The translations under genes and the position numbers were made by a program. Shown piece after piece: positions 1-50,230 of a DNA stretch of 50,230 bases. Numbering within the stretch: the stretch's first letter is position 1; each line of letters opens with the position of its first letter. The notes below the pieces were generated by a model. It was not told the origin of the DNA. It ran no database searches and saw only the letters and a list, made by a program, of their open reading frames with translations. The DNA is taken from the IMG/VR virus record IMGVR_UViG_3300030012_000996, positions 1 through 50,230 of that record; one strand, 5' to 3'. The DNA comes from a virus.

Positions 1-77
1 GATCCAGTGTCGGTATATTCATAGAAACTGCTTTCCTCTGGCAACCAAAAGGTGTAGCCTGAAAACTCGTTCTTATC
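1..77. repeat. Terminal direct repeat, left copy (circular overlap)
   Basis: Bases 1-77 are identical to 50154-50230. A gene reads through the join without a frame break, so this is the overlap of a closed circle rather than two separate copies. The length of exactly 77 equals a common assembler word size, so it is probably produced by assembly of a circular or circularly permuted molecule and not a biological terminal repeat. Confidence 0.95.
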
Positions 78-647
78 TCTGAATGAATAGTAGTAGTCAT
101 TCGGATCGTAATAGAACTCGTCGGTATCGTCAAAGTGAATGAAGATGTTACCTCTATAAATAGCGCTTCCTTCGTCGTCTGTAGTTTCAGTGTCCTCTAT
201 ATAGACGTTGTACGTAGCCTTTTTAGGTTTCTCTAAGTTTTTACCGGACAGAGCTCGCAAGTCCTGATCATCTAATATGTTTTGATCTGGACCCAGTCCG
301 ATGATTTGCTTGAGTTCTTCTTCTGACAACTTGACTTCCGATTCAGTCTGAATGAAAGTTGACTTATACGGCAAGAAGTAATCTAAATCTTCCTGAAGTT
401 TGAGAACTTCTTCTTCCGTAAGATGATTATCCAAATTGGTTTCAAGCGGCATGTAGAACTTCATAGCCTGCTGTATTCTTTTAGTGTGGTAATCAAGAAA
501 GCCTTTGAAAACGTTTGCCCCCACAACGCGCTCCGTTTTATGGTTAGCTATGTGACTTGCATTGACAAAGGTTTTTTCAAACTTCTCTTTATCCTTAATG
601 AATAGAGAGTGTGAGTGCAATAGTTTCTGTAATACTAAATGGTTCAT
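1..647 (-). CDS. Junction-spanning phage protein, N-terminal part
   Basis: This is the first 215 codons of a 355-residue protein whose remainder lies at 49733-50153. The ATG at 647-645 overlaps the TGA of the upstream 73-residue gene (ATGA), so translation is probably coupled. The N-terminal half is helical and charged; around residues 150-200 there is a run rich in Asp, Tyr and Thr. I do not recognise an enzyme. The C-terminal 45 residues (see the entry at 49733) resemble a tail found in many phage hypothetical proteins. It belongs to leftward unit 1, driven from the motif promoter at 894-937. Closing the circle gives 1,068 bases, an exact multiple of three, which supports the join. Confidence 0.85.
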   Translation of the reverse strand, partial: MNHLVLQKLLHSHSLFIKDKEKFEKTFVNASHIANHKTERVVGANVFKGFLDYHTKRIQQAMKFYMPLETNLDNHLTEEEVLKLQEDLDYFLPYKSTFIQTESEVKLSEEELKQIIGLGPDQNILDDQDLRALSGKNLEKPKKATYNVYIEDTETTDDEGSAIYRGNIFIHFDDTDEFYYDPNDYYYSFRDKNEFSGYTFWLPEESSFYEYTDTG

Positions 648-865
648 GATATTTCACTCAACAATTTATCTTGAACTCTTTCAACCGCCTTGAGATGTTT
701 CCGGGCTGACTTGATTTCAGCTTCGTTTACGGCCCTATTAATAGAGGTGTCATCTTTATACAATTCTCTATTGCCTATGTGCCAACGAAGATTTTCTTCA
801 TAGTCGCAGATCGCGTATTCCAGAGCCATTCTTAAAGACTCCTGTTCTAGTTTAGTAAGTTTCAT
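644..865 (-). CDS. Small hypothetical protein, 73 aa
   Basis: The first gene of leftward unit 1. It has a good ribosome site (TAGGAG, five bases before the ATG) and ends in an ATGA overlap with the junction-spanning gene. The protein is charged and helical, with a Glu/Lys-rich C-terminal half beginning around residue 40 that could form a short coiled coil. I see no known domain. Its place directly behind the strongest copy of the phage promoter (-10 TATAAT at 894-899) suggests early expression. The two-gene unit lies between the head morphogenesis gene and the prohead protease and runs against both, like an inserted accessory unit. Confidence 0.75.
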   Translation of the reverse strand: MKLTKLEQESLRMALEYAICDYEENLRWHIGNRELYKDDTSINRAVNEAEIKSARKHLKAVERVQDKLLSEIS

Positions 866-893
866 TTTATCTCCTAAGTTTTATATTTATCCG

Positions 894-937
894 ATTATAT
901 GCCGATTTAGGAAAAATAGTTAACCTTTTTTGGAATA
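894..937 (-). promoter_or_regulatory. Leftward motif promoter for unit 1 (site S1)
   Basis: The 18-mer at 920-937 differs from the consensus TAAACCTTTTTTGGAATA at one base. Read leftward, its GGTTAA half is followed after 20 bases by a perfect TATAAT (899-894), and the 73-residue gene starts at 865. The same geometry occurs at three other sites. The site also lies upstream of the rightward capsid unit, so it may influence both directions. No clear consensus -35 is present, which points to a needed activator or phage factor; this last step is inference. Confidence 0.65.
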
Positions 938-1004
938 ATAATTTTTTATAAAAGTTTTGACTATATGTTGTGCTTATGTTTTGCTTTATGTACTATATGT
1001 AGAT

Positions 1005-2057
1005 ATGCCTATTCCGAAACCGACAGCTAACGAAAGTAGGCAACAATTTTTAGATAGATGTATGGGAGATGACACTATGACCAGTGAGTATACCGATTCA
1101 GACCAACGCCTAGCTGTCTGTAGCACAAGTTACGATTCAAGCAAAGAAGATTCCATTGAGAATGACGACAAGGAAGAACTACGCAGAGACGTATTTGATA
1201 ATCCCGGGGAAGCAGCAGCCAGAGCAAAAGAAATTGGCTGCGAGGGAATTCATTCACACGACGAAGACGGAAACAAGGTGTTCATGCCTTGCGCTACGCA
1301 TTCCGAGTACGAGGAATTAACAGGCCAGGAAGTCTCGGGCTACAAACCTAAAAAACCTAAAAAAAGCGACGATCAAGAATTAGACAATGTTGCCGAACTA
1401 AAAGAGTCCATTGAAATAAAATCACGCATCAAGGCATATACTGATGACGAGGAAGATAAAAACTATGGCACGTTTGAGGGATACGGCTCCGTTTTCGGTA
1501 ACAAAGATTTAGGAAATGACGTCATTGAGAAAGGCGCATTCGCTAAATCACTAAAGAAAAGAAAACCAGCAAACGTTAAGCTGCTTTATCAGCACAAATC
1601 TGATATGCCTATCGGAGTCTTTGACGAAATAAAAGAAGACGATCACGGACTGGTTGTTAAAGGTAGGTTGGCTCTAAAGACACAAGCAGGAGCCGAAGCC
1701 TACGAATTATTAAAAATGGGAGCCCTTGACGGCCTATCAATAGGTTTCAGGGTAAACCCTAAAGAAGTTTCATACGATAAGCGCGGTAACAAGCGAATTA
1801 TCAAAGAAGTAGATTTAATGGAAGTAAGCCTAGTAACTTTCCCGATGAACCCACAGGCAACTGTGAGATCGGTAAAAGGTGAACAGTATTCCATAAGAGA
1901 ATGGGAGAATGGACTGCGTGATGCATTCAGCTTATCTCGTTCAGAAGCAAAGGTTGCTGCAAAGGCAGTGACTAAGTGTTTTGATCAACGAGAGGTTGAT
2001 GAAAGTGCAGAACTGGTAGAAGCCATAAAAGAACTAACTTTAACCTTAAAATCTTAA
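1005..2057 (+). CDS. HK97-family prohead protease with N-terminal accessory modules
   Basis: This serine protease matures the capsid by cutting the N-terminal scaffold of the major capsid protein. With the ATG at 1005 the product has 350 residues. The S78-type core lies at about 135-300, with the likely catalytic His197 (in YQHKSDMPIG) and Ser245 (in GLSIGFR), followed by the EVSLVTFPMNP strand. Two extra modules come first: residues 1-45 with the pattern ESRQQFLDRCM and AVC, and about 60-105 with GCEGIHSH and FMPC. An upstream TTG at 957 would add 16 residues, but that stretch looks like promoter DNA (TTGACT). It is followed by the capsid gene, as is standard. Confidence 0.9.
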   Translation: MPIPKPTANESRQQFLDRCMGDDTMTSEYTDSDQRLAVCSTSYDSSKEDSIENDDKEELRRDVFDNPGEAAARAKEIGCEGIHSHDEDGNKVFMPCATHSEYEELTGQEVSGYKPKKPKKSDDQELDNVAELKESIEIKSRIKAYTDDEEDKNYGTFEGYGSVFGNKDLGNDVIEKGAFAKSLKKRKPANVKLLYQHKSDMPIGVFDEIKEDDHGLVVKGRLALKTQAGAEAYELLKMGALDGLSIGFRVNPKEVSYDKRGNKRIIKEVDLMEVSLVTFPMNPQATVRSVKGEQYSIREWENGLRDAFSLSRSEAKVAAKAVTKCFDQREVDESAELVEAIKELTLTLKS

Positions 2058-2069
2058 TAGGAGTAAATT

Positions 2070-3284
2070 ATGTCGGAAGATATAAAGAACGCTATTTCAG
2101 ACTTAGGTCAAACCTTTGAAGAATTTAAAAAGGTCAATGACGAAAGACTGGAAAACATTGAGAAAGGCGATAGTTCAGCATATAACGAAGAAAAATTAGC
2201 CAAGTTAGAAGCCAAACTGGATTCTTACGAGGAAATGAACCAGAAGTTAACAACTGCTGAAGCTAACGCTGAACAAATCAAGGAGCAAGTTTCCAAAATT
2301 GAGACTATGGTCACCAGACCAGACTCAGGCTTTGAAAGCAAGCAAGTTGATGAGTATCTCAACGCTTTTGACAAATATTGCAGAAAAGGCATTGACGGCC
2401 TAGACGCAGTAGAGAAGAAAGCGCTAACAGTCAGCAATGACACAACAGGCGGATATTTAGCACCACCTGAGTACGTGAGAGAATTGTTAAAAACAATTAC
2501 TGAAATCTCACCTATCAGAAGTATTGCTAGAGTTCGTTCCACAGGCGCAAGAAGCATCCAAATCCCAAAAAGAGACGGACAGTTTTCAGCACAGTGGGTA
2601 TCAGAAACTGGCACTAGAAGTGAAACAACTGGCTACACAGTCGGCTTAGAAGAACTACCTGCACACGAAATGTATGCATTGGTTGATATTTCCGAGCAAG
2701 ACTTAGAAGACACAGTGTTTGACTTAGAAGCTGAAATGCAATCAGAGTTCGCAGAGCAATTTGCAAAAGCTGAAGGCAACGCATTTGTAGTCGGCGACGC
2801 AATAGGAAAACCTCATGGATTCATGGATCACTCAGGCGTGGGACATGTTAATTCAGGAAGCGCTTCTGCTGTAACTGCTGACGGACTTATTTCATTGGTA
2901 CACAACATTAAGTCTGACTACACAAGAAACGGTACTTTCGTTTTCAATAGAGCTACTTTAGCTTCTATCAGGAAATTAAAAGATACTGCTGGTCAGTACG
3001 TGTTCCAAACTGGAATGATGCTAGGTGGAAACATGGTTAACACCATTCTAGGCCACCCATACGTTGAAGCTACCGATATGCCAAGCGAAGGTTCTAACAC
3101 TTTCCCAGTTGCTTTCGGTGATTTCAGAAGAGCCTATATGATCGTTGATAGAGTAAATCTTGCTGTATTGCGTGATCCATTCACACAAGCTACAACTGGT
3201 AATGTAAGATACATTGCTAGAAAGCGTGTTGGTGGTCAGGTAATCCAGAAGGAAGCTATCAATAAACTTAAATGTTCTACTTAA
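2070..3284 (+). CDS. Major capsid protein, HK97 fold
   Basis: The main shell protein, 404 residues, of the phage_capsid family. Residues 1-100 are a Glu/Lys-rich coiled coil, the delta (scaffold) domain that the upstream protease should remove. The conserved shell domain starts near residue 110 (GGYLAPPEYVRELL) and includes the E-loop/P-domain region with RSIARV, QWVSETG and the C-terminal GDFRRAYMIVDR and RYIARKRVGG signatures. The ribosome site GGAG precedes the ATG. An intrinsic terminator at 3770 follows the next gene, so capsid and decoration genes can be transcribed in excess over the fibre and tail genes. Confidence 0.95.
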   Translation: MSEDIKNAISDLGQTFEEFKKVNDERLENIEKGDSSAYNEEKLAKLEAKLDSYEEMNQKLTTAEANAEQIKEQVSKIETMVTRPDSGFESKQVDEYLNAFDKYCRKGIDGLDAVEKKALTVSNDTTGGYLAPPEYVRELLKTITEISPIRSIARVRSTGARSIQIPKRDGQFSAQWVSETGTRSETTGYTVGLEELPAHEMYALVDISEQDLEDTVFDLEAEMQSEFAEQFAKAEGNAFVVGDAIGKPHGFMDHSGVGHVNSGSASAVTADGLISLVHNIKSDYTRNGTFVFNRATLASIRKLKDTAGQYVFQTGMMLGGNMVNTILGHPYVEATDMPSEGSNTFPVAFGDFRRAYMIVDRVNLAVLRDPFTQATTGNVRYIARKRVGGQVIQKEAINKLKCST

Positions 3285-3294
3285 GGGGTAAACT

Positions 3295-3756
3295 ATGCAA
3301 GATTTAACAAATAATATTGTCGTAGAGAACTCAATCATCAACGCTGTCAAAACTGCTGCTGCTAACGGCACAGGAATTGACCTTAAAGGCTTTGAAGAGG
3401 CTACCGCTATAGTAAGCGTGGGTGCAGAGGGCGATACGCTTTCTTCATCAGTTTACTTTGAAATATCACTAGAGCACTCTGATGATGATTCAACTTATAC
3501 CGATTGCGTACAAGCTGATATTATCAACGGAACTATCGCGGCTGGTGGTATCTGGTTGAAACTGGACGGCACCACTGACGGTGATCCAGGAACAGCTGGT
3601 GGTCAATGGCAGCTTGGTTATGTAGGTGGTAAGAGATACGTAAGATTGGTACTTGCTAAGACAGGTACTCATTCTAACGGTACTCCTATCAGCGGACTAA
3701 TTGTCAAGAGCAGACCTCGTGTCGCTCCTAAGACAAACGTCGTACATAACGCTTAA
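3295..3756 (+). CDS. Putative capsid decoration or minor head protein
   Basis: A 153-residue, beta-rich protein placed immediately after the capsid gene and before a terminator. It has the pattern FEEATAIVSVG, YFEISLEHSDDDSTYTDC and GKRYVRLVLAKTGTHS, typical of a protein family often found next to HK97-type capsid genes. A decoration or stabilising role at the shell surface is inferred from position and beta-strand pattern; no enzymatic motif is visible. It shares the strong-expression slot with the capsid protein. The alternative is a head-completion protein. Confidence 0.65.
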   Translation: MQDLTNNIVVENSIINAVKTAAANGTGIDLKGFEEATAIVSVGAEGDTLSSSVYFEISLEHSDDDSTYTDCVQADIINGTIAAGGIWLKLDGTTDGDPGTAGGQWQLGYVGGKRYVRLVLAKTGTHSNGTPISGLIVKSRPRVAPKTNVVHNA

Positions 3757-3769
3757 TTGGGCAAATCTC

Positions 3770-3796
3770 GGGGGGCGTAAAAACCCCCCTCTTTTA
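3770..3796 (+). terminator. Intrinsic terminator behind the capsid pair
   Basis: GGGGGG (3770-3775) pairs with CCCCCC (3784-3789) around an eight-base loop and is followed by TCTTTT. It sits inside unit 2, just after the capsid and decoration genes, so it probably lets only part of the transcripts continue into the fibre genes. Confidence 0.8.
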
Positions 3797-3807
3797 GGGT
3801 ATTAACA

Positions 3808-4176
3808 ATGGCAAGAACATTCAAAATTATAGTTCCTAAGCCTGCTTCGGCTAATAAAAACGGAACAGACGTAAGACTTTACACGGCTGACGAAATCGTC
3901 AAATCTGAGGGCAAGTGGCAAGACGAGGTCATGGAAACCTTCGTAGAAAACGGTTGGGCCCTTGAAGTAAAAGTTGATTCAGCAGAAGAAGCTGTAGAAG
4001 TAGAGGCAGAAGTCAAAGAAGTAAAAAGAGCAAGAAATTCAAAAGGTCAACTTCAAGGCGACGATCCAAGCACTCCTGATGTAAACGAAGCATGGGAAGG
4101 CGGCAAAGCGCCAAAGAAAACTACTGCAAAAAAGAAAACTACTAAAAAGAAAACAACAAAGAAAGCATCAAGTTAA
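3808..4176 (+). CDS. Small virion-region protein with lysine-rich tail
   Basis: A 122-residue protein. Residues 1-60 look folded (FKIIVPKPASANKNGTDVRL, a YTADEI turn), residues 60-78 are acidic, and about 80-105 carries the pattern ARNSKGQLQGDDPSTPDVNE followed by AWEGGKAP, a motif widespread in small phage structural proteins. The last 20 residues are almost only Lys and Thr in KKTT repeats, like a histone H1 tail, and could bind DNA or the inner capsid surface. The function is not known; a head-associated role is inferred from position. A weak hairpin (4213-4226) lies between this gene and the next. Confidence 0.65.
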   Translation: MARTFKIIVPKPASANKNGTDVRLYTADEIVKSEGKWQDEVMETFVENGWALEVKVDSAEEAVEVEAEVKEVKRARNSKGQLQGDDPSTPDVNEAWEGGKAPKKTTAKKKTTKKKTTKKASS

Positions 4177-4246
4177 ATTCTTTGTTATAGTAAAACGAGC
4201 AGATGCTTTGAAATGGTAGATACCATGCAATTTATAGGAAGTTTTA

Positions 4247-4597
4247 ATGAGTGCAGGTTATCATCATTTCATAATAGAGCAGGGGGCTACATTTGGTCAG
4301 ACCCTTACGCTCAAGGATTCGTCAGACGCATTAATTAATCTAACAGGTTTTTCCGGTGCTATGCAGCTTAGGGAAAATCCAGACGCTTCGTCAGCAGTTT
4401 TAGAAATCACAACAGCGAACAGTCGTATGACTATGGGCGGAAACGCAGGAACTATAACGCTTGCTGTAAGCGCAACAGATACGGCAGCATTGACAGCATC
4501 TGACGGAGTTTTTGACCTAGAAATAACAAGTGGAGCCGGAGTTGTTACTAGGCTCATTGAAGGAACTTACAGCATAAGAAGGAATATAACCAGATGA
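4247..4597 (+). CDS. Small beta-rich protein preceding the long fibre
   Basis: A 116-residue protein with the pattern FIIEQGATFGQTLTLKDSSD, LTGFSGAMQLRENPDASS and FDLEITSG, resembling short beta-sandwich proteins that lie beside fibre or baseplate genes in many phages. The ribosome site is AGGAAG. Its stop overlaps the start of the 1974-residue fibre gene (ATGA), so the two are probably made in a fixed ratio and may form one structure, with this protein joining fibre to tail. The role is inferred from linkage; no catalytic motif is seen. Confidence 0.6.
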   Translation: MSAGYHHFIIEQGATFGQTLTLKDSSDALINLTGFSGAMQLRENPDASSAVLEITTANSRMTMGGNAGTITLAVSATDTAALTASDGVFDLEITSGAGVVTRLIEGTYSIRRNITR

Positions 4598-7500
4598 GTG
4601 CGGTTGATTCCATAACAATTACCAATACCGACCAGACAAATCAGATAGAGATAACATCTACTGACGGGATCACGATAACAACTGTAGGTACTCAAGGTTT
4701 AGCAGGACCGAGCGCAATAATGAGTCGTGGTTTAGACCAGACCACAGCAACATCTACAAACAACGGCGCATTGCTTGTCTACGATCATGGCAACGAGAAA
4801 TGGACTGCATCAAACACAAGCGCAGCACAATCACTTACACAATTAATCTATAACCTTCAAATTGGTGGCGGTGGAACGACTGTAACAACCATACTTGATC
4901 AAGACAACATGTCATCTAATAGTGCTACGGCGCTTGCCACACAACAAAGCATAAAGGCCTATGTTGACAGCCAAGTAACAGCACAAGACTTAGACTTAAC
5001 GGACGGTGACGGAAACAACCTTTCAATTGACCTTGATTCGCAAACATTAGGACTGATAGGTGGCGACGGAATTGATTCAACTATTAGTAGTACAAACTTC
5101 ACATTTAGTCTTGATTCAACAGTAACTAGATTATCAGCGCATCAGACATTAACAAACAAAACGCTTACGAGCCCAGTCTTAAATGGCACTCTTTCAGGAA
5201 CAGCTTTTCTTGACGAGGACAATTTTGCGTCAAACAGCGCAACAGCAGTAGCATCTCAACAATCTATTAAAGCATTTGTTGAGGCAGCTATTACAGCAGA
5301 AGATTTAGACATTACTGACGGTAGCAACAACGGCTCTATTGATTTAGATTCAGAAACACTTGGTATATTAGGCGGTACAGGATTAACTTCTAGTCTTAGC
5401 GGTAATAACATTACCTTAGCAATAGATAGCACCGTAGCAACGCTTACAGGCACGCAGACGCTAACAAATAAGACATTAACTGCACCAGTCATTGCTACAA
5501 TCAGCAATTCTGGAACGGTAACGCTTCCTACAGGAACTGAAACACTTGTAGGTCGTGCAACGACAGATACACTTACGAATAAGACGCTTACTGCGCCAAC
5601 AATTAATTCGCCAAAGTTAAATGATTCAACAACCGTAACTACTACAGGCGCGGAACTAAATATTCTTGACGGCGGAACTTCTGCATCATCTGTGGTGATA
5701 GTAGACGCAGATCAAATCATTGTTAATGATAATGGAACAATGAAACAGATCGCTGTTACTAGGCTAGACACATATGTTTCAGGCACGACAGCAACGCTAA
5801 CCAATAAAACACTAACAAGCCCGGTATTGAACGGAACTCTATCTGGAAACGCATTCCTGGACGAAGACGATATGTCTTCAAACTCGGCTACGAAGGTTGC
5901 ATCGCAGCAAAGTATTAAGGCTTACGTAGACGCACAACTTACTGCGCAGGACTTGGACGTTTCCGACGGCAGCAACGACATATCAATAGACTTAGACAGC
6001 GAGAGTCTTACTTTAGCTGGTGGAACCGGCCTAACATCTACAGCAAATACAAATACAGTTACTTTTGCAATAGACGGAACCGTAGCAACACTTGCAGGAA
6101 GCCAGACATTAACAAATAAGACCATAGACGTTGACAATAACACGCTGTCAAACATAGAGGTAGACAACTTAAAATCCGGTGTCCTAGACACTGATTTAAC
6201 GAGCGTGGCTGCGACAGATACCACTATTGCTTCTGCTAAGGCCATAAAAACCTACGTTGATAGTCAAGTTACTGCGCAAGACTTAGACATTTCGGACGGA
6301 TCAAATAGCATAGCTATTGATCTTGATAGTGAAACTCTATCTTTGCTCGGTGGAACTGGAATTACGTCTACAGCTTCAAACAACGGTGTTACGTTCGCGA
6401 TAGGTCAATCGGTTGGAACCTCTGACAACGTACAGTTTGGAACCGTTACGGCGGCCTTAAGCGGAAATGCAAGTACGGCTACAGCACTAGAGACAGCAAG
6501 AAACATAGGCGGAGTTTCTTTTGACGGAACATCAAGCATTAATCTGCCAGGAGTTAACGCGACTGGTAATCAGGACACTAGCGGTAATGCGGCAACGGCT
6601 ACAGCTTTAGCAACTGGTCGCACAATAGCCCTTAGTGGAGACGTGACTGCCTCTGGCGTTAGTTTTGACGGAACAGGTAACATAAGCCTAACTACAACAA
6701 TTGCTGCAAATAGCGTGGCTCTGGGAACAGACACCACAGGTGATTATGTAGGAACAATCACCGGAGGTACCGGTATTGATTCGTCTGGGGCAACTAGCGG
6801 TGAAGGAATAGCGCACACTCTAAGCCTTGATCTGAATGAACTAGCCACTGAAACAACTATAGCTGATGATGACTTCATAGCTATGGTGGACGCTACCGAT
6901 AGCGCAAGTGGGAAAATTACATTTGAAAACTTAGAAGATGCCATATTTAGCTCTGTTAGCGGTGATATTGCAATAGCGGAAGACGGAACGGCTACTATAC
7001 AGGCAAACAGTGTTGCTCTAAGTACAGATACAACCGGTAATTATGTAGCTGGAATAAGCGGTACCACTAATGAGATAGAGGTATCAGGTTCAGGAAGCGA
7101 GGGCGCATCTGTAACTATAGGCTTGCCAGACAACGTAACAATATCAGGCAATCTAACTGTAAATGGTACGACGACCACTACAGACACTAATGAACTTCAT
7201 GTAAACGACCCATTAATTAAGTTAGCAAAAGATAATACAGCCAATTCAATTGACATAGGCTTTTACGGACAATATAGGGCATCAGGTTCCAACAATCAAT
7301 TTACAGGTTTATTCAGGGACCAAAACGATAGCGGTAAATACAAGCTATTTGAATTGCTAGAAGCAGAGCCCACAACTACAGTCAACACAAGCGGTACTGG
7401 TTACCAAGCTGCAACCTTAGTAGCTAATTTTGAAGGCCCACTAACAGGTAACGCATCAACTGCTACTGCATTAGCAACAGCGAGAGCAATCGCACTTTCA

Positions 7501-10500
7501 GGAGACGTAGTTGGAACAGCGAACTTTGACGGTTCTGCAGGCATATCAATAAGCACGACCATACAAGCAAACTCTGTAGCATTGGGAACCGACACGACTG
7601 GAAACTATGTAGCTACTATCGCAGGCACATCTAACGAAATTGAAGTAAGCGGTAGCGGAAGCGAAACAGCTGCCGTAACCATAGGCTTACCTGCTGCAAC
7701 CGAAGTTACAACTTCTTTAGGCGTAGGTGGAGGCTCAACTAACGGAGTCGTTATAGAACAAGGCGCAATCAAGATCAAGAATGGCGGCACACAGTCAAAC
7801 ATTCTATTCTATTGCGAGTCCAGTAACGCCCACTATGTAAAATTACAAGCCCCAGCGCATAGCGCATTCAGTGGCAATCCGACGTTAACACTACCGGCAA
7901 CTACAGGAACCATAGTCGCTTCAGGCGATAGCGGTACGGTTAGTAATACCATGTTGGCAAATTCAAGCGTCAACTTTGGTGGCGTAAGTCTTGCACTAGG
8001 AGCGAGCGATACAACTCCTGCGTTTAACCTACAAGATGCGACTGGTTATCCAACTTCGTCTTTGACTGGGACGATTACCAATTCGCAACTAGCAGGCAGT
8101 ATAGCTAATAGCAAATTAGCCAACTCCTCAGTCAGCTTTGGCGGTATTTCGCTTGCTCTCGGTGCTTCTGATGCAACACCAGCTTTTGACCTATCAGATG
8201 CTACAAACTACCCGACTAGCAGTCTTTCTGGAACAATTACAAACGCCCAGCTTGCCGGGTCCATTGCTAACTCTAAACTATCAAACAGTGCCATAACTGT
8301 AAGCGACGGCTCTAACACTACCGCCGTTGCACTAGGCAGCACGATAACTTTTGCTGCAGGCGAAGGACTGGACGTAGCTGAAAGCTCTGGAACTGTAACT
8401 TTTTCTGCAGAAGACGCAACGAGTTCTAATAAGGGCGTAGCTTCATTCACAAGCGATTTTTCTGTTAGCAGTGGCGCAGTATCTCTTGGTGCTTCAGGTG
8501 TAACCGCAGCGAGCTATGGAAGCGCTACAGCAGTTCCAGTCGTAACCATTGATGCTAAAGGTAGAGTTACAAGTGCCACAACCGCAGCAATATCAACAAG
8601 TTTTACTTTAACAGACGGATCAAATAACCAGACTATATCAGGTGGTGACACCCTAACAGTTGCGGGAACAAGCAACGAGGTGGACGTAGCGGTAAGCGCT
8701 ACCGACACACTTACTATTGGGTTGCCTAATGACGTTACTATTTCTAATAATTTAACAGTAAGTGGAAACTTATCTGTTACCGGTACTACAACACAGACAG
8801 GTTCAGTTGTAACAGACAATAACTTTACCGGCCTGACAAACGCGAACAGCGCCAACTCTACTGACTTCGGTTTCTATGGTAAGTATGTCGTATCTAGCAC
8901 AACAAAATACGCAGGTATTTACTATGATGCTTCCGATAGCGGAACGTTCAAGATATTTAAAGATACACAGACTGCGCCTAGCACAACGGTAAATGCTAGT
9001 GCAACTGGATATGCGGCAGCCGATCTTGTAATCGCGGGCCTTACAACTAGCGGAATAACGATTGGAAGTACGGCAGTTACATCAACCGCAGCAGAACTTA
9101 ATATCCTGGACGGCGTAACTTCTACTGCAGCAGAGATAAATATATTAGACGGGGTAACAGCTACCACTTCAGAAATAAACATTCTTGACGGCGATACAAG
9201 CGCTTCAAGCACAACGCTCGCTGACGCCGACAGGGTTGTAGTAAACGACAACGGAACCATGAAACAGGTCGCACTTACCGACTTTGAAACATACTTTGAG
9301 TCTGCCTTAGACACTCTAAACAATGTTACAAGCATAGGAACTCTCGGATCGCTAACTGTTAGTGGAGACGTAACAGTTGATACGAACACACTTAAGGTTG
9401 ACAGTTCAAATAACCGTGTAGGTATAGGAAATGCCTCGCCTGATGTTTCTTTGGATATAGGCTCGTTTACTGACGCTATACACGTACCGGTAGGGACCAC
9501 TGCACAAAGGCCCGGTAGTCCCGCAGCAGGTTACTTTAGATACAACAGCACAACAAGCAAGTTTGAGGGTTACACAGATGAATGGGGCGAGATAGCAGGC
9601 GGTGGCGGTGCTTCAGCTATGGAGACCAACAACTTCACTGGCGACGGAAGCACTACAGCTTTCACACTAAGCAGTTCTGTAAGTAGTGAAGATGACTTAA
9701 TAGTATTCATAGAGGGCGTATTCCAGAATAAAGCTGACTATGCGGCAAGCGGAACTACTATCACATTTGATACCGCGCCAGCTAATACAAGAAAGGTAGT
9801 CGTATTCCATATTAGGAGTTCAATATCAGGCTCTAGCGTATTACAGAACGGATTTACCGGAGACGGCTCAACAACGGCTTTTACTCTAAGCGCGGCGCCT
9901 AACAACGAAAACAATACGCAGGTATACCTAAACGGTGTTTACCAAAACAAAAGCACCTATTCTACAAGTGGAACAACACTAACATTTAGCACCGCTCCAG
10001 CTAACGGGGTTGCGATTGAAGTAATAGTTTTATCGCAGACAACAATTAATGTGCCTGCATCAAACGCAGTCACCACAAGTACGATAGCAGACGGAAATGT
10101 AACGACAAATAAAATAAATGATGATGCGGTAACACTTGCGAAAATGGCAGGACTCGCTAGAGGAAAGCTAATCGTAGGAGACGCATCGGGCAACCCAAGC
10201 GCATTAGCTCTGGGCGCTGCAAACTACGTACTTACGTCGGACGGAAACGATGTTACGTGGGCCGCTTCACAAGTAGAAGAATCGCCCTCGTTTACAGGTA
10301 ATGTAGCAGTCGGAGGAACTCTCGGTGTAACAGGAACAGCAACATTCTCCGGATTAGTTGACGCGGCTACAATAGACGGGGAAAATTTTAAAGTAAACGG
10401 AGCCCAAGGATCAGACGGGCAATTATTAACATCTACTGGTTCTGGAGTAGCGTGGGAAGACGCACCGTCCAGTGGAGCATCTAAAGGTTTAGCTCTAGCT

Positions 10501-10518
10501 TTTAGCTTAATCTTTTAA
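4594..10518 (+). CDS. Giant repetitive tail fibre protein, 1974 aa
   Basis: The longest gene of the genome. The sequence is Thr/Ser/Asn/Gly-rich and built of recurring modules: SNSATAVASQQSIKAYVD, TAQDLD.TDG, IDLDSETLG, GGTGLTS, and LTNKTLTSPVLNGTLSG in the first third; TTGNYVATI, SNEIEVSGSGSE and ATALATARAI in the middle; three tandem ELNILDG units at 9085-9190; and two FTGDGSTTAFTLS blocks near 9640 and 9850. Such repeats form long trimeric beta fibres in marine phages. Host contact is the likely role. The repeated peptides are encoded with different codons each time. No C-terminal self-cleaving chaperone domain is evident. Its place between capsid and connector genes is unusual. Confidence 0.85.
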   Translation: MSAVDSITITNTDQTNQIEITSTDGITITTVGTQGLAGPSAIMSRGLDQTTATSTNNGALLVYDHGNEKWTASNTSAAQSLTQLIYNLQIGGGGTTVTTILDQDNMSSNSATALATQQSIKAYVDSQVTAQDLDLTDGDGNNLSIDLDSQTLGLIGGDGIDSTISSTNFTFSLDSTVTRLSAHQTLTNKTLTSPVLNGTLSGTAFLDEDNFASNSATAVASQQSIKAFVEAAITAEDLDITDGSNNGSIDLDSETLGILGGTGLTSSLSGNNITLAIDSTVATLTGTQTLTNKTLTAPVIATISNSGTVTLPTGTETLVGRATTDTLTNKTLTAPTINSPKLNDSTTVTTTGAELNILDGGTSASSVVIVDADQIIVNDNGTMKQIAVTRLDTYVSGTTATLTNKTLTSPVLNGTLSGNAFLDEDDMSSNSATKVASQQSIKAYVDAQLTAQDLDVSDGSNDISIDLDSESLTLAGGTGLTSTANTNTVTFAIDGTVATLAGSQTLTNKTIDVDNNTLSNIEVDNLKSGVLDTDLTSVAATDTTIASAKAIKTYVDSQVTAQDLDISDGSNSIAIDLDSETLSLLGGTGITSTASNNGVTFAIGQSVGTSDNVQFGTVTAALSGNASTATALETARNIGGVSFDGTSSINLPGVNATGNQDTSGNAATATALATGRTIALSGDVTASGVSFDGTGNISLTTTIAANSVALGTDTTGDYVGTITGGTGIDSSGATSGEGIAHTLSLDLNELATETTIADDDFIAMVDATDSASGKITFENLEDAIFSSVSGDIAIAEDGTATIQANSVALSTDTTGNYVAGISGTTNEIEVSGSGSEGASVTIGLPDNVTISGNLTVNGTTTTTDTNELHVNDPLIKLAKDNTANSIDIGFYGQYRASGSNNQFTGLFRDQNDSGKYKLFELLEAEPTTTVNTSGTGYQAATLVANFEGPLTGNASTATALATARAIALSGDVVGTANFDGSAGISISTTIQANSVALGTDTTGNYVATIAGTSNEIEVSGSGSETAAVTIGLPAATEVTTSLGVGGGSTNGVVIEQGAIKIKNGGTQSNILFYCESSNAHYVKLQAPAHSAFSGNPTLTLPATTGTIVASGDSGTVSNTMLANSSVNFGGVSLALGASDTTPAFNLQDATGYPTSSLTGTITNSQLAGSIANSKLANSSVSFGGISLALGASDATPAFDLSDATNYPTSSLSGTITNAQLAGSIANSKLSNSAITVSDGSNTTAVALGSTITFAAGEGLDVAESSGTVTFSAEDATSSNKGVASFTSDFSVSSGAVSLGASGVTAASYGSATAVPVVTIDAKGRVTSATTAAISTSFTLTDGSNNQTISGGDTLTVAGTSNEVDVAVSATDTLTIGLPNDVTISNNLTVSGNLSVTGTTTQTGSVVTDNNFTGLTNANSANSTDFGFYGKYVVSSTTKYAGIYYDASDSGTFKIFKDTQTAPSTTVNASATGYAAADLVIAGLTTSGITIGSTAVTSTAAELNILDGVTSTAAEINILDGVTATTSEINILDGDTSASSTTLADADRVVVNDNGTMKQVALTDFETYFESALDTLNNVTSIGTLGSLTVSGDVTVDTNTLKVDSSNNRVGIGNASPDVSLDIGSFTDAIHVPVGTTAQRPGSPAAGYFRYNSTTSKFEGYTDEWGEIAGGGGASAMETNNFTGDGSTTAFTLSSSVSSEDDLIVFIEGVFQNKADYAASGTTITFDTAPANTRKVVVFHIRSSISGSSVLQNGFTGDGSTTAFTLSAAPNNENNTQVYLNGVYQNKSTYSTSGTTLTFSTAPANGVAIEVIVLSQTTINVPASNAVTTSTIADGNVTTNKINDDAVTLAKMAGLARGKLIVGDASGNPSALALGAANYVLTSDGNDVTWAASQVEESPSFTGNVAVGGTLGVTGTATFSGLVDAATIDGENFKVNGAQGSDGQLLTSTGSGVAWEDAPSSGASKGLALAFSLIF
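4900..6420 (+). repeat. Protein-level repeat array within the long fibre
   Basis: Four modules of about 100-200 residues begin near 4900, 5212, 5860 and 6195. Each carries SATxxAxQQSIKAYVD, TAQDLD, IDLDSE and GGTG elements, and three carry LTNKTL. The copies agree at the protein level but differ at most third codon positions: for SPVLNGTLSG, the copy near 5170 reads agc cca gtc tta and the copy near 5815 reads agc ccg gta ttg. There is no long DNA-level identity between copies. Confidence 0.8.
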
Positions 10519-10534
10519 TTAACGAGGAAATAAA

Positions 10535-10891
10535 ATGGCACAAGTAAACATAGCAAACGTAGCCACCATAAAACCTACTCTTGTTACTGCCACAGCAGGC
10601 ACGAGTCTGACCGCTATTATTGATGTAGCTACTGACAGTTGCATGAAAATTGATAGTATATATGTATCAAACATAGACGGGACAAACACCGCAACAGCAA
10701 GCATAGCTGTTAGTGTGGACAATGGTTCAAGCCAACAATATATTATCAAGGCCGTACCAGTACCGCCGGGAGCTTCAATATCGGTCTTAGACACACCATT
10801 ATTCTTAGATGAGACAGACTTGCTATATCACCAGGCATCAGCAGCTAGCGACATAGACGTAGTTGTTTCAGGCGTAGAGATGATTGACTAA
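10535..10891 (+). CDS. Small fibre-associated protein, 118 aa
   Basis: A beta-rich protein with KIDSIYVSNIDGTNTATASI, VPVPPGASISVLDTP and a DLLYHQASAASDIDVVVSG end. It resembles short phage proteins of about 110 residues that accompany fibre genes and are thought to be virion parts. The ribosome site is GAGG. Its TAA shares a base with the ATG of the glycine-rich adhesin gene, so the two are coupled. A structural or adaptor role between fibre and adhesin is inferred; nothing enzymatic is visible. Confidence 0.6.
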   Translation: MAQVNIANVATIKPTLVTATAGTSLTAIIDVATDSCMKIDSIYVSNIDGTNTATASIAVSVDNGSSQQYIIKAVPVPPGASISVLDTPLFLDETDLLYHQASAASDIDVVVSGVEMID

Positions 10892-12264
10892 TGATTAATA
10901 CGTTTGATGTGTACGCTTCGGACTTGCAGACAGCAATGAACATGCTTAAATCAGCAGGCTCACATTATTACGACAAGCCAAACGCAGGCCATTACAACAT
11001 TAACGACGTTGAAAAGGGCACTAGATCAAATGAATACAATAGGGCATATGCGCCTACATCTGATTATAGAGAACAATCTGTACAGACAAACGGAAAAAGA
11101 AGTGCAGTAATCTTAACTGGCAGACTATATCTTAATGGCAATTTTGCAGGTATGTATGATTATGCGTACATCAATGGCAATACAACTGTAGACACAGAAG
11201 AATATCCTAAACTAAACCATTGGTTTACAGATAATACCGACACACACTGGGCATTAGTATGCGTAGACGGGACTTTAACAACAGGTCAAAGAAATATAAT
11301 AAAACCACCAGTTAGAAAATTAGGTTTTGTATTACACACTGACGGTGATTTTACACATAACGGACTTGTATCAATGACAGGTAAAGGTGCTAATCATAGT
11401 GGTACTGGAAACTCTCATGGATATACAGCACCAGTCGCTATACCAGTCAAAAGTGGCGTAACCATACCCGCAGCAGGTGGGGCAGGTGGAGCTAGATATT
11501 CTCATTCAGCCAACTCTGCTCAAAAAAATGACGGCGGTACAGCAACTAATGGTACCGGTGGTGGTGGAAGTGGAGCATCTTTTCCAGTAGTTAGCGGTAC
11601 AACTACATCTGGCGCAGGCGCAGCAGGTACTTGTTTTAGTAGTGGGTCAGGTGGTGGTTCTATTATGCAATATCACGCTTCCACAAGTGGCGCAGACCAA
11701 TCAGGCGAAACAATGGATGCGATAGCTAATGGTGGAGCAGGTGGTAATGCCGTTGACCGATCTAGTGTTTATGGACAAATGGGTGGTTCTGGTAATCCTG
11801 CAGGTTGCATAAGAGGTTCAGACTCTATAACAACTTTAAACTTTTGGGGTGGTCAAAGTGGTAATATAAACCCTCAACCATTTCACTATTACGGATATGG
11901 AGAAGATGTAAACATTGAAGATAAAAGAGCTGTACTTGGAAACAGCTACTATCTTTCAAGACCATATTCAGTAGGTATTGGTGGAGGTGACAATGGTTTT
12001 GACGGAACCGCAGGGTGTTTATACATTTTTGTAAACGGAACATGGTCTGGAACTGGCAGAGCCTATTCACAAGGTAGTTCAACTGGTAATGCTCATGACG
12101 GCGTCTCAGGTGCAGGCGGTGGTTGTGTCGGTGGAGGTGTAGTTTGCATACTTTCAGACAGCACATCAGGCGGACCTAGTTCATATGTCACAGGTGGCCC
12201 TGTAGGTAATAACTACGGCGGTGGCGGTGGTGGAAATGGTTCAGCTATTAGAGGTACTTTCTAA
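10891..12264 (+). CDS. Glycine-rich tip adhesin, 457 aa
   Basis: Residues 1-150 are an attachment region (NHWFTDNTDTHWALVCVDG). From about 165 on the chain is dominated by Gly clusters such as AAGGAGGARY, GTGGGGSGASF, GSGGGS, GGAGGNA and NYGGGGGGNGS, separated by variable stretches. Glycine-motif stacks of this sort form the polyglycine-II sandwich of the T-even gp38-type distal adhesins, in which the loops bind the host receptor. I infer a receptor-binding tip role and expect the loops to be the fastest-changing part of the genome. It is coupled to genes on both sides (TAATG overlaps). Confidence 0.75.
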   Translation: MINTFDVYASDLQTAMNMLKSAGSHYYDKPNAGHYNINDVEKGTRSNEYNRAYAPTSDYREQSVQTNGKRSAVILTGRLYLNGNFAGMYDYAYINGNTTVDTEEYPKLNHWFTDNTDTHWALVCVDGTLTTGQRNIIKPPVRKLGFVLHTDGDFTHNGLVSMTGKGANHSGTGNSHGYTAPVAIPVKSGVTIPAAGGAGGARYSHSANSAQKNDGGTATNGTGGGGSGASFPVVSGTTTSGAGAAGTCFSSGSGGGSIMQYHASTSGADQSGETMDAIANGGAGGNAVDRSSVYGQMGGSGNPAGCIRGSDSITTLNFWGGQSGNINPQPFHYYGYGEDVNIEDKRAVLGNSYYLSRPYSVGIGGGDNGFDGTAGCLYIFVNGTWSGTGRAYSQGSSTGNAHDGVSGAGGGCVGGGVVCILSDSTSGGPSSYVTGGPVGNNYGGGGGGNGSAIRGTF

Positions 12265-12653
12265 TGGCAAAGTATTTCATACACAATAACGAACAAGAGC
12301 TAAGCATGGGAAGCCCTTATCATGATTTGCTAGGCAATGTGCCGTCAGGTTGGACGGTAGTTGAATATCAGAACGAGGGAGAGCAAGCAGATGTTTCTGA
12401 TGCAGCATTAGCTATAGAGTCCGAGGCCGGATTGACTATATCTGGCACTCCATGTATCGTAGTTGAATTAAACCTTTATGCAGGATTAAGGGACGCAAAC
12501 GGAGATGAGGTTACAACCAAAGCAAATAAATGGATTTGTATTCTAGTTGATCCGGCGGGTAGTTGGACTGATATAACCAATTCAATGACCGAGTGGGTTG
12601 CTATGGACGATCAAGCCCACGATGACTTAATAGCTATGGGCAAACCTTCGTAG
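12264..12653 (+). CDS. Fibre-cassette accessory protein, 129 aa
   Basis: Start overlaps the stop of the adhesin gene. The protein has MAKYFIHNNEQELSMGSPYH, a GWTVVEYQNEGEQAD segment and KWICILVDPAGSWTD, and an acidic C-terminal half. I do not recognise a family. Position directly after a gp38-like adhesin suggests a chaperone or assembly helper for the adhesin, or a small virion protein. There are no signal peptide, membrane segment or catalytic motif. Confidence 0.55.
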   Translation: MAKYFIHNNEQELSMGSPYHDLLGNVPSGWTVVEYQNEGEQADVSDAALAIESEAGLTISGTPCIVVELNLYAGLRDANGDEVTTKANKWICILVDPAGSWTDITNSMTEWVAMDDQAHDDLIAMGKPS

Positions 12654-12683
12654 GTGCTAGAATTTTATAAAAAGGAGTAAACT

Positions 12684-13280
12684 ATGGCAAATACTAAAGT
12701 AACACAGGAACTCATAGCAGATGATGCTGTAGGCGCGGCTCAACTTGCATCTAGCGCAGTCGTAACCGCATCTATAGTTGACGACAACGTTACGCAAGCC
12801 AAGATTGCCGATGATGCAGTAGGAGCAGACCAGTTAGCAGCCAGTGCCGTTGTAACAGCTTCAATTGTTGATGACGCAGTCACAGGCGCAAAGATAGAGA
12901 ACGCAGTAACGATTGCAACATCAGCAACTTCTCCTCTAATGGTAGCAACGACAAGTGCCAGAATTACACAAGTAGCTTTAACATCAAGCTCCAACGCGGT
13001 TGCTTGGGACGCTGCAGCTGCCGCAAACGCATATCATTTAACAACTGAAAACACTACGTTTTCGGCTCCTAGTAATGCAGTAGAGGGTGCAATTATCTCT
13101 GTTGAGATAGCCCAAGGTGGTACTGCTCGGACTATTGCATGGAACACGGTGTACGAATTCGCAGCCTCAACGGCCCCTACAATAACCGCCACCGCAAACA
13201 AAACCGACATATTAAGTTTCAGATACAACGGCTCGGTATGGCAGGAAATAGGACGAGTCCAAAACTTAGCGCAGACCTAA
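12684..13280 (+). CDS. Tail fibre protein with DDAV repeats, 198 aa
   Basis: Preceded by AAAGGAG. Residues 1-75 hold two copies of a unit of about 37 residues (DDAVGAAQLASSAVVTASIV and DDAVGADQLAASAVVTASIV) related to repeats at the C-terminus of the tail-tip protein at 23866. The remainder is a beta domain with SAVEGAIISVEIAQGG-like strands and FRYNGSVWQEIGR, a pattern common at fibre ends. A short structural fibre is likely. The two units use different codons, as in the long fibre. Confidence 0.7.
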   Translation: MANTKVTQELIADDAVGAAQLASSAVVTASIVDDNVTQAKIADDAVGADQLAASAVVTASIVDDAVTGAKIENAVTIATSATSPLMVATTSARITQVALTSSSNAVAWDAAAAANAYHLTTENTTFSAPSNAVEGAIISVEIAQGGTARTIAWNTVYEFAASTAPTITATANKTDILSFRYNGSVWQEIGRVQNLAQT

Positions 13281-13281
13281 T

Positions 13282-14727
13282 ATGGAAAGCCTGCAAAGGA
13301 CAGCAAACAGAGGAAGCATATCTACAGGTTTTGATATTTCTAACTCTCTAAAGTTTGAAGCCGACAATACTGAATATCTGCACTTCACTCCTTCAAGCCA
13401 GACTGACTACGAAAGACTAGCATTTAGTGTTTGGGTCAAAAGAACAGAGATAAGCACAACACAAACTATCGCAGAGTTCGGCAATGGTACAGCAGACACT
13501 ACACAGCTAAGAATAGGATTTGATACTAACGACAGGTTATTCTGCTACGGTAATTCTACTATTTGGAGACAAACCAATAGGGTTTTCCGCGATACGAGCG
13601 CCTATTACCACTTATTTTTTCTTTTTGACACGACAACGCCGGGAGGTGTTTCTAATAATAGAATAAGAATTTGGGTGAACGGTTCAATGATTGCTCACAC
13701 CGACTTTGGCGTTATTAACAATCCCGGTTCAGGCTCGTCAATGGGTTTTAATAGAACAACGCAACAATCTATCGGAGCGCAAAGGGAAGACGGACCTAAG
13801 AATTATTTTTGCGGATATATGTCGCAAGTATGGGCCTCTGGTGGAACGCCACCCGTTGTAACTGATTTCGGAGAATACGACGAAGATACTAATATTTGGA
13901 AACCTATAAATATAAGCGGTGTATCAGTTCCAGATGCAAACGGATTCTTCCTTGACTTTAGTTCTTCGTCAGACTTAGGTAACGACTCCAGCAGCAACAA
14001 TAACGATTTTACATTAGTAAACATAGCAGCAATTGATCAGGCTACAGATTCACCAACTAATAATTTTTGTACATTTAATGCTATTCAGAATTACACACCC
14101 TCAACGGTTTTATCAGACGGCGGCACTTTATGGGACAACCCAGCCGGACAAAACTGGCAAACAATTACAGGAACATTTGCAGTAGCAAGTGGTAAATGGT
14201 ACTGGGAAGTCAGAGGAGCGACATATGCTTTTTTAGGCATAGTAGATGTTGCGGACTCAGTAGTTCCGACAAATCCAAATGGATATTACTTAGGTTATGG
14301 TGACAACAATTCTGCTACTACTAAATCTATAGGCATGTATTCAATAAACGGTCAAGTTTATAATGCGCCGAGTGGATCGCCAGACGGAACAAGCTATACA
14401 AGTTCTAGTATGATTGGTTTTGCATTGGATATGGACAATAGGAAGATGTGGATCAGCAAGGACGGAACGTGGATAAGCACTATTGGAGACCCAACAGGAA
14501 CACCCTCTGGTGGTATTGATTTAACTTATTTGGGTGATTATGTTTATCCAGCAGCATCAGTATCTGCATCAAACGGAGTTATTTGTGCCTTTGGCGGCAT
14601 AGTGAGTCCTCATGTATCACATCACAACATGACGAATACAGACGCAAATGGATATGGGGCATTCAAGACAGCGCCACCAGCGAATTACTATTCTTTGTGT
14701 TCAAAAAATTTAGCAGAATACGGATAA
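13282..14727 (+). CDS. LamG/SPRY-like tail fibre protein, 481 aa
   Basis: Residues 15-215 look like a concanavalin/LamG-type lectin fold (SLKFEADNTEYLHFTPSS, LAFSVWVKRTEIS, RIRIWVNGSMIAH, FCGYMSQVWASGG). Residues 250-470 resemble a SPRY-type domain (GKWYWEVRGATYAFLGI, MIGFALDMDNRKMWISKDGTW). Both are sugar- or protein-binding folds that occur together in marine phage fibres, so host-surface binding is likely. No ribosome site stands out, and the start is one base past the stop of the previous gene, consistent with re-initiation. Confidence 0.75.
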   Translation: MESLQRTANRGSISTGFDISNSLKFEADNTEYLHFTPSSQTDYERLAFSVWVKRTEISTTQTIAEFGNGTADTTQLRIGFDTNDRLFCYGNSTIWRQTNRVFRDTSAYYHLFFLFDTTTPGGVSNNRIRIWVNGSMIAHTDFGVINNPGSGSSMGFNRTTQQSIGAQREDGPKNYFCGYMSQVWASGGTPPVVTDFGEYDEDTNIWKPINISGVSVPDANGFFLDFSSSSDLGNDSSSNNNDFTLVNIAAIDQATDSPTNNFCTFNAIQNYTPSTVLSDGGTLWDNPAGQNWQTITGTFAVASGKWYWEVRGATYAFLGIVDVADSVVPTNPNGYYLGYGDNNSATTKSIGMYSINGQVYNAPSGSPDGTSYTSSSMIGFALDMDNRKMWISKDGTWISTIGDPTGTPSGGIDLTYLGDYVYPAASVSASNGVICAFGGIVSPHVSHHNMTNTDANGYGAFKTAPPANYYSLCSKNLAEYG

Positions 14728-14733
14728 TTAATT

Positions 14734-15813
14734 ATGGCTTATACAACTATAGACACACCCGAAAGCTATTTCAACGTGGTCACTTATACAGGCAATGGCT
14801 CAACCCAGTCTATAACAGGAGTAGGTTTTCAACCTGACATGGTTTGGCTCAAAAGCAGAAACGCATCAGGTGACCATGTTATAACTGACTCTAGCAGAGG
14901 AACGGGTAAGCAAATAATGACAAACGGCTCAAATACTGATAGCTGGGAAGAAACAGAACAATCTGCAACTAACCGTATCACTTCTTTTGATAGTGACGGC
15001 TTTTCATTAGGCGCCAATGCAGAGGGAAATACAAACGGCGACACATATGTCGCCTGGTGTTGGAAACTTAATGGAGGAACTACAGAAACTATAGCGGCTG
15101 GTTCAACAAGTTACGATCCTTCTGAATCAACCGTGCAAAAGAACTTGACAGCAAACATAACAATATCAGAGTATCAAGGTTCTACTAGCTATGGTTCATA
15201 TTCGCATGGTCTGGGTGAGATACCCGCATTTACTTTAATTAAAGCCAAAACTATCGGCTCTAACGCGCCGCTCGTTTATTTGCACAACGCGAGAGGCTAC
15301 GATAACGCAGGGTATCTAACTACGGGCACGGGTGCAGGAAGCGCATTGTTTGATGCAGCGCCGACATCTTCAGTTGTTAACTGTAAAGATGTTAACCCCG
15401 TATTCAGACCGCAAGGCACGAAGTCTTATGTGGCATGGCATTTCGGTAACGAACAAGGTTACCAGAAAGCAGGATTAGCATATGCAAACTCTAGTACCAA
15501 TGGTACGTTTATTTATTTAGGATTCAAGCCGAGGTTTTTTATAATGAAAAGATATGATGCTAGCGGTGGCTGGTTTTGCATTGATAGCCATAGAAAACCA
15601 ACAAATACAGACTCTAACGCATTCATGCGAATGCACAATCGTGGTTCAGAGGGGACTGGAAGTGCCGGTGCTAACGACATATATGTAGATTTCTTAAGTA
15701 ACGGCGTAAAAATGAGATCAACTGACGGCGAGTTAAACGGAAGTTTATTGTATTGGGCAATAGCTGAAAGGCCCTTTGTAAGTTCAACGGGAATACCCAA
15801 CACTGCACAATAG
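14734..15813 (+). CDS. Marine-phage-type fibre protein (DUF7483-like), 359 aa
   Basis: The N-terminal pattern FNVVTYTGNGSTQSITGVGF, QPDMVWLKSRN, DHVITDSSRG, FDSDGFSLG and TYVAWCWK is a signature of a fibre family I know from sea-water phages. The C-terminal part has YLGFKPRFFIMKR and WFCIDSHRKPTNTDSN, a fold that recurs in such fibres. A host-recognition or side-fibre role is likely. It is the last large protein of the fibre cassette. Confidence 0.7.
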   Translation: MAYTTIDTPESYFNVVTYTGNGSTQSITGVGFQPDMVWLKSRNASGDHVITDSSRGTGKQIMTNGSNTDSWEETEQSATNRITSFDSDGFSLGANAEGNTNGDTYVAWCWKLNGGTTETIAAGSTSYDPSESTVQKNLTANITISEYQGSTSYGSYSHGLGEIPAFTLIKAKTIGSNAPLVYLHNARGYDNAGYLTTGTGAGSALFDAAPTSSVVNCKDVNPVFRPQGTKSYVAWHFGNEQGYQKAGLAYANSSTNGTFIYLGFKPRFFIMKRYDASGGWFCIDSHRKPTNTDSNAFMRMHNRGSEGTGSAGANDIYVDFLSNGVKMRSTDGELNGSLLYWAIAERPFVSSTGIPNTAQ

Positions 15814-15845
15814 GATAAATAAAATTATTGAGGTAAGATAATAAT

Positions 15846-16382
15846 ATGTGGGCATTAGTAGAAAATAGTAAGGTAAGCAAGGTTTTTAACAGACCGACAG
15901 CAATAACGGTAAATGATACGCAGTATCCTGCTAACATCATGGGCAGTTGGACTGCCGCACAACTTAAAACGATAGGTGTATACGAGGTCGTAATCAACGA
16001 CAGTAAGTATAAAAATCCAGAGTATTACATAAATACCAGTCAAGAGTTCAAATTTGCAAGCAATAAAGTTACTGCAAGCTATGGAACAGCGACAGCAAAA
16101 GACTTAGATAACTTAAAAAAAGAACACAAGCAATTAATAACAAATCAAGCCTATAGCTTATTACAGCCTAATGACTGGTTAGTTGTAAGAAAACAGGAAT
16201 CAGGAGCGGACATACCTAGCGACTGGACGTCGTTTAGAACTGGCGTGAGAACTGCTGCAGACAGCATGAAAACAAAGATAGATGCTGTTTCAAATGTTGA
16301 TGCTCTTGCAGCACTCTATGTCTATGACGATGCAGACCCACCAGTCAGACCTTTAGGCGAGTTCCCAACACCGCCTGAATAA
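15846..16382 (+). CDS. Putative fibre assembly chaperone, 178 aa
   Basis: The protein starts MWALVENSKVSKVFNRP and contains YPANIMGSWTAAQLKTIGVY, then a helical region (residues 85-110) and the C-terminal pattern QPNDWLVVRKQESGADIPSDW followed by FRTGVRT. This order, short N-terminal beta part plus C-terminal helical hairpin of the DUF4376 type, is typical of phage tail-fibre assembly proteins that follow fibre genes. The ribosome site is GAGGTAAG. A chaperone role is inferred. Confidence 0.6.
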   Translation: MWALVENSKVSKVFNRPTAITVNDTQYPANIMGSWTAAQLKTIGVYEVVINDSKYKNPEYYINTSQEFKFASNKVTASYGTATAKDLDNLKKEHKQLITNQAYSLLQPNDWLVVRKQESGADIPSDWTSFRTGVRTAADSMKTKIDAVSNVDALAALYVYDDADPPVRPLGEFPTPPE

Positions 16383-16414
16383 TGCTAAGATATTAATTTT
16401 TACAGGAGTAAGAT

Positions 16415-16795
16415 ATGGCAGAAGCTAAAAACAACACAGCAGAGGAAGTAAAGGTTAGTGAGTCAGAGCAACCACAATACATAACGCTTACTGAAAATGT
16501 TGAGGGTGGAGACAATATAGTCAAACATTATGCGATAGCAGATATGTCTGACGAGGCAAAAATATTGTTTGATAGGCAAGTATTAGAGCAAGACAATAAG
16601 ACTAAACTTATTAACTCTTTTAATCTACAGCTTGACAATCAAAACAGGATATTGAATAGCCTTGTTGACGATTTAAGAAAAGTGCTACCTGCAGAAGTTG
16701 ATTTACCAACCAATGAGAGTAAAGATGCCAACGAAGAAACCAGCACCGAAGAAAAAGCCAATAGCGAAGAAAAGGGCGACAAAAAAGCCAACTAA
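16415..16795 (+). CDS. Helical hypothetical protein, 126 aa
   Basis: Residues 20-45 form a beta-like region (QYITLTENVEGGDNIVKHYA), then DMSDEAKILFDRQVLEQDNKT begins a long coiled-coil helix to about residue 90. The last 30 residues are highly acidic and low in complexity. The DMSDEAK element followed by a helix recalls small structural proteins of marine phages. Its 3' 71 bases also encode the start of the next gene in another frame. Function unknown. Confidence 0.6.
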   Translation: MAEAKNNTAEEVKVSESEQPQYITLTENVEGGDNIVKHYAIADMSDEAKILFDRQVLEQDNKTKLINSFNLQLDNQNRILNSLVDDLRKVLPAEVDLPTNESKDANEETSTEEKANSEEKGDKKAN

Positions 16796-16958
16796 TGTAA
16801 GCGCTTTAGAGTTGCATGAACAGATATGCGCGATTCGCTATGAGAACCTAGATAAAAGATTGGAGTCAGGTTCGGCTAGGTTCATTCGCATGGAGGCAAT
16901 GATCTGGGGCCTTTACGCTGTAATCGTTGGTTCTTACTTATTAGAGAGGGTCGTTTAA
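16725..16958 (+). CDS. Overlapping small membrane protein with basic N-terminus, 77 aa
   Basis: The ATG at 16725 lies inside the preceding gene, in a different frame, 71 bases before its stop. Residues 1-24 are nearly all Lys, Pro, Arg and Thr. Residues 27-50 are an amphipathic helix (ELHEQICAIRYENLDKRLES) and 56-72 a single membrane helix (MIWGLYAVIVGSYLLERV). The helix-then-membrane order is like XhlA-type lysis helpers, but a membrane-bound structural role cannot be excluded. The stop shares a base with the next ATG (TAATG). Confidence 0.6.
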   Translation: MPTKKPAPKKKPIAKKRATKKPTNVSALELHEQICAIRYENLDKRLESGSARFIRMEAMIWGLYAVIVGSYLLERVV

Positions 16959-17614
16959 TGGCAGGATTAGTAACAACAACGGGACCAACCCAAGAACCAG
17001 TTACACTTCAAGAGGTGAAGGAGTACCTTAGGGTTGACGATGCAACAGACGAAAGGGTAGTAAGGCCCTTCATAGAGACAGCGAGAAGGTTCTGCGAGGA
17101 GCACACCGGACGGGCCTTGATGTCGCAGACGCTTACGCTTTTCCTGGACGCTTTTGAAGACATTGACGATCCGTTGTGGGAAGGCGTTAGAACGGGTCCG
17201 TATCTGAACTACTACAAGAACTACATTGTTTTACCGAGAGCCCCGGTAACATCTGTAACGCATATAAAGACATATGATGATGCTGATACTGCCACAACCT
17301 TTGCTGCATCTAAATACTACCTAGACAGCGCTAGGGAGCCTGCTAGAGTGGTTCTTAGAACAGGAGAGAGCTTTCCTACTGCTCTGCGTGTCGCAAACGC
17401 TATTGAAATAAGATACGTAACTGGCTATACATCACAATACAACATTCCAGAACCCATAAAGCTAGGCATCATGCAGCACATAGCTTACCTTTATGAACAC
17501 AGAGGCGATATGTATGATGCGAAACTTCCCTATCCCCCTATGTTGAGGTCATTGTACGCCCCCTATGTAATTCATAGAGGTTTGGGTTCTTCCTCACTAA
17601 TGGCTCTCGGTTAG
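16958..17614 (+). CDS. Head-tail connector, gp6-like (phiE125 gp8 family)
   Basis: A 218-residue connector that sits under the portal and starts the neck. It shows the usual start TQEPVTLQEVKEYLRVDD, FIETARRFCEEHTGRALMSQTL, PRAPVTSV, YYLDSAREPARVVLR and a C-terminal helix IMQHIAYLYEHRG. Length and motif order match the family. It is the first gene after the fibre cassette and begins the usual neck order: connector, head closure, HK97 gp10-like, tail terminator. Confidence 0.85.
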   Translation: MAGLVTTTGPTQEPVTLQEVKEYLRVDDATDERVVRPFIETARRFCEEHTGRALMSQTLTLFLDAFEDIDDPLWEGVRTGPYLNYYKNYIVLPRAPVTSVTHIKTYDDADTATTFAASKYYLDSAREPARVVLRTGESFPTALRVANAIEIRYVTGYTSQYNIPEPIKLGIMQHIAYLYEHRGDMYDAKLPYPPMLRSLYAPYVIHRGLGSSSLMALG

Positions 17615-17615
17615 T

Positions 17616-17945
17616 ATGTCAAATAGTATCGGCAAGATGCGCTATAGGGTTAAGGTTGAGAGGGCAACCAACACCAGAGATGCAGGCGGGGGCTTATCAC
17701 AGGCATTCAACTCTGTAGCAACCATATACGCAAACATCAAGCCAAAGAGCGCAAATAGCAGATATAGAGAAGGAATGCTTCAAGAAAAGGTCACGCACGA
17801 GATCACCATACGCTACATGAAGAACATTGACACTAACAGCCGGATCACGTACGGGACTAGGTCATTCGCGGTTAATGGGATCATTAACGTTGACGAACGA
17901 GACAGGTTCCTGACTCTGCTATGCGAGGAAGGCGTAGCCATATGA
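17616..17945 (+). CDS. Head closure protein, SPP1 gp16-like
   Basis: A 109-residue protein with KMRYRVKVERATNTRDAGGG and ATIYANIKPKS followed by ITIRYMKNIDTNSRITY and a GIINVDERDRFLTLLCEE end, the normal pattern of phage head-tail joining proteins of this family. It closes the neck after packaging and provides the tail attachment surface. The stop overlaps the start of the next gene (ATGA). Confidence 0.85.
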   Translation: MSNSIGKMRYRVKVERATNTRDAGGGLSQAFNSVATIYANIKPKSANSRYREGMLQEKVTHEITIRYMKNIDTNSRITYGTRSFAVNGIINVDERDRFLTLLCEEGVAI

Positions 17946-18373
17946 GCATTGAACTTAAAATATCCAACCTCAAGGCCTTTAACAAAAAGCTAGAGAAGAA
18001 ACTAGCAGACAATAAGGTCAAAGAGTACGTGACTAGAGGTACAACTATGGTGAAAAACACCGCGCAGAAAAGCATACTTTCAGGCGGTACAGGGACAGTG
18101 TACGAAAAGTACGAGCCCAGAAGAACTCATAGAGCCTCTGCACCCAACCAACCACCAGCAAGCGACACCGGTTTTCTAGCTAGCCAAATAACTATGGAGG
18201 TTACAACAAAAAGCAACGGAACTGTTATAGGCCAGATAATATCCTCTGCGCCCTATTCCAAACATCTTGAGTTCGGAACAGTAAACATGACCGAAAGACC
18301 ATTCATGCAACCGGCTTTGATGCAAAACAAAAGAAAAATACAAGCCATGTTCAAAAAAGGTGTTCTTAAATGA
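17942..18373 (+). CDS. Tail completion protein, HK97 gp10-like
   Basis: With the coupled ATG at 17942 the product is 143 residues. It has an N-terminal helix (LKAFNKKLEKKLADNKV), RTHRASAPNQPPASDTGFLA and the C-terminal SAPYSKHLEFGTVNMTERPF, the usual signature of the gp10 family that acts at the head-tail interface. An upstream in-frame start at 17921 is unlikely because the ATGA overlap at 17942 is the usual coupling in this operon. Confidence 0.85.
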   Translation: MSIELKISNLKAFNKKLEKKLADNKVKEYVTRGTTMVKNTAQKSILSGGTGTVYEKYEPRRTHRASAPNQPPASDTGFLASQITMEVTTKSNGTVIGQIISSAPYSKHLEFGTVNMTERPFMQPALMQNKRKIQAMFKKGVLK

Positions 18374-18771
18374 CAATAGGCCAGTTCCAACTGCAATCAG
18401 CCGTCTATGCAGCACTTAACGTGTCAGCAATCACGTCCACGCTGTCCTGTGGCGTCTATGACGAAGTTATTGAGGGCAACTCCTACCCTTTTATCACATT
18501 AGGCGAAGAAACCGCCATAGACTACAGCACAAACAATCTGGTTGGCGCAGAAACGACCATAAACATACATGTTTGGTCAAGGTACAAAGGATCAAAAGAA
18601 ACTAAAGAAATTCTTGATAAGATTCATGATTTATTGCATGATGTTAACTTAAGTGTTACTGGAGTCAATCTAATTAACCTTAGATTTGAGTACAGCGACA
18701 TTATGAGGGACCCTGACGGGATAACTCGGCACGGTGTCATGAGATTTCGTGCGATTACACTAGGTACTTGA
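18370..18771 (+). CDS. Tail terminator protein (DUF3168-like)
   Basis: A 133-residue protein with LQSAVYAALNVSAITSTLSC, SYPFITLGEET, ETTINIHVWSRYKGSKETKE and LRFEYSDIMRDPDGITRHGV, matching the DUF3168/gp17 tail terminator group. It caps the tail tube at the head-proximal end. The start overlaps the stop of the gp10-like gene (ATGA). It is followed by a possible weak terminator before the tube gene. Confidence 0.85.
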   Translation: MTIGQFQLQSAVYAALNVSAITSTLSCGVYDEVIEGNSYPFITLGEETAIDYSTNNLVGAETTINIHVWSRYKGSKETKEILDKIHDLLHDVNLSVTGVNLINLRFEYSDIMRDPDGITRHGVMRFRAITLGT

Positions 18772-18784
18772 TTAACTACCAAAT

Positions 18785-18818
18785 ACCGAAGTAATACGGT
18801 GGCAGATGCCTTTTTTTT
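18785..18818 (+). terminator. Possible weak terminator or attenuator before tail tube gene
   Basis: A small inverted repeat ACCG (18785-18788) / CGGT (18797-18800) is followed by GGCAGATGCC (18801-18810) and a run of eight T. The T run is good but the stems are short, so termination is probably partial. It may separate neck genes from the strongly expressed tube gene, which has its own ribosome site (AGGAG). Confidence 0.4.
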
Positions 18819-18859
18819 AATTAGGGGATTAACTACCCTCTTTATTTAGGAGAAAAAAT

Positions 18860-19273
18860 ATGGCAGCGCAAAAAGGAAGTGCAATGCTAATGAAAGTCGG
18901 TAACGGTGGCTCACCAGAGACTTTCACAACAATAGCAGGGCTTAGATCAACAAGTCTTTCAGTAAACAACGAATCAGTGGACGTAACGAATAAGGATTCT
19001 TCAGGTAAAAGAACTTTATTAGCAGCGGCAGGGGTTCAATCAATAAGCGTTTCAGGTAGCGGCGTATTCACAGACGGTGCATCAGAAACAACTGTCAAAA
19101 CAAATGCTTTAGCGGACACCCAGAACAACTATCAGTTTTTAGTTCCTGACTTTGGTACTTTTACAGGTGCTTTCCAAGTTACCAATTTAGAGTATGCCGG
19201 AGAACATAACGGTGAGGTAACTTACAGTATGTCCTTTGAATCAGCAGGTGCAATCACTTTCGCAACCGTATAA
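18860..19273 (+). CDS. Major tail tube protein, TP901-1-like
   Basis: A 137-residue tube protein: MLMKVGNGGSPETFTTIAGL, STSLSVNNESVDVTNKDSSG, KRTLLAAAGVQSISVSGSG, and FQVTNLEYAGEHNGEVTYSM. This is the standard pattern of the TP901-1 / GTA major tail family, in which hexamers stack around the tape measure. It has a strong AGGAG site and A-rich leader, as expected for an abundant virion protein. Confidence 0.9.
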   Translation: MAAQKGSAMLMKVGNGGSPETFTTIAGLRSTSLSVNNESVDVTNKDSSGKRTLLAAAGVQSISVSGSGVFTDGASETTVKTNALADTQNNYQFLVPDFGTFTGAFQVTNLEYAGEHNGEVTYSMSFESAGAITFATV

Positions 19274-19277
19274 GATT

Positions 19278-19517
19278 ATGGCTTGGGAACAAGTAAAGGT
19301 TAAAGCCGAAAAACATACTGTTATGGGCATGATTAAAGGCGACGAGCTTGAAATGCCAAACGTATTAATCGGTAAAACCCTAAAAATTGACGGTAAAGAT
19401 GTCTCTATCAAATCACATGTATTAGATGAAAGAGACGATGTTTTAAAAATCACACTTGCAATGGCAAGTCCAAAGAAGGAGAAGTCAGATGACAAACCCA
19501 CTAAAGGGTCAGATTGA
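19278..19517 (+). CDS. Small tail-region protein, 79 aa
   Basis: Begins at the ATG five bases after the tube gene (MAWEQVKVKAEKHTVMGMIK). It is a beta-rich domain (VLIGKTLKIDGKDVSIKSHV) with a Lys/Asp-rich end. I do not recognise the family. An in-frame upstream ATG at 19236 lies inside the tube gene and is less likely. The 3' end overlaps the chaperone gene G by 29 bases, so it is probably co-translated with the tail assembly set. Confidence 0.6.
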   Translation: MAWEQVKVKAEKHTVMGMIKGDELEMPNVLIGKTLKIDGKDVSIKSHVLDERDDVLKITLAMASPKKEKSDDKPTKGSD

Positions 19518-19833
19518 AGTAACATTAGGTTCAGAAACCTATAAATGCAGACTAACTATAGATCATCTAGTAAAGATAGAGGACGAACTTGACGTAGGAG
19601 TTCTTGAGTTAGCACAACAAATCGCCCAGGCAAAAGTGCGCATCAGAACGCTAATAGTTGTTCTCAAATACGCATTACGAGGCGGCGGAAACGATTATGA
19701 CGATAGAAAAGTAGGGCAAATTATATCCGACGTGGGTATAGTTGTTGCTTCTACAGAGGTAGCCAAACTCTTGGTATCTACCTTAAACGACAATGACTCA
19801 GACGAGGAAGATAAAAAAAAAGCTATAGAGTAG
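19489..19833 (+). CDS. Tail assembly chaperone G (GTA gp11-like)
   Basis: The 114-residue protein starts at the ATG after AAGGAGAAG. It has VTLGSETYKCRLTIDHLVKI, ELDVGVLELAQQIAQAKVRI and RTLIVVLKYALRGGG, as in the short tail assembly chaperones of gene transfer agents and related phages that coat the tape measure during tail assembly. It ends in DEEDKKKAIE, where the three Lys codons form a nine-A run (19813-19821) that allows a -1 shift into the T frame. Confidence 0.85.
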   Translation: MTNPLKGQIEVTLGSETYKCRLTIDHLVKIEDELDVGVLELAQQIAQAKVRIRTLIVVLKYALRGGGNDYDDRKVGQIISDVGIVVASTEVAKLLVSTLNDNDSDEEDKKKAIE

Positions 19834-20042
19834 ATGAAGACACGCCACCTATCAACTGGGGAGACTATTACATGATATGTGTTGGCATGATGAACATGAG
19901 GCCTATAGACTTCTGGAATATGTCGCCTAGAGAAATGTATTTAGCTATCAAAGGATTCAAGAGGTTCCACGCTGCTGACGAACAAGAAAAGCCTATGGAT
20001 AGACAAGAGCTGGATAAATTAATGGAGTTATACCCAGACTAA
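19821..20042 (+). CDS. Tail assembly chaperone T, made as a -1 frameshift G-T fusion
   Basis: In the -1 frame relative to G an open frame of 73 codons runs from the slippery A9 to the TAA at 20040-20042. It encodes TPPINWGDYYMICVGMMNMR and IDFWNMSPREMYLAIKGF, the classical T-domain pattern (FWxMSPREM) of GTA-like tail chaperones. Slipping on A AAA AAA and continuing with AGC TAT gives a 184-residue G-T protein (111 + 73). No independent ribosome site is evident. The TAA overlaps the ATG of the tape measure gene, exactly as in lambda-like tail operons. Confidence 0.8.
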   Translation, partial: SYRVDEDTPPINWGDYYMICVGMMNMRPIDFWNMSPREMYLAIKGFKRFHAADEQEKPMDRQELDKLMELYPD

Positions 20043-21952
20043 TGGCTAAGATTGACGACCTAGTAATCCAGATAAAAGCTGATACAAAGCAGTTACAGGC
20101 ACAGCTCAATCAAATTGAGGGCAAGCTAAAGGTTACTGGCAGGGCTGGAAACATGGCATTCGGCGCAGCAGGCGGTGGAATGGCAGCAGGAATGGCAAAA
20201 GCGAGAGTCGGCGCTCTAGCACTTGTCGGTGGTTTATTAGCAGTTGGAAAATCGGTAAGCTCAATAGCAAAAGTTGGAGCGGGCTTTGAAGACTTAAAAG
20301 ATTCTCTGGATCAGGTGTTCGGTAGCGTACAGGCTGGCGACGCAGCCATGAACCAAGTTTTTCAATTTGCCCAGACAACACCATTCCAAATAGAAACTGC
20401 AACTAAAGCATTCATAGCTCTTAAGTCAGCCGGTATTGAACCTAGCATGGATATGCTACAAACCTTTGCAGACACAGCTTCCGTATCAGTAGATCAATTA
20501 GGAACGTTTGAGGCATTAATCAGAGTCGTTCAACGATCTGCCGGTGGTGGTTTAGGTTTAGAAGAATTGAATATGATTGCCGATAGGGGTATTGACGTAT
20601 TTGGTGGACTAAAAGAGGAGCTTGGAAAAGGTAGAGACGAAATAGCAGAGTTCGGTAAAACAGCAGAAGGGGCAAAAGCAATAACAGACGCTTTAGTAAA
20701 AACTCTGGATAAAAGTTTCGGAGGCGCTATGGCCTCTAAAATGGATAACCTTTCAACAAAAACATCTAACATGGTAATTGCATTTAAACAACTAGCAGAC
20801 GAGGTGTTTAAAAGTGGGTTGGGTGACATTCTTAAAGGTCTGACGGACAGGCTTACAGAATTTGCTACAGCGGCAGGCCGTGCCGTTAGGGTTGCGTCTG
20901 GAAGGGCTACCGAAGAAGACATACTCACAGAGATAGGAATTCTTGAAGGGCAGATTGATAATTCAATAAACGCACAAAACATGCTGGGACTGGAAGCAGA
21001 CCCCGATGATAGAAACTTTCTAACTAAACTGCTTTTTGGCGATAAGTCAGTTGAAGAAATGAGGGCTCAGGTCAAGGCCTTTGAAAACATGCTTGAAAGA
21101 ATTAGGGCAGCTAAAGCCAGAGAGGCTAAAGAGGGCGGAAAAAAGGAAGGCGGAAAAACCGTAGCGTTTGACGCTTCAAGCGTAGAAGGACTGATTGATT
21201 TCCAAGCAGAGTTCAAGAAACTTGTAGAGGACTCTGTACCGGAAACCGTGAAGCTAGGAAACCAGATAGAGTACATACAAAGTCTTATGGCGACAGCGGA
21301 CAAAGCCAAGCTAAAGGGCATAATGGCTTTTCTAGGAGTAGAGAGTGTGGACGAAATGCAGGTTATTGTAGATCACCTGCAAAAACTACAGGACGAGTTA
21401 GATGAAACGGCAACATTCAGTAGTGAAATGCAAACAGCTATTATTAGTGCATCACAGGCATTTACATCTGACTTCGTGCAATCTCTCATGGACGGTGAAA
21501 ACGCGTTAGACAGTTTCAAAAACTTCGCTAAGAATATAGTCAATCAGATTATTACAATTTTCCTACAAATGGCGGTTGTCAATGAAATATTGAATAACGT
21601 CTTTAATCTCACTGGAACCAATAATGCGTTGCCTACATTTAGTAATACAAAAAAAGGCGCAGGCGGTAGTTCAGCGTATCAAGGTCAAGCAATGATTGTA
21701 GGTGAGCGTGGTCCTGAATTATTTGTTCCACACAGTAACGGCAATATACTGAACAACATGAACACTAAAAACGCTATGGGTGGTGCGCCTATCATAGTAA
21801 ACCAGTCAGTCAACTTCGCTACCGGCGTAGTGCCTACAGTAAGAGCAGAGGTTGTGAAAATGATGCCCCAGATAGCGGACGTAACGAAAGGTGCGGTAGC
21901 GGAAGCTGCTATGCGTGGCGGAAACTTTAGAAGAGCGTTGCAAGGTGGCTAA
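20042..21952 (+). CDS. Tail tape measure protein, 636 aa
   Basis: Sets tail length and passes into the host with DNA. Coiled N-terminus (DLVIQIKADTKQLQAQLNQI), glycine-rich hydrophobic stretch at about 40-75, the tape-measure core (FEDLKDSLDQVFGSVQAGDA, FQFAQTTPFQIETATKAFIA, LEELNMIADRGIDVFGGLKE), a Lys/Glu-rich middle, a hydrophobic segment near 500-525, and the C-terminal motif GQAMIVGERGPELFVPHSNG. At the usual 1.5 angstrom per residue the tail would be near 95 nm. Its start overlaps the T stop (TAATG). Confidence 0.9.
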   Translation: MAKIDDLVIQIKADTKQLQAQLNQIEGKLKVTGRAGNMAFGAAGGGMAAGMAKARVGALALVGGLLAVGKSVSSIAKVGAGFEDLKDSLDQVFGSVQAGDAAMNQVFQFAQTTPFQIETATKAFIALKSAGIEPSMDMLQTFADTASVSVDQLGTFEALIRVVQRSAGGGLGLEELNMIADRGIDVFGGLKEELGKGRDEIAEFGKTAEGAKAITDALVKTLDKSFGGAMASKMDNLSTKTSNMVIAFKQLADEVFKSGLGDILKGLTDRLTEFATAAGRAVRVASGRATEEDILTEIGILEGQIDNSINAQNMLGLEADPDDRNFLTKLLFGDKSVEEMRAQVKAFENMLERIRAAKAREAKEGGKKEGGKTVAFDASSVEGLIDFQAEFKKLVEDSVPETVKLGNQIEYIQSLMATADKAKLKGIMAFLGVESVDEMQVIVDHLQKLQDELDETATFSSEMQTAIISASQAFTSDFVQSLMDGENALDSFKNFAKNIVNQIITIFLQMAVVNEILNNVFNLTGTNNALPTFSNTKKGAGGSSAYQGQAMIVGERGPELFVPHSNGNILNNMNTKNAMGGAPIIVNQSVNFATGVVPTVRAEVVKMMPQIADVTKGAVAEAAMRGGNFRRALQGG

Positions 21953-22814
21953 GTTAATATCAATGCCTACAAGCCCAAACTTCATAAGAAGTGATTGGTC
22001 TCTTGTCAGAACTGTGGGAACAACAGTAAGCCCATTTACCGGGAAGACTAAAACCCAAGAGTTTGACGGAGTTTACTGGACTGCAGACGTTGCTTTACCG
22101 CCGATGAGAAGATCGCAGGCCGTTGAATGGCAGTCATTTCTTTTGGAACTTAACGGAACCGTGAATCATTTTAAGTTTGCAGACCCTGACGCATTAACAA
22201 ACACAGGCACATACAGTACGGGCTTTTTGACATCTGAACTTAGAACAAACGAAAGTTCAGTAACGCTTTCTTTTAGCAATCAAACTATAACTGCAGGTGC
22301 ATCTACATTTAGTGGTGCAAAAGAGGGAGATTTTATAGTTGTTACAGGTGCAACCAATGAAGATAACAACGGTACACATAAAATAACAACAGTTACTAGC
22401 AATACGGTTGTCGTAACATCTAGTACGTTCACTACGGAGTCAAACACCGCTAGTTGCAAGGTAAGAACCAATGTCAAGGGTGCTACTGGATTATCACTCC
22501 TGGCTTCAACAAATGCTGCTACAGGGACAATTAAAAAAGGAGACTATTTAAGCATTCAGTCTGCTGCCAGTTCCACAGGAACGCCTGCGCAGTTAGTTAT
22601 GGTGACGGAAGACGCAACCGCAACCGCTGATAGCGGTAAAGACTTCTACGGTGTAGCTATACAACCAAAATTAAGGTCGGACCTTGCTACAGGACATTAC
22701 GCAGTATTTACAAACCCAAAAGGGACATTTAGGCTCACATCTAATGAGGTTAGTTGGTCAGCAGACCGAATATCAAACTATGGCATTAGCTTTTCTTGTA
22801 TTGAGGTAATCTAA
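21945..22814 (+). CDS. Minor/distal tail protein
   Basis: The most likely start is GTG at 21945 (VAKLISMPTSPNF), overlapping the tape measure stop by eight bases; the ATG at 21963 is an alternative. The N-terminal 80 residues carry MPTSPNFIRSDWSLVRTVG, QEFDGVYWTADVALPPMRRS and NHFKFADPDA, a pattern seen in tail proteins encoded just after short tape measures. A beta-rich insert with Thr/Asn-rich sequence lies at about 100-180. It probably forms the distal tail ring or hub adaptor. Confidence 0.7.
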   Translation: MAKLISMPTSPNFIRSDWSLVRTVGTTVSPFTGKTKTQEFDGVYWTADVALPPMRRSQAVEWQSFLLELNGTVNHFKFADPDALTNTGTYSTGFLTSELRTNESSVTLSFSNQTITAGASTFSGAKEGDFIVVTGATNEDNNGTHKITTVTSNTVVVTSSTFTTESNTASCKVRTNVKGATGLSLLASTNAATGTIKKGDYLSIQSAASSTGTPAQLVMVTEDATATADSGKDFYGVAIQPKLRSDLATGHYAVFTNPKGTFRLTSNEVSWSADRISNYGISFSCIEVI

Positions 22815-23456
22815 GTGGCTACTAGACAAGGACTAGATAGCTCTATAGTAAATCGTCTAGGAGCAGACGAACAAGCTCTATTCTTTGCCGTCAAAGCAGA
22901 ATTTGACACAGATGACATTAGGGTATGGTCAGGCATAGACGATATTACAATCAGTTCAGAAACATACACCGGTGCAGGAACACTTCTAAACGTAAGCAAC
23001 ACAGAGGACAACCTTGAATTAAAGTCTAACGGCGTAGTAGTCGCTTTGTCCGGCATGGACGCTACTGTAGTAAACATGGCTCTTACGGAAAACTATCAAA
23101 ACAGACCTATTACTATATTCATGGGATATGTAATGGGTGGGACAAACGAGGTCGCAGGAACGCTTACTTTGTTCAAGGGTAGAATGACTAGCCTTGTGAT
23201 AAACGACACTCCTGAAGGCTCCACAGTGACCATAGACGCGGAAAATAGACTGGTTGACCTTGATAGGCCTTCTAACCTTAGATACACGAAGGAATCCCAA
23301 AACTTTCTTTTTTCTGGCGATACTGGGTTTAATCGCGTTGCATCGCTGCAAGACAAACAGATTAATTGGGGTAAGACATCTAGTGGACCTGGCGGAGGCG
23401 GTTCTGGCAGCGGTCAACATGAATACCAAGACAGCTACAGAAACATAGGCAAATGA
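22815..23456 (+). CDS. Tail-tip protein, DUF2163-like
   Basis: A GTG start directly after the previous stop. The 213-residue product has SETYTGAGTLLNVSNTEDNL, ELKSNGVVVALSGMD, RPITIFMGYVMGG and PEGSTVTIDAENRLVDLDRP, matching the GTA gp13-like DUF2163 proteins of the tail tip, and ends in a Gly/Ser-rich tail. It is followed by the cysteine-peptidase-like gene and then the central tip protein, the conserved GTA order. Confidence 0.8.
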   Translation: MATRQGLDSSIVNRLGADEQALFFAVKAEFDTDDIRVWSGIDDITISSETYTGAGTLLNVSNTEDNLELKSNGVVVALSGMDATVVNMALTENYQNRPITIFMGYVMGGTNEVAGTLTLFKGRMTSLVINDTPEGSTVTIDAENRLVDLDRPSNLRYTKESQNFLFSGDTGFNRVASLQDKQINWGKTSSGPGGGGSGSGQHEYQDSYRNIGK

Positions 23457-23866
23457 AAAAACTACCTAATTGGCAAGCTATGTTTGACTCCTTCGTAAAA
23501 CACAATAACTTTCCTTTTGAATGGGGAAGAAACGATTGTTGCAAATTCAGCAACGCAGTCATTAAACAAATAACAGGTCAGGATTTAATACCACAACAAT
23601 TAAAGTGGCATGATGAGGAAAGCGCCTTAAAAGCGATAAAATCTTACGGCGGTAATTTGGAAAATAGTATTGAAAAAGCATGCAACGAAAAAGACGTGGG
23701 CGAAATAAACAAAGCATTTATGACGTGTGGTGATTTAGTTTTATATAGCCAGAACGGATCGGTTTTAGTGGGTATGTGCAACGGCTTCGGAATACTAACA
23801 CCTACAGACGACGGCATAGGCGTAGTTGATTGTGATACTGCTTACAGGGTTTGGAGATTTGATTAA
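23453..23866 (+). CDS. NlpC/P60-like tail-tip peptidase (DUF6950-like), 137 aa
   Basis: The pattern WQAMFDSFVKHNNFPFEWGR-NDCCKF carries the candidate nucleophile Cys in NDC, then CGDLVLYS and VGMCNGFGIL. This is the DUF6950/NlpC-type fold found at the same place in GTA-like tails, thought to cut peptidoglycan during entry. The second catalytic residue is not obvious to me, so the enzyme may be degenerate. It overlaps both neighbours (ATGA-type at 23453 and TAATG at 23866). Confidence 0.7.
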   Translation: MKKLPNWQAMFDSFVKHNNFPFEWGRNDCCKFSNAVIKQITGQDLIPQQLKWHDEESALKAIKSYGGNLENSIEKACNEKDVGEINKAFMTCGDLVLYSQNGSVLVGMCNGFGILTPTDDGIGVVDCDTAYRVWRFD

Positions 23867-26800
23867 TGGCTAAACAGATAAAACAAGCTCTGATTGCTGC
23901 GGTAATTGTTTTCGGCGGAGCACTGTTGGCTGGAGCCAGTGTAGGTGCATTCGGCACCTTTGCTATGGGAACAGCGGCAACAATGGCAACGCTTACCTTT
24001 GCTACTACCTTACTGGGCAGCGTTATAGGCAAAATGACCTCAAAGGGTATTGATGCATCTGGTGGAAACTTTGGAACTAAATTTGCTACTAGAGCGCCCT
24101 TAGCGCCTAGACAGATTGTTTACGGCGAGTGTCGTGTTGGTGGAACGATTGTGCATATGGAAACAGCAGGTACAGACAATCATATGCTGCACATGATAGT
24201 AGCAGTAGCAGGACATGAAATTGAGTCTATAGAAACGGTACGATTGAATGACATAGATTTAACTACAACTACTAGCACAATAAATGGTGAAACTGTACAC
24301 GAAGTAACTAGTCCTGCATTTGTAAATACAGAAAACGGCTTTGCTTTCACTAGCGGTAGGCTTATTAGATTCACCAAACATCTAGGAGCAGATGATCAGG
24401 CGGCAGATAATTTCGCAATACAGTCATTAGCAGGAACGAGCGGCTCAATAACAAGCACTGATAGATTTAGAGGAGTTGCCTATGTTTACATGCAACTTGT
24501 ATTTGACGCTGAAAAGTTTGGTGGTGGTTTGCCTGGAATATCATTCATCGTAAAAGGAAAAAATGTTTATGACCCGAGAACTGGCGCAAATGCAACAACA
24601 GACTTACAAAGGTCTAACCCGGCTCTTATCATAAGAGATTACCTTACCGACACACAGTACGGCCTAAAGGCAACGGCTTCAGAGATAAATGATACTACAA
24701 ATGCAGGTGGCATAGCCTCTGCAGCAAACACATGTGATCAGCAAGTAACCTTATCCGACGGCTCTACGCAGGAGAGAAGATATACAGCTAACGGATTTAC
24801 TAATTTCAGTGCTGACGGAAACGGCGTGCTTGAATCGGTACTTAGCTCTATGGCAGGAAAGATGTCTTATGTTAACGGTCAGTTCACAGTTTTTGCAGGC
24901 GCATCACAAACACCCAGCATAACCATTACTGATGACGATTTATTGCAGCCAATATCGGTTTCAACAAATTCTAGCTCTGGTGATTTATATAATTCAGTAA
25001 AGCCTATGTATGTAGATGCGTCACTTAACTTTACATCAACAGATGCAGAGGTTTATCAGGATTCAACATTCTTGAACGCAGACACTCCGAGCGGAGAGAG
25101 TTCAGCGAATTACGTTAAACAAATGGAAACACAGTTGCCTTTCACTGTTACAGACACTATGGCGCAAAGATTAGGGCGCATAGCTTTGAAAAGTCAGAGA
25201 CAGACAACATCACTAACTGCTTTAGTTAGCTTAAAGTTTATGAGGCTACAGCCTAACGACTGGGTATATTTAACAAACGAAAGATTAAGCTACTCACAAA
25301 AAACCTTTGAAGTTTTATCAACAAACATGGAAGTCATACAAGACGGAGACGTAAATGTATTGGCTGCAAGATTAGAATTAAAAGAGGTAGAAGCTGCAGT
25401 ATTCAATTTCGCAACGAATGACTACACAACAGGTCAGGCCGAGGGTTCGGACGTATCTACAGGAGATTATTCTGTAACAGCGCCTACAAACCTTTCACTA
25501 GCGCAGCAAAACGCCGTTGACGGAACCACGAGCAAGGTTGACATACTTGTTTCCTGGACTAACAACGCAAGTGATAAGGTAACACTAACAGAGATCACTT
25601 ATAAGCTAAGCACCGATAGCAACTACACATCTGACTTCACAGCAGGCAAGGGCGTAACGAAGGCTTCCATACCGAATGTCGTTGTTGGCAAAACCTACAA
25701 CGTCAAGATAAGGCACATAGATGTAAACGGTGTTGCTAGTGATTACACAAGTGCAGTCAATATTACTATAGCTGCAGCTAGTTCTGCGCCTTCAACACCC
25801 TCAAATCTATCGGCATCATCAAGCAAAGGGCAGATATTGGTTTCATGGACTAACCCTAACAACAGCGATTTAAGAGCCGTAAAGGTTTATAGAAAGACAT
25901 CTAACTCTACGCCTACTAACGATGATGACTTAGTAGATACGGTTGCTGGTGAGCCAAATGCCGTTACGACAACAATTTTCGGTGACCAGGACGGGCTTAC
26001 CGCAGGCACTACCTATTATTTTTGGGTAAGGGCAATCAATCATTCAGGACAGCACTCGTCATTTAGCAGTTCAGTAAATGGTAACTTTGCTGCAGCAGGT
26101 GTAGCAGACGGCGCAATAACAACTCTTAAATTAGCAGCAAACGCTGTTACGCAAGCCAAGATTGCAGTTGATGCTATACAAGGATCGGTTATAGCTGCAG
26201 GAGCAATAGTAGAAAGCAAAATAGGAACAGATGCAGTCACCACTGCAAAAATAGCAGACGATGCTGTTACCAATGCACTTATAGCGACTGATGCAGTAAA
26301 TCAAGACTCTATTGCAGCTAATTCAGTGACGGCATCAGAAATAGTTGCTGGAACCATAACCGCAAGTGAGATTGCATCAAACGCTATAACAACGGCAAAA
26401 ATTAATGCAGGCGCAGTGAATACAGACAAGCTCGCAGCAAACGCAGTGACGGCTGCAAAAATTACCGCTAACACTATTACGGCATCACAAATAGCAGCAG
26501 GAACTATTACGGCAACGGAAATAGCATCAAATGCTGTTACTACAGACAAGCTAAACGCAGACGCTGTAACGGCAGCGAAGATAACAGCTGGAACTATTAC
26601 GGCTACAGAGATAGCAAGTAATACGATTACAGCAGATAGAATTAATGTAACTGACTTAGCTCTTAACTTTGAGGCTGCTACAGTATCAGGTGCAACAATA
26701 GGTAGTTGGAACAACAATACAATGCGATTGCTTAAAGTTGCGGATATAGGTACTGCAACAGGAATATATCACATCATGTGTCGTGTTTTCGGTGGTACTG

Positions 26801-27141
26801 GTCAGGTCAAAACGCTTTCAGTTGTTGTAGGTGACGGAACATACGGTAGTGGCGCTAGTTTTGAGCTAAGAAATGATTTTTCCTACAGCAACGCAGCATT
26901 CGCTACTGATTTGATAATACAAGATCAAGGTTACGCACAATTTAACTCCGGGCAATCACAACACTGGTCTGGGGTAGATAGATTTGACTCAACATATAAA
27001 ATGGTACAAAAAGATATAATTGTTAGGAAAGTAAGCGATACAAGCAGAACACTTAAGCTATTTATTCTTGCACAAGGCGACGGCAACAGTAGACAGCTAT
27101 CAAATGTTCAATACGGTTATTACAGATTCACAGAAATATAA
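23866..27141 (+). CDS. Central tail-tip protein (gpJ-like) with FN3 domains and fibre repeats
   Basis: A 1091-residue host-attachment hub. A hydrophobic N-terminal helix (residues 6-50) is followed by RAPLAPRQIVYGECRVGGTI and HMIVAVAGHEIESIETVRLN, the usual tail-tip core. Two fibronectin-III-like domains lie at about 540-725 (VDILVSWTNNASDKVTLTEI; ILVSWTNPNNSDLRAVKVYR). Residues 750-930 are alternating units of the type NAVTAAKITANTITASQIAA and AGTITATEIASN, a beta-helical spacer, and the C-terminal domain is beta-rich. The spacer type is shared with the fibre at 12684. Confidence 0.85.
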   Translation: MAKQIKQALIAAVIVFGGALLAGASVGAFGTFAMGTAATMATLTFATTLLGSVIGKMTSKGIDASGGNFGTKFATRAPLAPRQIVYGECRVGGTIVHMETAGTDNHMLHMIVAVAGHEIESIETVRLNDIDLTTTTSTINGETVHEVTSPAFVNTENGFAFTSGRLIRFTKHLGADDQAADNFAIQSLAGTSGSITSTDRFRGVAYVYMQLVFDAEKFGGGLPGISFIVKGKNVYDPRTGANATTDLQRSNPALIIRDYLTDTQYGLKATASEINDTTNAGGIASAANTCDQQVTLSDGSTQERRYTANGFTNFSADGNGVLESVLSSMAGKMSYVNGQFTVFAGASQTPSITITDDDLLQPISVSTNSSSGDLYNSVKPMYVDASLNFTSTDAEVYQDSTFLNADTPSGESSANYVKQMETQLPFTVTDTMAQRLGRIALKSQRQTTSLTALVSLKFMRLQPNDWVYLTNERLSYSQKTFEVLSTNMEVIQDGDVNVLAARLELKEVEAAVFNFATNDYTTGQAEGSDVSTGDYSVTAPTNLSLAQQNAVDGTTSKVDILVSWTNNASDKVTLTEITYKLSTDSNYTSDFTAGKGVTKASIPNVVVGKTYNVKIRHIDVNGVASDYTSAVNITIAAASSAPSTPSNLSASSSKGQILVSWTNPNNSDLRAVKVYRKTSNSTPTNDDDLVDTVAGEPNAVTTTIFGDQDGLTAGTTYYFWVRAINHSGQHSSFSSSVNGNFAAAGVADGAITTLKLAANAVTQAKIAVDAIQGSVIAAGAIVESKIGTDAVTTAKIADDAVTNALIATDAVNQDSIAANSVTASEIVAGTITASEIASNAITTAKINAGAVNTDKLAANAVTAAKITANTITASQIAAGTITATEIASNAVTTDKLNADAVTAAKITAGTITATEIASNTITADRINVTDLALNFEAATVSGATIGSWNNNTMRLLKVADIGTATGIYHIMCRVFGGTGQVKTLSVVVGDGTYGSGASFELRNDFSYSNAAFATDLIIQDQGYAQFNSGQSQHWSGVDRFDSTYKMVQKDIIVRKVSDTSRTLKLFILAQGDGNSRQLSNVQYGYYRFTEI

Positions 27142-27477
27142 ATGGCTACTCATACTTTTAATTACACATACAGTTTTGATAGCATTTCAACAATGCCATT
27201 GAGCATGACAGACGATACGCAGATAGTTAAAAACGTATGCGTAAGCGTTACAGCGGTTGATGCTGCGGATAACACAAAGACACTAACTGAAAAAATGTAC
27301 GCGTCTTTAGACGGGATTTATAGCTATGAAGTTAGCGGTTTGCCAAGTGATTTCATACAAGTTGATGATTTAACTGATGCAAAAGCTATAGAATGGTGGC
27401 AAGCTACAACAACAGTAGATAATCTTAACATTTACTTTACATGGCAAATATATGGAGTTGCCGAAAATGATGAATAG
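27142..27477 (+). CDS. Small virion protein (DUF7936-like), 111 aa
   Basis: A short beta-rich protein: THTFNYTYSFDSISTMPLSM, VVKNVCVSVTAVD-like strand and IEWWQATTTVDNLN. Proteins of this length and pattern follow tail-tip genes in many sea-water phages. The start follows immediately on the previous stop. A structural role at the tail tip is inferred; no catalytic residues are seen. Confidence 0.55.
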   Translation: MATHTFNYTYSFDSISTMPLSMTDDTQIVKNVCVSVTAVDAADNTKTLTEKMYASLDGIYSYEVSGLPSDFIQVDDLTDAKAIEWWQATTTVDNLNIYFTWQIYGVAENDE

Positions 27478-27485
27478 GAGAAAAT

Positions 27486-27866
27486 ATGCAAGACGGAAGA
27501 TTTAGCGGAGACATGGATAGAAACGAGGTAGAAATGGACTTGAACAAGTTCATGGCTATGGTTGAGGAGATTGGGGCCCTTAAGGATAAAATCAGGGAAC
27601 TAGAAGATGCTACAAACGTAAACCCGCATCAGAAATGGATTCACTTAGCGCAGGCCGTAGACTCCTGGCGCATATTTCCCAGAGTGTTCCTAAGCGTTTA
27701 CATATTCTTGCTTTACTACTCAACAATGTGGTTTATGGCATTAGAGGAACCAAGCCTAGAGCAAAGTGGTCTCATATCTATCATAGTAGGTGCTGGGGCG
27801 GCATGGTTCGGTTTATACGCAGGCACAAGCGGTGCAAGCAAGAGTTTTAAAGGAGAAGATAAATAA
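27486..27866 (+). CDS. Holin-like membrane protein, 126 aa
   Basis: A coiled N-terminal region (EVEMDLNKFMAMVEEIGALK, residues 12-38) is followed by two membrane segments: FPRVFLSVYIFLLYYSTMWF (about 64-83) and GLISIIVGAGAAWFGLYAG (about 95-113). The short polar turn between them and the charged C-terminus suit a class II-like holin, and similar two-helix proteins close the tail operon in other marine phages. It has an AGGAG site and is the last gene of unit 2, 7 bases before a strong terminator. Confidence 0.65.
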   Translation: MQDGRFSGDMDRNEVEMDLNKFMAMVEEIGALKDKIRELEDATNVNPHQKWIHLAQAVDSWRIFPRVFLSVYIFLLYYSTMWFMALEEPSLEQSGLISIIVGAGAAWFGLYAGTSGASKSFKGEDK

Positions 27867-28214
27867 AAAAAAAGAGAGCCGAAGCTCTCTCTTTTTCGCT
27901 CAATTCACCGATTGACTAACTAGATTCATTGTAAAGCTACTCCTAAGAGTGTATATGCACCTGACTTTGAGACTTGATCCGCCGATCTTATGCTTCCTAG
28001 TTTGCGACTAAGACTTCTCATTACCAGTCAATAACTATGCAATCTTTCTTATATTGCTATGTTAACGCCTTCTGCTATATTCTCACCTAAAAAGTTGATA
28101 AGTCTTTTTATTTTGCACTATCTTTAAAAGATAGGGTGAACTTCTCTTTTTACATCAGAGTGGGTTAATTAATCCCTGTCTATCAATCTGATGCGTCAGC
28201 TCTCCATTAACATA
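27866..28214 (-). ncRNA. Candidate structured leftward non-coding RNA, about 345 nt
   Basis: The stretch 27867-28370 has no convincing gene. A leftward promoter of the phage's own type (site S2, -10 CATAAT at 28225-28220) faces into it, and the minus-strand UUCG terminator closes it. In between, the minus strand can form many hairpins: CATCAGA/TCTGATG (28194-28188 and 28159-28153), CTATCTT/AAGATAG (28134-28118), GCAAT/ATTGC (28057-28039), CTTAGT/ACTAGG, GATC-GGCG-GATC, ACTC-TTAG-GAGT and TCAAT/ATTGA (27915-27900). The only leftward reading frame over 25 codons is 31 residues without a ribosome site. Existence as an RNA is inferred, not shown. Confidence 0.5.
27873..27896. terminator. Bidirectional intrinsic terminator with UUCG loop on the minus strand
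   Basis: AGAGAGC (27873-27879) pairs with GCTCTCT (27884-27890). On the plus strand the loop is CGAA and CTTTTT follows, ending unit 2. On the minus strand the loop is TTCG, the most stable tetraloop, and eight T follow (27872-27865), so it is an even better terminator for a leftward transcript coming from 28.2 kb. Confidence 0.9.
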
Positions 28215-28219
28215 TGATA

Positions 28220-28261
28220 ATTATGTCTGCATAAAAAATAAAGTAAACCCTTTTTGGAATA
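28220..28261 (-). promoter_or_regulatory. Leftward motif promoter into the gene-free stretch (site S2)
   Basis: The 18-mer at 28244-28261 matches the consensus with one change (C for T at 28250). Leftward, GGTTTA is followed after 18 bases by CATAAT (28225-28220), the same layout as at units 1, 4 and 7. It lies 110 bases before the unit-3 start, so it could also serve the rightward direction, but I see no matching rightward -10 at that spacing. Confidence 0.55.
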
Positions 28262-28319
28262 TATTTTAATTTTTTTTTCTTGGGTGTTATGTTCAGCTAT
28301 GATAGGATTTACAAGACTG

Positions 28320-28373
28320 CCCTAAGACTAGGGATAATTTGGCAAAGCCATAGTCATTTCAGGATTGACTATG
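28320..28373 (+). promoter_or_regulatory. Three tandem leader hairpins; the last traps the start codon
   Basis: CCCTA/TAGGG (28320-28333, four-base loop), TGGC/GCCA (28340-28350, three-base loop) and CATAGTCA/TGACTATG (28349-28373, nine-base loop). The last hairpin is a perfect eight-pair stem; its 3' arm contains the ATG (28371-28373) and its loop contains the ribosome site AGGA. Hairpins two and three share two bases, so they compete. This suggests translational control of the first unit-3 gene. Confidence 0.65.
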
Positions 28374-29480
28374 AATGATGACGACCAAAGAAAGCACGAT
28401 AACATAATTGTATGGGCTGCGCTGATGTTCTGCATAACTTTAGTTGCCGGTATATCCATAAACGTTAACGCCCAGTCTAGCCAACAATCAGGTACTGCTT
28501 GCGTAAACGGATCACAGTATTGTGAAAACAACAACCTATATACGTCAAACAACACGACTACGAATAATACAAATTCAAATACGAACACAAATACTAATAC
28601 GTCAACTTCAACGGCGACTAATACAAACTCAAACACAAACGTAAATACGACGACATCTACAGCGACGAACACGAATTCAAACACCAACGTTAATACTTCA
28701 AACAACGTCAACGTTAATACTTCTACTGCTACTTCAACTTCAAATAACACTAATACGAATGTAAATACTTCTACCTCTACGGTAAATTCTACTGTTAACC
28801 AGAACGTTAATAATACTAATAATTCAACGTCTAATAACACGAATCAGAATACGAACATAAATCAATCCACCTCTGAATCAAATGTTACGACAAACAATGT
28901 TAATGAAAATAACAATAATACGACCAGTAATAACACGAACCGTAATATAAACGAGTCAAATAGCACCCAGACAATAAACCAAAACATTAAATCGGAAGCG
29001 CCCCCTGCAAGCGCTATAGCTCCAAGTATAATGAGCTATTCGCAAGACCTTTGCACCACAGGAGTTAGTGGGGCATTTCAAGGACAAGTATTCGGTTTGT
29101 CTGGTGGTAAAACCATTGTTGATCAAAACTGCGAAAGGTTGAAACTTTCTAAATATTTGTATGACATGGGTATGAAAGTCGCGTCAGTAGCTCTACTTTG
29201 CCAAGATGAGAGAGTATTTAAGGCTATGGAAATGGCAGGTACGCCTTGCCCTTACAACGGCAAGATCGGTAAAGAAGCATCAGAAGAATGGGCCAAGAAT
29301 CAATCAAAGAGACCTGATGCAGAAGATAAGGAAAAAGAGTTTATCAAACAATGCACTAAAGAGGCTAACCCTAAAAGAGCAGGCATCAATAAAGATGTTG
29401 TTGGTATAGTCAAGAAAACATATACAAGAAAAACTAAAACCGATAAACAATGCCGTCAAGAATTTTATGCTACGCAGTAG
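28371..29480 (+). CDS. Secreted Asn/Thr/Ser-rich protein with conserved Cys domain, 369 aa
   Basis: The ATG at 28371 has AGGA at the right distance. Residues 11-36 are a signal sequence or anchor (IIVWAALMFCITLVAGISIN, then NVNAQ). Residues 60-200 are almost only Asn, Thr, Ser and Val in NTNSNTNTN-type repeats, an extended linker. Residues 205-290 are a compact domain with Cys residues (YSQDLCTTGVSGAFQGQVFG, DQNCERLKLSKYLYDMGMKV, LLCQDERVFKAMEMAGTPCP), which I recall from hypothetical proteins of marine phages. The C-terminus is basic. It should sit in the membrane or periplasm, or be exported. Function unknown. It overlaps the next gene by 31 bases. Confidence 0.75.
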   Translation: MNDDDQRKHDNIIVWAALMFCITLVAGISINVNAQSSQQSGTACVNGSQYCENNNLYTSNNTTTNNTNSNTNTNTNTSTSTATNTNSNTNVNTTTSTATNTNSNTNVNTSNNVNVNTSTATSTSNNTNTNVNTSTSTVNSTVNQNVNNTNNSTSNNTNQNTNINQSTSESNVTTNNVNENNNNTTSNNTNRNINESNSTQTINQNIKSEAPPASAIAPSIMSYSQDLCTTGVSGAFQGQVFGLSGGKTIVDQNCERLKLSKYLYDMGMKVASVALLCQDERVFKAMEMAGTPCPYNGKIGKEASEEWAKNQSKRPDAEDKEKEFIKQCTKEANPKRAGINKDVVGIVKKTYTRKTKTDKQCRQEFYATQ

Positions 29481-31684
29481 CTAGTCTGCTATCATTTGGT
29501 GTATATGGTCAATATACATATGAGGCAAACCAACCGTTATACGACCTACACGATAACGCAAACAACTTCAATGGCGAGTTAGCTTACGAGGTAGTTGATG
29601 ACGGTATTTCACCTGCAATTAGCCTTCCTTTTAATTTTACTTTTTATGGGTCTACATTTACAAAAGCGAGAATGGCTACAAATGGTTGTCTTCACTTCGG
29701 CGATACTGGCAGCTATTGCAATGACTATACTCCTGACCCTATTAACGGGCAACACACTTACACCATTTACGGTTTCTGGACTGACCTCATAAGAGATAAC
29801 GGCTCCCGCATGAAATCATACGGGGACTCTGACAAGATGATATTCGGTTGGTACAAGATGAGGGAGTACAACCGTGCATCTGACAATAGCTTTGAGATTA
29901 TATTGTGGAACAACAATTCCTTTGATATACGGTACAGAGAACTAGACATAATCAATCATGATGTGCTTATCGGCGAGGTGGGTGCAAACAAAGATAATTC
30001 GTACACCTATTACTACCATGATGAATGCTCTACTGGCACAACAAACGCTAGTAATTGCGTAAACACCAACTGGAACGCTACAACAATAAATACAACTCTA
30101 GAGAACGGAGGCTCGTTGTATGGCGCAGGAAGTGGCAATGGTATTGACTGCAGTAATCCTCTGAACGATAGCAGTTGTAGTGGATATGCTGACGCCTACC
30201 TAACACAACAATGCAACATAACACAGCTTTACAGCGAATCATGTCCTAATTACTGGGAAGCCTACGACGACCAACAATGCGACGACGACCCACAGTACGC
30301 GCCTTTCTGTCCTGGCTACAGACAGGAACAATCGGTGGCTTTCTTTGATGACACCAGCGTTGATTACGGATTTATAGATGAACAGGAACAGTTTGCTACG
30401 GGCAACTTTGATGACGGATTTCACCAACAAGATTTTCAAGATCAATTTTTCGTAGTTGAAATATTTGAAGAAGAAATGTTTACTCCTTACGAGGAATTTG
30501 AAGATTTCAATGAATACTTTGATGATCCTTTTACAGATGAAGTTATTGTTTTCTTTGATATTGAACCTTTGCCTTTTCAAGATTTTGACAGACCGCACAG
30601 CGACCCGCAGCACAACGATGAAATTTTGTTAGACGAGTTCGTTTTTCAAGAAACATTTTTAGTAGAGGACTACACAGAACCAAACACTTTTATAGAGTTC
30701 AATTCAGTAGAGGAGTTGGAAGAATGGTTTGAAGAAGAAACTAACGAGCATTTTGAGGAAAGGCCCGAGGAAAGACTGGCGGACTTAGACGAGCCAGAAG
30801 AAGAATTCATAGAAGAAATATTTGAGGAAGAAGCAGTTGAGGAAGTCTTTGAAGAAATAGAAGAAATGCAAATAGCTATGGAAGAAGAAAGAATTGCCGA
30901 AATGGATCAAGAAAACAGAGAAGATGCTATTGAAGACGTAGAAGAAGAATTTGTGGCTGTTGAATCAGATACGCCTACTGGAAAAAGTAAATTAATGATA
31001 ACAGCGCTCAATGTCGTTAAAGCAGGCATCAAAACAGCTTCTAACAGCTATTCTCAGGCTTCAGGAGGCTCTCAAACAAATAATTCAGGCAATAACACTT
31101 CTTCATCAAACAATGCAACAGGAAGCTCTACAGCGTCAGCCGGTGGAATTAGCACTTCAAGCAGTCCTAGCATGTCAGACCAGTTCGCAAGCGCAACCCA
31201 GCAAAGCAATCAAGTTCTATCCATGTCCGGGGACAGTGGTGCCGGAGTTTCTATGTCTGTAACGCCACTTCCAACTTTTGATAACTCTGCGTCTATGGCT
31301 ATAGCTGATGTGCAGGTTCAGAACGTACAGGGCGAAATTGATACCGCTATGTCGGGTGCAATGACATCATCAGAGGCAGATCAAATAGCAGATCAGATCA
31401 TTGCAGCTAATATAGAGGCTCAAAAAGAGGAGATTGAACAGGAACAGCAGGAAACCGGAGAATATGCAGATGAGTCAACTTTGATAGCTCTCATAGGCTA
31501 CGTACCAAGTTTTAACAACTACACCCAGATAACTGTTCCAGACGCGCAAGACTGGTACTCTAGTCAAACCATATATGAATCTGCTACACTTGATGATAAC
31601 ACTAATGCCTTTTTTGGGTTAGTTAACGATAATTTAAACGGTCTTAATCAGATGATGAAGGACCAACCTAATATTTGGAGATAA
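29450..31684 (+). CDS. Secreted multidomain acidic protein (NIDO-like, Cys-rich), 744 aa
   Basis: Signal peptide at 1-20 (RILCYAVASLLSFGVYG), then a nidogen-like beta domain at about 40-190 (SLPFNFTFYGSTFTKARMAT, NGCLHFGD, YGFWTDLIRD). About 228-290 holds nearly three Cys-paired units of the form CSNPLNDSSCSGYADAY. About 295-515 is an extraordinarily acidic Phe/Glu/Asp-rich segment, ending in a coiled coil of mostly Glu. The rest is Ser/Asn/Gln-rich. Related proteins occur near lysis genes in marine phages, role unknown. No ribosome site is visible; translation probably depends on the overlapping upstream gene. Confidence 0.75.
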   Translation: MPSRILCYAVASLLSFGVYGQYTYEANQPLYDLHDNANNFNGELAYEVVDDGISPAISLPFNFTFYGSTFTKARMATNGCLHFGDTGSYCNDYTPDPINGQHTYTIYGFWTDLIRDNGSRMKSYGDSDKMIFGWYKMREYNRASDNSFEIILWNNNSFDIRYRELDIINHDVLIGEVGANKDNSYTYYYHDECSTGTTNASNCVNTNWNATTINTTLENGGSLYGAGSGNGIDCSNPLNDSSCSGYADAYLTQQCNITQLYSESCPNYWEAYDDQQCDDDPQYAPFCPGYRQEQSVAFFDDTSVDYGFIDEQEQFATGNFDDGFHQQDFQDQFFVVEIFEEEMFTPYEEFEDFNEYFDDPFTDEVIVFFDIEPLPFQDFDRPHSDPQHNDEILLDEFVFQETFLVEDYTEPNTFIEFNSVEELEEWFEEETNEHFEERPEERLADLDEPEEEFIEEIFEEEAVEEVFEEIEEMQIAMEEERIAEMDQENREDAIEDVEEEFVAVESDTPTGKSKLMITALNVVKAGIKTASNSYSQASGGSQTNNSGNNTSSSNNATGSSTASAGGISTSSSPSMSDQFASATQQSNQVLSMSGDSGAGVSMSVTPLPTFDNSASMAIADVQVQNVQGEIDTAMSGAMTSSEADQIADQIIAANIEAQKEEIEQEQQETGEYADESTLIALIGYVPSFNNYTQITVPDAQDWYSSQTIYESATLDDNTNAFFGLVNDNLNGLNQMMKDQPNIWR

Positions 31685-31688
31685 GTTA

Positions 31689-32048
31689 ATGGACTGGTTT
31701 CAAAATAAAACAACACAACTAATTGCCCTAGTGGGCATTGTCGGAACTCTTGCCGGATTTGGTTATAGCGGCGCAACCTATGTTAATCGCCTTGAAAACC
31801 TTGAGGCAAAGATAGGCGGAATAAGCGAAGCGGAAGATAACGTGCAGGCCATAGAAGAAAGGTTCGCATCAATAGAAACTTCTGTACAGTTCTTGGAAAA
31901 AGAATTAGACGGAATTGACATGCCAGACGTTACAGAAATCAAGACTGACATAGCTACGTTGAAAGCTGACTTGCAAAGTTTAGACAATAACCTAGAAAAA
32001 TTAGAGACTAAGCTAGATAAGAAAGACGACAACCCGCTTAACGGATAA
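31689..32048 (+). CDS. Membrane-anchored coiled-coil protein, 119 aa
   Basis: A membrane helix at 10-30 (TTQLIALVGIVGTLAGFGYS) is followed by a long coiled coil to the C-terminus (EDNVQAIEERFASIETSVQF, TDIATLKADLQSLDNNLEKL). It looks like a periplasmic rod anchored in the inner membrane, in the style of an inner-membrane spanin, and it is followed at once by a small lipoprotein gene (TAATG overlap). It may therefore pair with that lipoprotein, but the better spanin pair lies further on. Confidence 0.65.
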   Translation: MDWFQNKTTQLIALVGIVGTLAGFGYSGATYVNRLENLEAKIGGISEAEDNVQAIEERFASIETSVQFLEKELDGIDMPDVTEIKTDIATLKADLQSLDNNLEKLETKLDKKDDNPLNG

Positions 32049-32251
32049 TGCGCTTCTTAATTCTATGCGTAGTTCTTACTGCTTGTGCGTCCGCACCAGT
32101 GCAAAAAGAATGGAACGATAAATACGACCCTGCAGCATGGCGCAAGCAATTTGAGGAATGCAGGGATTTGCTGTACACGGCTTTTCCAGAGGAAGTGCAA
32201 AGAGACGAATGGTCAGAGTGTATGAATAGAGACTATGAAAACAATTTATGA
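32048..32251 (+). CDS. Small lipoprotein, 67 aa
   Basis: A classical lipoprotein signal: MRFLILCVVLTAC, with the lipobox LTAC and lipidated Cys13. The mature part is 55 residues, acidic and aromatic (WNDKYDPAAWRKQFEECRDL, DEWSECMNRDY) with two more Cys. It should be in the outer membrane or periplasm. It could be an outer-membrane partner for the coiled-coil protein just upstream, or a surface protein against superinfection. Its end overlaps the next gene by 17 bases. Confidence 0.7.
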   Translation: MRFLILCVVLTACASAPVQKEWNDKYDPAAWRKQFEECRDLLYTAFPEEVQRDEWSECMNRDYENNL

Positions 32252-32453
32252 CTGGCTAATAAGTCTATTTATACATAGATACCAGATTAGAGTATCTTTC
32301 AATAAAGAGTATGGAGATGCCGACGATAAGGTCTACATAAGTAAAAAAGTCCTGGTTCAAAAAGAAAATCACCTTAAGTTCAGAGATATGAATAACAAAA
32401 TAATAGAGTACAGAAGCGCAGGCGGCCTGAACTACATAATTGAGGATATGTAA
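32235..32453 (+). CDS. Small hypothetical protein, 72 aa
   Basis: It overlaps its neighbours on both sides (17 bases upstream, one base downstream). The N-terminus (TIYDWLISLFIHRYQIRVSF) is a short hydrophobic helix leading into beta strands (DKVYISKKVLVQKENHLKFR). A peripheral membrane protein of the lysis region is possible. No family recognised. Confidence 0.55.
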   Translation: MKTIYDWLISLFIHRYQIRVSFNKEYGDADDKVYISKKVLVQKENHLKFRDMNNKIIEYRSAGGLNYIIEDM

Positions 32454-32848
32454 TGCAGCAGATACTTATAGGAATTATTATCGTTTTAGGTTTATCTACC
32501 TACTATCTCTATAGCCAAAACCAGATAATCACAGCTAACAACAAAGCACTAGAAGGGGCGATAGAAACACAAGAAGAAACTATTAAAACTCTGCAGAACG
32601 ACTTTGAGCTTCAGACAGAGCAATTACAAACATTAACAGTCAAAAGTCAGGCAGCGCAAAGAGAGTTAAATAGATATACACAGTTTATACAGAATTATGA
32701 ATTGACAGCTAAGATACTTGCTGATCCTAAAGAAATGCAGAGGAAAATTAACAATGGAACAAAACACATCATGGAGGACATTGAGAAAATCAGCGGTACC
32801 GTTGATAGTCTTGATGACGGCCTGCAGTTGCAGCCTGCTTCCGACTAA
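32453..32848 (+). CDS. Inner-membrane spanin-like protein (Rz-like), 131 aa
   Basis: N-terminal membrane helix (ILIGIIIVLGLSTYYLYSQN, residues 4-23) and a long periplasmic coiled coil (ALEGAIETQEETIKTLQNDF, about 32-75), the architecture of inner-membrane spanins, which fuse inner and outer membranes at lysis together with a lipoprotein. The partner lipoprotein begins inside this gene in another frame (32754), the same nesting as lambda Rz/Rz1. Size and topology fit; sequence similarity to Rz cannot be judged by eye. Confidence 0.7.
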   Translation: MQQILIGIIIVLGLSTYYLYSQNQIITANNKALEGAIETQEETIKTLQNDFELQTEQLQTLTVKSQAAQRELNRYTQFIQNYELTAKILADPKEMQRKINNGTKHIMEDIEKISGTVDSLDDGLQLQPASD

Positions 32849-33134
32849 GCAAATAGAAATATCGGCAAAGCCTATTGATAGAAAAATAGTGCAGCCTATT
32901 ATGCCGAGAGAGATTGATCTAAAGCAGTTGCAATGGATAGCTGTAACTCCGGATAACTGGGAAGAGCAACTTGCGATAATAGAAAAACAGGAAGGCGAGT
33001 TAGTATTTCTGGCTATGACTATTCCAGATTACGAAGTAATGGCCTACAACATGCAAGAAATCAAGAGATACATCACAGAATTAAAAGACGTGGTCGTATA
33101 TTACAGAACAGTCACGACAGAAAAAAAAGAATAA
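32754..33134 (+). CDS. Outer-membrane spanin-like lipoprotein nested in the Rz-like gene, 126 aa
   Basis: The ATG at 32754 lies within the inner spanin gene, shifted in frame, 95 bases before its stop. The signal SAVPLIVLMTAC ends in a lipobox with Cys24. The mature domain has ISAKPIDRKIVQPIMPREID, LKQLQWIAVTPDNWEEQL and a helix around MQEIKRYITELK. At about 103 mature residues it is larger than lambda Rz1 and resembles the longer lipoproteins seen beside Rz-like genes in marine phages. It would complete lysis by linking the two membranes. Confidence 0.7.
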   Translation: MEQNTSWRTLRKSAVPLIVLMTACSCSLLPTKQIEISAKPIDRKIVQPIMPREIDLKQLQWIAVTPDNWEEQLAIIEKQEGELVFLAMTIPDYEVMAYNMQEIKRYITELKDVVVYYRTVTTEKKE

Positions 33135-33200
33135 TTATTATGAAAAAACCTTTAAATCTGCTAGGCTTAAATTTTCATATATTTCATTTAGGAGATAAAT

Positions 33201-33362
33201 ATGGGAATAATAGGAGAATGGATAGGGATAATCACAGGCGTCGTATGCATAGCATCAATAGTCTGCGCATTAACACCTACACCTAAAGATGATGCAATGA
33301 TCGGTAAGTTCTATAAATTTTTAGAATTACTGGCCTTAAACATCGGAAAAGCTAAACAGTAA
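33201..33362 (+). CDS. Conserved one-helix membrane protein, 53 aa
   Basis: A short gene with an excellent ribosome site (TAGGAG, six bases before the ATG). A single membrane helix at 7-24 (WIGIITGVVCIASIVCAL) is followed by the pattern TPTPKDDAMIGKFYKFLELL and ALNIGKAKQ. This small protein type is widespread in phages, usually near the lysis genes, and is often suspected to be a holin or holin helper. Here it lies between the spanins and the endolysin. Nothing is seen in the 66 bases before it. Confidence 0.75.
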   Translation: MGIIGEWIGIITGVVCIASIVCALTPTPKDDAMIGKFYKFLELLALNIGKAKQ

Positions 33363-33368
33363 AATTAA

Positions 33369-33384
33369 AGGTGCAGAGGCACCT
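33369..33384 (+). promoter_or_regulatory. Small hairpin before the nuclease gene
   Basis: AGGTGC (33369-33374) pairs with GCACCT (33379-33384) around an AGAG loop, nine bases before the ATG of the nuclease gene. No T run follows, so it is not a terminator. The only purine-rich sequence near the start (AGAGG) is inside it, so it may limit translation. Confidence 0.35.
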
Positions 33385-33393
33385 ACTTAAATT

Positions 33394-33786
33394 ATGGCAA
33401 CAGTTACACCATTTGTTTACAACGCAATACTGGAAAAGGTCGTAGACGGAGACACGATAGATGTTACTCTTGACTTGGGGTTCAGTGTCTTTCTGCATAA
33501 ACAACGCTGCAGGTTGGCAGGCATAGATACTCCCGAGTCAAGAACCCGGAACCTAGAGGAAAAGGCTCTTGGAAAAAAGGCATCTGCTAGACTTTCAGAA
33601 TTGTGCGTCGGTTCATTCAAAATAAAATCACTAGGTAAAGGTAAATATGGGAGAATACTCGCGGTTCCTTACACTGAAGACGGCAAAGACATTTGTAAAA
33701 TGCTTATTGACGAAGGTCACGCGGTTGAATACTGGGGCGGAAAGAAAACAGCAAAAGTCAGAGATGACGGAACATGGGGGCAATAA
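33394..33786 (+). CDS. Staphylococcal-nuclease-like (thermonuclease) protein, 130 aa
   Basis: The SNase fold is complete: VVDGDTIDV with Asp18/Asp20, RLAGIDTPESR with Arg40, Asp45 and Glu48, GKYGRILA with Arg87, and MLIDEGHAVEYW near the end. These match the calcium ligands and the two catalytic Arg plus Glu of micrococcal nuclease. There is no signal peptide, so it should act in the cytoplasm, possibly in host DNA breakdown or genome clean-up, although its place in the lysis cluster is odd. Phage SNases are known but not common. Confidence 0.85.
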   Translation: MATVTPFVYNAILEKVVDGDTIDVTLDLGFSVFLHKQRCRLAGIDTPESRTRNLEEKALGKKASARLSELCVGSFKIKSLGKGKYGRILAVPYTEDGKDICKMLIDEGHAVEYWGGKKTAKVRDDGTWGQ

Positions 33787-33787
33787 A

Positions 33788-34231
33788 ATGCACATTTCAC
33801 AAGAAGGTATAGATTTAGTAAAGAAGTTTGAGGGTTGCAAACTGGAGGCATATCAATGCGCAGCAGGAGTTTGGACTTGCGGTTACGGTTCAACCAGAGG
33901 AGTGCAACAGGGCGACGTCTGGAGCCAAGAGAAAGCAGAGATAATGCTGGTAGACGAACTAGAGGAATACGGCTCATACGTAGAAGAACTGGTAACGATT
34001 CCCCTGAATCAATGCCAGTATGACGCTTTGACTTCCTGGACGTTCAATCTCGGGCCGTCTAACTTGAAAAGCAGCACACTGTTAGCAGTCCTTAATCAAG
34101 GCAAGTACGAGGAAATCCCATACCAAATTAAAAGGTGGAACAAAGTAAGCGGTGTTGTGAATGACGGACTTATTAGAAGACGGGAAGCAGAAGCATTGCT
34201 TTTTGAGGGTAAAAGTTGGGAACACGTCTAA
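33788..34231 (+). CDS. Endolysin, T4/P22-type lysozyme (GH24), 147 aa
   Basis: This muramidase cuts peptidoglycan at lysis. The family triad is visible as Glu15, Cys24 and Thr30 in FEGCKLEAYQCAAGVWTCGY, an E-8aa-C-5aa-T arrangement in which Cys replaces the more usual Asp; such variants are known. The C-terminal domain has LNQCQYDALTSWTFNLGPSN and RRREAEALLFEG, as in soluble phage lysozymes. There is no signal-anchor, so it needs a holin to reach its substrate. The start at 33788 follows the nuclease stop by one base. Confidence 0.9.
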   Translation: MHISQEGIDLVKKFEGCKLEAYQCAAGVWTCGYGSTRGVQQGDVWSQEKAEIMLVDELEEYGSYVEELVTIPLNQCQYDALTSWTFNLGPSNLKSSTLLAVLNQGKYEEIPYQIKRWNKVSGVVNDGLIRRREAEALLFEGKSWEHV

Positions 34232-34447
34232 ATGGCTCTAAGCAAGACACAGAACAAAAGACTAGGAGTGATATTATCAGTAATGTTCAACGAGGAGACG
34301 CCGCCGGAAATGCTAAACGAAGTTGTAGAGCTGGGCTTCGTGGAGAAGATTGATAATTCTTTTCAACTCACAGATAAAGGCATTGATGAAAAAAACCGAT
34401 TGTGCACGCTGTCGGGCCTTAATATCAAGTATTCTAGCGAAAAGTGA
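34232..34447 (+). CDS. Small winged-helix-like protein, 71 aa
   Basis: Starts on the base after the endolysin stop. The pattern PPEMLNEVVELGFVEKIDNS and FQLTDKGIDEKNRLCTL resembles a MarR-type winged helix (helix, then a wing ending in LTDKG). DNA binding is possible but not proved. It is the last gene of unit 3 and is separated by a single base from the stop of the oxygenase gene running the other way, with no terminator between. Confidence 0.5.
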   Translation: MALSKTQNKRLGVILSVMFNEETPPEMLNEVVELGFVEKIDNSFQLTDKGIDEKNRLCTLSGLNIKYSSEK

Positions 34448-34448
34448 A

Positions 34449-35006
34449 TCAGACCCAGTCGTTTCCCTCGTACCAACCAACCAAGCTGAATCTCTCGCCC
34501 TTAGTTACCTTAGTGACCCTATGATAAAGAAAAGAAGGAAAAACTAAGATAGTACCCCTCTCTCGCAGTTTCTTCTGGTCAAGTTTCCCCATATCCTTAC
34601 TAAACTCAAAATCGCCGCCTACGTAATCTATGCTGTCTGATAGCTGAACTGTTATGCTTAGCTTTCGTTGTGACGAATTGTCAAAGATGTTTGAGTCCAT
34701 GTGGTAATCGTAGAAATCACCGGGTCCGTACTTAGCGATCTGGAACTCCTGAAAACCGTTTAGCTGGACGCCGAAACATTCGCGGTTTGCCATGATTATG
34801 TACTGGCGCATAATCCTATCAAGGTAAGCTCCATTCTCTGAATCGTACTCGCAAGGCAGAATGTTAGACGATCTCACGTTCTTGTTGATACTTGAAACGT
34901 TGCCTATCTCGGCTTCCTTAGGCTTGCCCTCAATATATAGGGCCTTGATAGCATCGCAGTGTTCTTCGCTTAACTCCGCTTGCCAAGAATAGCAATAGGA
35001 GTTCAT
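34449..35006 (-). CDS. 2-oxoglutarate/Fe(II) oxygenase, prolyl-hydroxylase type, 185 aa
   Basis: The iron-binding set is intact: His102 and Asp104 in YDYHMDSN, His162 in FLYHRVTK, and Arg172 in GERFSLVGWYEG for 2-oxoglutarate. The core strands FQIAKYGPGDFYDYHMDSN and LSITVQLSDSIDYVGGDFEF follow the usual double-stranded beta-helix order. Such enzymes hydroxylate proteins or other substrates and are frequent in marine phages, with unknown targets. It is the last gene of unit 4; a 31-residue gene ends across its start (TGATG). Confidence 0.85.
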   Translation of the reverse strand: MNSYCYSWQAELSEEHCDAIKALYIEGKPKEAEIGNVSSINKNVRSSNILPCEYDSENGAYLDRIMRQYIIMANRECFGVQLNGFQEFQIAKYGPGDFYDYHMDSNIFDNSSQRKLSITVQLSDSIDYVGGDFEFSKDMGKLDQKKLRERGTILVFPSFLYHRVTKVTKGERFSLVGWYEGNDWV

Positions 35007-35101
35007 CAGCTTCTATTTCTAAATAAATATATAAGAGCTCTGATTGAGTCCTTAGGTAAGTGTCGTAGGTGTTTAGGTATCTTTACATTCTGCACTATCA
35101 T
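35006..35101 (-). CDS. Very small protein, 31 aa
   Basis: A short basic protein (MIVQNVKIPKHLRHLPKDSI...) with a strong ribosome site (AGGGGG, six bases before the ATG) and a stop that overlaps the oxygenase start (TGATG). The coupling and the good ribosome site argue that it is translated, if only as a leader for the oxygenase. Function unknown. Confidence 0.45.
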   Translation of the reverse strand: MIVQNVKIPKHLRHLPKDSIRALIYLFRNRS

Positions 35102-35109
35102 GTTTCCCC

Positions 35110-35205
35110 CTATCTAAAAGTAATAAAGTCAGATGCGTCTATATCATCTAATGCAATAAAAACAACGGTTGTTAAGTTTGCAATTATTAACAAATCAATA
35201 ATCAT
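35110..35205 (-). CDS. Very small hydrophobic protein, 31 aa
   Basis: The ATG at 35205 lies within the end of the 47-residue gene, in another frame, with AAGGAT just ahead. The protein has a hydrophobic first half (IIDLLIIANLTTVVFIAL) and an acidic end (DDIDASDF). It could be a one-helix membrane peptide. It continues the pattern of overlapping tiny genes in unit 4. Confidence 0.4.
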   Translation of the reverse strand: MIIDLLIIANLTTVVFIALDDIDASDFITFR

Positions 35206-35338
35206 TATCCTTGCCCCACTTGCAATTAATGATGTCTTCTAACTCACCCGATGTGTTGTCATTGACTACGAAGTCAACAACTATCCAGAACATTATCCAG
35301 ACTGCAACAGGCATTATTAACCAGAATATATAGTTCAT
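35195..35338 (-). CDS. Small membrane protein, 47 aa
   Basis: The start at 35338 has AAGGGG seven bases ahead and overlaps the previous small gene (ATGA). A membrane helix spans about 4-24 (IFWLIMPVAVWIMFWIVVDF), followed by a polar tail of 20 residues. Early-expressed one-helix proteins of this size often act on host membrane functions, but nothing here shows which. Confidence 0.6.
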   Translation of the reverse strand: MNYIFWLIMPVAVWIMFWIVVDFVVNDNTSGELEDIINCKWGKDNDY

Positions 35339-35433
35339 AGTTTCCCCTTGATCCATAAAACCATAGCTAAGAATATACCACAAGCGCCGTAAAGTGCTAA
35401 AAATCCTATGACTATATTAATAAATATTTCCAC
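35335..35433 (-). CDS. Small membrane protein, 32 aa
   Basis: A GTG start that overlaps the preceding stop (TAGTG), with AAGGAG about ten bases ahead, and an end that overlaps the next start (ATGA). The peptide is one membrane helix (INIVIGFLALYGACGIFLAM) with a short basic tail. Coupling on both sides supports its being real despite the length. Confidence 0.5.
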   Translation of the reverse strand: MEIFINIVIGFLALYGACGIFLAMVLWIKGKL

Positions 35434-35774
35434 TAGACTTGCACTCCTTTCAAAAATTCTGTGCAAAACATTTCGTCAATATCCTCAAGTTCCATGTTGC
35501 CGAAATCGTTTTCAGAGTACCAGCCAGATTTAACAAGAGCTATATCGTTGTTTTTTCTGCTTATCAGCTTGGCAAATTTATAGGCTTGTTCTTTGCTTTC
35601 GTAATCCTCACTTTCAACAAAAGAATCGGCATAGCCACCGTTTGAGAGGAAATCTTCTCTAGTTAATTTGTAACCGTGTTTTTTCATTTCTTTTTGCTGA
35701 TCCAGTCTGAAAAGCATGTTTTCTTTAACAGGACAAAAGTATTCAACAAAATACATTCTAGTTAGGCTTTTCAT
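35433..35774 (-). CDS. Hypothetical protein, 113 aa
   Basis: A soluble acidic protein (MKSLTRMYFVEYFCPVKENM, YKLTREDFLSNGGYADSFVE, SKEQAYKFAKLISRK). No domain recognised. Its start shares a base with the previous stop and its stop with the next GTG, so it lies inside a tightly coupled chain. Expression is presumably early, from site S3. Confidence 0.65.
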   Translation of the reverse strand: MKSLTRMYFVEYFCPVKENMLFRLDQQKEMKKHGYKLTREDFLSNGGYADSFVESEDYESKEQAYKFAKLISRKNNDIALVKSGWYSENDFGNMELEDIDEMFCTEFLKGVQV

Positions 35775-35965
35775 CAGTGAAGTACCCTCTCTCTACAGCC
35801 GTTCTTGAGGAACATAGCCAGATCGTAGTTGTCGGCGGCACTCAATATAGACTCAACCTCTTTAAGCGACATGCTCATTAGATCGGCTTGGTACTTTATT
35901 GACAGCTTAGCCATTTTCTTTTCCAGTGCGGACATCTCCCTAAACTCGTCGTTCTTAATTGACAT
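35774..35965 (-). CDS. Small helical protein, 63 aa
   Basis: The ATG at 35965 has GAGAGGTGG before it. The protein is mostly helical (EFREMSALEKKMAKLSIKYQ, LMSMSLKEVESILSAADNYD). It overlaps the end of the upstream 58-residue gene by 11 bases and shares its last base with the next start. Function unknown. Confidence 0.6.
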   Translation of the reverse strand: MSIKNDEFREMSALEKKMAKLSIKYQADLMSMSLKEVESILSAADNYDLAMFLKNGCRERVLH

Positions 35966-36131
35966 TTTCCACCTCTCTAGGTTCGTAGCTTGCTGTGTGG
36001 CCCGTAGCCCATATCTCGTCAACGCGTCTCTTTGCGTCGGCTTCCTTGTTGTAGGTCGCTATCTTCTTGTGCTCACCGTATCTACCTATGTGCGCGAAAT
36101 ACTGGTACACGTCATATACTGTCGTCTTCAT
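35955..36131 (-). CDS. Small hypothetical protein, 58 aa
   Basis: A compact protein (MKTTVYDVYQYFAHIGRYGE, KKIATYNKEADAKRRVDEIW, ATGHTASYEPREV) that looks like the short mixed alpha-beta accessory proteins encoded in early regions of phages. The start overlaps the upstream stop (ATGA) and the end overlaps the next start by 11 bases. Function unknown. Confidence 0.65.
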   Translation of the reverse strand: MKTTVYDVYQYFAHIGRYGEHKKIATYNKEADAKRRVDEIWATGHTASYEPREVENVN

Positions 36132-36508
36132 TTTATTTTTCCGACGTAAGCATCAAGTACGTAAGGCCCGTATTGCTCAATGCTGTCAATGTACTCAATA
36201 GACCAGTTAGTCCTGGTGTAATACTTATCCTTGAATAAACCGTAGTCAAACATCAGTTCGCAGTAGAAATTGAACTTCTTGTACTTACTCCTAAGAGCAG
36301 ACTTTCTTATAAGTTTTTTGTACTGCGTGTTGTAGAGTCTTAAAGCCATTTCGTAATCGCAGGCCGCCTTGACGAACTTCGTTACCAACTTAAGCAGGCT
36401 TTCGTCAAACGGCACTATCGTGTTGTAGTCCCTTGCGCCTCCTATGCAAGAATACTCTCCACCTATCGCAGTTAGATAGAGGGTGCTTAATGAGTTATCA
36501 GATTTCAT
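36128..36508 (-). CDS. Hypothetical protein, 126 aa
   Basis: A Tyr/Lys/Leu-rich protein (LLKLVTKFVKAACDYEMALR, YNTQYKKLIRKSALRSKYKK, NFYCELMFDYGLFKDKYYTR). No domain recognised. It follows the first gene of unit 4 with a TAATG overlap and is joined to the next by ATGA. Confidence 0.6.
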   Translation of the reverse strand: MKSDNSLSTLYLTAIGGEYSCIGGARDYNTIVPFDESLLKLVTKFVKAACDYEMALRLYNTQYKKLIRKSALRSKYKKFNFYCELMFDYGLFKDKYYTRTNWSIEYIDSIEQYGPYVLDAYVGKIK

Positions 36509-36756
36509 TACTTAACTCCTGCAACAAAAGAGTCATAAGCTAATTTAGCTTTTTCTTTACTAAATTCTTTAAATGGAATATTTTTTTCATATCTGCCTGC
36601 GAAACCTTCTATTAATTTATAATCAGTTTCGCCGTCAACAAAGTTTCTTATAAACAGGCGTTTTTCTTCTTTGTTTTTAGAATAAAAAACTTCTGTTACT
36701 TGACACTTTCTACCTAGATAAGATAGATTTTTTTTAGCTATATTATGAATTTTCAT
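36508..36756 (-). CDS. Small basic protein, first gene of unit 4, 82 aa
   Basis: It is Lys-rich with a beta-like core (CQVTEVFYSKNKEEKRLFIR, GETDYKLIEGFAGRYEKN). The leader has AAACGCTCATAGAGCAGGAG before the ATG, and the replication unit has almost the same leader, so the two are probably expressed together. The promoter is site S3 with a -10 at 36802-36797. Function unknown; early host-takeover protein is a guess. Confidence 0.65.
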   Translation of the reverse strand: MKIHNIAKKNLSYLGRKCQVTEVFYSKNKEEKRLFIRNFVDGETDYKLIEGFAGRYEKNIPFKEFSKEKAKLAYDSFVAGVK

Positions 36757-36796
36757 TTTATTCTCCTGCTCTATGAGCGTTTCAATTTATATATAA

Positions 36797-36839
36797 ATTC
36801 TAATCTTTTTTTACGTAATAGTAAACCTTTTTTGGAATA
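36797..36839 (-). promoter_or_regulatory. Leftward motif promoter for unit 4 (site S3)
   Basis: A perfect TAAACCTTTTTTGGAATA (36822-36839). Leftward, GGTTTA is followed after 19 bases by TAGAAT (36802-36797), and the AAACGCTCA leader (36782-36774) comes before the first gene. The element lies inside the last codons of the Vsr gene. It is base-for-base identical with the site at the replication unit. Confidence 0.7.
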
Positions 36840-37230
36840 ATTTATTAATAACTTTTTCTAGCTTTTCTGGCTTGTTTACATGGCATTCCCATACTGTTTC
36901 AACTTCCCAGCCAAGTTTCCTAAGGTCTCTGCGGTTCCTAGCGTCTCGTTTTCTATTGGCTGTAAACTTGTTTAGCCAGAACTCTGTATTAGTCTTAGGA
37001 ACCTTTCTACCTCTCTTGCAGTTATGTTTATGCCAGAAACAACCGTTCACGAATATGCAGGTGTTGTATTTCGGCATAACTATGTCCGGTTTCCCGGGCA
37101 AGTCCTTTCTATGCAGTGAAAATCTGAATCCTAAACCGTGTAGCAGCTTTCGCATGTTCACCTCTGGTTTGGTGTTCTTTGACTTGATGCAGGACATTAT
37201 CTTGCTTCTGACTGGATCGGGCTTATTCAT
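36811..37230 (-). CDS. vsr: Vsr-type very-short-patch repair endonuclease, 139 aa
   Basis: Vsr nicks beside T:G mismatches that come from deaminated 5-methylcytosine. The fold is recognisable: RSKIMSCIKSKNTKPEVNMR, LHRKDLPGKPDIVMPKY with catalytic Asp49, FVNGCFWHKHNC with Cys64, His67, His69 and Cys71 (zinc and active site), FWLNKFTANRKRDARN and LGWEVETVWECH. The last nine residues (LFQKRFTIT) are encoded by the unit-4 promoter element. The phage carries a cytosine-C5 methyltransferase 3.4 kb away, a natural partner. Start shares a base with the HNH stop. Confidence 0.9.
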   Translation of the reverse strand: MNKPDPVRSKIMSCIKSKNTKPEVNMRKLLHGLGFRFSLHRKDLPGKPDIVMPKYNTCIFVNGCFWHKHNCKRGRKVPKTNTEFWLNKFTANRKRDARNRRDLRKLGWEVETVWECHVNKPEKLEKVINKLFQKRFTIT

Positions 37231-37574
37231 TAGAAAGGCAAATCGTTGTCTTCATCTTTAGGCGGCGACCAGGATTTATCTTCCCAAAGTCGCCTAGCCC
37301 ACTCTTGACCGAATGTTGCCGGTAATCCAAAACTGGCGAAGAACTTGTATTCGTCACCAAACTTCGTGTGCAAAAGCGAATGATGCATCATACAAAGAGG
37401 TATCACGTTTCTGTCGTTGCTTTTAAGCGATAGGCCGCGCTTTCCGTCATATGGTTTCATAAGGTGGTGCGCTTGGACCTCGCTTGAATGCGAATAGTAA
37501 CCGGCTTTGCAGATCAGGCACGGAAGCGTTCTTATCCATTCAAGATGCTTTTTGTTCTGAAATCTCTTAGCCAA
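37230..37574 (-). CDS. HNH-type nuclease (DUF968-like), 114 aa
   Basis: Start is TTG (AAAGGT eight bases before). The zinc/nuclease pattern is LPCLICKAG, VQAHHLMKP, VIPLCMMHHSLLHTKFGDE, with the Cys pairs and His cluster of HNH proteins of the DUF968 kind that sit in phage recombination clusters. It probably cuts branched or single-stranded DNA intermediates. Neighbours are the annealing protein and exonuclease upstream and Vsr downstream. Confidence 0.75.
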   Translation of the reverse strand: MAKRFQNKKHLEWIRTLPCLICKAGYYSHSSEVQAHHLMKPYDGKRGLSLKSNDRNVIPLCMMHHSLLHTKFGDEYKFFASFGLPATFGQEWARRLWEDKSWSPPKDEDNDLPF

Positions 37575-37585
37575 GTGTGTTACCT

Positions 37586-37972
37586 TTAGAAGCCTATTTT
37601 ATCAGCTATCTCCTTTTCGCTGTATTCCTTTTCCTCTTGGACTTCCTCAAAGCCCAGACTGGTAAAAGGCACGCCTTCCGAGGTTTCTCTGTTCCAGCAA
37701 CCCAGCTTGTATATCTTTTCCTCGCCGGTGGCTATAGTTACCTTACCGCCCATGTCCGGGGTTCTCTCACTTCTTTTCTCGGTGTTAAGGTGCAACAGAC
37801 CGATTGCCTGGTACATCTCGTACTTAGGCTCGCCCTGCTTGTTGTAGCTTTTTATAATCGCACCGTAGAACTTTTTATCGTTCAGGGTGTAATTACCTTT
37901 CTCTTTTACTTCGGCCTTGACCTCACGCCACATGTAGCCCTTGCCTTCGTCGTCATACTTTTTATCACTCAT
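37586..37972 (-). CDS. Hypothetical recombination-region protein, 128 aa
   Basis: A beta-rich soluble protein (KFYGAIIKSYNKQGEPKYEM, YQAIGLLHLNTEKRSE, VTIATGEEKIYKLGCWNRET, GVPFTSLGFEEVQEEK). The last pattern resembles DUF736-like small beta barrels, and a single-strand DNA-binding role would fit its place beside an annealing protein, but this is a guess. It overlaps the upstream winged-helix gene by eight bases. Confidence 0.55.
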   Translation of the reverse strand: MSDKKYDDEGKGYMWREVKAEVKEKGNYTLNDKKFYGAIIKSYNKQGEPKYEMYQAIGLLHLNTEKRSERTPDMGGKVTIATGEEKIYKLGCWNRETSEGVPFTSLGFEEVQEEKEYSEKEIADKIGF

Positions 37973-38234
37973 TTTCTACTCCTATAAGTTTGTATTCATA
38001 ACCTTTACTATTAAACATTCTTCTTTTCTCTATAACCTCGCCTTCCATAGGCAGATTAAACTTCACTCTCTGCGGAACTTTACGAAAGTCTCTTATGGCT
38101 GCACTGATAGAAGGCTCGCCGTAAGAAACTCCCGTATTGTTGATAATAACCTTTCGCAAGGTCCAGAAGTTCCACCATTTACCGTTACGCATGCATCTAT
38201 AGACACATTCATTCAACGAAATCTTACTTCCCAT
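37965..38234 (-). CDS. Winged-helix DNA-binding protein, 89 aa
   Basis: The ATG at 38234 lies 11 bases inside the annealing-protein gene. A winged helix is suggested by NGKWWNFWTLRKVIINNTGV, SYGEPSISAAIRDFRK (recognition helix region) and a hairpin ending KGYEYKLIGVE. Similar short proteins are common in phage recombination/replication clusters. DNA binding is likely; the target is unknown. Confidence 0.6.
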   Translation of the reverse strand: MGSKISLNECVYRCMRNGKWWNFWTLRKVIINNTGVSYGEPSISAAIRDFRKVPQRVKFNLPMEGEVIEKRRMFNSKGYEYKLIGVENE

Positions 38235-38889
38235 AGAGGTCAATCATTTTTTCGTAGGCGCTCTTGTTATCGTCGTCTTCCGCTACGTCGTTGTATGCGC
38301 TCTCTATGGCTTTCGTGTTTACGCTGAATAGCTCAACGCGTTCTTCTTCTTCCATGTCAGCCATTGCCTTGCGGATAGCCTCTATGTAATCGGTTGTCGT
38401 GTGGAACGTGTGCGCGGTCTTGCGGTCTATTCCAAGCAGTATGTATGACTTAACGTCAACAGACTTTGTAGGCTTGGCATCTCTATCTACCAAATCTTCG
38501 CCTCTATATATGTGTGCGCCCAGTCCAAACATTGAAATGCACTTAGTTAGGCATCTCATTTTAGTGTTAGCAACATCAACAACGTTCCAGTCTTTTTTAG
38601 CGTTATTGTTGAAATCGGTAACCGCCAGCCACATAGAACGCTTTACCCCTTGTATTGTTACAGTGCAATGCACCGAAGCTGATCCGTCAGGATATACCAT
38701 GCAATCCATTAGGCCGTGTTGAGGGTGCTCAAACTCCTTGAACTCGTAGTCAATTTCAGGAAAATACTTTTGTATCTCTTGCCACATGTCAGTCCAACTT
38801 AGATAATCAAACTTACCCTTCTTATCTTTTATTTTATCCATGCTAACCTTGTTTAAGGTTTCCCAGATAGATTTATACTTATCGCTCAT
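38224..38889 (-). CDS. Single-strand annealing protein, Sak3/DUF1071-like, 221 aa
   Basis: The start at 38889 has GGAG ahead and overlaps the exonuclease stop (ATGA). The family pattern is clear: FDYLSWTDMWQEIQKYFPEI, GVKRSMWLAVTDFNNNAKKD and VDVANTKMRCLTKCISMFGL followed by GAHIYRGEDL. These proteins anneal complementary single strands during phage recombination. Directly behind a RecB-like exonuclease it forms the usual two-part recombinase, as in lambda Exo/Beta. The C-terminal third is acidic and variable. Confidence 0.85.
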   Translation of the reverse strand: MSDKYKSIWETLNKVSMDKIKDKKGKFDYLSWTDMWQEIQKYFPEIDYEFKEFEHPQHGLMDCMVYPDGSASVHCTVTIQGVKRSMWLAVTDFNNNAKKDWNVVDVANTKMRCLTKCISMFGLGAHIYRGEDLVDRDAKPTKSVDVKSYILLGIDRKTAHTFHTTTDYIEAIRKAMADMEEEERVELFSVNTKAIESAYNDVAEDDDNKSAYEKMIDLYGK

Positions 38890-39677
38890 TTTATACTCCA
38901 TAGGTTTTTAGCGGCCTCAATGTCCTCATCTGACCAACGCCAGTCGTCAAAGTCTGGATAAAGCAACGAAGCCACAGTTCTAATATCGTCTGAATATGAA
39001 AGTAGGTTCATCATCGCGAACGCTGCTTTTCTAAGGACAGACACGTTTTCTTCTACGTTCGTAATCTCTCTGGTTACAACGTCTGCCTTCTTGGAAGTGA
39101 CGTGTAGAAAGTCTACGTACGCAGGCTTGTTTTCAGCTAGGCTATAAAGGCTTAGCTGACGACAAATGCTTGAAGGCGTATCAGAGAGCAACCTAGCGGT
39201 TGTCTTTATATCTCTAATGCAGTCTTCGTAAGTTAAATCTATGTAACCAATTACCGGAATAGGAATGTCTTCAAACTCTATCTCTATTTTTCTCTGGCAC
39301 TCAACAGGCTTGGTTTCTAGGTTGTTGTAGAAGCTAACGCCCAGATTAACCCATTCTTCTAGTTTGTCCCTTTCCTTGTTTATGTCTTCTGAACTTACAA
39401 AAATAGTATCGTCTATGTTGTGGTTATAGAGCCTATCAAAATCTTTCTTAGCATTGACTATAGACTTCTGTAATCTACTTTCGCTTTCTGAATCCATATC
39501 AAACGAGTTGCATATAGCGTTATCTATAGCTGTGCCACGCCACATAGCGGGACTGCTGGAAGAACGATAACCGCTAACCTTTAGCAGCCAGTGACACGGA
39601 CTTGATATAAATTGGTTTATGGAACTAGCCGACAGATGAGTAATATCGTGGGCCTCAAACGGATCATTTTTCATCAT
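38886..39677 (-). CDS. RecB/Cas4-like PD-(D/E)XK exonuclease, 263 aa
   Basis: LSASSINQFISSPCHWLLKV and MWRGTAIDNAI form the N-terminal motif; GYIDLTYEDCIRDIKTT carries Asp147, Asp156 and Lys158, and RQLSLYSLAENKPAYVDF gives the downstream QxxxY-like helix. This matches phage RecB-family exonucleases that resect DNA ends to feed the annealing protein. It has a GAGG site before ATGATG and is the first gene of unit 5, divergent from the Cro-like gene. Confidence 0.85.
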   Translation of the reverse strand: MMKNDPFEAHDITHLSASSINQFISSPCHWLLKVSGYRSSSSPAMWRGTAIDNAICNSFDMDSESESRLQKSIVNAKKDFDRLYNHNIDDTIFVSSEDINKERDKLEEWVNLGVSFYNNLETKPVECQRKIEIEFEDIPIPVIGYIDLTYEDCIRDIKTTARLLSDTPSSICRQLSLYSLAENKPAYVDFLHVTSKKADVVTREITNVEENVSVLRKAAFAMMNLLSYSDDIRTVASLLYPDFDDWRWSDEDIEAAKNLWSIK

Positions 39678-39694
39678 TTCATTACCTCTAATTT

Positions 39695-39754
39695 ATGACT
39701 TGTCATTTAATGTATATGTGATTATAATTCATATTTGGAATAATTGAAACAATT
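39695..39754. promoter_or_regulatory. Divergent control region of units 5 and 6 (site S4)
   Basis: Rightward: TTGTCA (39700-39705), 17 bases, TATAAT (39723-39728), a near-consensus sigma-70 promoter for the Cro-like gene. The palindrome ATGAC-TT-GTCAT (39695-39706) covers its -35. ATATTTGGAATAA (39731-39743), a half-match to the phage motif, covers the likely transcription start, and AATTG-AAA-CAATT (39742-39754) lies in the leader. ATTATAAT is its own complement, so the same bases can serve as -10 for leftward unit 5. Confidence 0.7.
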
Positions 39755-39756
39755 TT

Positions 39757-39975
39757 ATGCTCCTAAAGTCATATCTAAAAAAGCACAAACATACGCAGAT
39801 GTCCTTTATAGAACTGATAGATATAGCTACTGGCGTTAAGATTCCGCAGGGAACTTTTGCTAAATGGATCACCGGTTCAAGAATACCCAGAAAGAAAGAA
39901 ATGATGATCTTGTACAACATAACGGAAGGTCATGTTCAACCAAACGATTTTTACTTAGAGGAGATAAAAGATTAG
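39757..39975 (+). CDS. Cro/C1-like helix-turn-helix regulator, 72 aa
   Basis: A small XRE-type protein: FIELIDIATGVKIPQGTFAK as the helix-turn-helix, WITGSRIPRKKEMMILYNIT and the end EGHVQPNDFY, the last being typical for Cro-like phage proteins. It should bind short palindromes as a dimer, most likely in its own promoter (39695-39706 or 39742-39754), and could be the factor that reads the phage motif; this is inference. The leader has no ribosome site and is only about 22 bases long. Confidence 0.75.
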   Translation: MLLKSYLKKHKHTQMSFIELIDIATGVKIPQGTFAKWITGSRIPRKKEMMILYNITEGHVQPNDFYLEEIKD

Positions 39976-40066
39976 TTAGCGCTCTGGCAAATGTTAATTG
40001 CGGCTTACGTAGCGGCAAGGACAAATCACTTAAAAAACGTCAGGGCGTTGGCTTCTTGAAAAAAAT

Positions 40067-40585
40067 ATGAACAAAGAAATATTAAACGTTGAATTATCTA
40101 AATTAGTTCCATATGAGAAAAACTCACGCACGCACACGCAAGAGCAAATAGAACAGATAGCAAGCTCTATTCAGGAGTTTGGTTTTACTAACCCTGTTCT
40201 TATAGACGAGAACAACTCCGTACTGGCAGGTCACGGTAGAGTCAAGGCGGCTGAACTTTTAGAGCTTAATGATGTGCCTACACTAAAAGTAACTGGATTA
40301 TCTGATAAACAGAAAAGAGCATACGTAATAGCAGACAATAAGTTAGCTCTTAATGCTACTTGGAATGACGACATATTGCAGACCGAGTTGCAGGATTTGT
40401 TCAATTCAGACTTTGACCTAAGCATACTAGGATTAAATGAGAATGAGATAAACAGCTTTCTAGGCGATTCACTTAACGACATATCTGACGAAAAGGATTT
40501 TGTAGGGGCCGAGGAAATCACATTAGACGACATAGATAACTTTGCTCATGAATGTCCGAGATGCGGCTTCAATTTTAATGATTGA
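40067..40585 (+). CDS. ParB/Srx-like domain protein, 172 aa
   Basis: The ParB N-terminal fold is plain: LSKLVPYEKNSRTHTQEQIE, SSIQEFGFTNPVLIDENN, VLAGHGRVKAAELLELNDVP (the GHGR nucleotide-binding motif), and KRAYVIADNKLALNATWND. A zinc knuckle CPRCGF ends the protein. There is no ParA, so this is not partition. In many phages this domain is fused to or precedes a DNA methyltransferase; here the next gene is a C5 methyltransferase overlapping by eight bases. It may guide or regulate modification. Bases 39976-40066 before it show no convincing gene. Confidence 0.8.
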   Translation: MNKEILNVELSKLVPYEKNSRTHTQEQIEQIASSIQEFGFTNPVLIDENNSVLAGHGRVKAAELLELNDVPTLKVTGLSDKQKRAYVIADNKLALNATWNDDILQTELQDLFNSDFDLSILGLNENEINSFLGDSLNDISDEKDFVGAEEITLDDIDNFAHECPRCGFNFND

Positions 40586-41618
40586 CAAACGTAAGCACGG
40601 TTCCTGGTGGTTTAGGGATTTAGAAGGCATAAGAAAAAACGGATTAAACGTATTCAGTACCTTTAGCTGCGGAGGTGGTTCAACTATGGGCTACAAGTTA
40701 GCCGGTTGCAATGTTCTAGGTTGCGTAGAGATTGACGATAAGTTAATGGAAATGTACAAGGCTAATCACAATCCGAAATATTCATACAAAATGGCTATAC
40801 AGGATTTCAACAAAATACCACTTAATGAAATACCAGAACCCTTAAAAAACTTAGACATATTAGACGGATCGCCGCCGTGTTCTGTTTTCAGCACGGCAGG
40901 AGCAAGAGAAAAAAAATGGGGCAAGGAATATTATTTCAGAGAGGGCCAGGAAGTGCAGAAGCTGGACGATTTATTTTTCCACTTTATAGATACCGCTGAA
41001 AGGCTTAAGCCTAAGATCGTGATAGCAGAAAACGTAAGAGGTCTTATTCTAGGAAATGCTAGAGGTTACGTGAAAGAAATATTTTTAGCATTAGACAAGG
41101 CCGGTTACGACGCGCAACTATATTTACTCAACGCTGCTAAAATGGGTGTTCCGCAGTCTAGGGTTAGAACATTTTTTATAGCAAGAAGAAAAGACCTTAA
41201 ACTACCTAAGGTTAAACTGGAATTCAACGAGCCTAACATTTCTTTTTACGATGCAATGAGGGGCACAAACCAGGAACAGGAGAGAAAAAAGATAAGGCAT
41301 ACGCTTTTAGAAATGTGGAGAGCAACTAAACCGGGTAAAAATCTAGGAACAGCTAACGAGAAAGGACATTTCTTTAGCCTATACAAAGTCAATCCAAAGC
41401 TACCAGTCAACACGATTACCGCTAACGGACCCACGCACATACACTGGGACAAACCCTACTATTTATCAAAACAAGAGCTCATAAGGCTCCAGACATTTCC
41501 AGAGGACTATGATTTCTTGGATCAACAGACGCAATACGTAACTGGAATGTCCGTTCCGCCGTTTATGATTCAAAGGGTCGTGCTTGAGATAGATCGGCAG
41601 CTATCGTTGTCTACTTGA
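40578..41618 (+). CDS. DNA cytosine-C5 methyltransferase, 346 aa
   Basis: Starts at the ATG at 40578, overlapping the ParB-like gene by eight bases. Motif I is FSTFSCGGGSTMGYKLAG (a variant of DLFAGxGG), motif IV LDGSPPCSVFS with catalytic Cys101, motif VI ENVRG (151-155), motif VIII QSRVRTFFIA (193-202), and motif X TGMSVPP near the end. The target-recognition region is short. No restriction partner is present, so it is an orphan enzyme, probably protecting phage DNA from host restriction. It ends eight bases inside the 3' end of the primase-helicase gene on the other strand. Confidence 0.9.
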   Translation: MIDKRKHGSWWFRDLEGIRKNGLNVFSTFSCGGGSTMGYKLAGCNVLGCVEIDDKLMEMYKANHNPKYSYKMAIQDFNKIPLNEIPEPLKNLDILDGSPPCSVFSTAGAREKKWGKEYYFREGQEVQKLDDLFFHFIDTAERLKPKIVIAENVRGLILGNARGYVKEIFLALDKAGYDAQLYLLNAAKMGVPQSRVRTFFIARRKDLKLPKVKLEFNEPNISFYDAMRGTNQEQERKKIRHTLLEMWRATKPGKNLGTANEKGHFFSLYKVNPKLPVNTITANGPTHIHWDKPYYLSKQELIRLQTFPEDYDFLDQQTQYVTGMSVPPFMIQRVVLEIDRQLSLST

Positions 41619-43332
41619 TGTTGAAGCTATCAAGATAGTCATTATCCCACTGCATGTCTTCGTTTTCTTGATATTTTTCAAAGCATCTTTTCTCAACGTT
41701 ATACTGGAACTTGCATTCGCCTATCTTTCCGTACAAGTCCTGCTCTCTGATTTTCCTAGTTATAACGTTAGTGGAGTTATCCTCAAAGTCCCTATGAACT
41801 GTTAGAACCGCGTCTGACTGGTTGTGCCAATGACTGGCGCCGCTTATGTCATATGCTGTTGGCGGTAGATAGCTTCCCTCGTTAGTCTTAGGTAACTTAG
41901 TTGGGTGGGCTATAACCCAGCAAACTATCTCATAGAGCCTTGTAAACCTCTTGCATAAAGAAATAAAGTCCCTTATGTGCTCGTCTTCTCTTTGATTGCT
42001 GCTTCTAATAGCAGAAACTTCATTGAACGGATCAATAATTAGGCCGTTTATTCCGTGCTTGTAAACCGCTGATTTAGCTACCGATAGTATTAGGTCTATG
42101 CTAGGAATGGCATCTTTAGTTTCTATGAAGAAAAAATGTTTATTGATGAAGTGCAAGCCCTCGTTCAGTTCGGTTTTAGACATTCGGTTTTTGATATGTT
42201 CGTCAAAAGGTTTTTGAAGATACATTTGAACCAAGCGCCTAATGTGCATTGAGGTAGAATGTTCCGGAGAGAATATAGCAAAGCGCCAACCGTTTATTTT
42301 TGCAAGGTTAATTAGTATCTGATCAAGAAAGACTGATTTACCATGATTCGGAATACCAGTAATAACGTGGAAAGTACCGGTCATGATTTTGTATATTTCA
42401 TCTAGGCCGTGCATACCGATCTCTGTAGGCTTTTCGTAGTCGCCTTCGTATAGATCGTTTACCTGCGAGTAATAGTCAGCAGCCGTGTATAGGCCTTCAA
42501 TAGGATATGGAACTGCTTGTTCAACTATCTCGCGCAACTTCATTGGGCCGTGTTTAATTAGAACTTCGTTAGCATCTTTACAGTTATCTGGAATTTCAAC
42601 ATACCAACAAACATCTTTTCCGAACCTATGAAGCAACTCTTTATGAAGCGCTTTTCCGCTATCGTCATTGTCAGTGAATAGAATAACCTTAGTGGCTGGT
42701 AGATTGCAGTTTTCAAGAGCAGCAAATCTTTTGTCGTTTTCCTCGCCCTTATATTCCTTAGGCGCTCCGTTAGGTAGTGTGGTAGCGTAATCAAAACCAA
42801 CCTCTGCAAGAGCCAGGACGTCAAACTCACCTTCGGTAAATATTATCACCTCACTGGAGCAAATCTTGTCAAAGTTATAGAGAATGGATTTAGCGTTAGC
42901 CGATTGCCTAAATCTTTTGTCTCTTGTTCGGTATTTAATGTTAGTCAATTCGCCGTTCTCGTCAAAATACTGGAAGGCGCACCATTCGTTTTCTTGAACC
43001 ACCTTATATTTTTCACACGTCTCTTTGCTTATTCCCCGCTCTTTCATGTATTCATAAAATGACGCTTGGGGTTTCTTAGGCTCCTCTGGAGGTGTGGGCC
43101 GCACGTAATTAACTTTCTTCTTAGGCTCGTGAATGTAACCGGTGTTCTTTCCGCCAGTCCATTCGCAGTGATGACATTTCCACATAACACTATCGTAAGT
43201 AATGGTCACGGAAAGGGGGTTATCTCTAGGGTTATGGGGTGGCTGACATCTTGGACATTTGACTTTCTGATTACCTTCTTGAAAGTGTTTAACTGAAATT
43301 TGGTTGTCTGCGAGTATATTCTGAATATTCAT
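41611..43332 (-). CDS. Replicative primase-helicase, T7 gp4/Twinkle-like, 573 aa
   Basis: The zinc ribbon has Cys26, Cys29, Cys53 and Cys56. The TOPRIM domain has IIFTEGEFDVLALAEVG (Glu168) and ILFTDNDDSGK (Asp221-Asp224). The DnaB-type helicase carries Walker A GIPNHGKS (326-333), IDPFNEVSA as Walker B region, VCWVIAHPTKLP and ISGASHWHNQSDAVLTVHRD. One protein thus makes primers and unwinds DNA at the phage fork. No DNA polymerase gene is present, so the host polymerase must be used. AGGATAATAAAATG gives the start. Confidence 0.9.
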   Translation of the reverse strand: MNIQNILADNQISVKHFQEGNQKVKCPRCQPPHNPRDNPLSVTITYDSVMWKCHHCEWTGGKNTGYIHEPKKKVNYVRPTPPEEPKKPQASFYEYMKERGISKETCEKYKVVQENEWCAFQYFDENGELTNIKYRTRDKRFRQSANAKSILYNFDKICSSEVIIFTEGEFDVLALAEVGFDYATTLPNGAPKEYKGEENDKRFAALENCNLPATKVILFTDNDDSGKALHKELLHRFGKDVCWYVEIPDNCKDANEVLIKHGPMKLREIVEQAVPYPIEGLYTAADYYSQVNDLYEGDYEKPTEIGMHGLDEIYKIMTGTFHVITGIPNHGKSVFLDQILINLAKINGWRFAIFSPEHSTSMHIRRLVQMYLQKPFDEHIKNRMSKTELNEGLHFINKHFFFIETKDAIPSIDLILSVAKSAVYKHGINGLIIDPFNEVSAIRSSNQREDEHIRDFISLCKRFTRLYEIVCWVIAHPTKLPKTNEGSYLPPTAYDISGASHWHNQSDAVLTVHRDFEDNSTNVITRKIREQDLYGKIGECKFQYNVEKRCFEKYQENEDMQWDNDYLDSFNIK

Positions 43333-43336
43333 TTTA

Positions 43337-43963
43337 TTATCCTGCTAGGTTGTTAAGGTTTTTATTTTTAATCGGTTTTTCCGCAAAGTCCAAATATCTC
43401 TGCTGATTTAGAAACGTTGCAGCGTGTGGTATGAACTTTTCGTCTGTGGTTAGATTCTCCTGCGCAAACACCTTAGCTGCGTGGATTACCATAGGAAACT
43501 GTTTTGGATCCAACTTACAAAAACTAACACTAGCTTGATACTTACCCACCTTTCTGGGATAGTGTTTCCAGAACACCTCAAACTCCTTAGTATATTCTTT
43601 AGTATTATCTTTAGTATTGTTGGTCCTTGACGACATCTGGGTAGGTGCACTGTCAGTAGTAGGGGTAGTGTTGTCAGCAACTATAGGGTCACTTTTTAAG
43701 GTTAGATGATACCTATTGCTTGTGTAGCCGCCGTTATCCAGTTTCCTACGCTCTATTCTTAGAAGTCCCATTTCCTCAAACTCCTTGATAGCGTTCTGTA
43801 TTGTCCTGGTCGTTTCAAGCCCTATCACCCTAGCTATATGTTTATAGGAAGGGTAACAGGTACCTTTTTCGTCAGCGTAGTTTGCAAGAATTACTAGAAC
43901 CAACTTTTTTGTTGGAGTTAGGCCGTCAATCTTTAGGGCTTTATTTAGGCACTCAATTGACAT
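43337..43963 (-). CDS. Replication initiation protein with N-terminal winged helix, 208 aa
   Basis: Residues 1-90 form a helix-turn-helix domain of the HTH_36 kind (LTPTKKLVLVILANYADEKG, CYPSYKHIARVIGLETTRTI, NGGYTSNRYHLTL). A Thr/Asn-rich linker follows, then a C-terminal helical domain (FEVFWKHYPRKVGKYQASVS, HAAKVFAQENLTTDEKFIPH, AATFLNQQRY) as in phage initiator and helicase-loader proteins. It lies immediately before the primase-helicase gene and probably binds the origin and loads that helicase. Confidence 0.8.
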   Translation of the reverse strand: MSIECLNKALKIDGLTPTKKLVLVILANYADEKGTCYPSYKHIARVIGLETTRTIQNAIKEFEEMGLLRIERRKLDNGGYTSNRYHLTLKSDPIVADNTTPTTDSAPTQMSSRTNNTKDNTKEYTKEFEVFWKHYPRKVGKYQASVSFCKLDPKQFPMVIHAAKVFAQENLTTDEKFIPHAATFLNQQRYLDFAEKPIKNKNLNNLAG

Positions 43964-44195
43964 CTAACTCAACTCCTATCCACTTGGCATTCTTCATACC
44001 GAACAGTCCTTGAGTAAGAAGGTCGTAGTCGTTCTTGTTACCTACGACTATGTCAACAACCTTGTGCTTTATGACAGTCTTGCTTGGATTTAGCTGTGAC
44101 TGGGTTTCTCTGATGAAGTCTCTTGCTTCCTCTACGTCTTTGAAGTTTCTGTTTATAGCCACGTTAGACTCCCAACTTATTCTGTTCGGATTCAC
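43953..44195 (-). CDS. Hypothetical protein, 80 aa
   Basis: A mixed alpha-beta protein (NRNFKDVEEARDFIRETQSQ, KHKVVDIVVGNKNDYDLLTQ). It overlaps both neighbours (32 bases upstream, 11 downstream), as is usual in this unit. No domain recognised. Confidence 0.6.
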   Translation of the reverse strand: MNPNRISWESNVAINRNFKDVEEARDFIRETQSQLNPSKTVIKHKVVDIVVGNKNDYDLLTQGLFGMKNAKWIGVELDVN

Positions 44196-44382
44196 TTCTC
44201 AATGCGTCCGACTCAAACCGCATGTAATCCGCTAGAACATCGTCTAGGTTATCTGGCGTCGCTATGTTGTTTACCAAGAGAGCTAACTTTAGCTCGGAGG
44301 TAATTCGTAGGTACTCCCATACGAGAGTTTCGTCTAATACGTCTCTGATCTCTTGTATCTGTTCTTTTGTTGCTATTTGCAT
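44164..44382 (-). CDS. Small helical protein, 72 aa
   Basis: Acidic and helical (ATKEQIQEIRDVLDETLVWE, YLRITSELKLALLVNNIATP). It has a strong AGGAG site placed right behind an intrinsic terminator, so it is the first gene of the attenuated part of the replication unit. Function unknown. Confidence 0.6.
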   Translation of the reverse strand: MQIATKEQIQEIRDVLDETLVWEYLRITSELKLALLVNNIATPDNLDDVLADYMRFESDALRSESEQNKLGV

Positions 44383-44393
44383 TTTATACTCCT

Positions 44394-44416
44394 AAAAAAA
44401 GGGGGCGCTAACCCCC
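44394..44416 (-). terminator. Intrinsic terminator inside the replication unit
   Basis: On the minus strand GGGGG (44416-44412) pairs with CCCCC (44405-44401) around a six-base loop, followed by seven T (44400-44394). It lies behind the first gene of unit 7 and just before the ribosome site of the second, so it should lower transcription of the replication genes relative to the DUF3846 gene. Confidence 0.85.
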
Positions 44417-44424
44417 AGTTGAAA

Positions 44425-44805
44425 TTAATTGATTGAATGAAACTCCATGTAGGGTTCTTCGCTATGGCCCTCTGGCAGCCAAGACAACTTATCGGCAACT
44501 TCGGTCATAAACAAATTCACATCTGTTGTTCCGCCGTCCTCTGTCTCTCTAGCGAGGATTGCCTTACCAGCGTAGTTACCGGAACCCAGTCTGAAATACC
44601 TATTGTTATTCCTCAATAGGCCTTCGTCGTCTACGTACATAATAACACCGCCGCCTAAACGGACAATGTCAAAGCATCTGCAATCCATAACCTTATAGTA
44701 GTCCTGAATGTTTGAATCGGACAATTCCACGTAGGATAGACTCTGATCAAAGGGGTCTATAAGCATTACTTGGATTCGGTTTTCGTTGGGGTTTTCTTCT
44801 TTCAT
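44425..44805 (-). CDS. DUF3846-family protein, first gene of replication unit, 126 aa
   Basis: The pattern IQVMLIDPFDQSLSYVELSD, YYKVMDCRCFDIVRLGG, IMYVDDEGLLRNNNRYFRLG and GKAILARETEDGGTTDV fits the DUF3846 group, small early proteins found in phages and mobile elements, function unknown. It is isolated from the rest of the unit by a strong terminator, so it should be the most abundant early leftward product. The leader AAACGCTCACAGAGCAGG is shared with unit 4. Confidence 0.75.
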   Translation of the reverse strand: MKEENPNENRIQVMLIDPFDQSLSYVELSDSNIQDYYKVMDCRCFDIVRLGGGVIMYVDDEGLLRNNNRYFRLGSGNYAGKAILARETEDGGTTDVNLFMTEVADKLSWLPEGHSEEPYMEFHSIN

Positions 44806-44845
44806 TTTATACCTGCTCTGTGAGCGTTTAATTTATTTAGTACGA

Positions 44846-44888
44846 ATATTAACGCTTGTTACCCCTCAAATAAACCTTTTTTGGAATA
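44846..44888 (-). promoter_or_regulatory. Leftward motif promoter for the replication unit (site S5)
   Basis: A perfect TAAACCTTTTTTGGAATA (44871-44888). Leftward, GGTTTA is followed after 19 bases by TAATAT (44851-44846), then by the AAACGCTCA leader (44829-44821) and the ATG at 44805. This is the same arrangement as site S3, with the same element-to-start distance (66 versus 66 bases). Confidence 0.7.
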
Positions 44889-44900
44889 TTAATATACCGA

Positions 44901-44955
44901 TATTGATAAAATGCTTTGTTTATAATCATTTTTGGAATAATATGTTGATAAAATC
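44901..44955 (+). promoter_or_regulatory. Rightward control region of the packaging unit (site S6)
   Basis: TATAAT (44921-44926) is followed at once by CATTTTTGGAATAAT, the same -10 plus half-motif layout as at the Cro-like gene. Two direct copies of TTGATAAAAT (about 44903 and 44945) flank it. No consensus -35 at 17 bases is seen. The region lies just before the small terminase gene, where packaging sites often lie. Confidence 0.55.
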
Positions 44956-44964
44956 TTAGAATTT

Positions 44965-45522
44965 ATGAGCAAAAAACAAGCAACCACAAAACTAACTGAT
45001 TCATTGAAATTAAAAATCAGGAACGATTTTGTTCATGGTACAGGTGAGAAAGATAAAAAAAAGTTCCCCACTTTAGACGAACTAATAAAAAAATATAAAG
45101 TTGCACAAAGCACCGTTTACAGGACAGCACAAAAAGAAAACTGGAAAGTACAAAAAGACCAATTCCAACAAGACTACCTACAGAAACTTGACAAGGCACG
45201 CACTAAAGAAATGGCAGACGAGTCAATCAAGTTTGACAACAACTCAATAAATCTAGCTAAGGCCCTCTATCAAACTGTCGGGCAAGTGATTCAGAGAAAC
45301 AACAACGATATTAGAAATGGCAGAAAAGGATTACCGCCAAATCAAATAAATGCCCTAGCTAACGCAGCGGTAGTTGCGCAGCGACTGGCAAAACTTGCTT
45401 TAGGAGAAGCAACACATAACATAGATGCAAAAGTCACAGAAAATGACAGCTTCCGAAGAGCTATGGAATTGCTTGACTCAGTTGAGTCCAGCAGAAGCGA
45501 AAGCGATAGAACTACGCACTGA
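44965..45522 (+). CDS. Terminase small subunit, 185 aa
   Basis: The N-terminal half has a helix-turn-helix with TLDELIKKYKVAQSTVYRTA followed by QKENWKVQKDQFQQDYLQKL, as in phage small terminases that recognise the packaging site. The C-terminal half is helical (INLAKALYQTVGQVIQRNNN, QINALANAAVVAQRLAKLAL) for oligomerisation. It overlaps the large terminase gene by about 80-100 bases in another frame. The leader shows no ribosome site. Confidence 0.8.
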   Translation: MSKKQATTKLTDSLKLKIRNDFVHGTGEKDKKKFPTLDELIKKYKVAQSTVYRTAQKENWKVQKDQFQQDYLQKLDKARTKEMADESIKFDNNSINLAKALYQTVGQVIQRNNNDIRNGRKGLPPNQINALANAAVVAQRLAKLALGEATHNIDAKVTENDSFRRAMELLDSVESSRSESDRTTH

Positions 45523-46729
45523 CTGGCTGGAAACAGCACGTAACAAACAGCTACAACCACAAGTTGAGCATTACATATGGTTGATCTTAGCCGGAAGGGG
45601 TTGGGGTAAAACGCGTACTGGGGCACAAGACATTGCCTTATACGCACTTAGAAACCCAGACGTAACTTGCGCAGTAGTGGCTCCAACAGCAGGAGACCTA
45701 AGAAGGGTTTGTTTTGGCGGCCCGAGTGGTCTAGTTAACATAATGCCTAAAGAGTGCCTATCTACATCTAAAAGCATCAAGGGGTATTCATCAAGCATGT
45801 CGGAATTGAGATTGCACAACGGATCAAAAATAGTTGGTTATGCAGCATCAGAACCAGAGAGACTTAGAGGACCCCAGTTTCATAGAGCATGGTGTGACGA
45901 GATAGCAGCTTGGAGATACCCGGAAGCGTTTGATCAGCTAATGTTCGGATTAAGGCTAGGAGACAATCCACAATGCGTAATAACAACGACACCTAAACCG
46001 GTAAAAATCATTAAGGATTTAATGACCAGGAATGACGTAACAGTTACATCTGGAAGCACGTTTGAGAACGAGGCTAACTTAGCAGATAGCGCACTAGCAA
46101 TGCTAAGAGACAAATACGAGGGAACTACTTTAGGAAGACAGGAGCTATACGCCGAGCTAATAGAAAACATAGACGGCGCATTATGGACTAGCGCCTTAAT
46201 TGACGAGGCTAGATTTTCGGAAGATACAGAAAAAGAACTAAAGCAAATAATAGTCGCTATTGATCCGGCAGTAACCAGCGGAGAGGATTCGGACGAAACT
46301 GGAATAATGGTAGTTGGCAAAGACCATAATAATGAGTATTATGTACTTGAAGATGTTTCTGGTAGATATTCGCCAGATGCATGGGCTAGAAAAGCCATTA
46401 ATTGTTATTACGACTGGGGCGCTGATAGAATAGTCGCAGAGGTTAACAACGGTGGTGACTTGGTGGAAAGACTACTAAGGGGAATGAATGAAAACATACC
46501 CTATAGGTCTGTAAGAGCTACGAGAGGTAAAATGGTAAGAGCCGAACCTATTGCAGCACTTTATGAGCAAAGGCGTGTTCACCATATTGGCTACTTTCCA
46601 GAGCTAGAGTCACAGATGTGCAGTTATACGGGAGAGTTAAAGCCAAGTCCTGATAGATTAGACGCTTTAGTCTGGGGAATAACAGAACTAAGCAAATCAA
46701 AAGGCGAGGTAAATTGGAGAATTAGCTAA
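45443..46729 (+). CDS. terL: Terminase large subunit, 428 aa
   Basis: The packaging ATPase and nuclease. Walker A is LAGRGWGKTRTG, adenine-side motif CAVVAPTAGDLRRV, Walker B with catalytic Glu in FHRAWCDEIAAWRYPEAFDQ, coupling motif CVITTTPKPV, and the RNase-H-like nuclease with IVAIDPAVTSG and RLDALVWGI. The type is that of gene-transfer-agent and HK97-like terminases. An upstream in-frame ATG at 45425 would add six residues. It ends one base into the portal start (TAATG). Confidence 0.95.
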   Translation: MTASEELWNCLTQLSPAEAKAIELRTDWLETARNKQLQPQVEHYIWLILAGRGWGKTRTGAQDIALYALRNPDVTCAVVAPTAGDLRRVCFGGPSGLVNIMPKECLSTSKSIKGYSSSMSELRLHNGSKIVGYAASEPERLRGPQFHRAWCDEIAAWRYPEAFDQLMFGLRLGDNPQCVITTTPKPVKIIKDLMTRNDVTVTSGSTFENEANLADSALAMLRDKYEGTTLGRQELYAELIENIDGALWTSALIDEARFSEDTEKELKQIIVAIDPAVTSGEDSDETGIMVVGKDHNNEYYVLEDVSGRYSPDAWARKAINCYYDWGADRIVAEVNNGGDLVERLLRGMNENIPYRSVRATRGKMVRAEPIAALYEQRRVHHIGYFPELESQMCSYTGELKPSPDRLDALVWGITELSKSKGEVNWRIS

Positions 46730-48747
46730 TGGCAGAACAAAACTTTTTTCAAAGACTGTTCAACAGACAACCAGTTGAACAAAAAAATTCAAACATGATG
46801 GGATATTTTGGTGTTGGCACAGATGAAGCCAAGACATATAAATATGCGGACTTGGCAAAGGAAGGCTACCTTAAGAACGCAATCGTCTACCGATGCGTTA
46901 ACGAGATTTCCAAAGGAGCAAGCGCTGTACCCTTCATAATCAAAGCCGGTGATCAGATATTAGAGGAACACCCACTGATAAGCCTACTTAACAGACCTAA
47001 CCCCCTTCAATCATATAGTGAATTCTTTAACAGTCTATTCGGATATGTATTACTAAGCGGTAACGCCTACATTCTAAAAACAGGTAGCGATATGGGAGCG
47101 CCTAAGGAATTGCACCAGCTAAGGCCCGATCGCATAAACATCAAAGGCAGTGGCAAACCGATTCCTGATAAGTACGAATACATGGTCAACGGTAGGGTCG
47201 CAGCAACGTACCTAGTTGACCAGGAGAATGGATTCAGCGAACTCAAACACGTCAAACTCTGGAACCCACTTGACGATTACTACGGACTAAGTCCAATGAG
47301 TGCCGCAGCAGTAGAGGTTGACCAGTTCAACATGTCAAGCAAGCATAACGTTAATCTTCTGCAGAATGGAGCAAGACCGAGCGGTGCTGTTGTATTCAAG
47401 CCCCAAGATGATCAAGGTTTCGCCGTAAATCTTACAGAGTCACAAAGACAGCAGCTATTGACAGACATGAACAATAGATTCTCGGGGGCGAACAACGCAG
47501 GACGGCCCATGCTACTGGAGGGAGACTTTGACTGGAAGGAAATGGGCATGAGCCCTAAGGACATGGACTTCCTAAATCTTAAGCACATGAGTGCGACGGA
47601 TATAGCGCTGTGTTTCGGAGTGCCGAGCCAACTCGTAGGCGTTCCAGACAGCCAGACCTATTCTAACGTAGCAGAAGCAAGACTGGCTCTGTATGAGGAA
47701 ACAATCATTCCACATTTGAGAAAACTTTCGTCAGACCTTAACGAGTGGTTGGTGCCATTGTTTGACGATCGTTTAACATTAGAGTTTGATATTGACTCTA
47801 TTCCTGCATTATCAGAAAGAGTTAAAAGAACATATGAGAATGTGACTTCTGCAGTAAGAGAAGGAATAATGACCAGGAATGAAGCGAGAGAACAGTTAGG
47901 GCTAGAGCCTAAAGACGGTGCAGACGACCTATACATATCAGCTACTTTGTTTCCGCTTGGAGACGGTGACGTAGAGAGACCGGAGAACCCAGTCAATGAC
48001 GAGGACATGGAAGACTACGAAGACGAGGAGATTGATAAGGAGATAGCATTACTTCTAGCAGAAGAAAAGGCGTTATCAGACATAAACACAGTACCGACAA
48101 ACTCTATGGCAGAGGAAGCTGCTAGAGGCCTTGAATGGAGAAGAAAGTACAAGCGTGGCGGAACTGCTGTAGGCGTTGCACGTGCTAACCAGCTTATGAA
48201 CAAGGAAAGGTTGTCAATTTCCACTGTCAAGAGAATGCATAGCTACTTTAGCAGGCACGAGGTTGACAAAAGAGCGGAAGGTTTCAGACAGGGCGAAAAG
48301 GGTTATCCTAGCGCAGGTAGAATCGCTTGGGCTCTCTGGGGCGGAGACGCAGGTCAATCCTGGGCGAAAAAGGTAAGGGACCAGATAGAGCGCGAAGAAA
48401 ACAAGAGCGACGAAGACGAACACATACACACCGTAGAGGACACGAAAGAACTTACCGGCAAAGTTAAAAAGGCTCTGCAGAAAAAGGTTGACGACCATAA
48501 TGAGAAGTACGGAGATAATCCAGCCAAGAGAGCTACTCTTAGAATGTTAGAAGCTGTATTCCGTAGGGGAGTGGGAGCCTATAGAACGAACCCCCAAAGC
48601 GTAAGACCGAACGTTACCGGTCCTGATCAATGGGCATATGCTCGCGTGAACGCATTTATGGTTGCCCTAAGGACTGGAAGATTTAGGAATAAGCCTTTTG
48701 ACACAGACCTATTGCCGAAGGAACACCCACTGTCAAGTAAGACCTGA
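46729..48747 (+). CDS. Portal protein, HK97 family, with two C-terminal accessory domains, 672 aa
   Basis: Residues 1-425 are a normal HK97 portal (YLKNAIVYRCVNEISKGASA, PNPLQSYSEFFNSLFGYVLL, NGARPSGAVVF, MSATDIALCFGVPSQLVGVP). The acidic linker to about 455 is followed by a first extra module (EEAARGLEWRRKYKRGGTAV, RMHSYFSRHEVDKRAEGF, GRIAWALWGGDAGQSWAKKV) and a second at about 580-672 (KKVDDHNEKYGDNPAKRATL, RMLEAVFRRGVGAYRTNP, QWAYARVNAFMVALRTGRF). Both recur, separately, on other phage head proteins. The total is half as long again as a usual portal. Confidence 0.9.
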   Translation: MAEQNFFQRLFNRQPVEQKNSNMMGYFGVGTDEAKTYKYADLAKEGYLKNAIVYRCVNEISKGASAVPFIIKAGDQILEEHPLISLLNRPNPLQSYSEFFNSLFGYVLLSGNAYILKTGSDMGAPKELHQLRPDRINIKGSGKPIPDKYEYMVNGRVAATYLVDQENGFSELKHVKLWNPLDDYYGLSPMSAAAVEVDQFNMSSKHNVNLLQNGARPSGAVVFKPQDDQGFAVNLTESQRQQLLTDMNNRFSGANNAGRPMLLEGDFDWKEMGMSPKDMDFLNLKHMSATDIALCFGVPSQLVGVPDSQTYSNVAEARLALYEETIIPHLRKLSSDLNEWLVPLFDDRLTLEFDIDSIPALSERVKRTYENVTSAVREGIMTRNEAREQLGLEPKDGADDLYISATLFPLGDGDVERPENPVNDEDMEDYEDEEIDKEIALLLAEEKALSDINTVPTNSMAEEAARGLEWRRKYKRGGTAVGVARANQLMNKERLSISTVKRMHSYFSRHEVDKRAEGFRQGEKGYPSAGRIAWALWGGDAGQSWAKKVRDQIEREENKSDEDEHIHTVEDTKELTGKVKKALQKKVDDHNEKYGDNPAKRATLRMLEAVFRRGVGAYRTNPQSVRPNVTGPDQWAYARVNAFMVALRTGRFRNKPFDTDLLPKEHPLSSKT

Positions 48748-48766
48748 TTCAGACGTTGATTGGAGT

Positions 48767-49591
48767 ATGCGTTTGAATCGGGCACATAATCAAAAAAAAA
48801 TAAACAACTTCAGACAGGGCCGTATAAACTCTAGGCTTGAAGTTAGACGACAGCTTGTCCTAAGAAACAACCTAGAAAAAAGATTTTTTAGAAAGCTAAA
48901 CACGCTATTTAGAAAGTTCATCAATGTTCATATGCATCTATATAAACAATATGGGATATACGAGCAGGGCGTAGCAGCCGAAAGTCTTAACGAAGACCTT
49001 TTCCCTTTGATGCTTTCGCATTACCGCAGAACATTCCAAGCAATGTATAAGTTCAACGAAGATAAATACGAGAGAATGAGAAAGGCGGAAGAAGCCTTCG
49101 TTTTCGGTAGAAGCACCGACTTTGAAGCCGTAGTTAACGAATACTTCAATAGCAGACAGTTAATACTGTCTGGAATATCAGCAAGACTAGCGAGTAGAAT
49201 TTCAAGAACCATTGAAATAGCCAGAGCTGAAAACCTCACGTTGCCACAGATAGCAAAACTCGTTTCGGATAAGTTTTTACCTATAGGAAGAAGTCGGGCC
49301 GCTTTGATAGCCAGGACTGAAACCCATAATGCCGCTTCATTTGCTAACCACTCATACCACCTAAGCGTAGAGAGAGACTTAGGCGTAAAAATGCAAAAGC
49401 AATGGGTAGCGACCAACGACGCCAGAACCAGACAGACTCACGCTGCGGCAAGTGGACAGACCGTAGACATGTCGGAAGATTTCATTGTAGGCGGTGTGCC
49501 TATGAGTTTTGCAGGAGACTCAAGGGGTGGTGCAGCTAACGTTATTAACTGCAGGTGTGTAATAGTCTACGCGGACGAGAGGGATATGTAG
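48767..49591 (+). CDS. Head morphogenesis protein, SPP1 gp7/Mu F-like, 274 aa
   Basis: The start is uncertain: the ATG at 48767 is preceded closely by GGAG, and in-frame extension into the portal gene is possible from a TTG at 48698. The C-terminal domain shows the family signature ALIARTETHNAASFANHSYH, KQWVATNDARTRQTHAAASG, GGAANVINCRCVIVYADE. These minor head proteins bind the portal and help DNA exit. It ends unit 8; unit 1 runs against it beyond a terminator. Confidence 0.8.
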   Translation: MRLNRAHNQKKINNFRQGRINSRLEVRRQLVLRNNLEKRFFRKLNTLFRKFINVHMHLYKQYGIYEQGVAAESLNEDLFPLMLSHYRRTFQAMYKFNEDKYERMRKAEEAFVFGRSTDFEAVVNEYFNSRQLILSGISARLASRISRTIEIARAENLTLPQIAKLVSDKFLPIGRSRAALIARTETHNAASFANHSYHLSVERDLGVKMQKQWVATNDARTRQTHAAASGQTVDMSEDFIVGGVPMSFAGDSRGGAANVINCRCVIVYADERDM

Positions 49592-49676
49592 CTAGTGTGA
49601 TAGGGAACAAACAGGAGACGCACTTGGAATTCCCTACCTCGCAGCTTCACTAGCAAAACTGTTAACGTACCAAGTG
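49591..49676 (+). ncRNA. Candidate pseudoknotted RNA element after the last head gene
   Basis: Three seven-base complementarities interlock: GCTAGTG/CACTAGC (49591-49597 with 49648-49654), inside it TAGGGAA/TTCCCTA (49601-49607 with 49630-49636), and CACTTGG in the loop of that inner stem (49621-49627) with CCAAGTG downstream of everything (49670-49676). The last pairing makes a pseudoknot. The element lies in the 3' untranslated part of the packaging unit, before the terminator at 49724. No known RNA class was recognised. Confidence 0.45.
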
Positions 49677-49723
49677 GTTTTCATGCATATTTATTATACA
49701 CCATGAATTTAGGCTAAAAGACG

Positions 49724-49748
49724 GCCCACAGATCAGTGGGCTTTATTT
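49724..49748. terminator. Bidirectional terminator between units 8 and 1
   Basis: GCCCAC (49724-49729) pairs with GTGGGC (49736-49741) around a six-base loop. Rightward it is followed by TTTATTT; leftward by CGTCTTTT. It overlaps the stop codon of the leftward junction-spanning gene. It separates two converging transcription units. Confidence 0.8.
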
Positions 49749-50230
49749 ACTATCTCGTAATCCTTAGTAACTATGCCAATATCCTTGTTACCTCTGAAGT
49801 GAGCTTTGACAAAGCTGATTTTTCCGTCTCTATATCTTCTGATGTGCTTCCTGACAGCGTGGAATGCTCTACCTTCGCTGTTCCCAGTGCTTTTACAATC
49901 ACCCTCTGTCGTTCCAAACAAATCAAGTTTCAAAACCTTGTGCTCATACTTAGGCTTTGCGCGTAACTCCGAAACGGAAAACTTTTTGCTCAAAGGCACT
50001 AACTTAGCGTTTTCCTTAGTGATTCCTTTCACACTAGATGTGTTAGTTATCTGTGGATAGGTAAGCATAAGACATAACCTACAATGAACGTTGAGTATCA
50101 TACCAACGAAATTGTTTAGGCTTGCGTTGTTGTACATACCGCCGTGTGTGTCCGATCCAGTGTCGGTATATTCATAGAAACTGCTTTCCTCTGGCAACCA
50201 AAAGGTGTAGCCTGAAAACTCGTTCTTATC
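49733..50230 (-). CDS. Junction-spanning phage protein, C-terminal part
   Basis: The remainder of the 355-residue protein that starts at 647; bases 50154-50230 repeat 1-77, so the unique part here is 49733-50153. It holds SDTHGGMYNNASLNNFVGMI and a Cys/Leu-rich stretch, and ends in EGRAFHAVRKHIRRYRDGKI, SFVKAHFRGNKDIGIVTKDY. This basic end (HxVRxHxRRxxxGKxxxVxxHxRG) is one I recall as the C-terminus of many unrelated-looking phage proteins; its function is not known to me, but the charge suggests nucleic-acid or virion binding. Confidence 0.8.
   Translation of the reverse strand, partial: DKNEFSGYTFWLPEESSFYEYTDTGSDTHGGMYNNASLNNFVGMILNVHCRLCLMLTYPQITNTSSVKGITKENAKLVPLSKKFSVSELRAKPKYEHKVLKLDLFGTTEGDCKSTGNSEGRAFHAVRKHIRRYRDGKISFVKAHFRGNKDIGIVTKDYEIVNKAH
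50154..50230. repeat. Terminal direct repeat, right copy (circular overlap)
   Basis: Identical to bases 1-77. Removing one copy closes the genome to a circle of 50,153 bases, and the leftward gene then runs uninterrupted. Confidence 0.95.

What the first reader, a model, noticed from the sequence alone, without database searches (positions are those of the whole stretch)
27866..28261. A probable leftward non-coding RNA in the only long gene-free stretch
Seen: 504 bases without a convincing gene; a copy of the phage's leftward promoter element (S2) at its right end with a CATAAT -10 at the same spacing as the other copies; at its left end a hairpin whose minus strand has a UUCG loop and eight T; and at least seven short hairpins between. 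Inference: the phage makes a structured RNA of about 345 nt under the same early control as its replication genes, possibly a regulator of host or phage RNA. This is the strongest candidate for something undescribed.
Basis: partly seen in the sequence, partly recalled or inferred. Interest (0 to 1): 0.78.

Follow-up and report, generated by a model that had tools for sequence, protein, structure and literature searches.

The report
Accessory early RNA gene in marine phage
A marine phage carries, at a spot where its relatives have nothing or swap in small early genes, a self-contained transcription unit that very probably makes a roughly 345-nucleotide RNA that codes for no protein; what the RNA does is unknown.

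Summary
Most of the sequence observation holds. The stretch 27867-28370 has no convincing gene. An exact copy of a phage-specific early promoter (S2: ATTCCAAAAARGGTTTACT, 16-nt spacer, CATAAT) points left at 28260-28220. A UUCG-loop terminator with eight U lies at 27897-27866. The 'seven hairpins' are chance: without the terminator the RNA folds no better than shuffles (z +0.42). Relatives explain the rest. In most marine relatives the two flanking genes touch; in the closest colinear relative the gap is only a 95-nt leader. This junction is a cargo slot, with S2-driven leftward small-protein cassettes in two contigs. About 66 genuine S2 copies were found; 63 are followed within 99 nt by an ATG reading frame. 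Three are not: this one, one at the same slot in another phage, and one elsewhere in a third. The second RNA exists in two phages under different promoters, yet is about three times more conserved than synonymous sites (11.9% vs 40.3%, p about 1e-7), so untranslated RNA cargo at this slot is under selection at least once. The three RNAs share no sequence, and this one has no relative, so its own function is unproven. Best reading: an accessory ('moron'-like) early RNA gene, probably trans-acting.

The parts
27867..28295 (-). inserted transcription unit (cassette), right edge approximate
   Evidence: flanking genes touch or are separated only by the 80-95 nt leader in relatives
28242..28260 (-). 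S2 promoter element ATTCCAAAAAGGGTTTACT, including the -35 TTTACT (28247-28242)
   Evidence: element found in about 46 IMG/VR contigs and absent in reversed-pattern controls
28220..28225 (-). -10 hexamer CATAAT, 16-nt spacer
27868..28213 (-). predicted untranslated RNA, about 345 nt (ends inferred from promoter and terminator)
   Evidence: no ORF above 31 aa; no remnant protein; 3 of about 66 S2 copies lack a downstream gene
27866..27897 (-). intrinsic terminator, C(UUCG)G loop, eight U; the complementary strand could weakly terminate rightward transcription
27486..27866 (+). left flanking gene, phrog_10198 small membrane-type protein (unknown function)
28296..28370 (+). conserved leader, probable rightward promoter of the right flanking gene
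   Evidence: aligned with G067, L126, L140, L148
28371..29480 (+). right flanking gene, Asn/Thr-rich repeat protein (phrog_20531); 28371 is the ATG, 28365 the TTG used in the tool calls

Best explanation
27867-28295 is an accessory, independently transcribed cassette ('moron'-like) inserted in a cargo slot between two late genes of a marine siphovirus-like phage. Host RNA polymerase, at the phage's S2 early promoter, makes a leftward RNA of about 345 nt that ends at the UUCG terminator and is not translated. Shown by sequence comparison: the slot, the insertion, the promoter and terminator, the lack of a gene, and selection on an analogous RNA at the same slot in another phage pair. Inferred: that this RNA is made, its ends, and that it acts in trans early in infection (on host RNA, protein or defence), as small early cargo usually does.
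For: Flanking genes touch in most relatives: next gene within 30 nt in 125 of 141 distinct junctions. The closest colinear relative G067 has S2 before the same three genes but an empty 95-nt junction. S2 is exact and group-specific, 0 in reversed controls. Of about 66 genuine S2 copies, 63 have an ATG frame of 35 aa or more starting 40-99 nt downstream; window 28260, L063:4750 and L182:1316 do not. At the same junction S2 drives leftward protein cassettes in L398 (three frames of 55-90 aa plus smaller ones) and L225, and a different promoter drives one in L148. At the same junction L063 and L055 carry an untranslated region with frame-breaking indels and no shared ORF. It has 40/336 substitutions against 29/72 at 4-fold sites of its flanking genes, p 9.8e-8. 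The conservation starts at the predicted start site although the promoters differ (S2 vs TTGCAT/TATAAT). No leftward gene lies beyond the terminator that the RNA could be a leader for.
Against: No relative with this RNA was found, so selection on this sequence cannot be shown. Its body folds no better than shuffles. It shares no sequence with the L055/L063 or L182 RNAs. No transcript data. No target found.
Confidence: 0.62

Rival explanations
1. Decayed or emptied cassette: the slot once held an S2-driven small-protein operon whose genes were lost; promoter and terminator remain and any transcript is junk.
For: The same slot holds S2-driven small-protein cassettes in L398 and L225; no conservation can be shown for the window RNA; its folding is unremarkable.
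Against: No protein remnant in six frames against 430 held loci; promoter and terminator are intact; two other S2 copies also lead into untranslated RNA, and the same-slot L055/L063 RNA is strongly conserved.
Confidence: 0.22
2. A very small protein or peptide is encoded: the 31-aa frame at 28021-27926 and/or the 9-aa frame at 27929, which follows a TAGGAG Shine-Dalgarno and overlaps the 31-aa stop (ATGA).
For: The 9-aa frame has a good ribosome site; the overlap resembles coupled genes.
Against: The 31-aa frame has no ribosome site and no relative, and a frame of that length is expected by chance in 345 nt at 36% G+C; all other S2 genes start 40-99 nt from S2, these nearly 200 nt or more further.
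Confidence: 0.08
3. A cis element: the cassette insulates the tail module from the downstream module by termination or by transcription against the late operon, with no product acting in trans.
For: The terminator abuts the left gene's stop and is partly bidirectional; the right gene has its own conserved leader.
Against: Most relatives have no insulator there and run the two genes together; in L055/L063 conservation covers the whole RNA and no terminator is found.
Confidence: 0.08

Closest known systems
Phage morons / prophage accessory loci (PMC7067206 and the literature it cites)
   Same: extra DNA between genes that are adjacent in relatives, with its own promoter and terminator, opposed to the late genes
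   Different: encodes no protein; promoter is the phage's own early element; no integrase or repressor was recognised among the proteins scanned, so the lysogenic role of classical morons is not implied
Phage-encoded non-coding RNAs such as the nine candidates of prophage BTP1, incl. OOP (PMC7067206)
   Same: short phage transcript without a protein
   Different: not antisense to a phage gene; no sequence relation found; sits in an exchangeable slot
Rfam families
   Same: none
   Different: no match at gathering score in the window, nor convincing weak ones in the stretch

Membership tests
phage moron / accessory cassette | inserted between genes adjacent in relatives | tested here: met
phage moron / accessory cassette | own promoter | tested here: met
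   S2 plus -10 by sequence
phage moron / accessory cassette | own terminator | tested here: met
phage moron / accessory cassette | expressed independently of the lytic programme or in lysogeny | not testable with these tools
   no transcript data; S2 also drives early replication-side genes
L055/L063-type slot RNA | sequence similarity to the conserved RNA | tested here: not met
   (nhmmer)
L055/L063-type slot RNA | same junction, strand and length, no ORF (S2 promoter shared with L063 only) | tested here: met
any Rfam RNA family | covariance-model match at gathering score | tested here: not met
structured (ornate) phage RNA | folding stability or covariation beyond chance | tested here: not met
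   z +0.42 without terminator; no relative for covariation

The most novel reading that the evidence does not exclude
A group of marine phages uses one promoter type and one insertion slot to exchange early cargo that is sometimes small proteins and sometimes unrelated untranslated RNAs; these RNAs are a new set of early host-takeover or counter-defence RNAs.
Probability: 0.3. Interest if true: 0.75.

Novelty: new member of a known kind. Interest (0 to 1): 0.5.

Why it matters
Phage accessory slots are mined for small anti-host and counter-defence proteins. If the same slots also carry untranslated RNAs, as the conserved L055/L063 RNA suggests, such surveys miss a part of the cargo. The S2 element gives a simple, specific way to list early transcripts, coding and non-coding, in an uncultured marine phage group.

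Tried and rejected
Rfam at gathering and permissive thresholds: none convincing. tRNA/tmRNA: none. DNA similarity in phages: nothing but the common terminator. An exact 22-mer of the RNA in IMG/VR: none. Homology between the window RNA and the other two RNAs: none. Conserved structure in L055/L063: on the joint consensus fold, substitutions avoid pairs (4/144 vs 36/192), but this is circular and vanishes when the fold comes from one sequence alone (P 0.19-0.26); rejected. Third hit of an L055 18-mer (L172): inside a coding gene, chance. Antisense targets at phage gene starts: best energy no better than shuffled RNA. Host through S2 in bacterial genomes: six hits, about the number chance gives for a 19-mer; the one inspected does not look like phage promoter DNA. 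Relaxed S2 hits L378, L404 and others lack a -10 and look like chance matches inside genes.

Full report
What is in the sequence. The window is a virus record with a 77-bp identical terminal repeat, 42% G+C, and head, tail and replication genes of a siphovirus-like phage. Between 27866 (stop of a phrog_10198 gene) and 28371 (ATG of an Asn/Thr-rich protein) lie 504 nt without a gene. On the minus strand, from right to left, there is an S2 element (28260-28242), a -10 CATAAT (28225-28220), about 345 nt without a reading frame over 31 aa, and a terminator hairpin with UUCG loop and eight U (27897-27866).

S2 is real and specific. ATTCCAAAAARGGTTTACT occurs in 54 stretches on about 46 IMG/VR contigs, one to five copies per contig when two mismatches are allowed, and never in the reversed control pattern. 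It sits 16-17 nt before a TATAAT-like hexamer in most copies. In the window it precedes the leftward genes at 936, 36838 and 44887, so 'early' is inferred from the replication-side position. I take about 66 copies as genuine, after leaving out two matches without a -10 in unrelated contigs. In 63 of them an ATG frame of at least 35 aa starts 40-99 nt downstream. Three do not: window 28260, L063 4750 and L182 1316.

The stretch is an insertion in a cargo slot. In 125 of 141 distinct junctions of relatives the next gene begins within 30 nt of the phrog_10198 stop. The closest colinear relative, G067 (70-97% amino-acid identity for most shared genes), has S2 before the same three genes but only a 95-nt leader at this junction. 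That leader, probably a rightward promoter, is conserved with window 28296-28370, so the inserted part is about 27867-28295, bounded exactly by terminator and promoter. Other phages carry other things here: an S2-driven leftward set of small frames in L398, an S2-driven two-gene leftward cassette in L225, a leftward two-frame cassette with another promoter and a hairpin after the stop in L148, a small rightward gene in L123, and an insert of about 420 nt with a nuclease-like frame in L091-L122. L228, whose phrog_10198 protein is 99% identical to L063's, has only about 30 nt there.

A second untranslated RNA at the same slot is under selection. L063 and L055 share a region of about 340 nt with indels that break every frame and no shared ORF. 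L063 has S2 upstream; L055 has a different promoter whose -10 region (GTTGTTATAATAACTAYATAA) matches that of the L148 protein cassette. Upstream of the predicted start the two do not align well. Within the RNA 40 of 336 positions differ; at 4-fold degenerate sites of the two flanking genes 29 of 72 differ (Fisher p 9.8e-8). The transcribed sequence is therefore constrained while its promoter is exchanged. Conserved secondary structure is not shown: the apparent avoidance of pairs is circular and disappears in a non-circular test.

What cannot be said. Hence its own conservation is untested. The body of the RNA folds like shuffled sequence (z +0.42); only the terminator stands out. The seven hairpins are not evidence. 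No phage mRNA is a better target than chance. The host is unknown.

Mechanism. Most likely host RNA polymerase transcribes the cassette from S2 together with the early genes, giving a short untranslated RNA that acts in trans on the host or on a defence system. The first part is supported by sequence comparison, the second is inference from the company it keeps (small early cargo in an exchangeable slot). The main rival is an emptied cassette whose transcript does nothing; it is weakened by the conserved RNA at the same slot in L055/L063 and by the absence of any protein remnant, but not excluded.

Place among known things. It meets the structural features of a moron or accessory cassette (insertion, own promoter, own terminator; such loci often lie antisense to lytic genes, PMC7067206). 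It differs in making no protein. Phage non-coding RNAs as such are known (e.g. nine candidates in prophage BTP1, PMC7067206). So: a new member of a known kind, with an interesting pattern (protein and RNA cargo exchanged under one promoter type) that deserves a larger survey. S2 itself was not found described in the open papers held: one search returned 29 papers, and the ten listed were unrelated sequence matches.

Noticed in passing
L182:985-1316 (contig IMGVR_UViG_3300025137_000002): An S2-driven RNA of about 285 nt without a gene, ending in a long stem AAAGCTAG...CTAGCTTTTTTT; more G+C-rich and folds better than shuffles (z -2.4); no Rfam match. Between tail-region genes and a 2OG-Fe(II) oxygenase-like gene.
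   Followed up: partly
L063:4375-4750 and L055:2371-2730: A conserved untranslated RNA of about 340 nt under two different promoters, about three times slower in substitution than synonymous sites nearby.
   Followed up: yes
window 36838, 44887 and relatives L192, L197, L216: S2 mRNAs often share a leader with AAATTGA(T) and a small hairpin such as CGCTCACAGAGCAGG just before the start codon; looks like a shared 5' UTR element.
   Followed up: no
window 28296-28370: Conserved leader of the Asn/Thr-rich gene with TRTGATAVGAT and a GGCAAAGCC hairpin, present in several relatives; probably a rightward promoter.
   Followed up: partly
window 44938 and 39742, minus strand: Weaker S2-like elements (ATTCCAAAAATGATTATAA, ATTCCAAATATGAATTATA), one in tandem 50 nt from a good S2; tandem copies also occur in G066 and G070.
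   Followed up: no
L225:9457-10224: S2 cargo at the same slot with a weak SprT-like metallopeptidase match (HEYAH, below the Pfam cut-off).
   Followed up: no
window 1-77 and 50154-50230: Identical 77-bp ends, suggesting a complete genome of about 50.15 kb.
   Followed up: no
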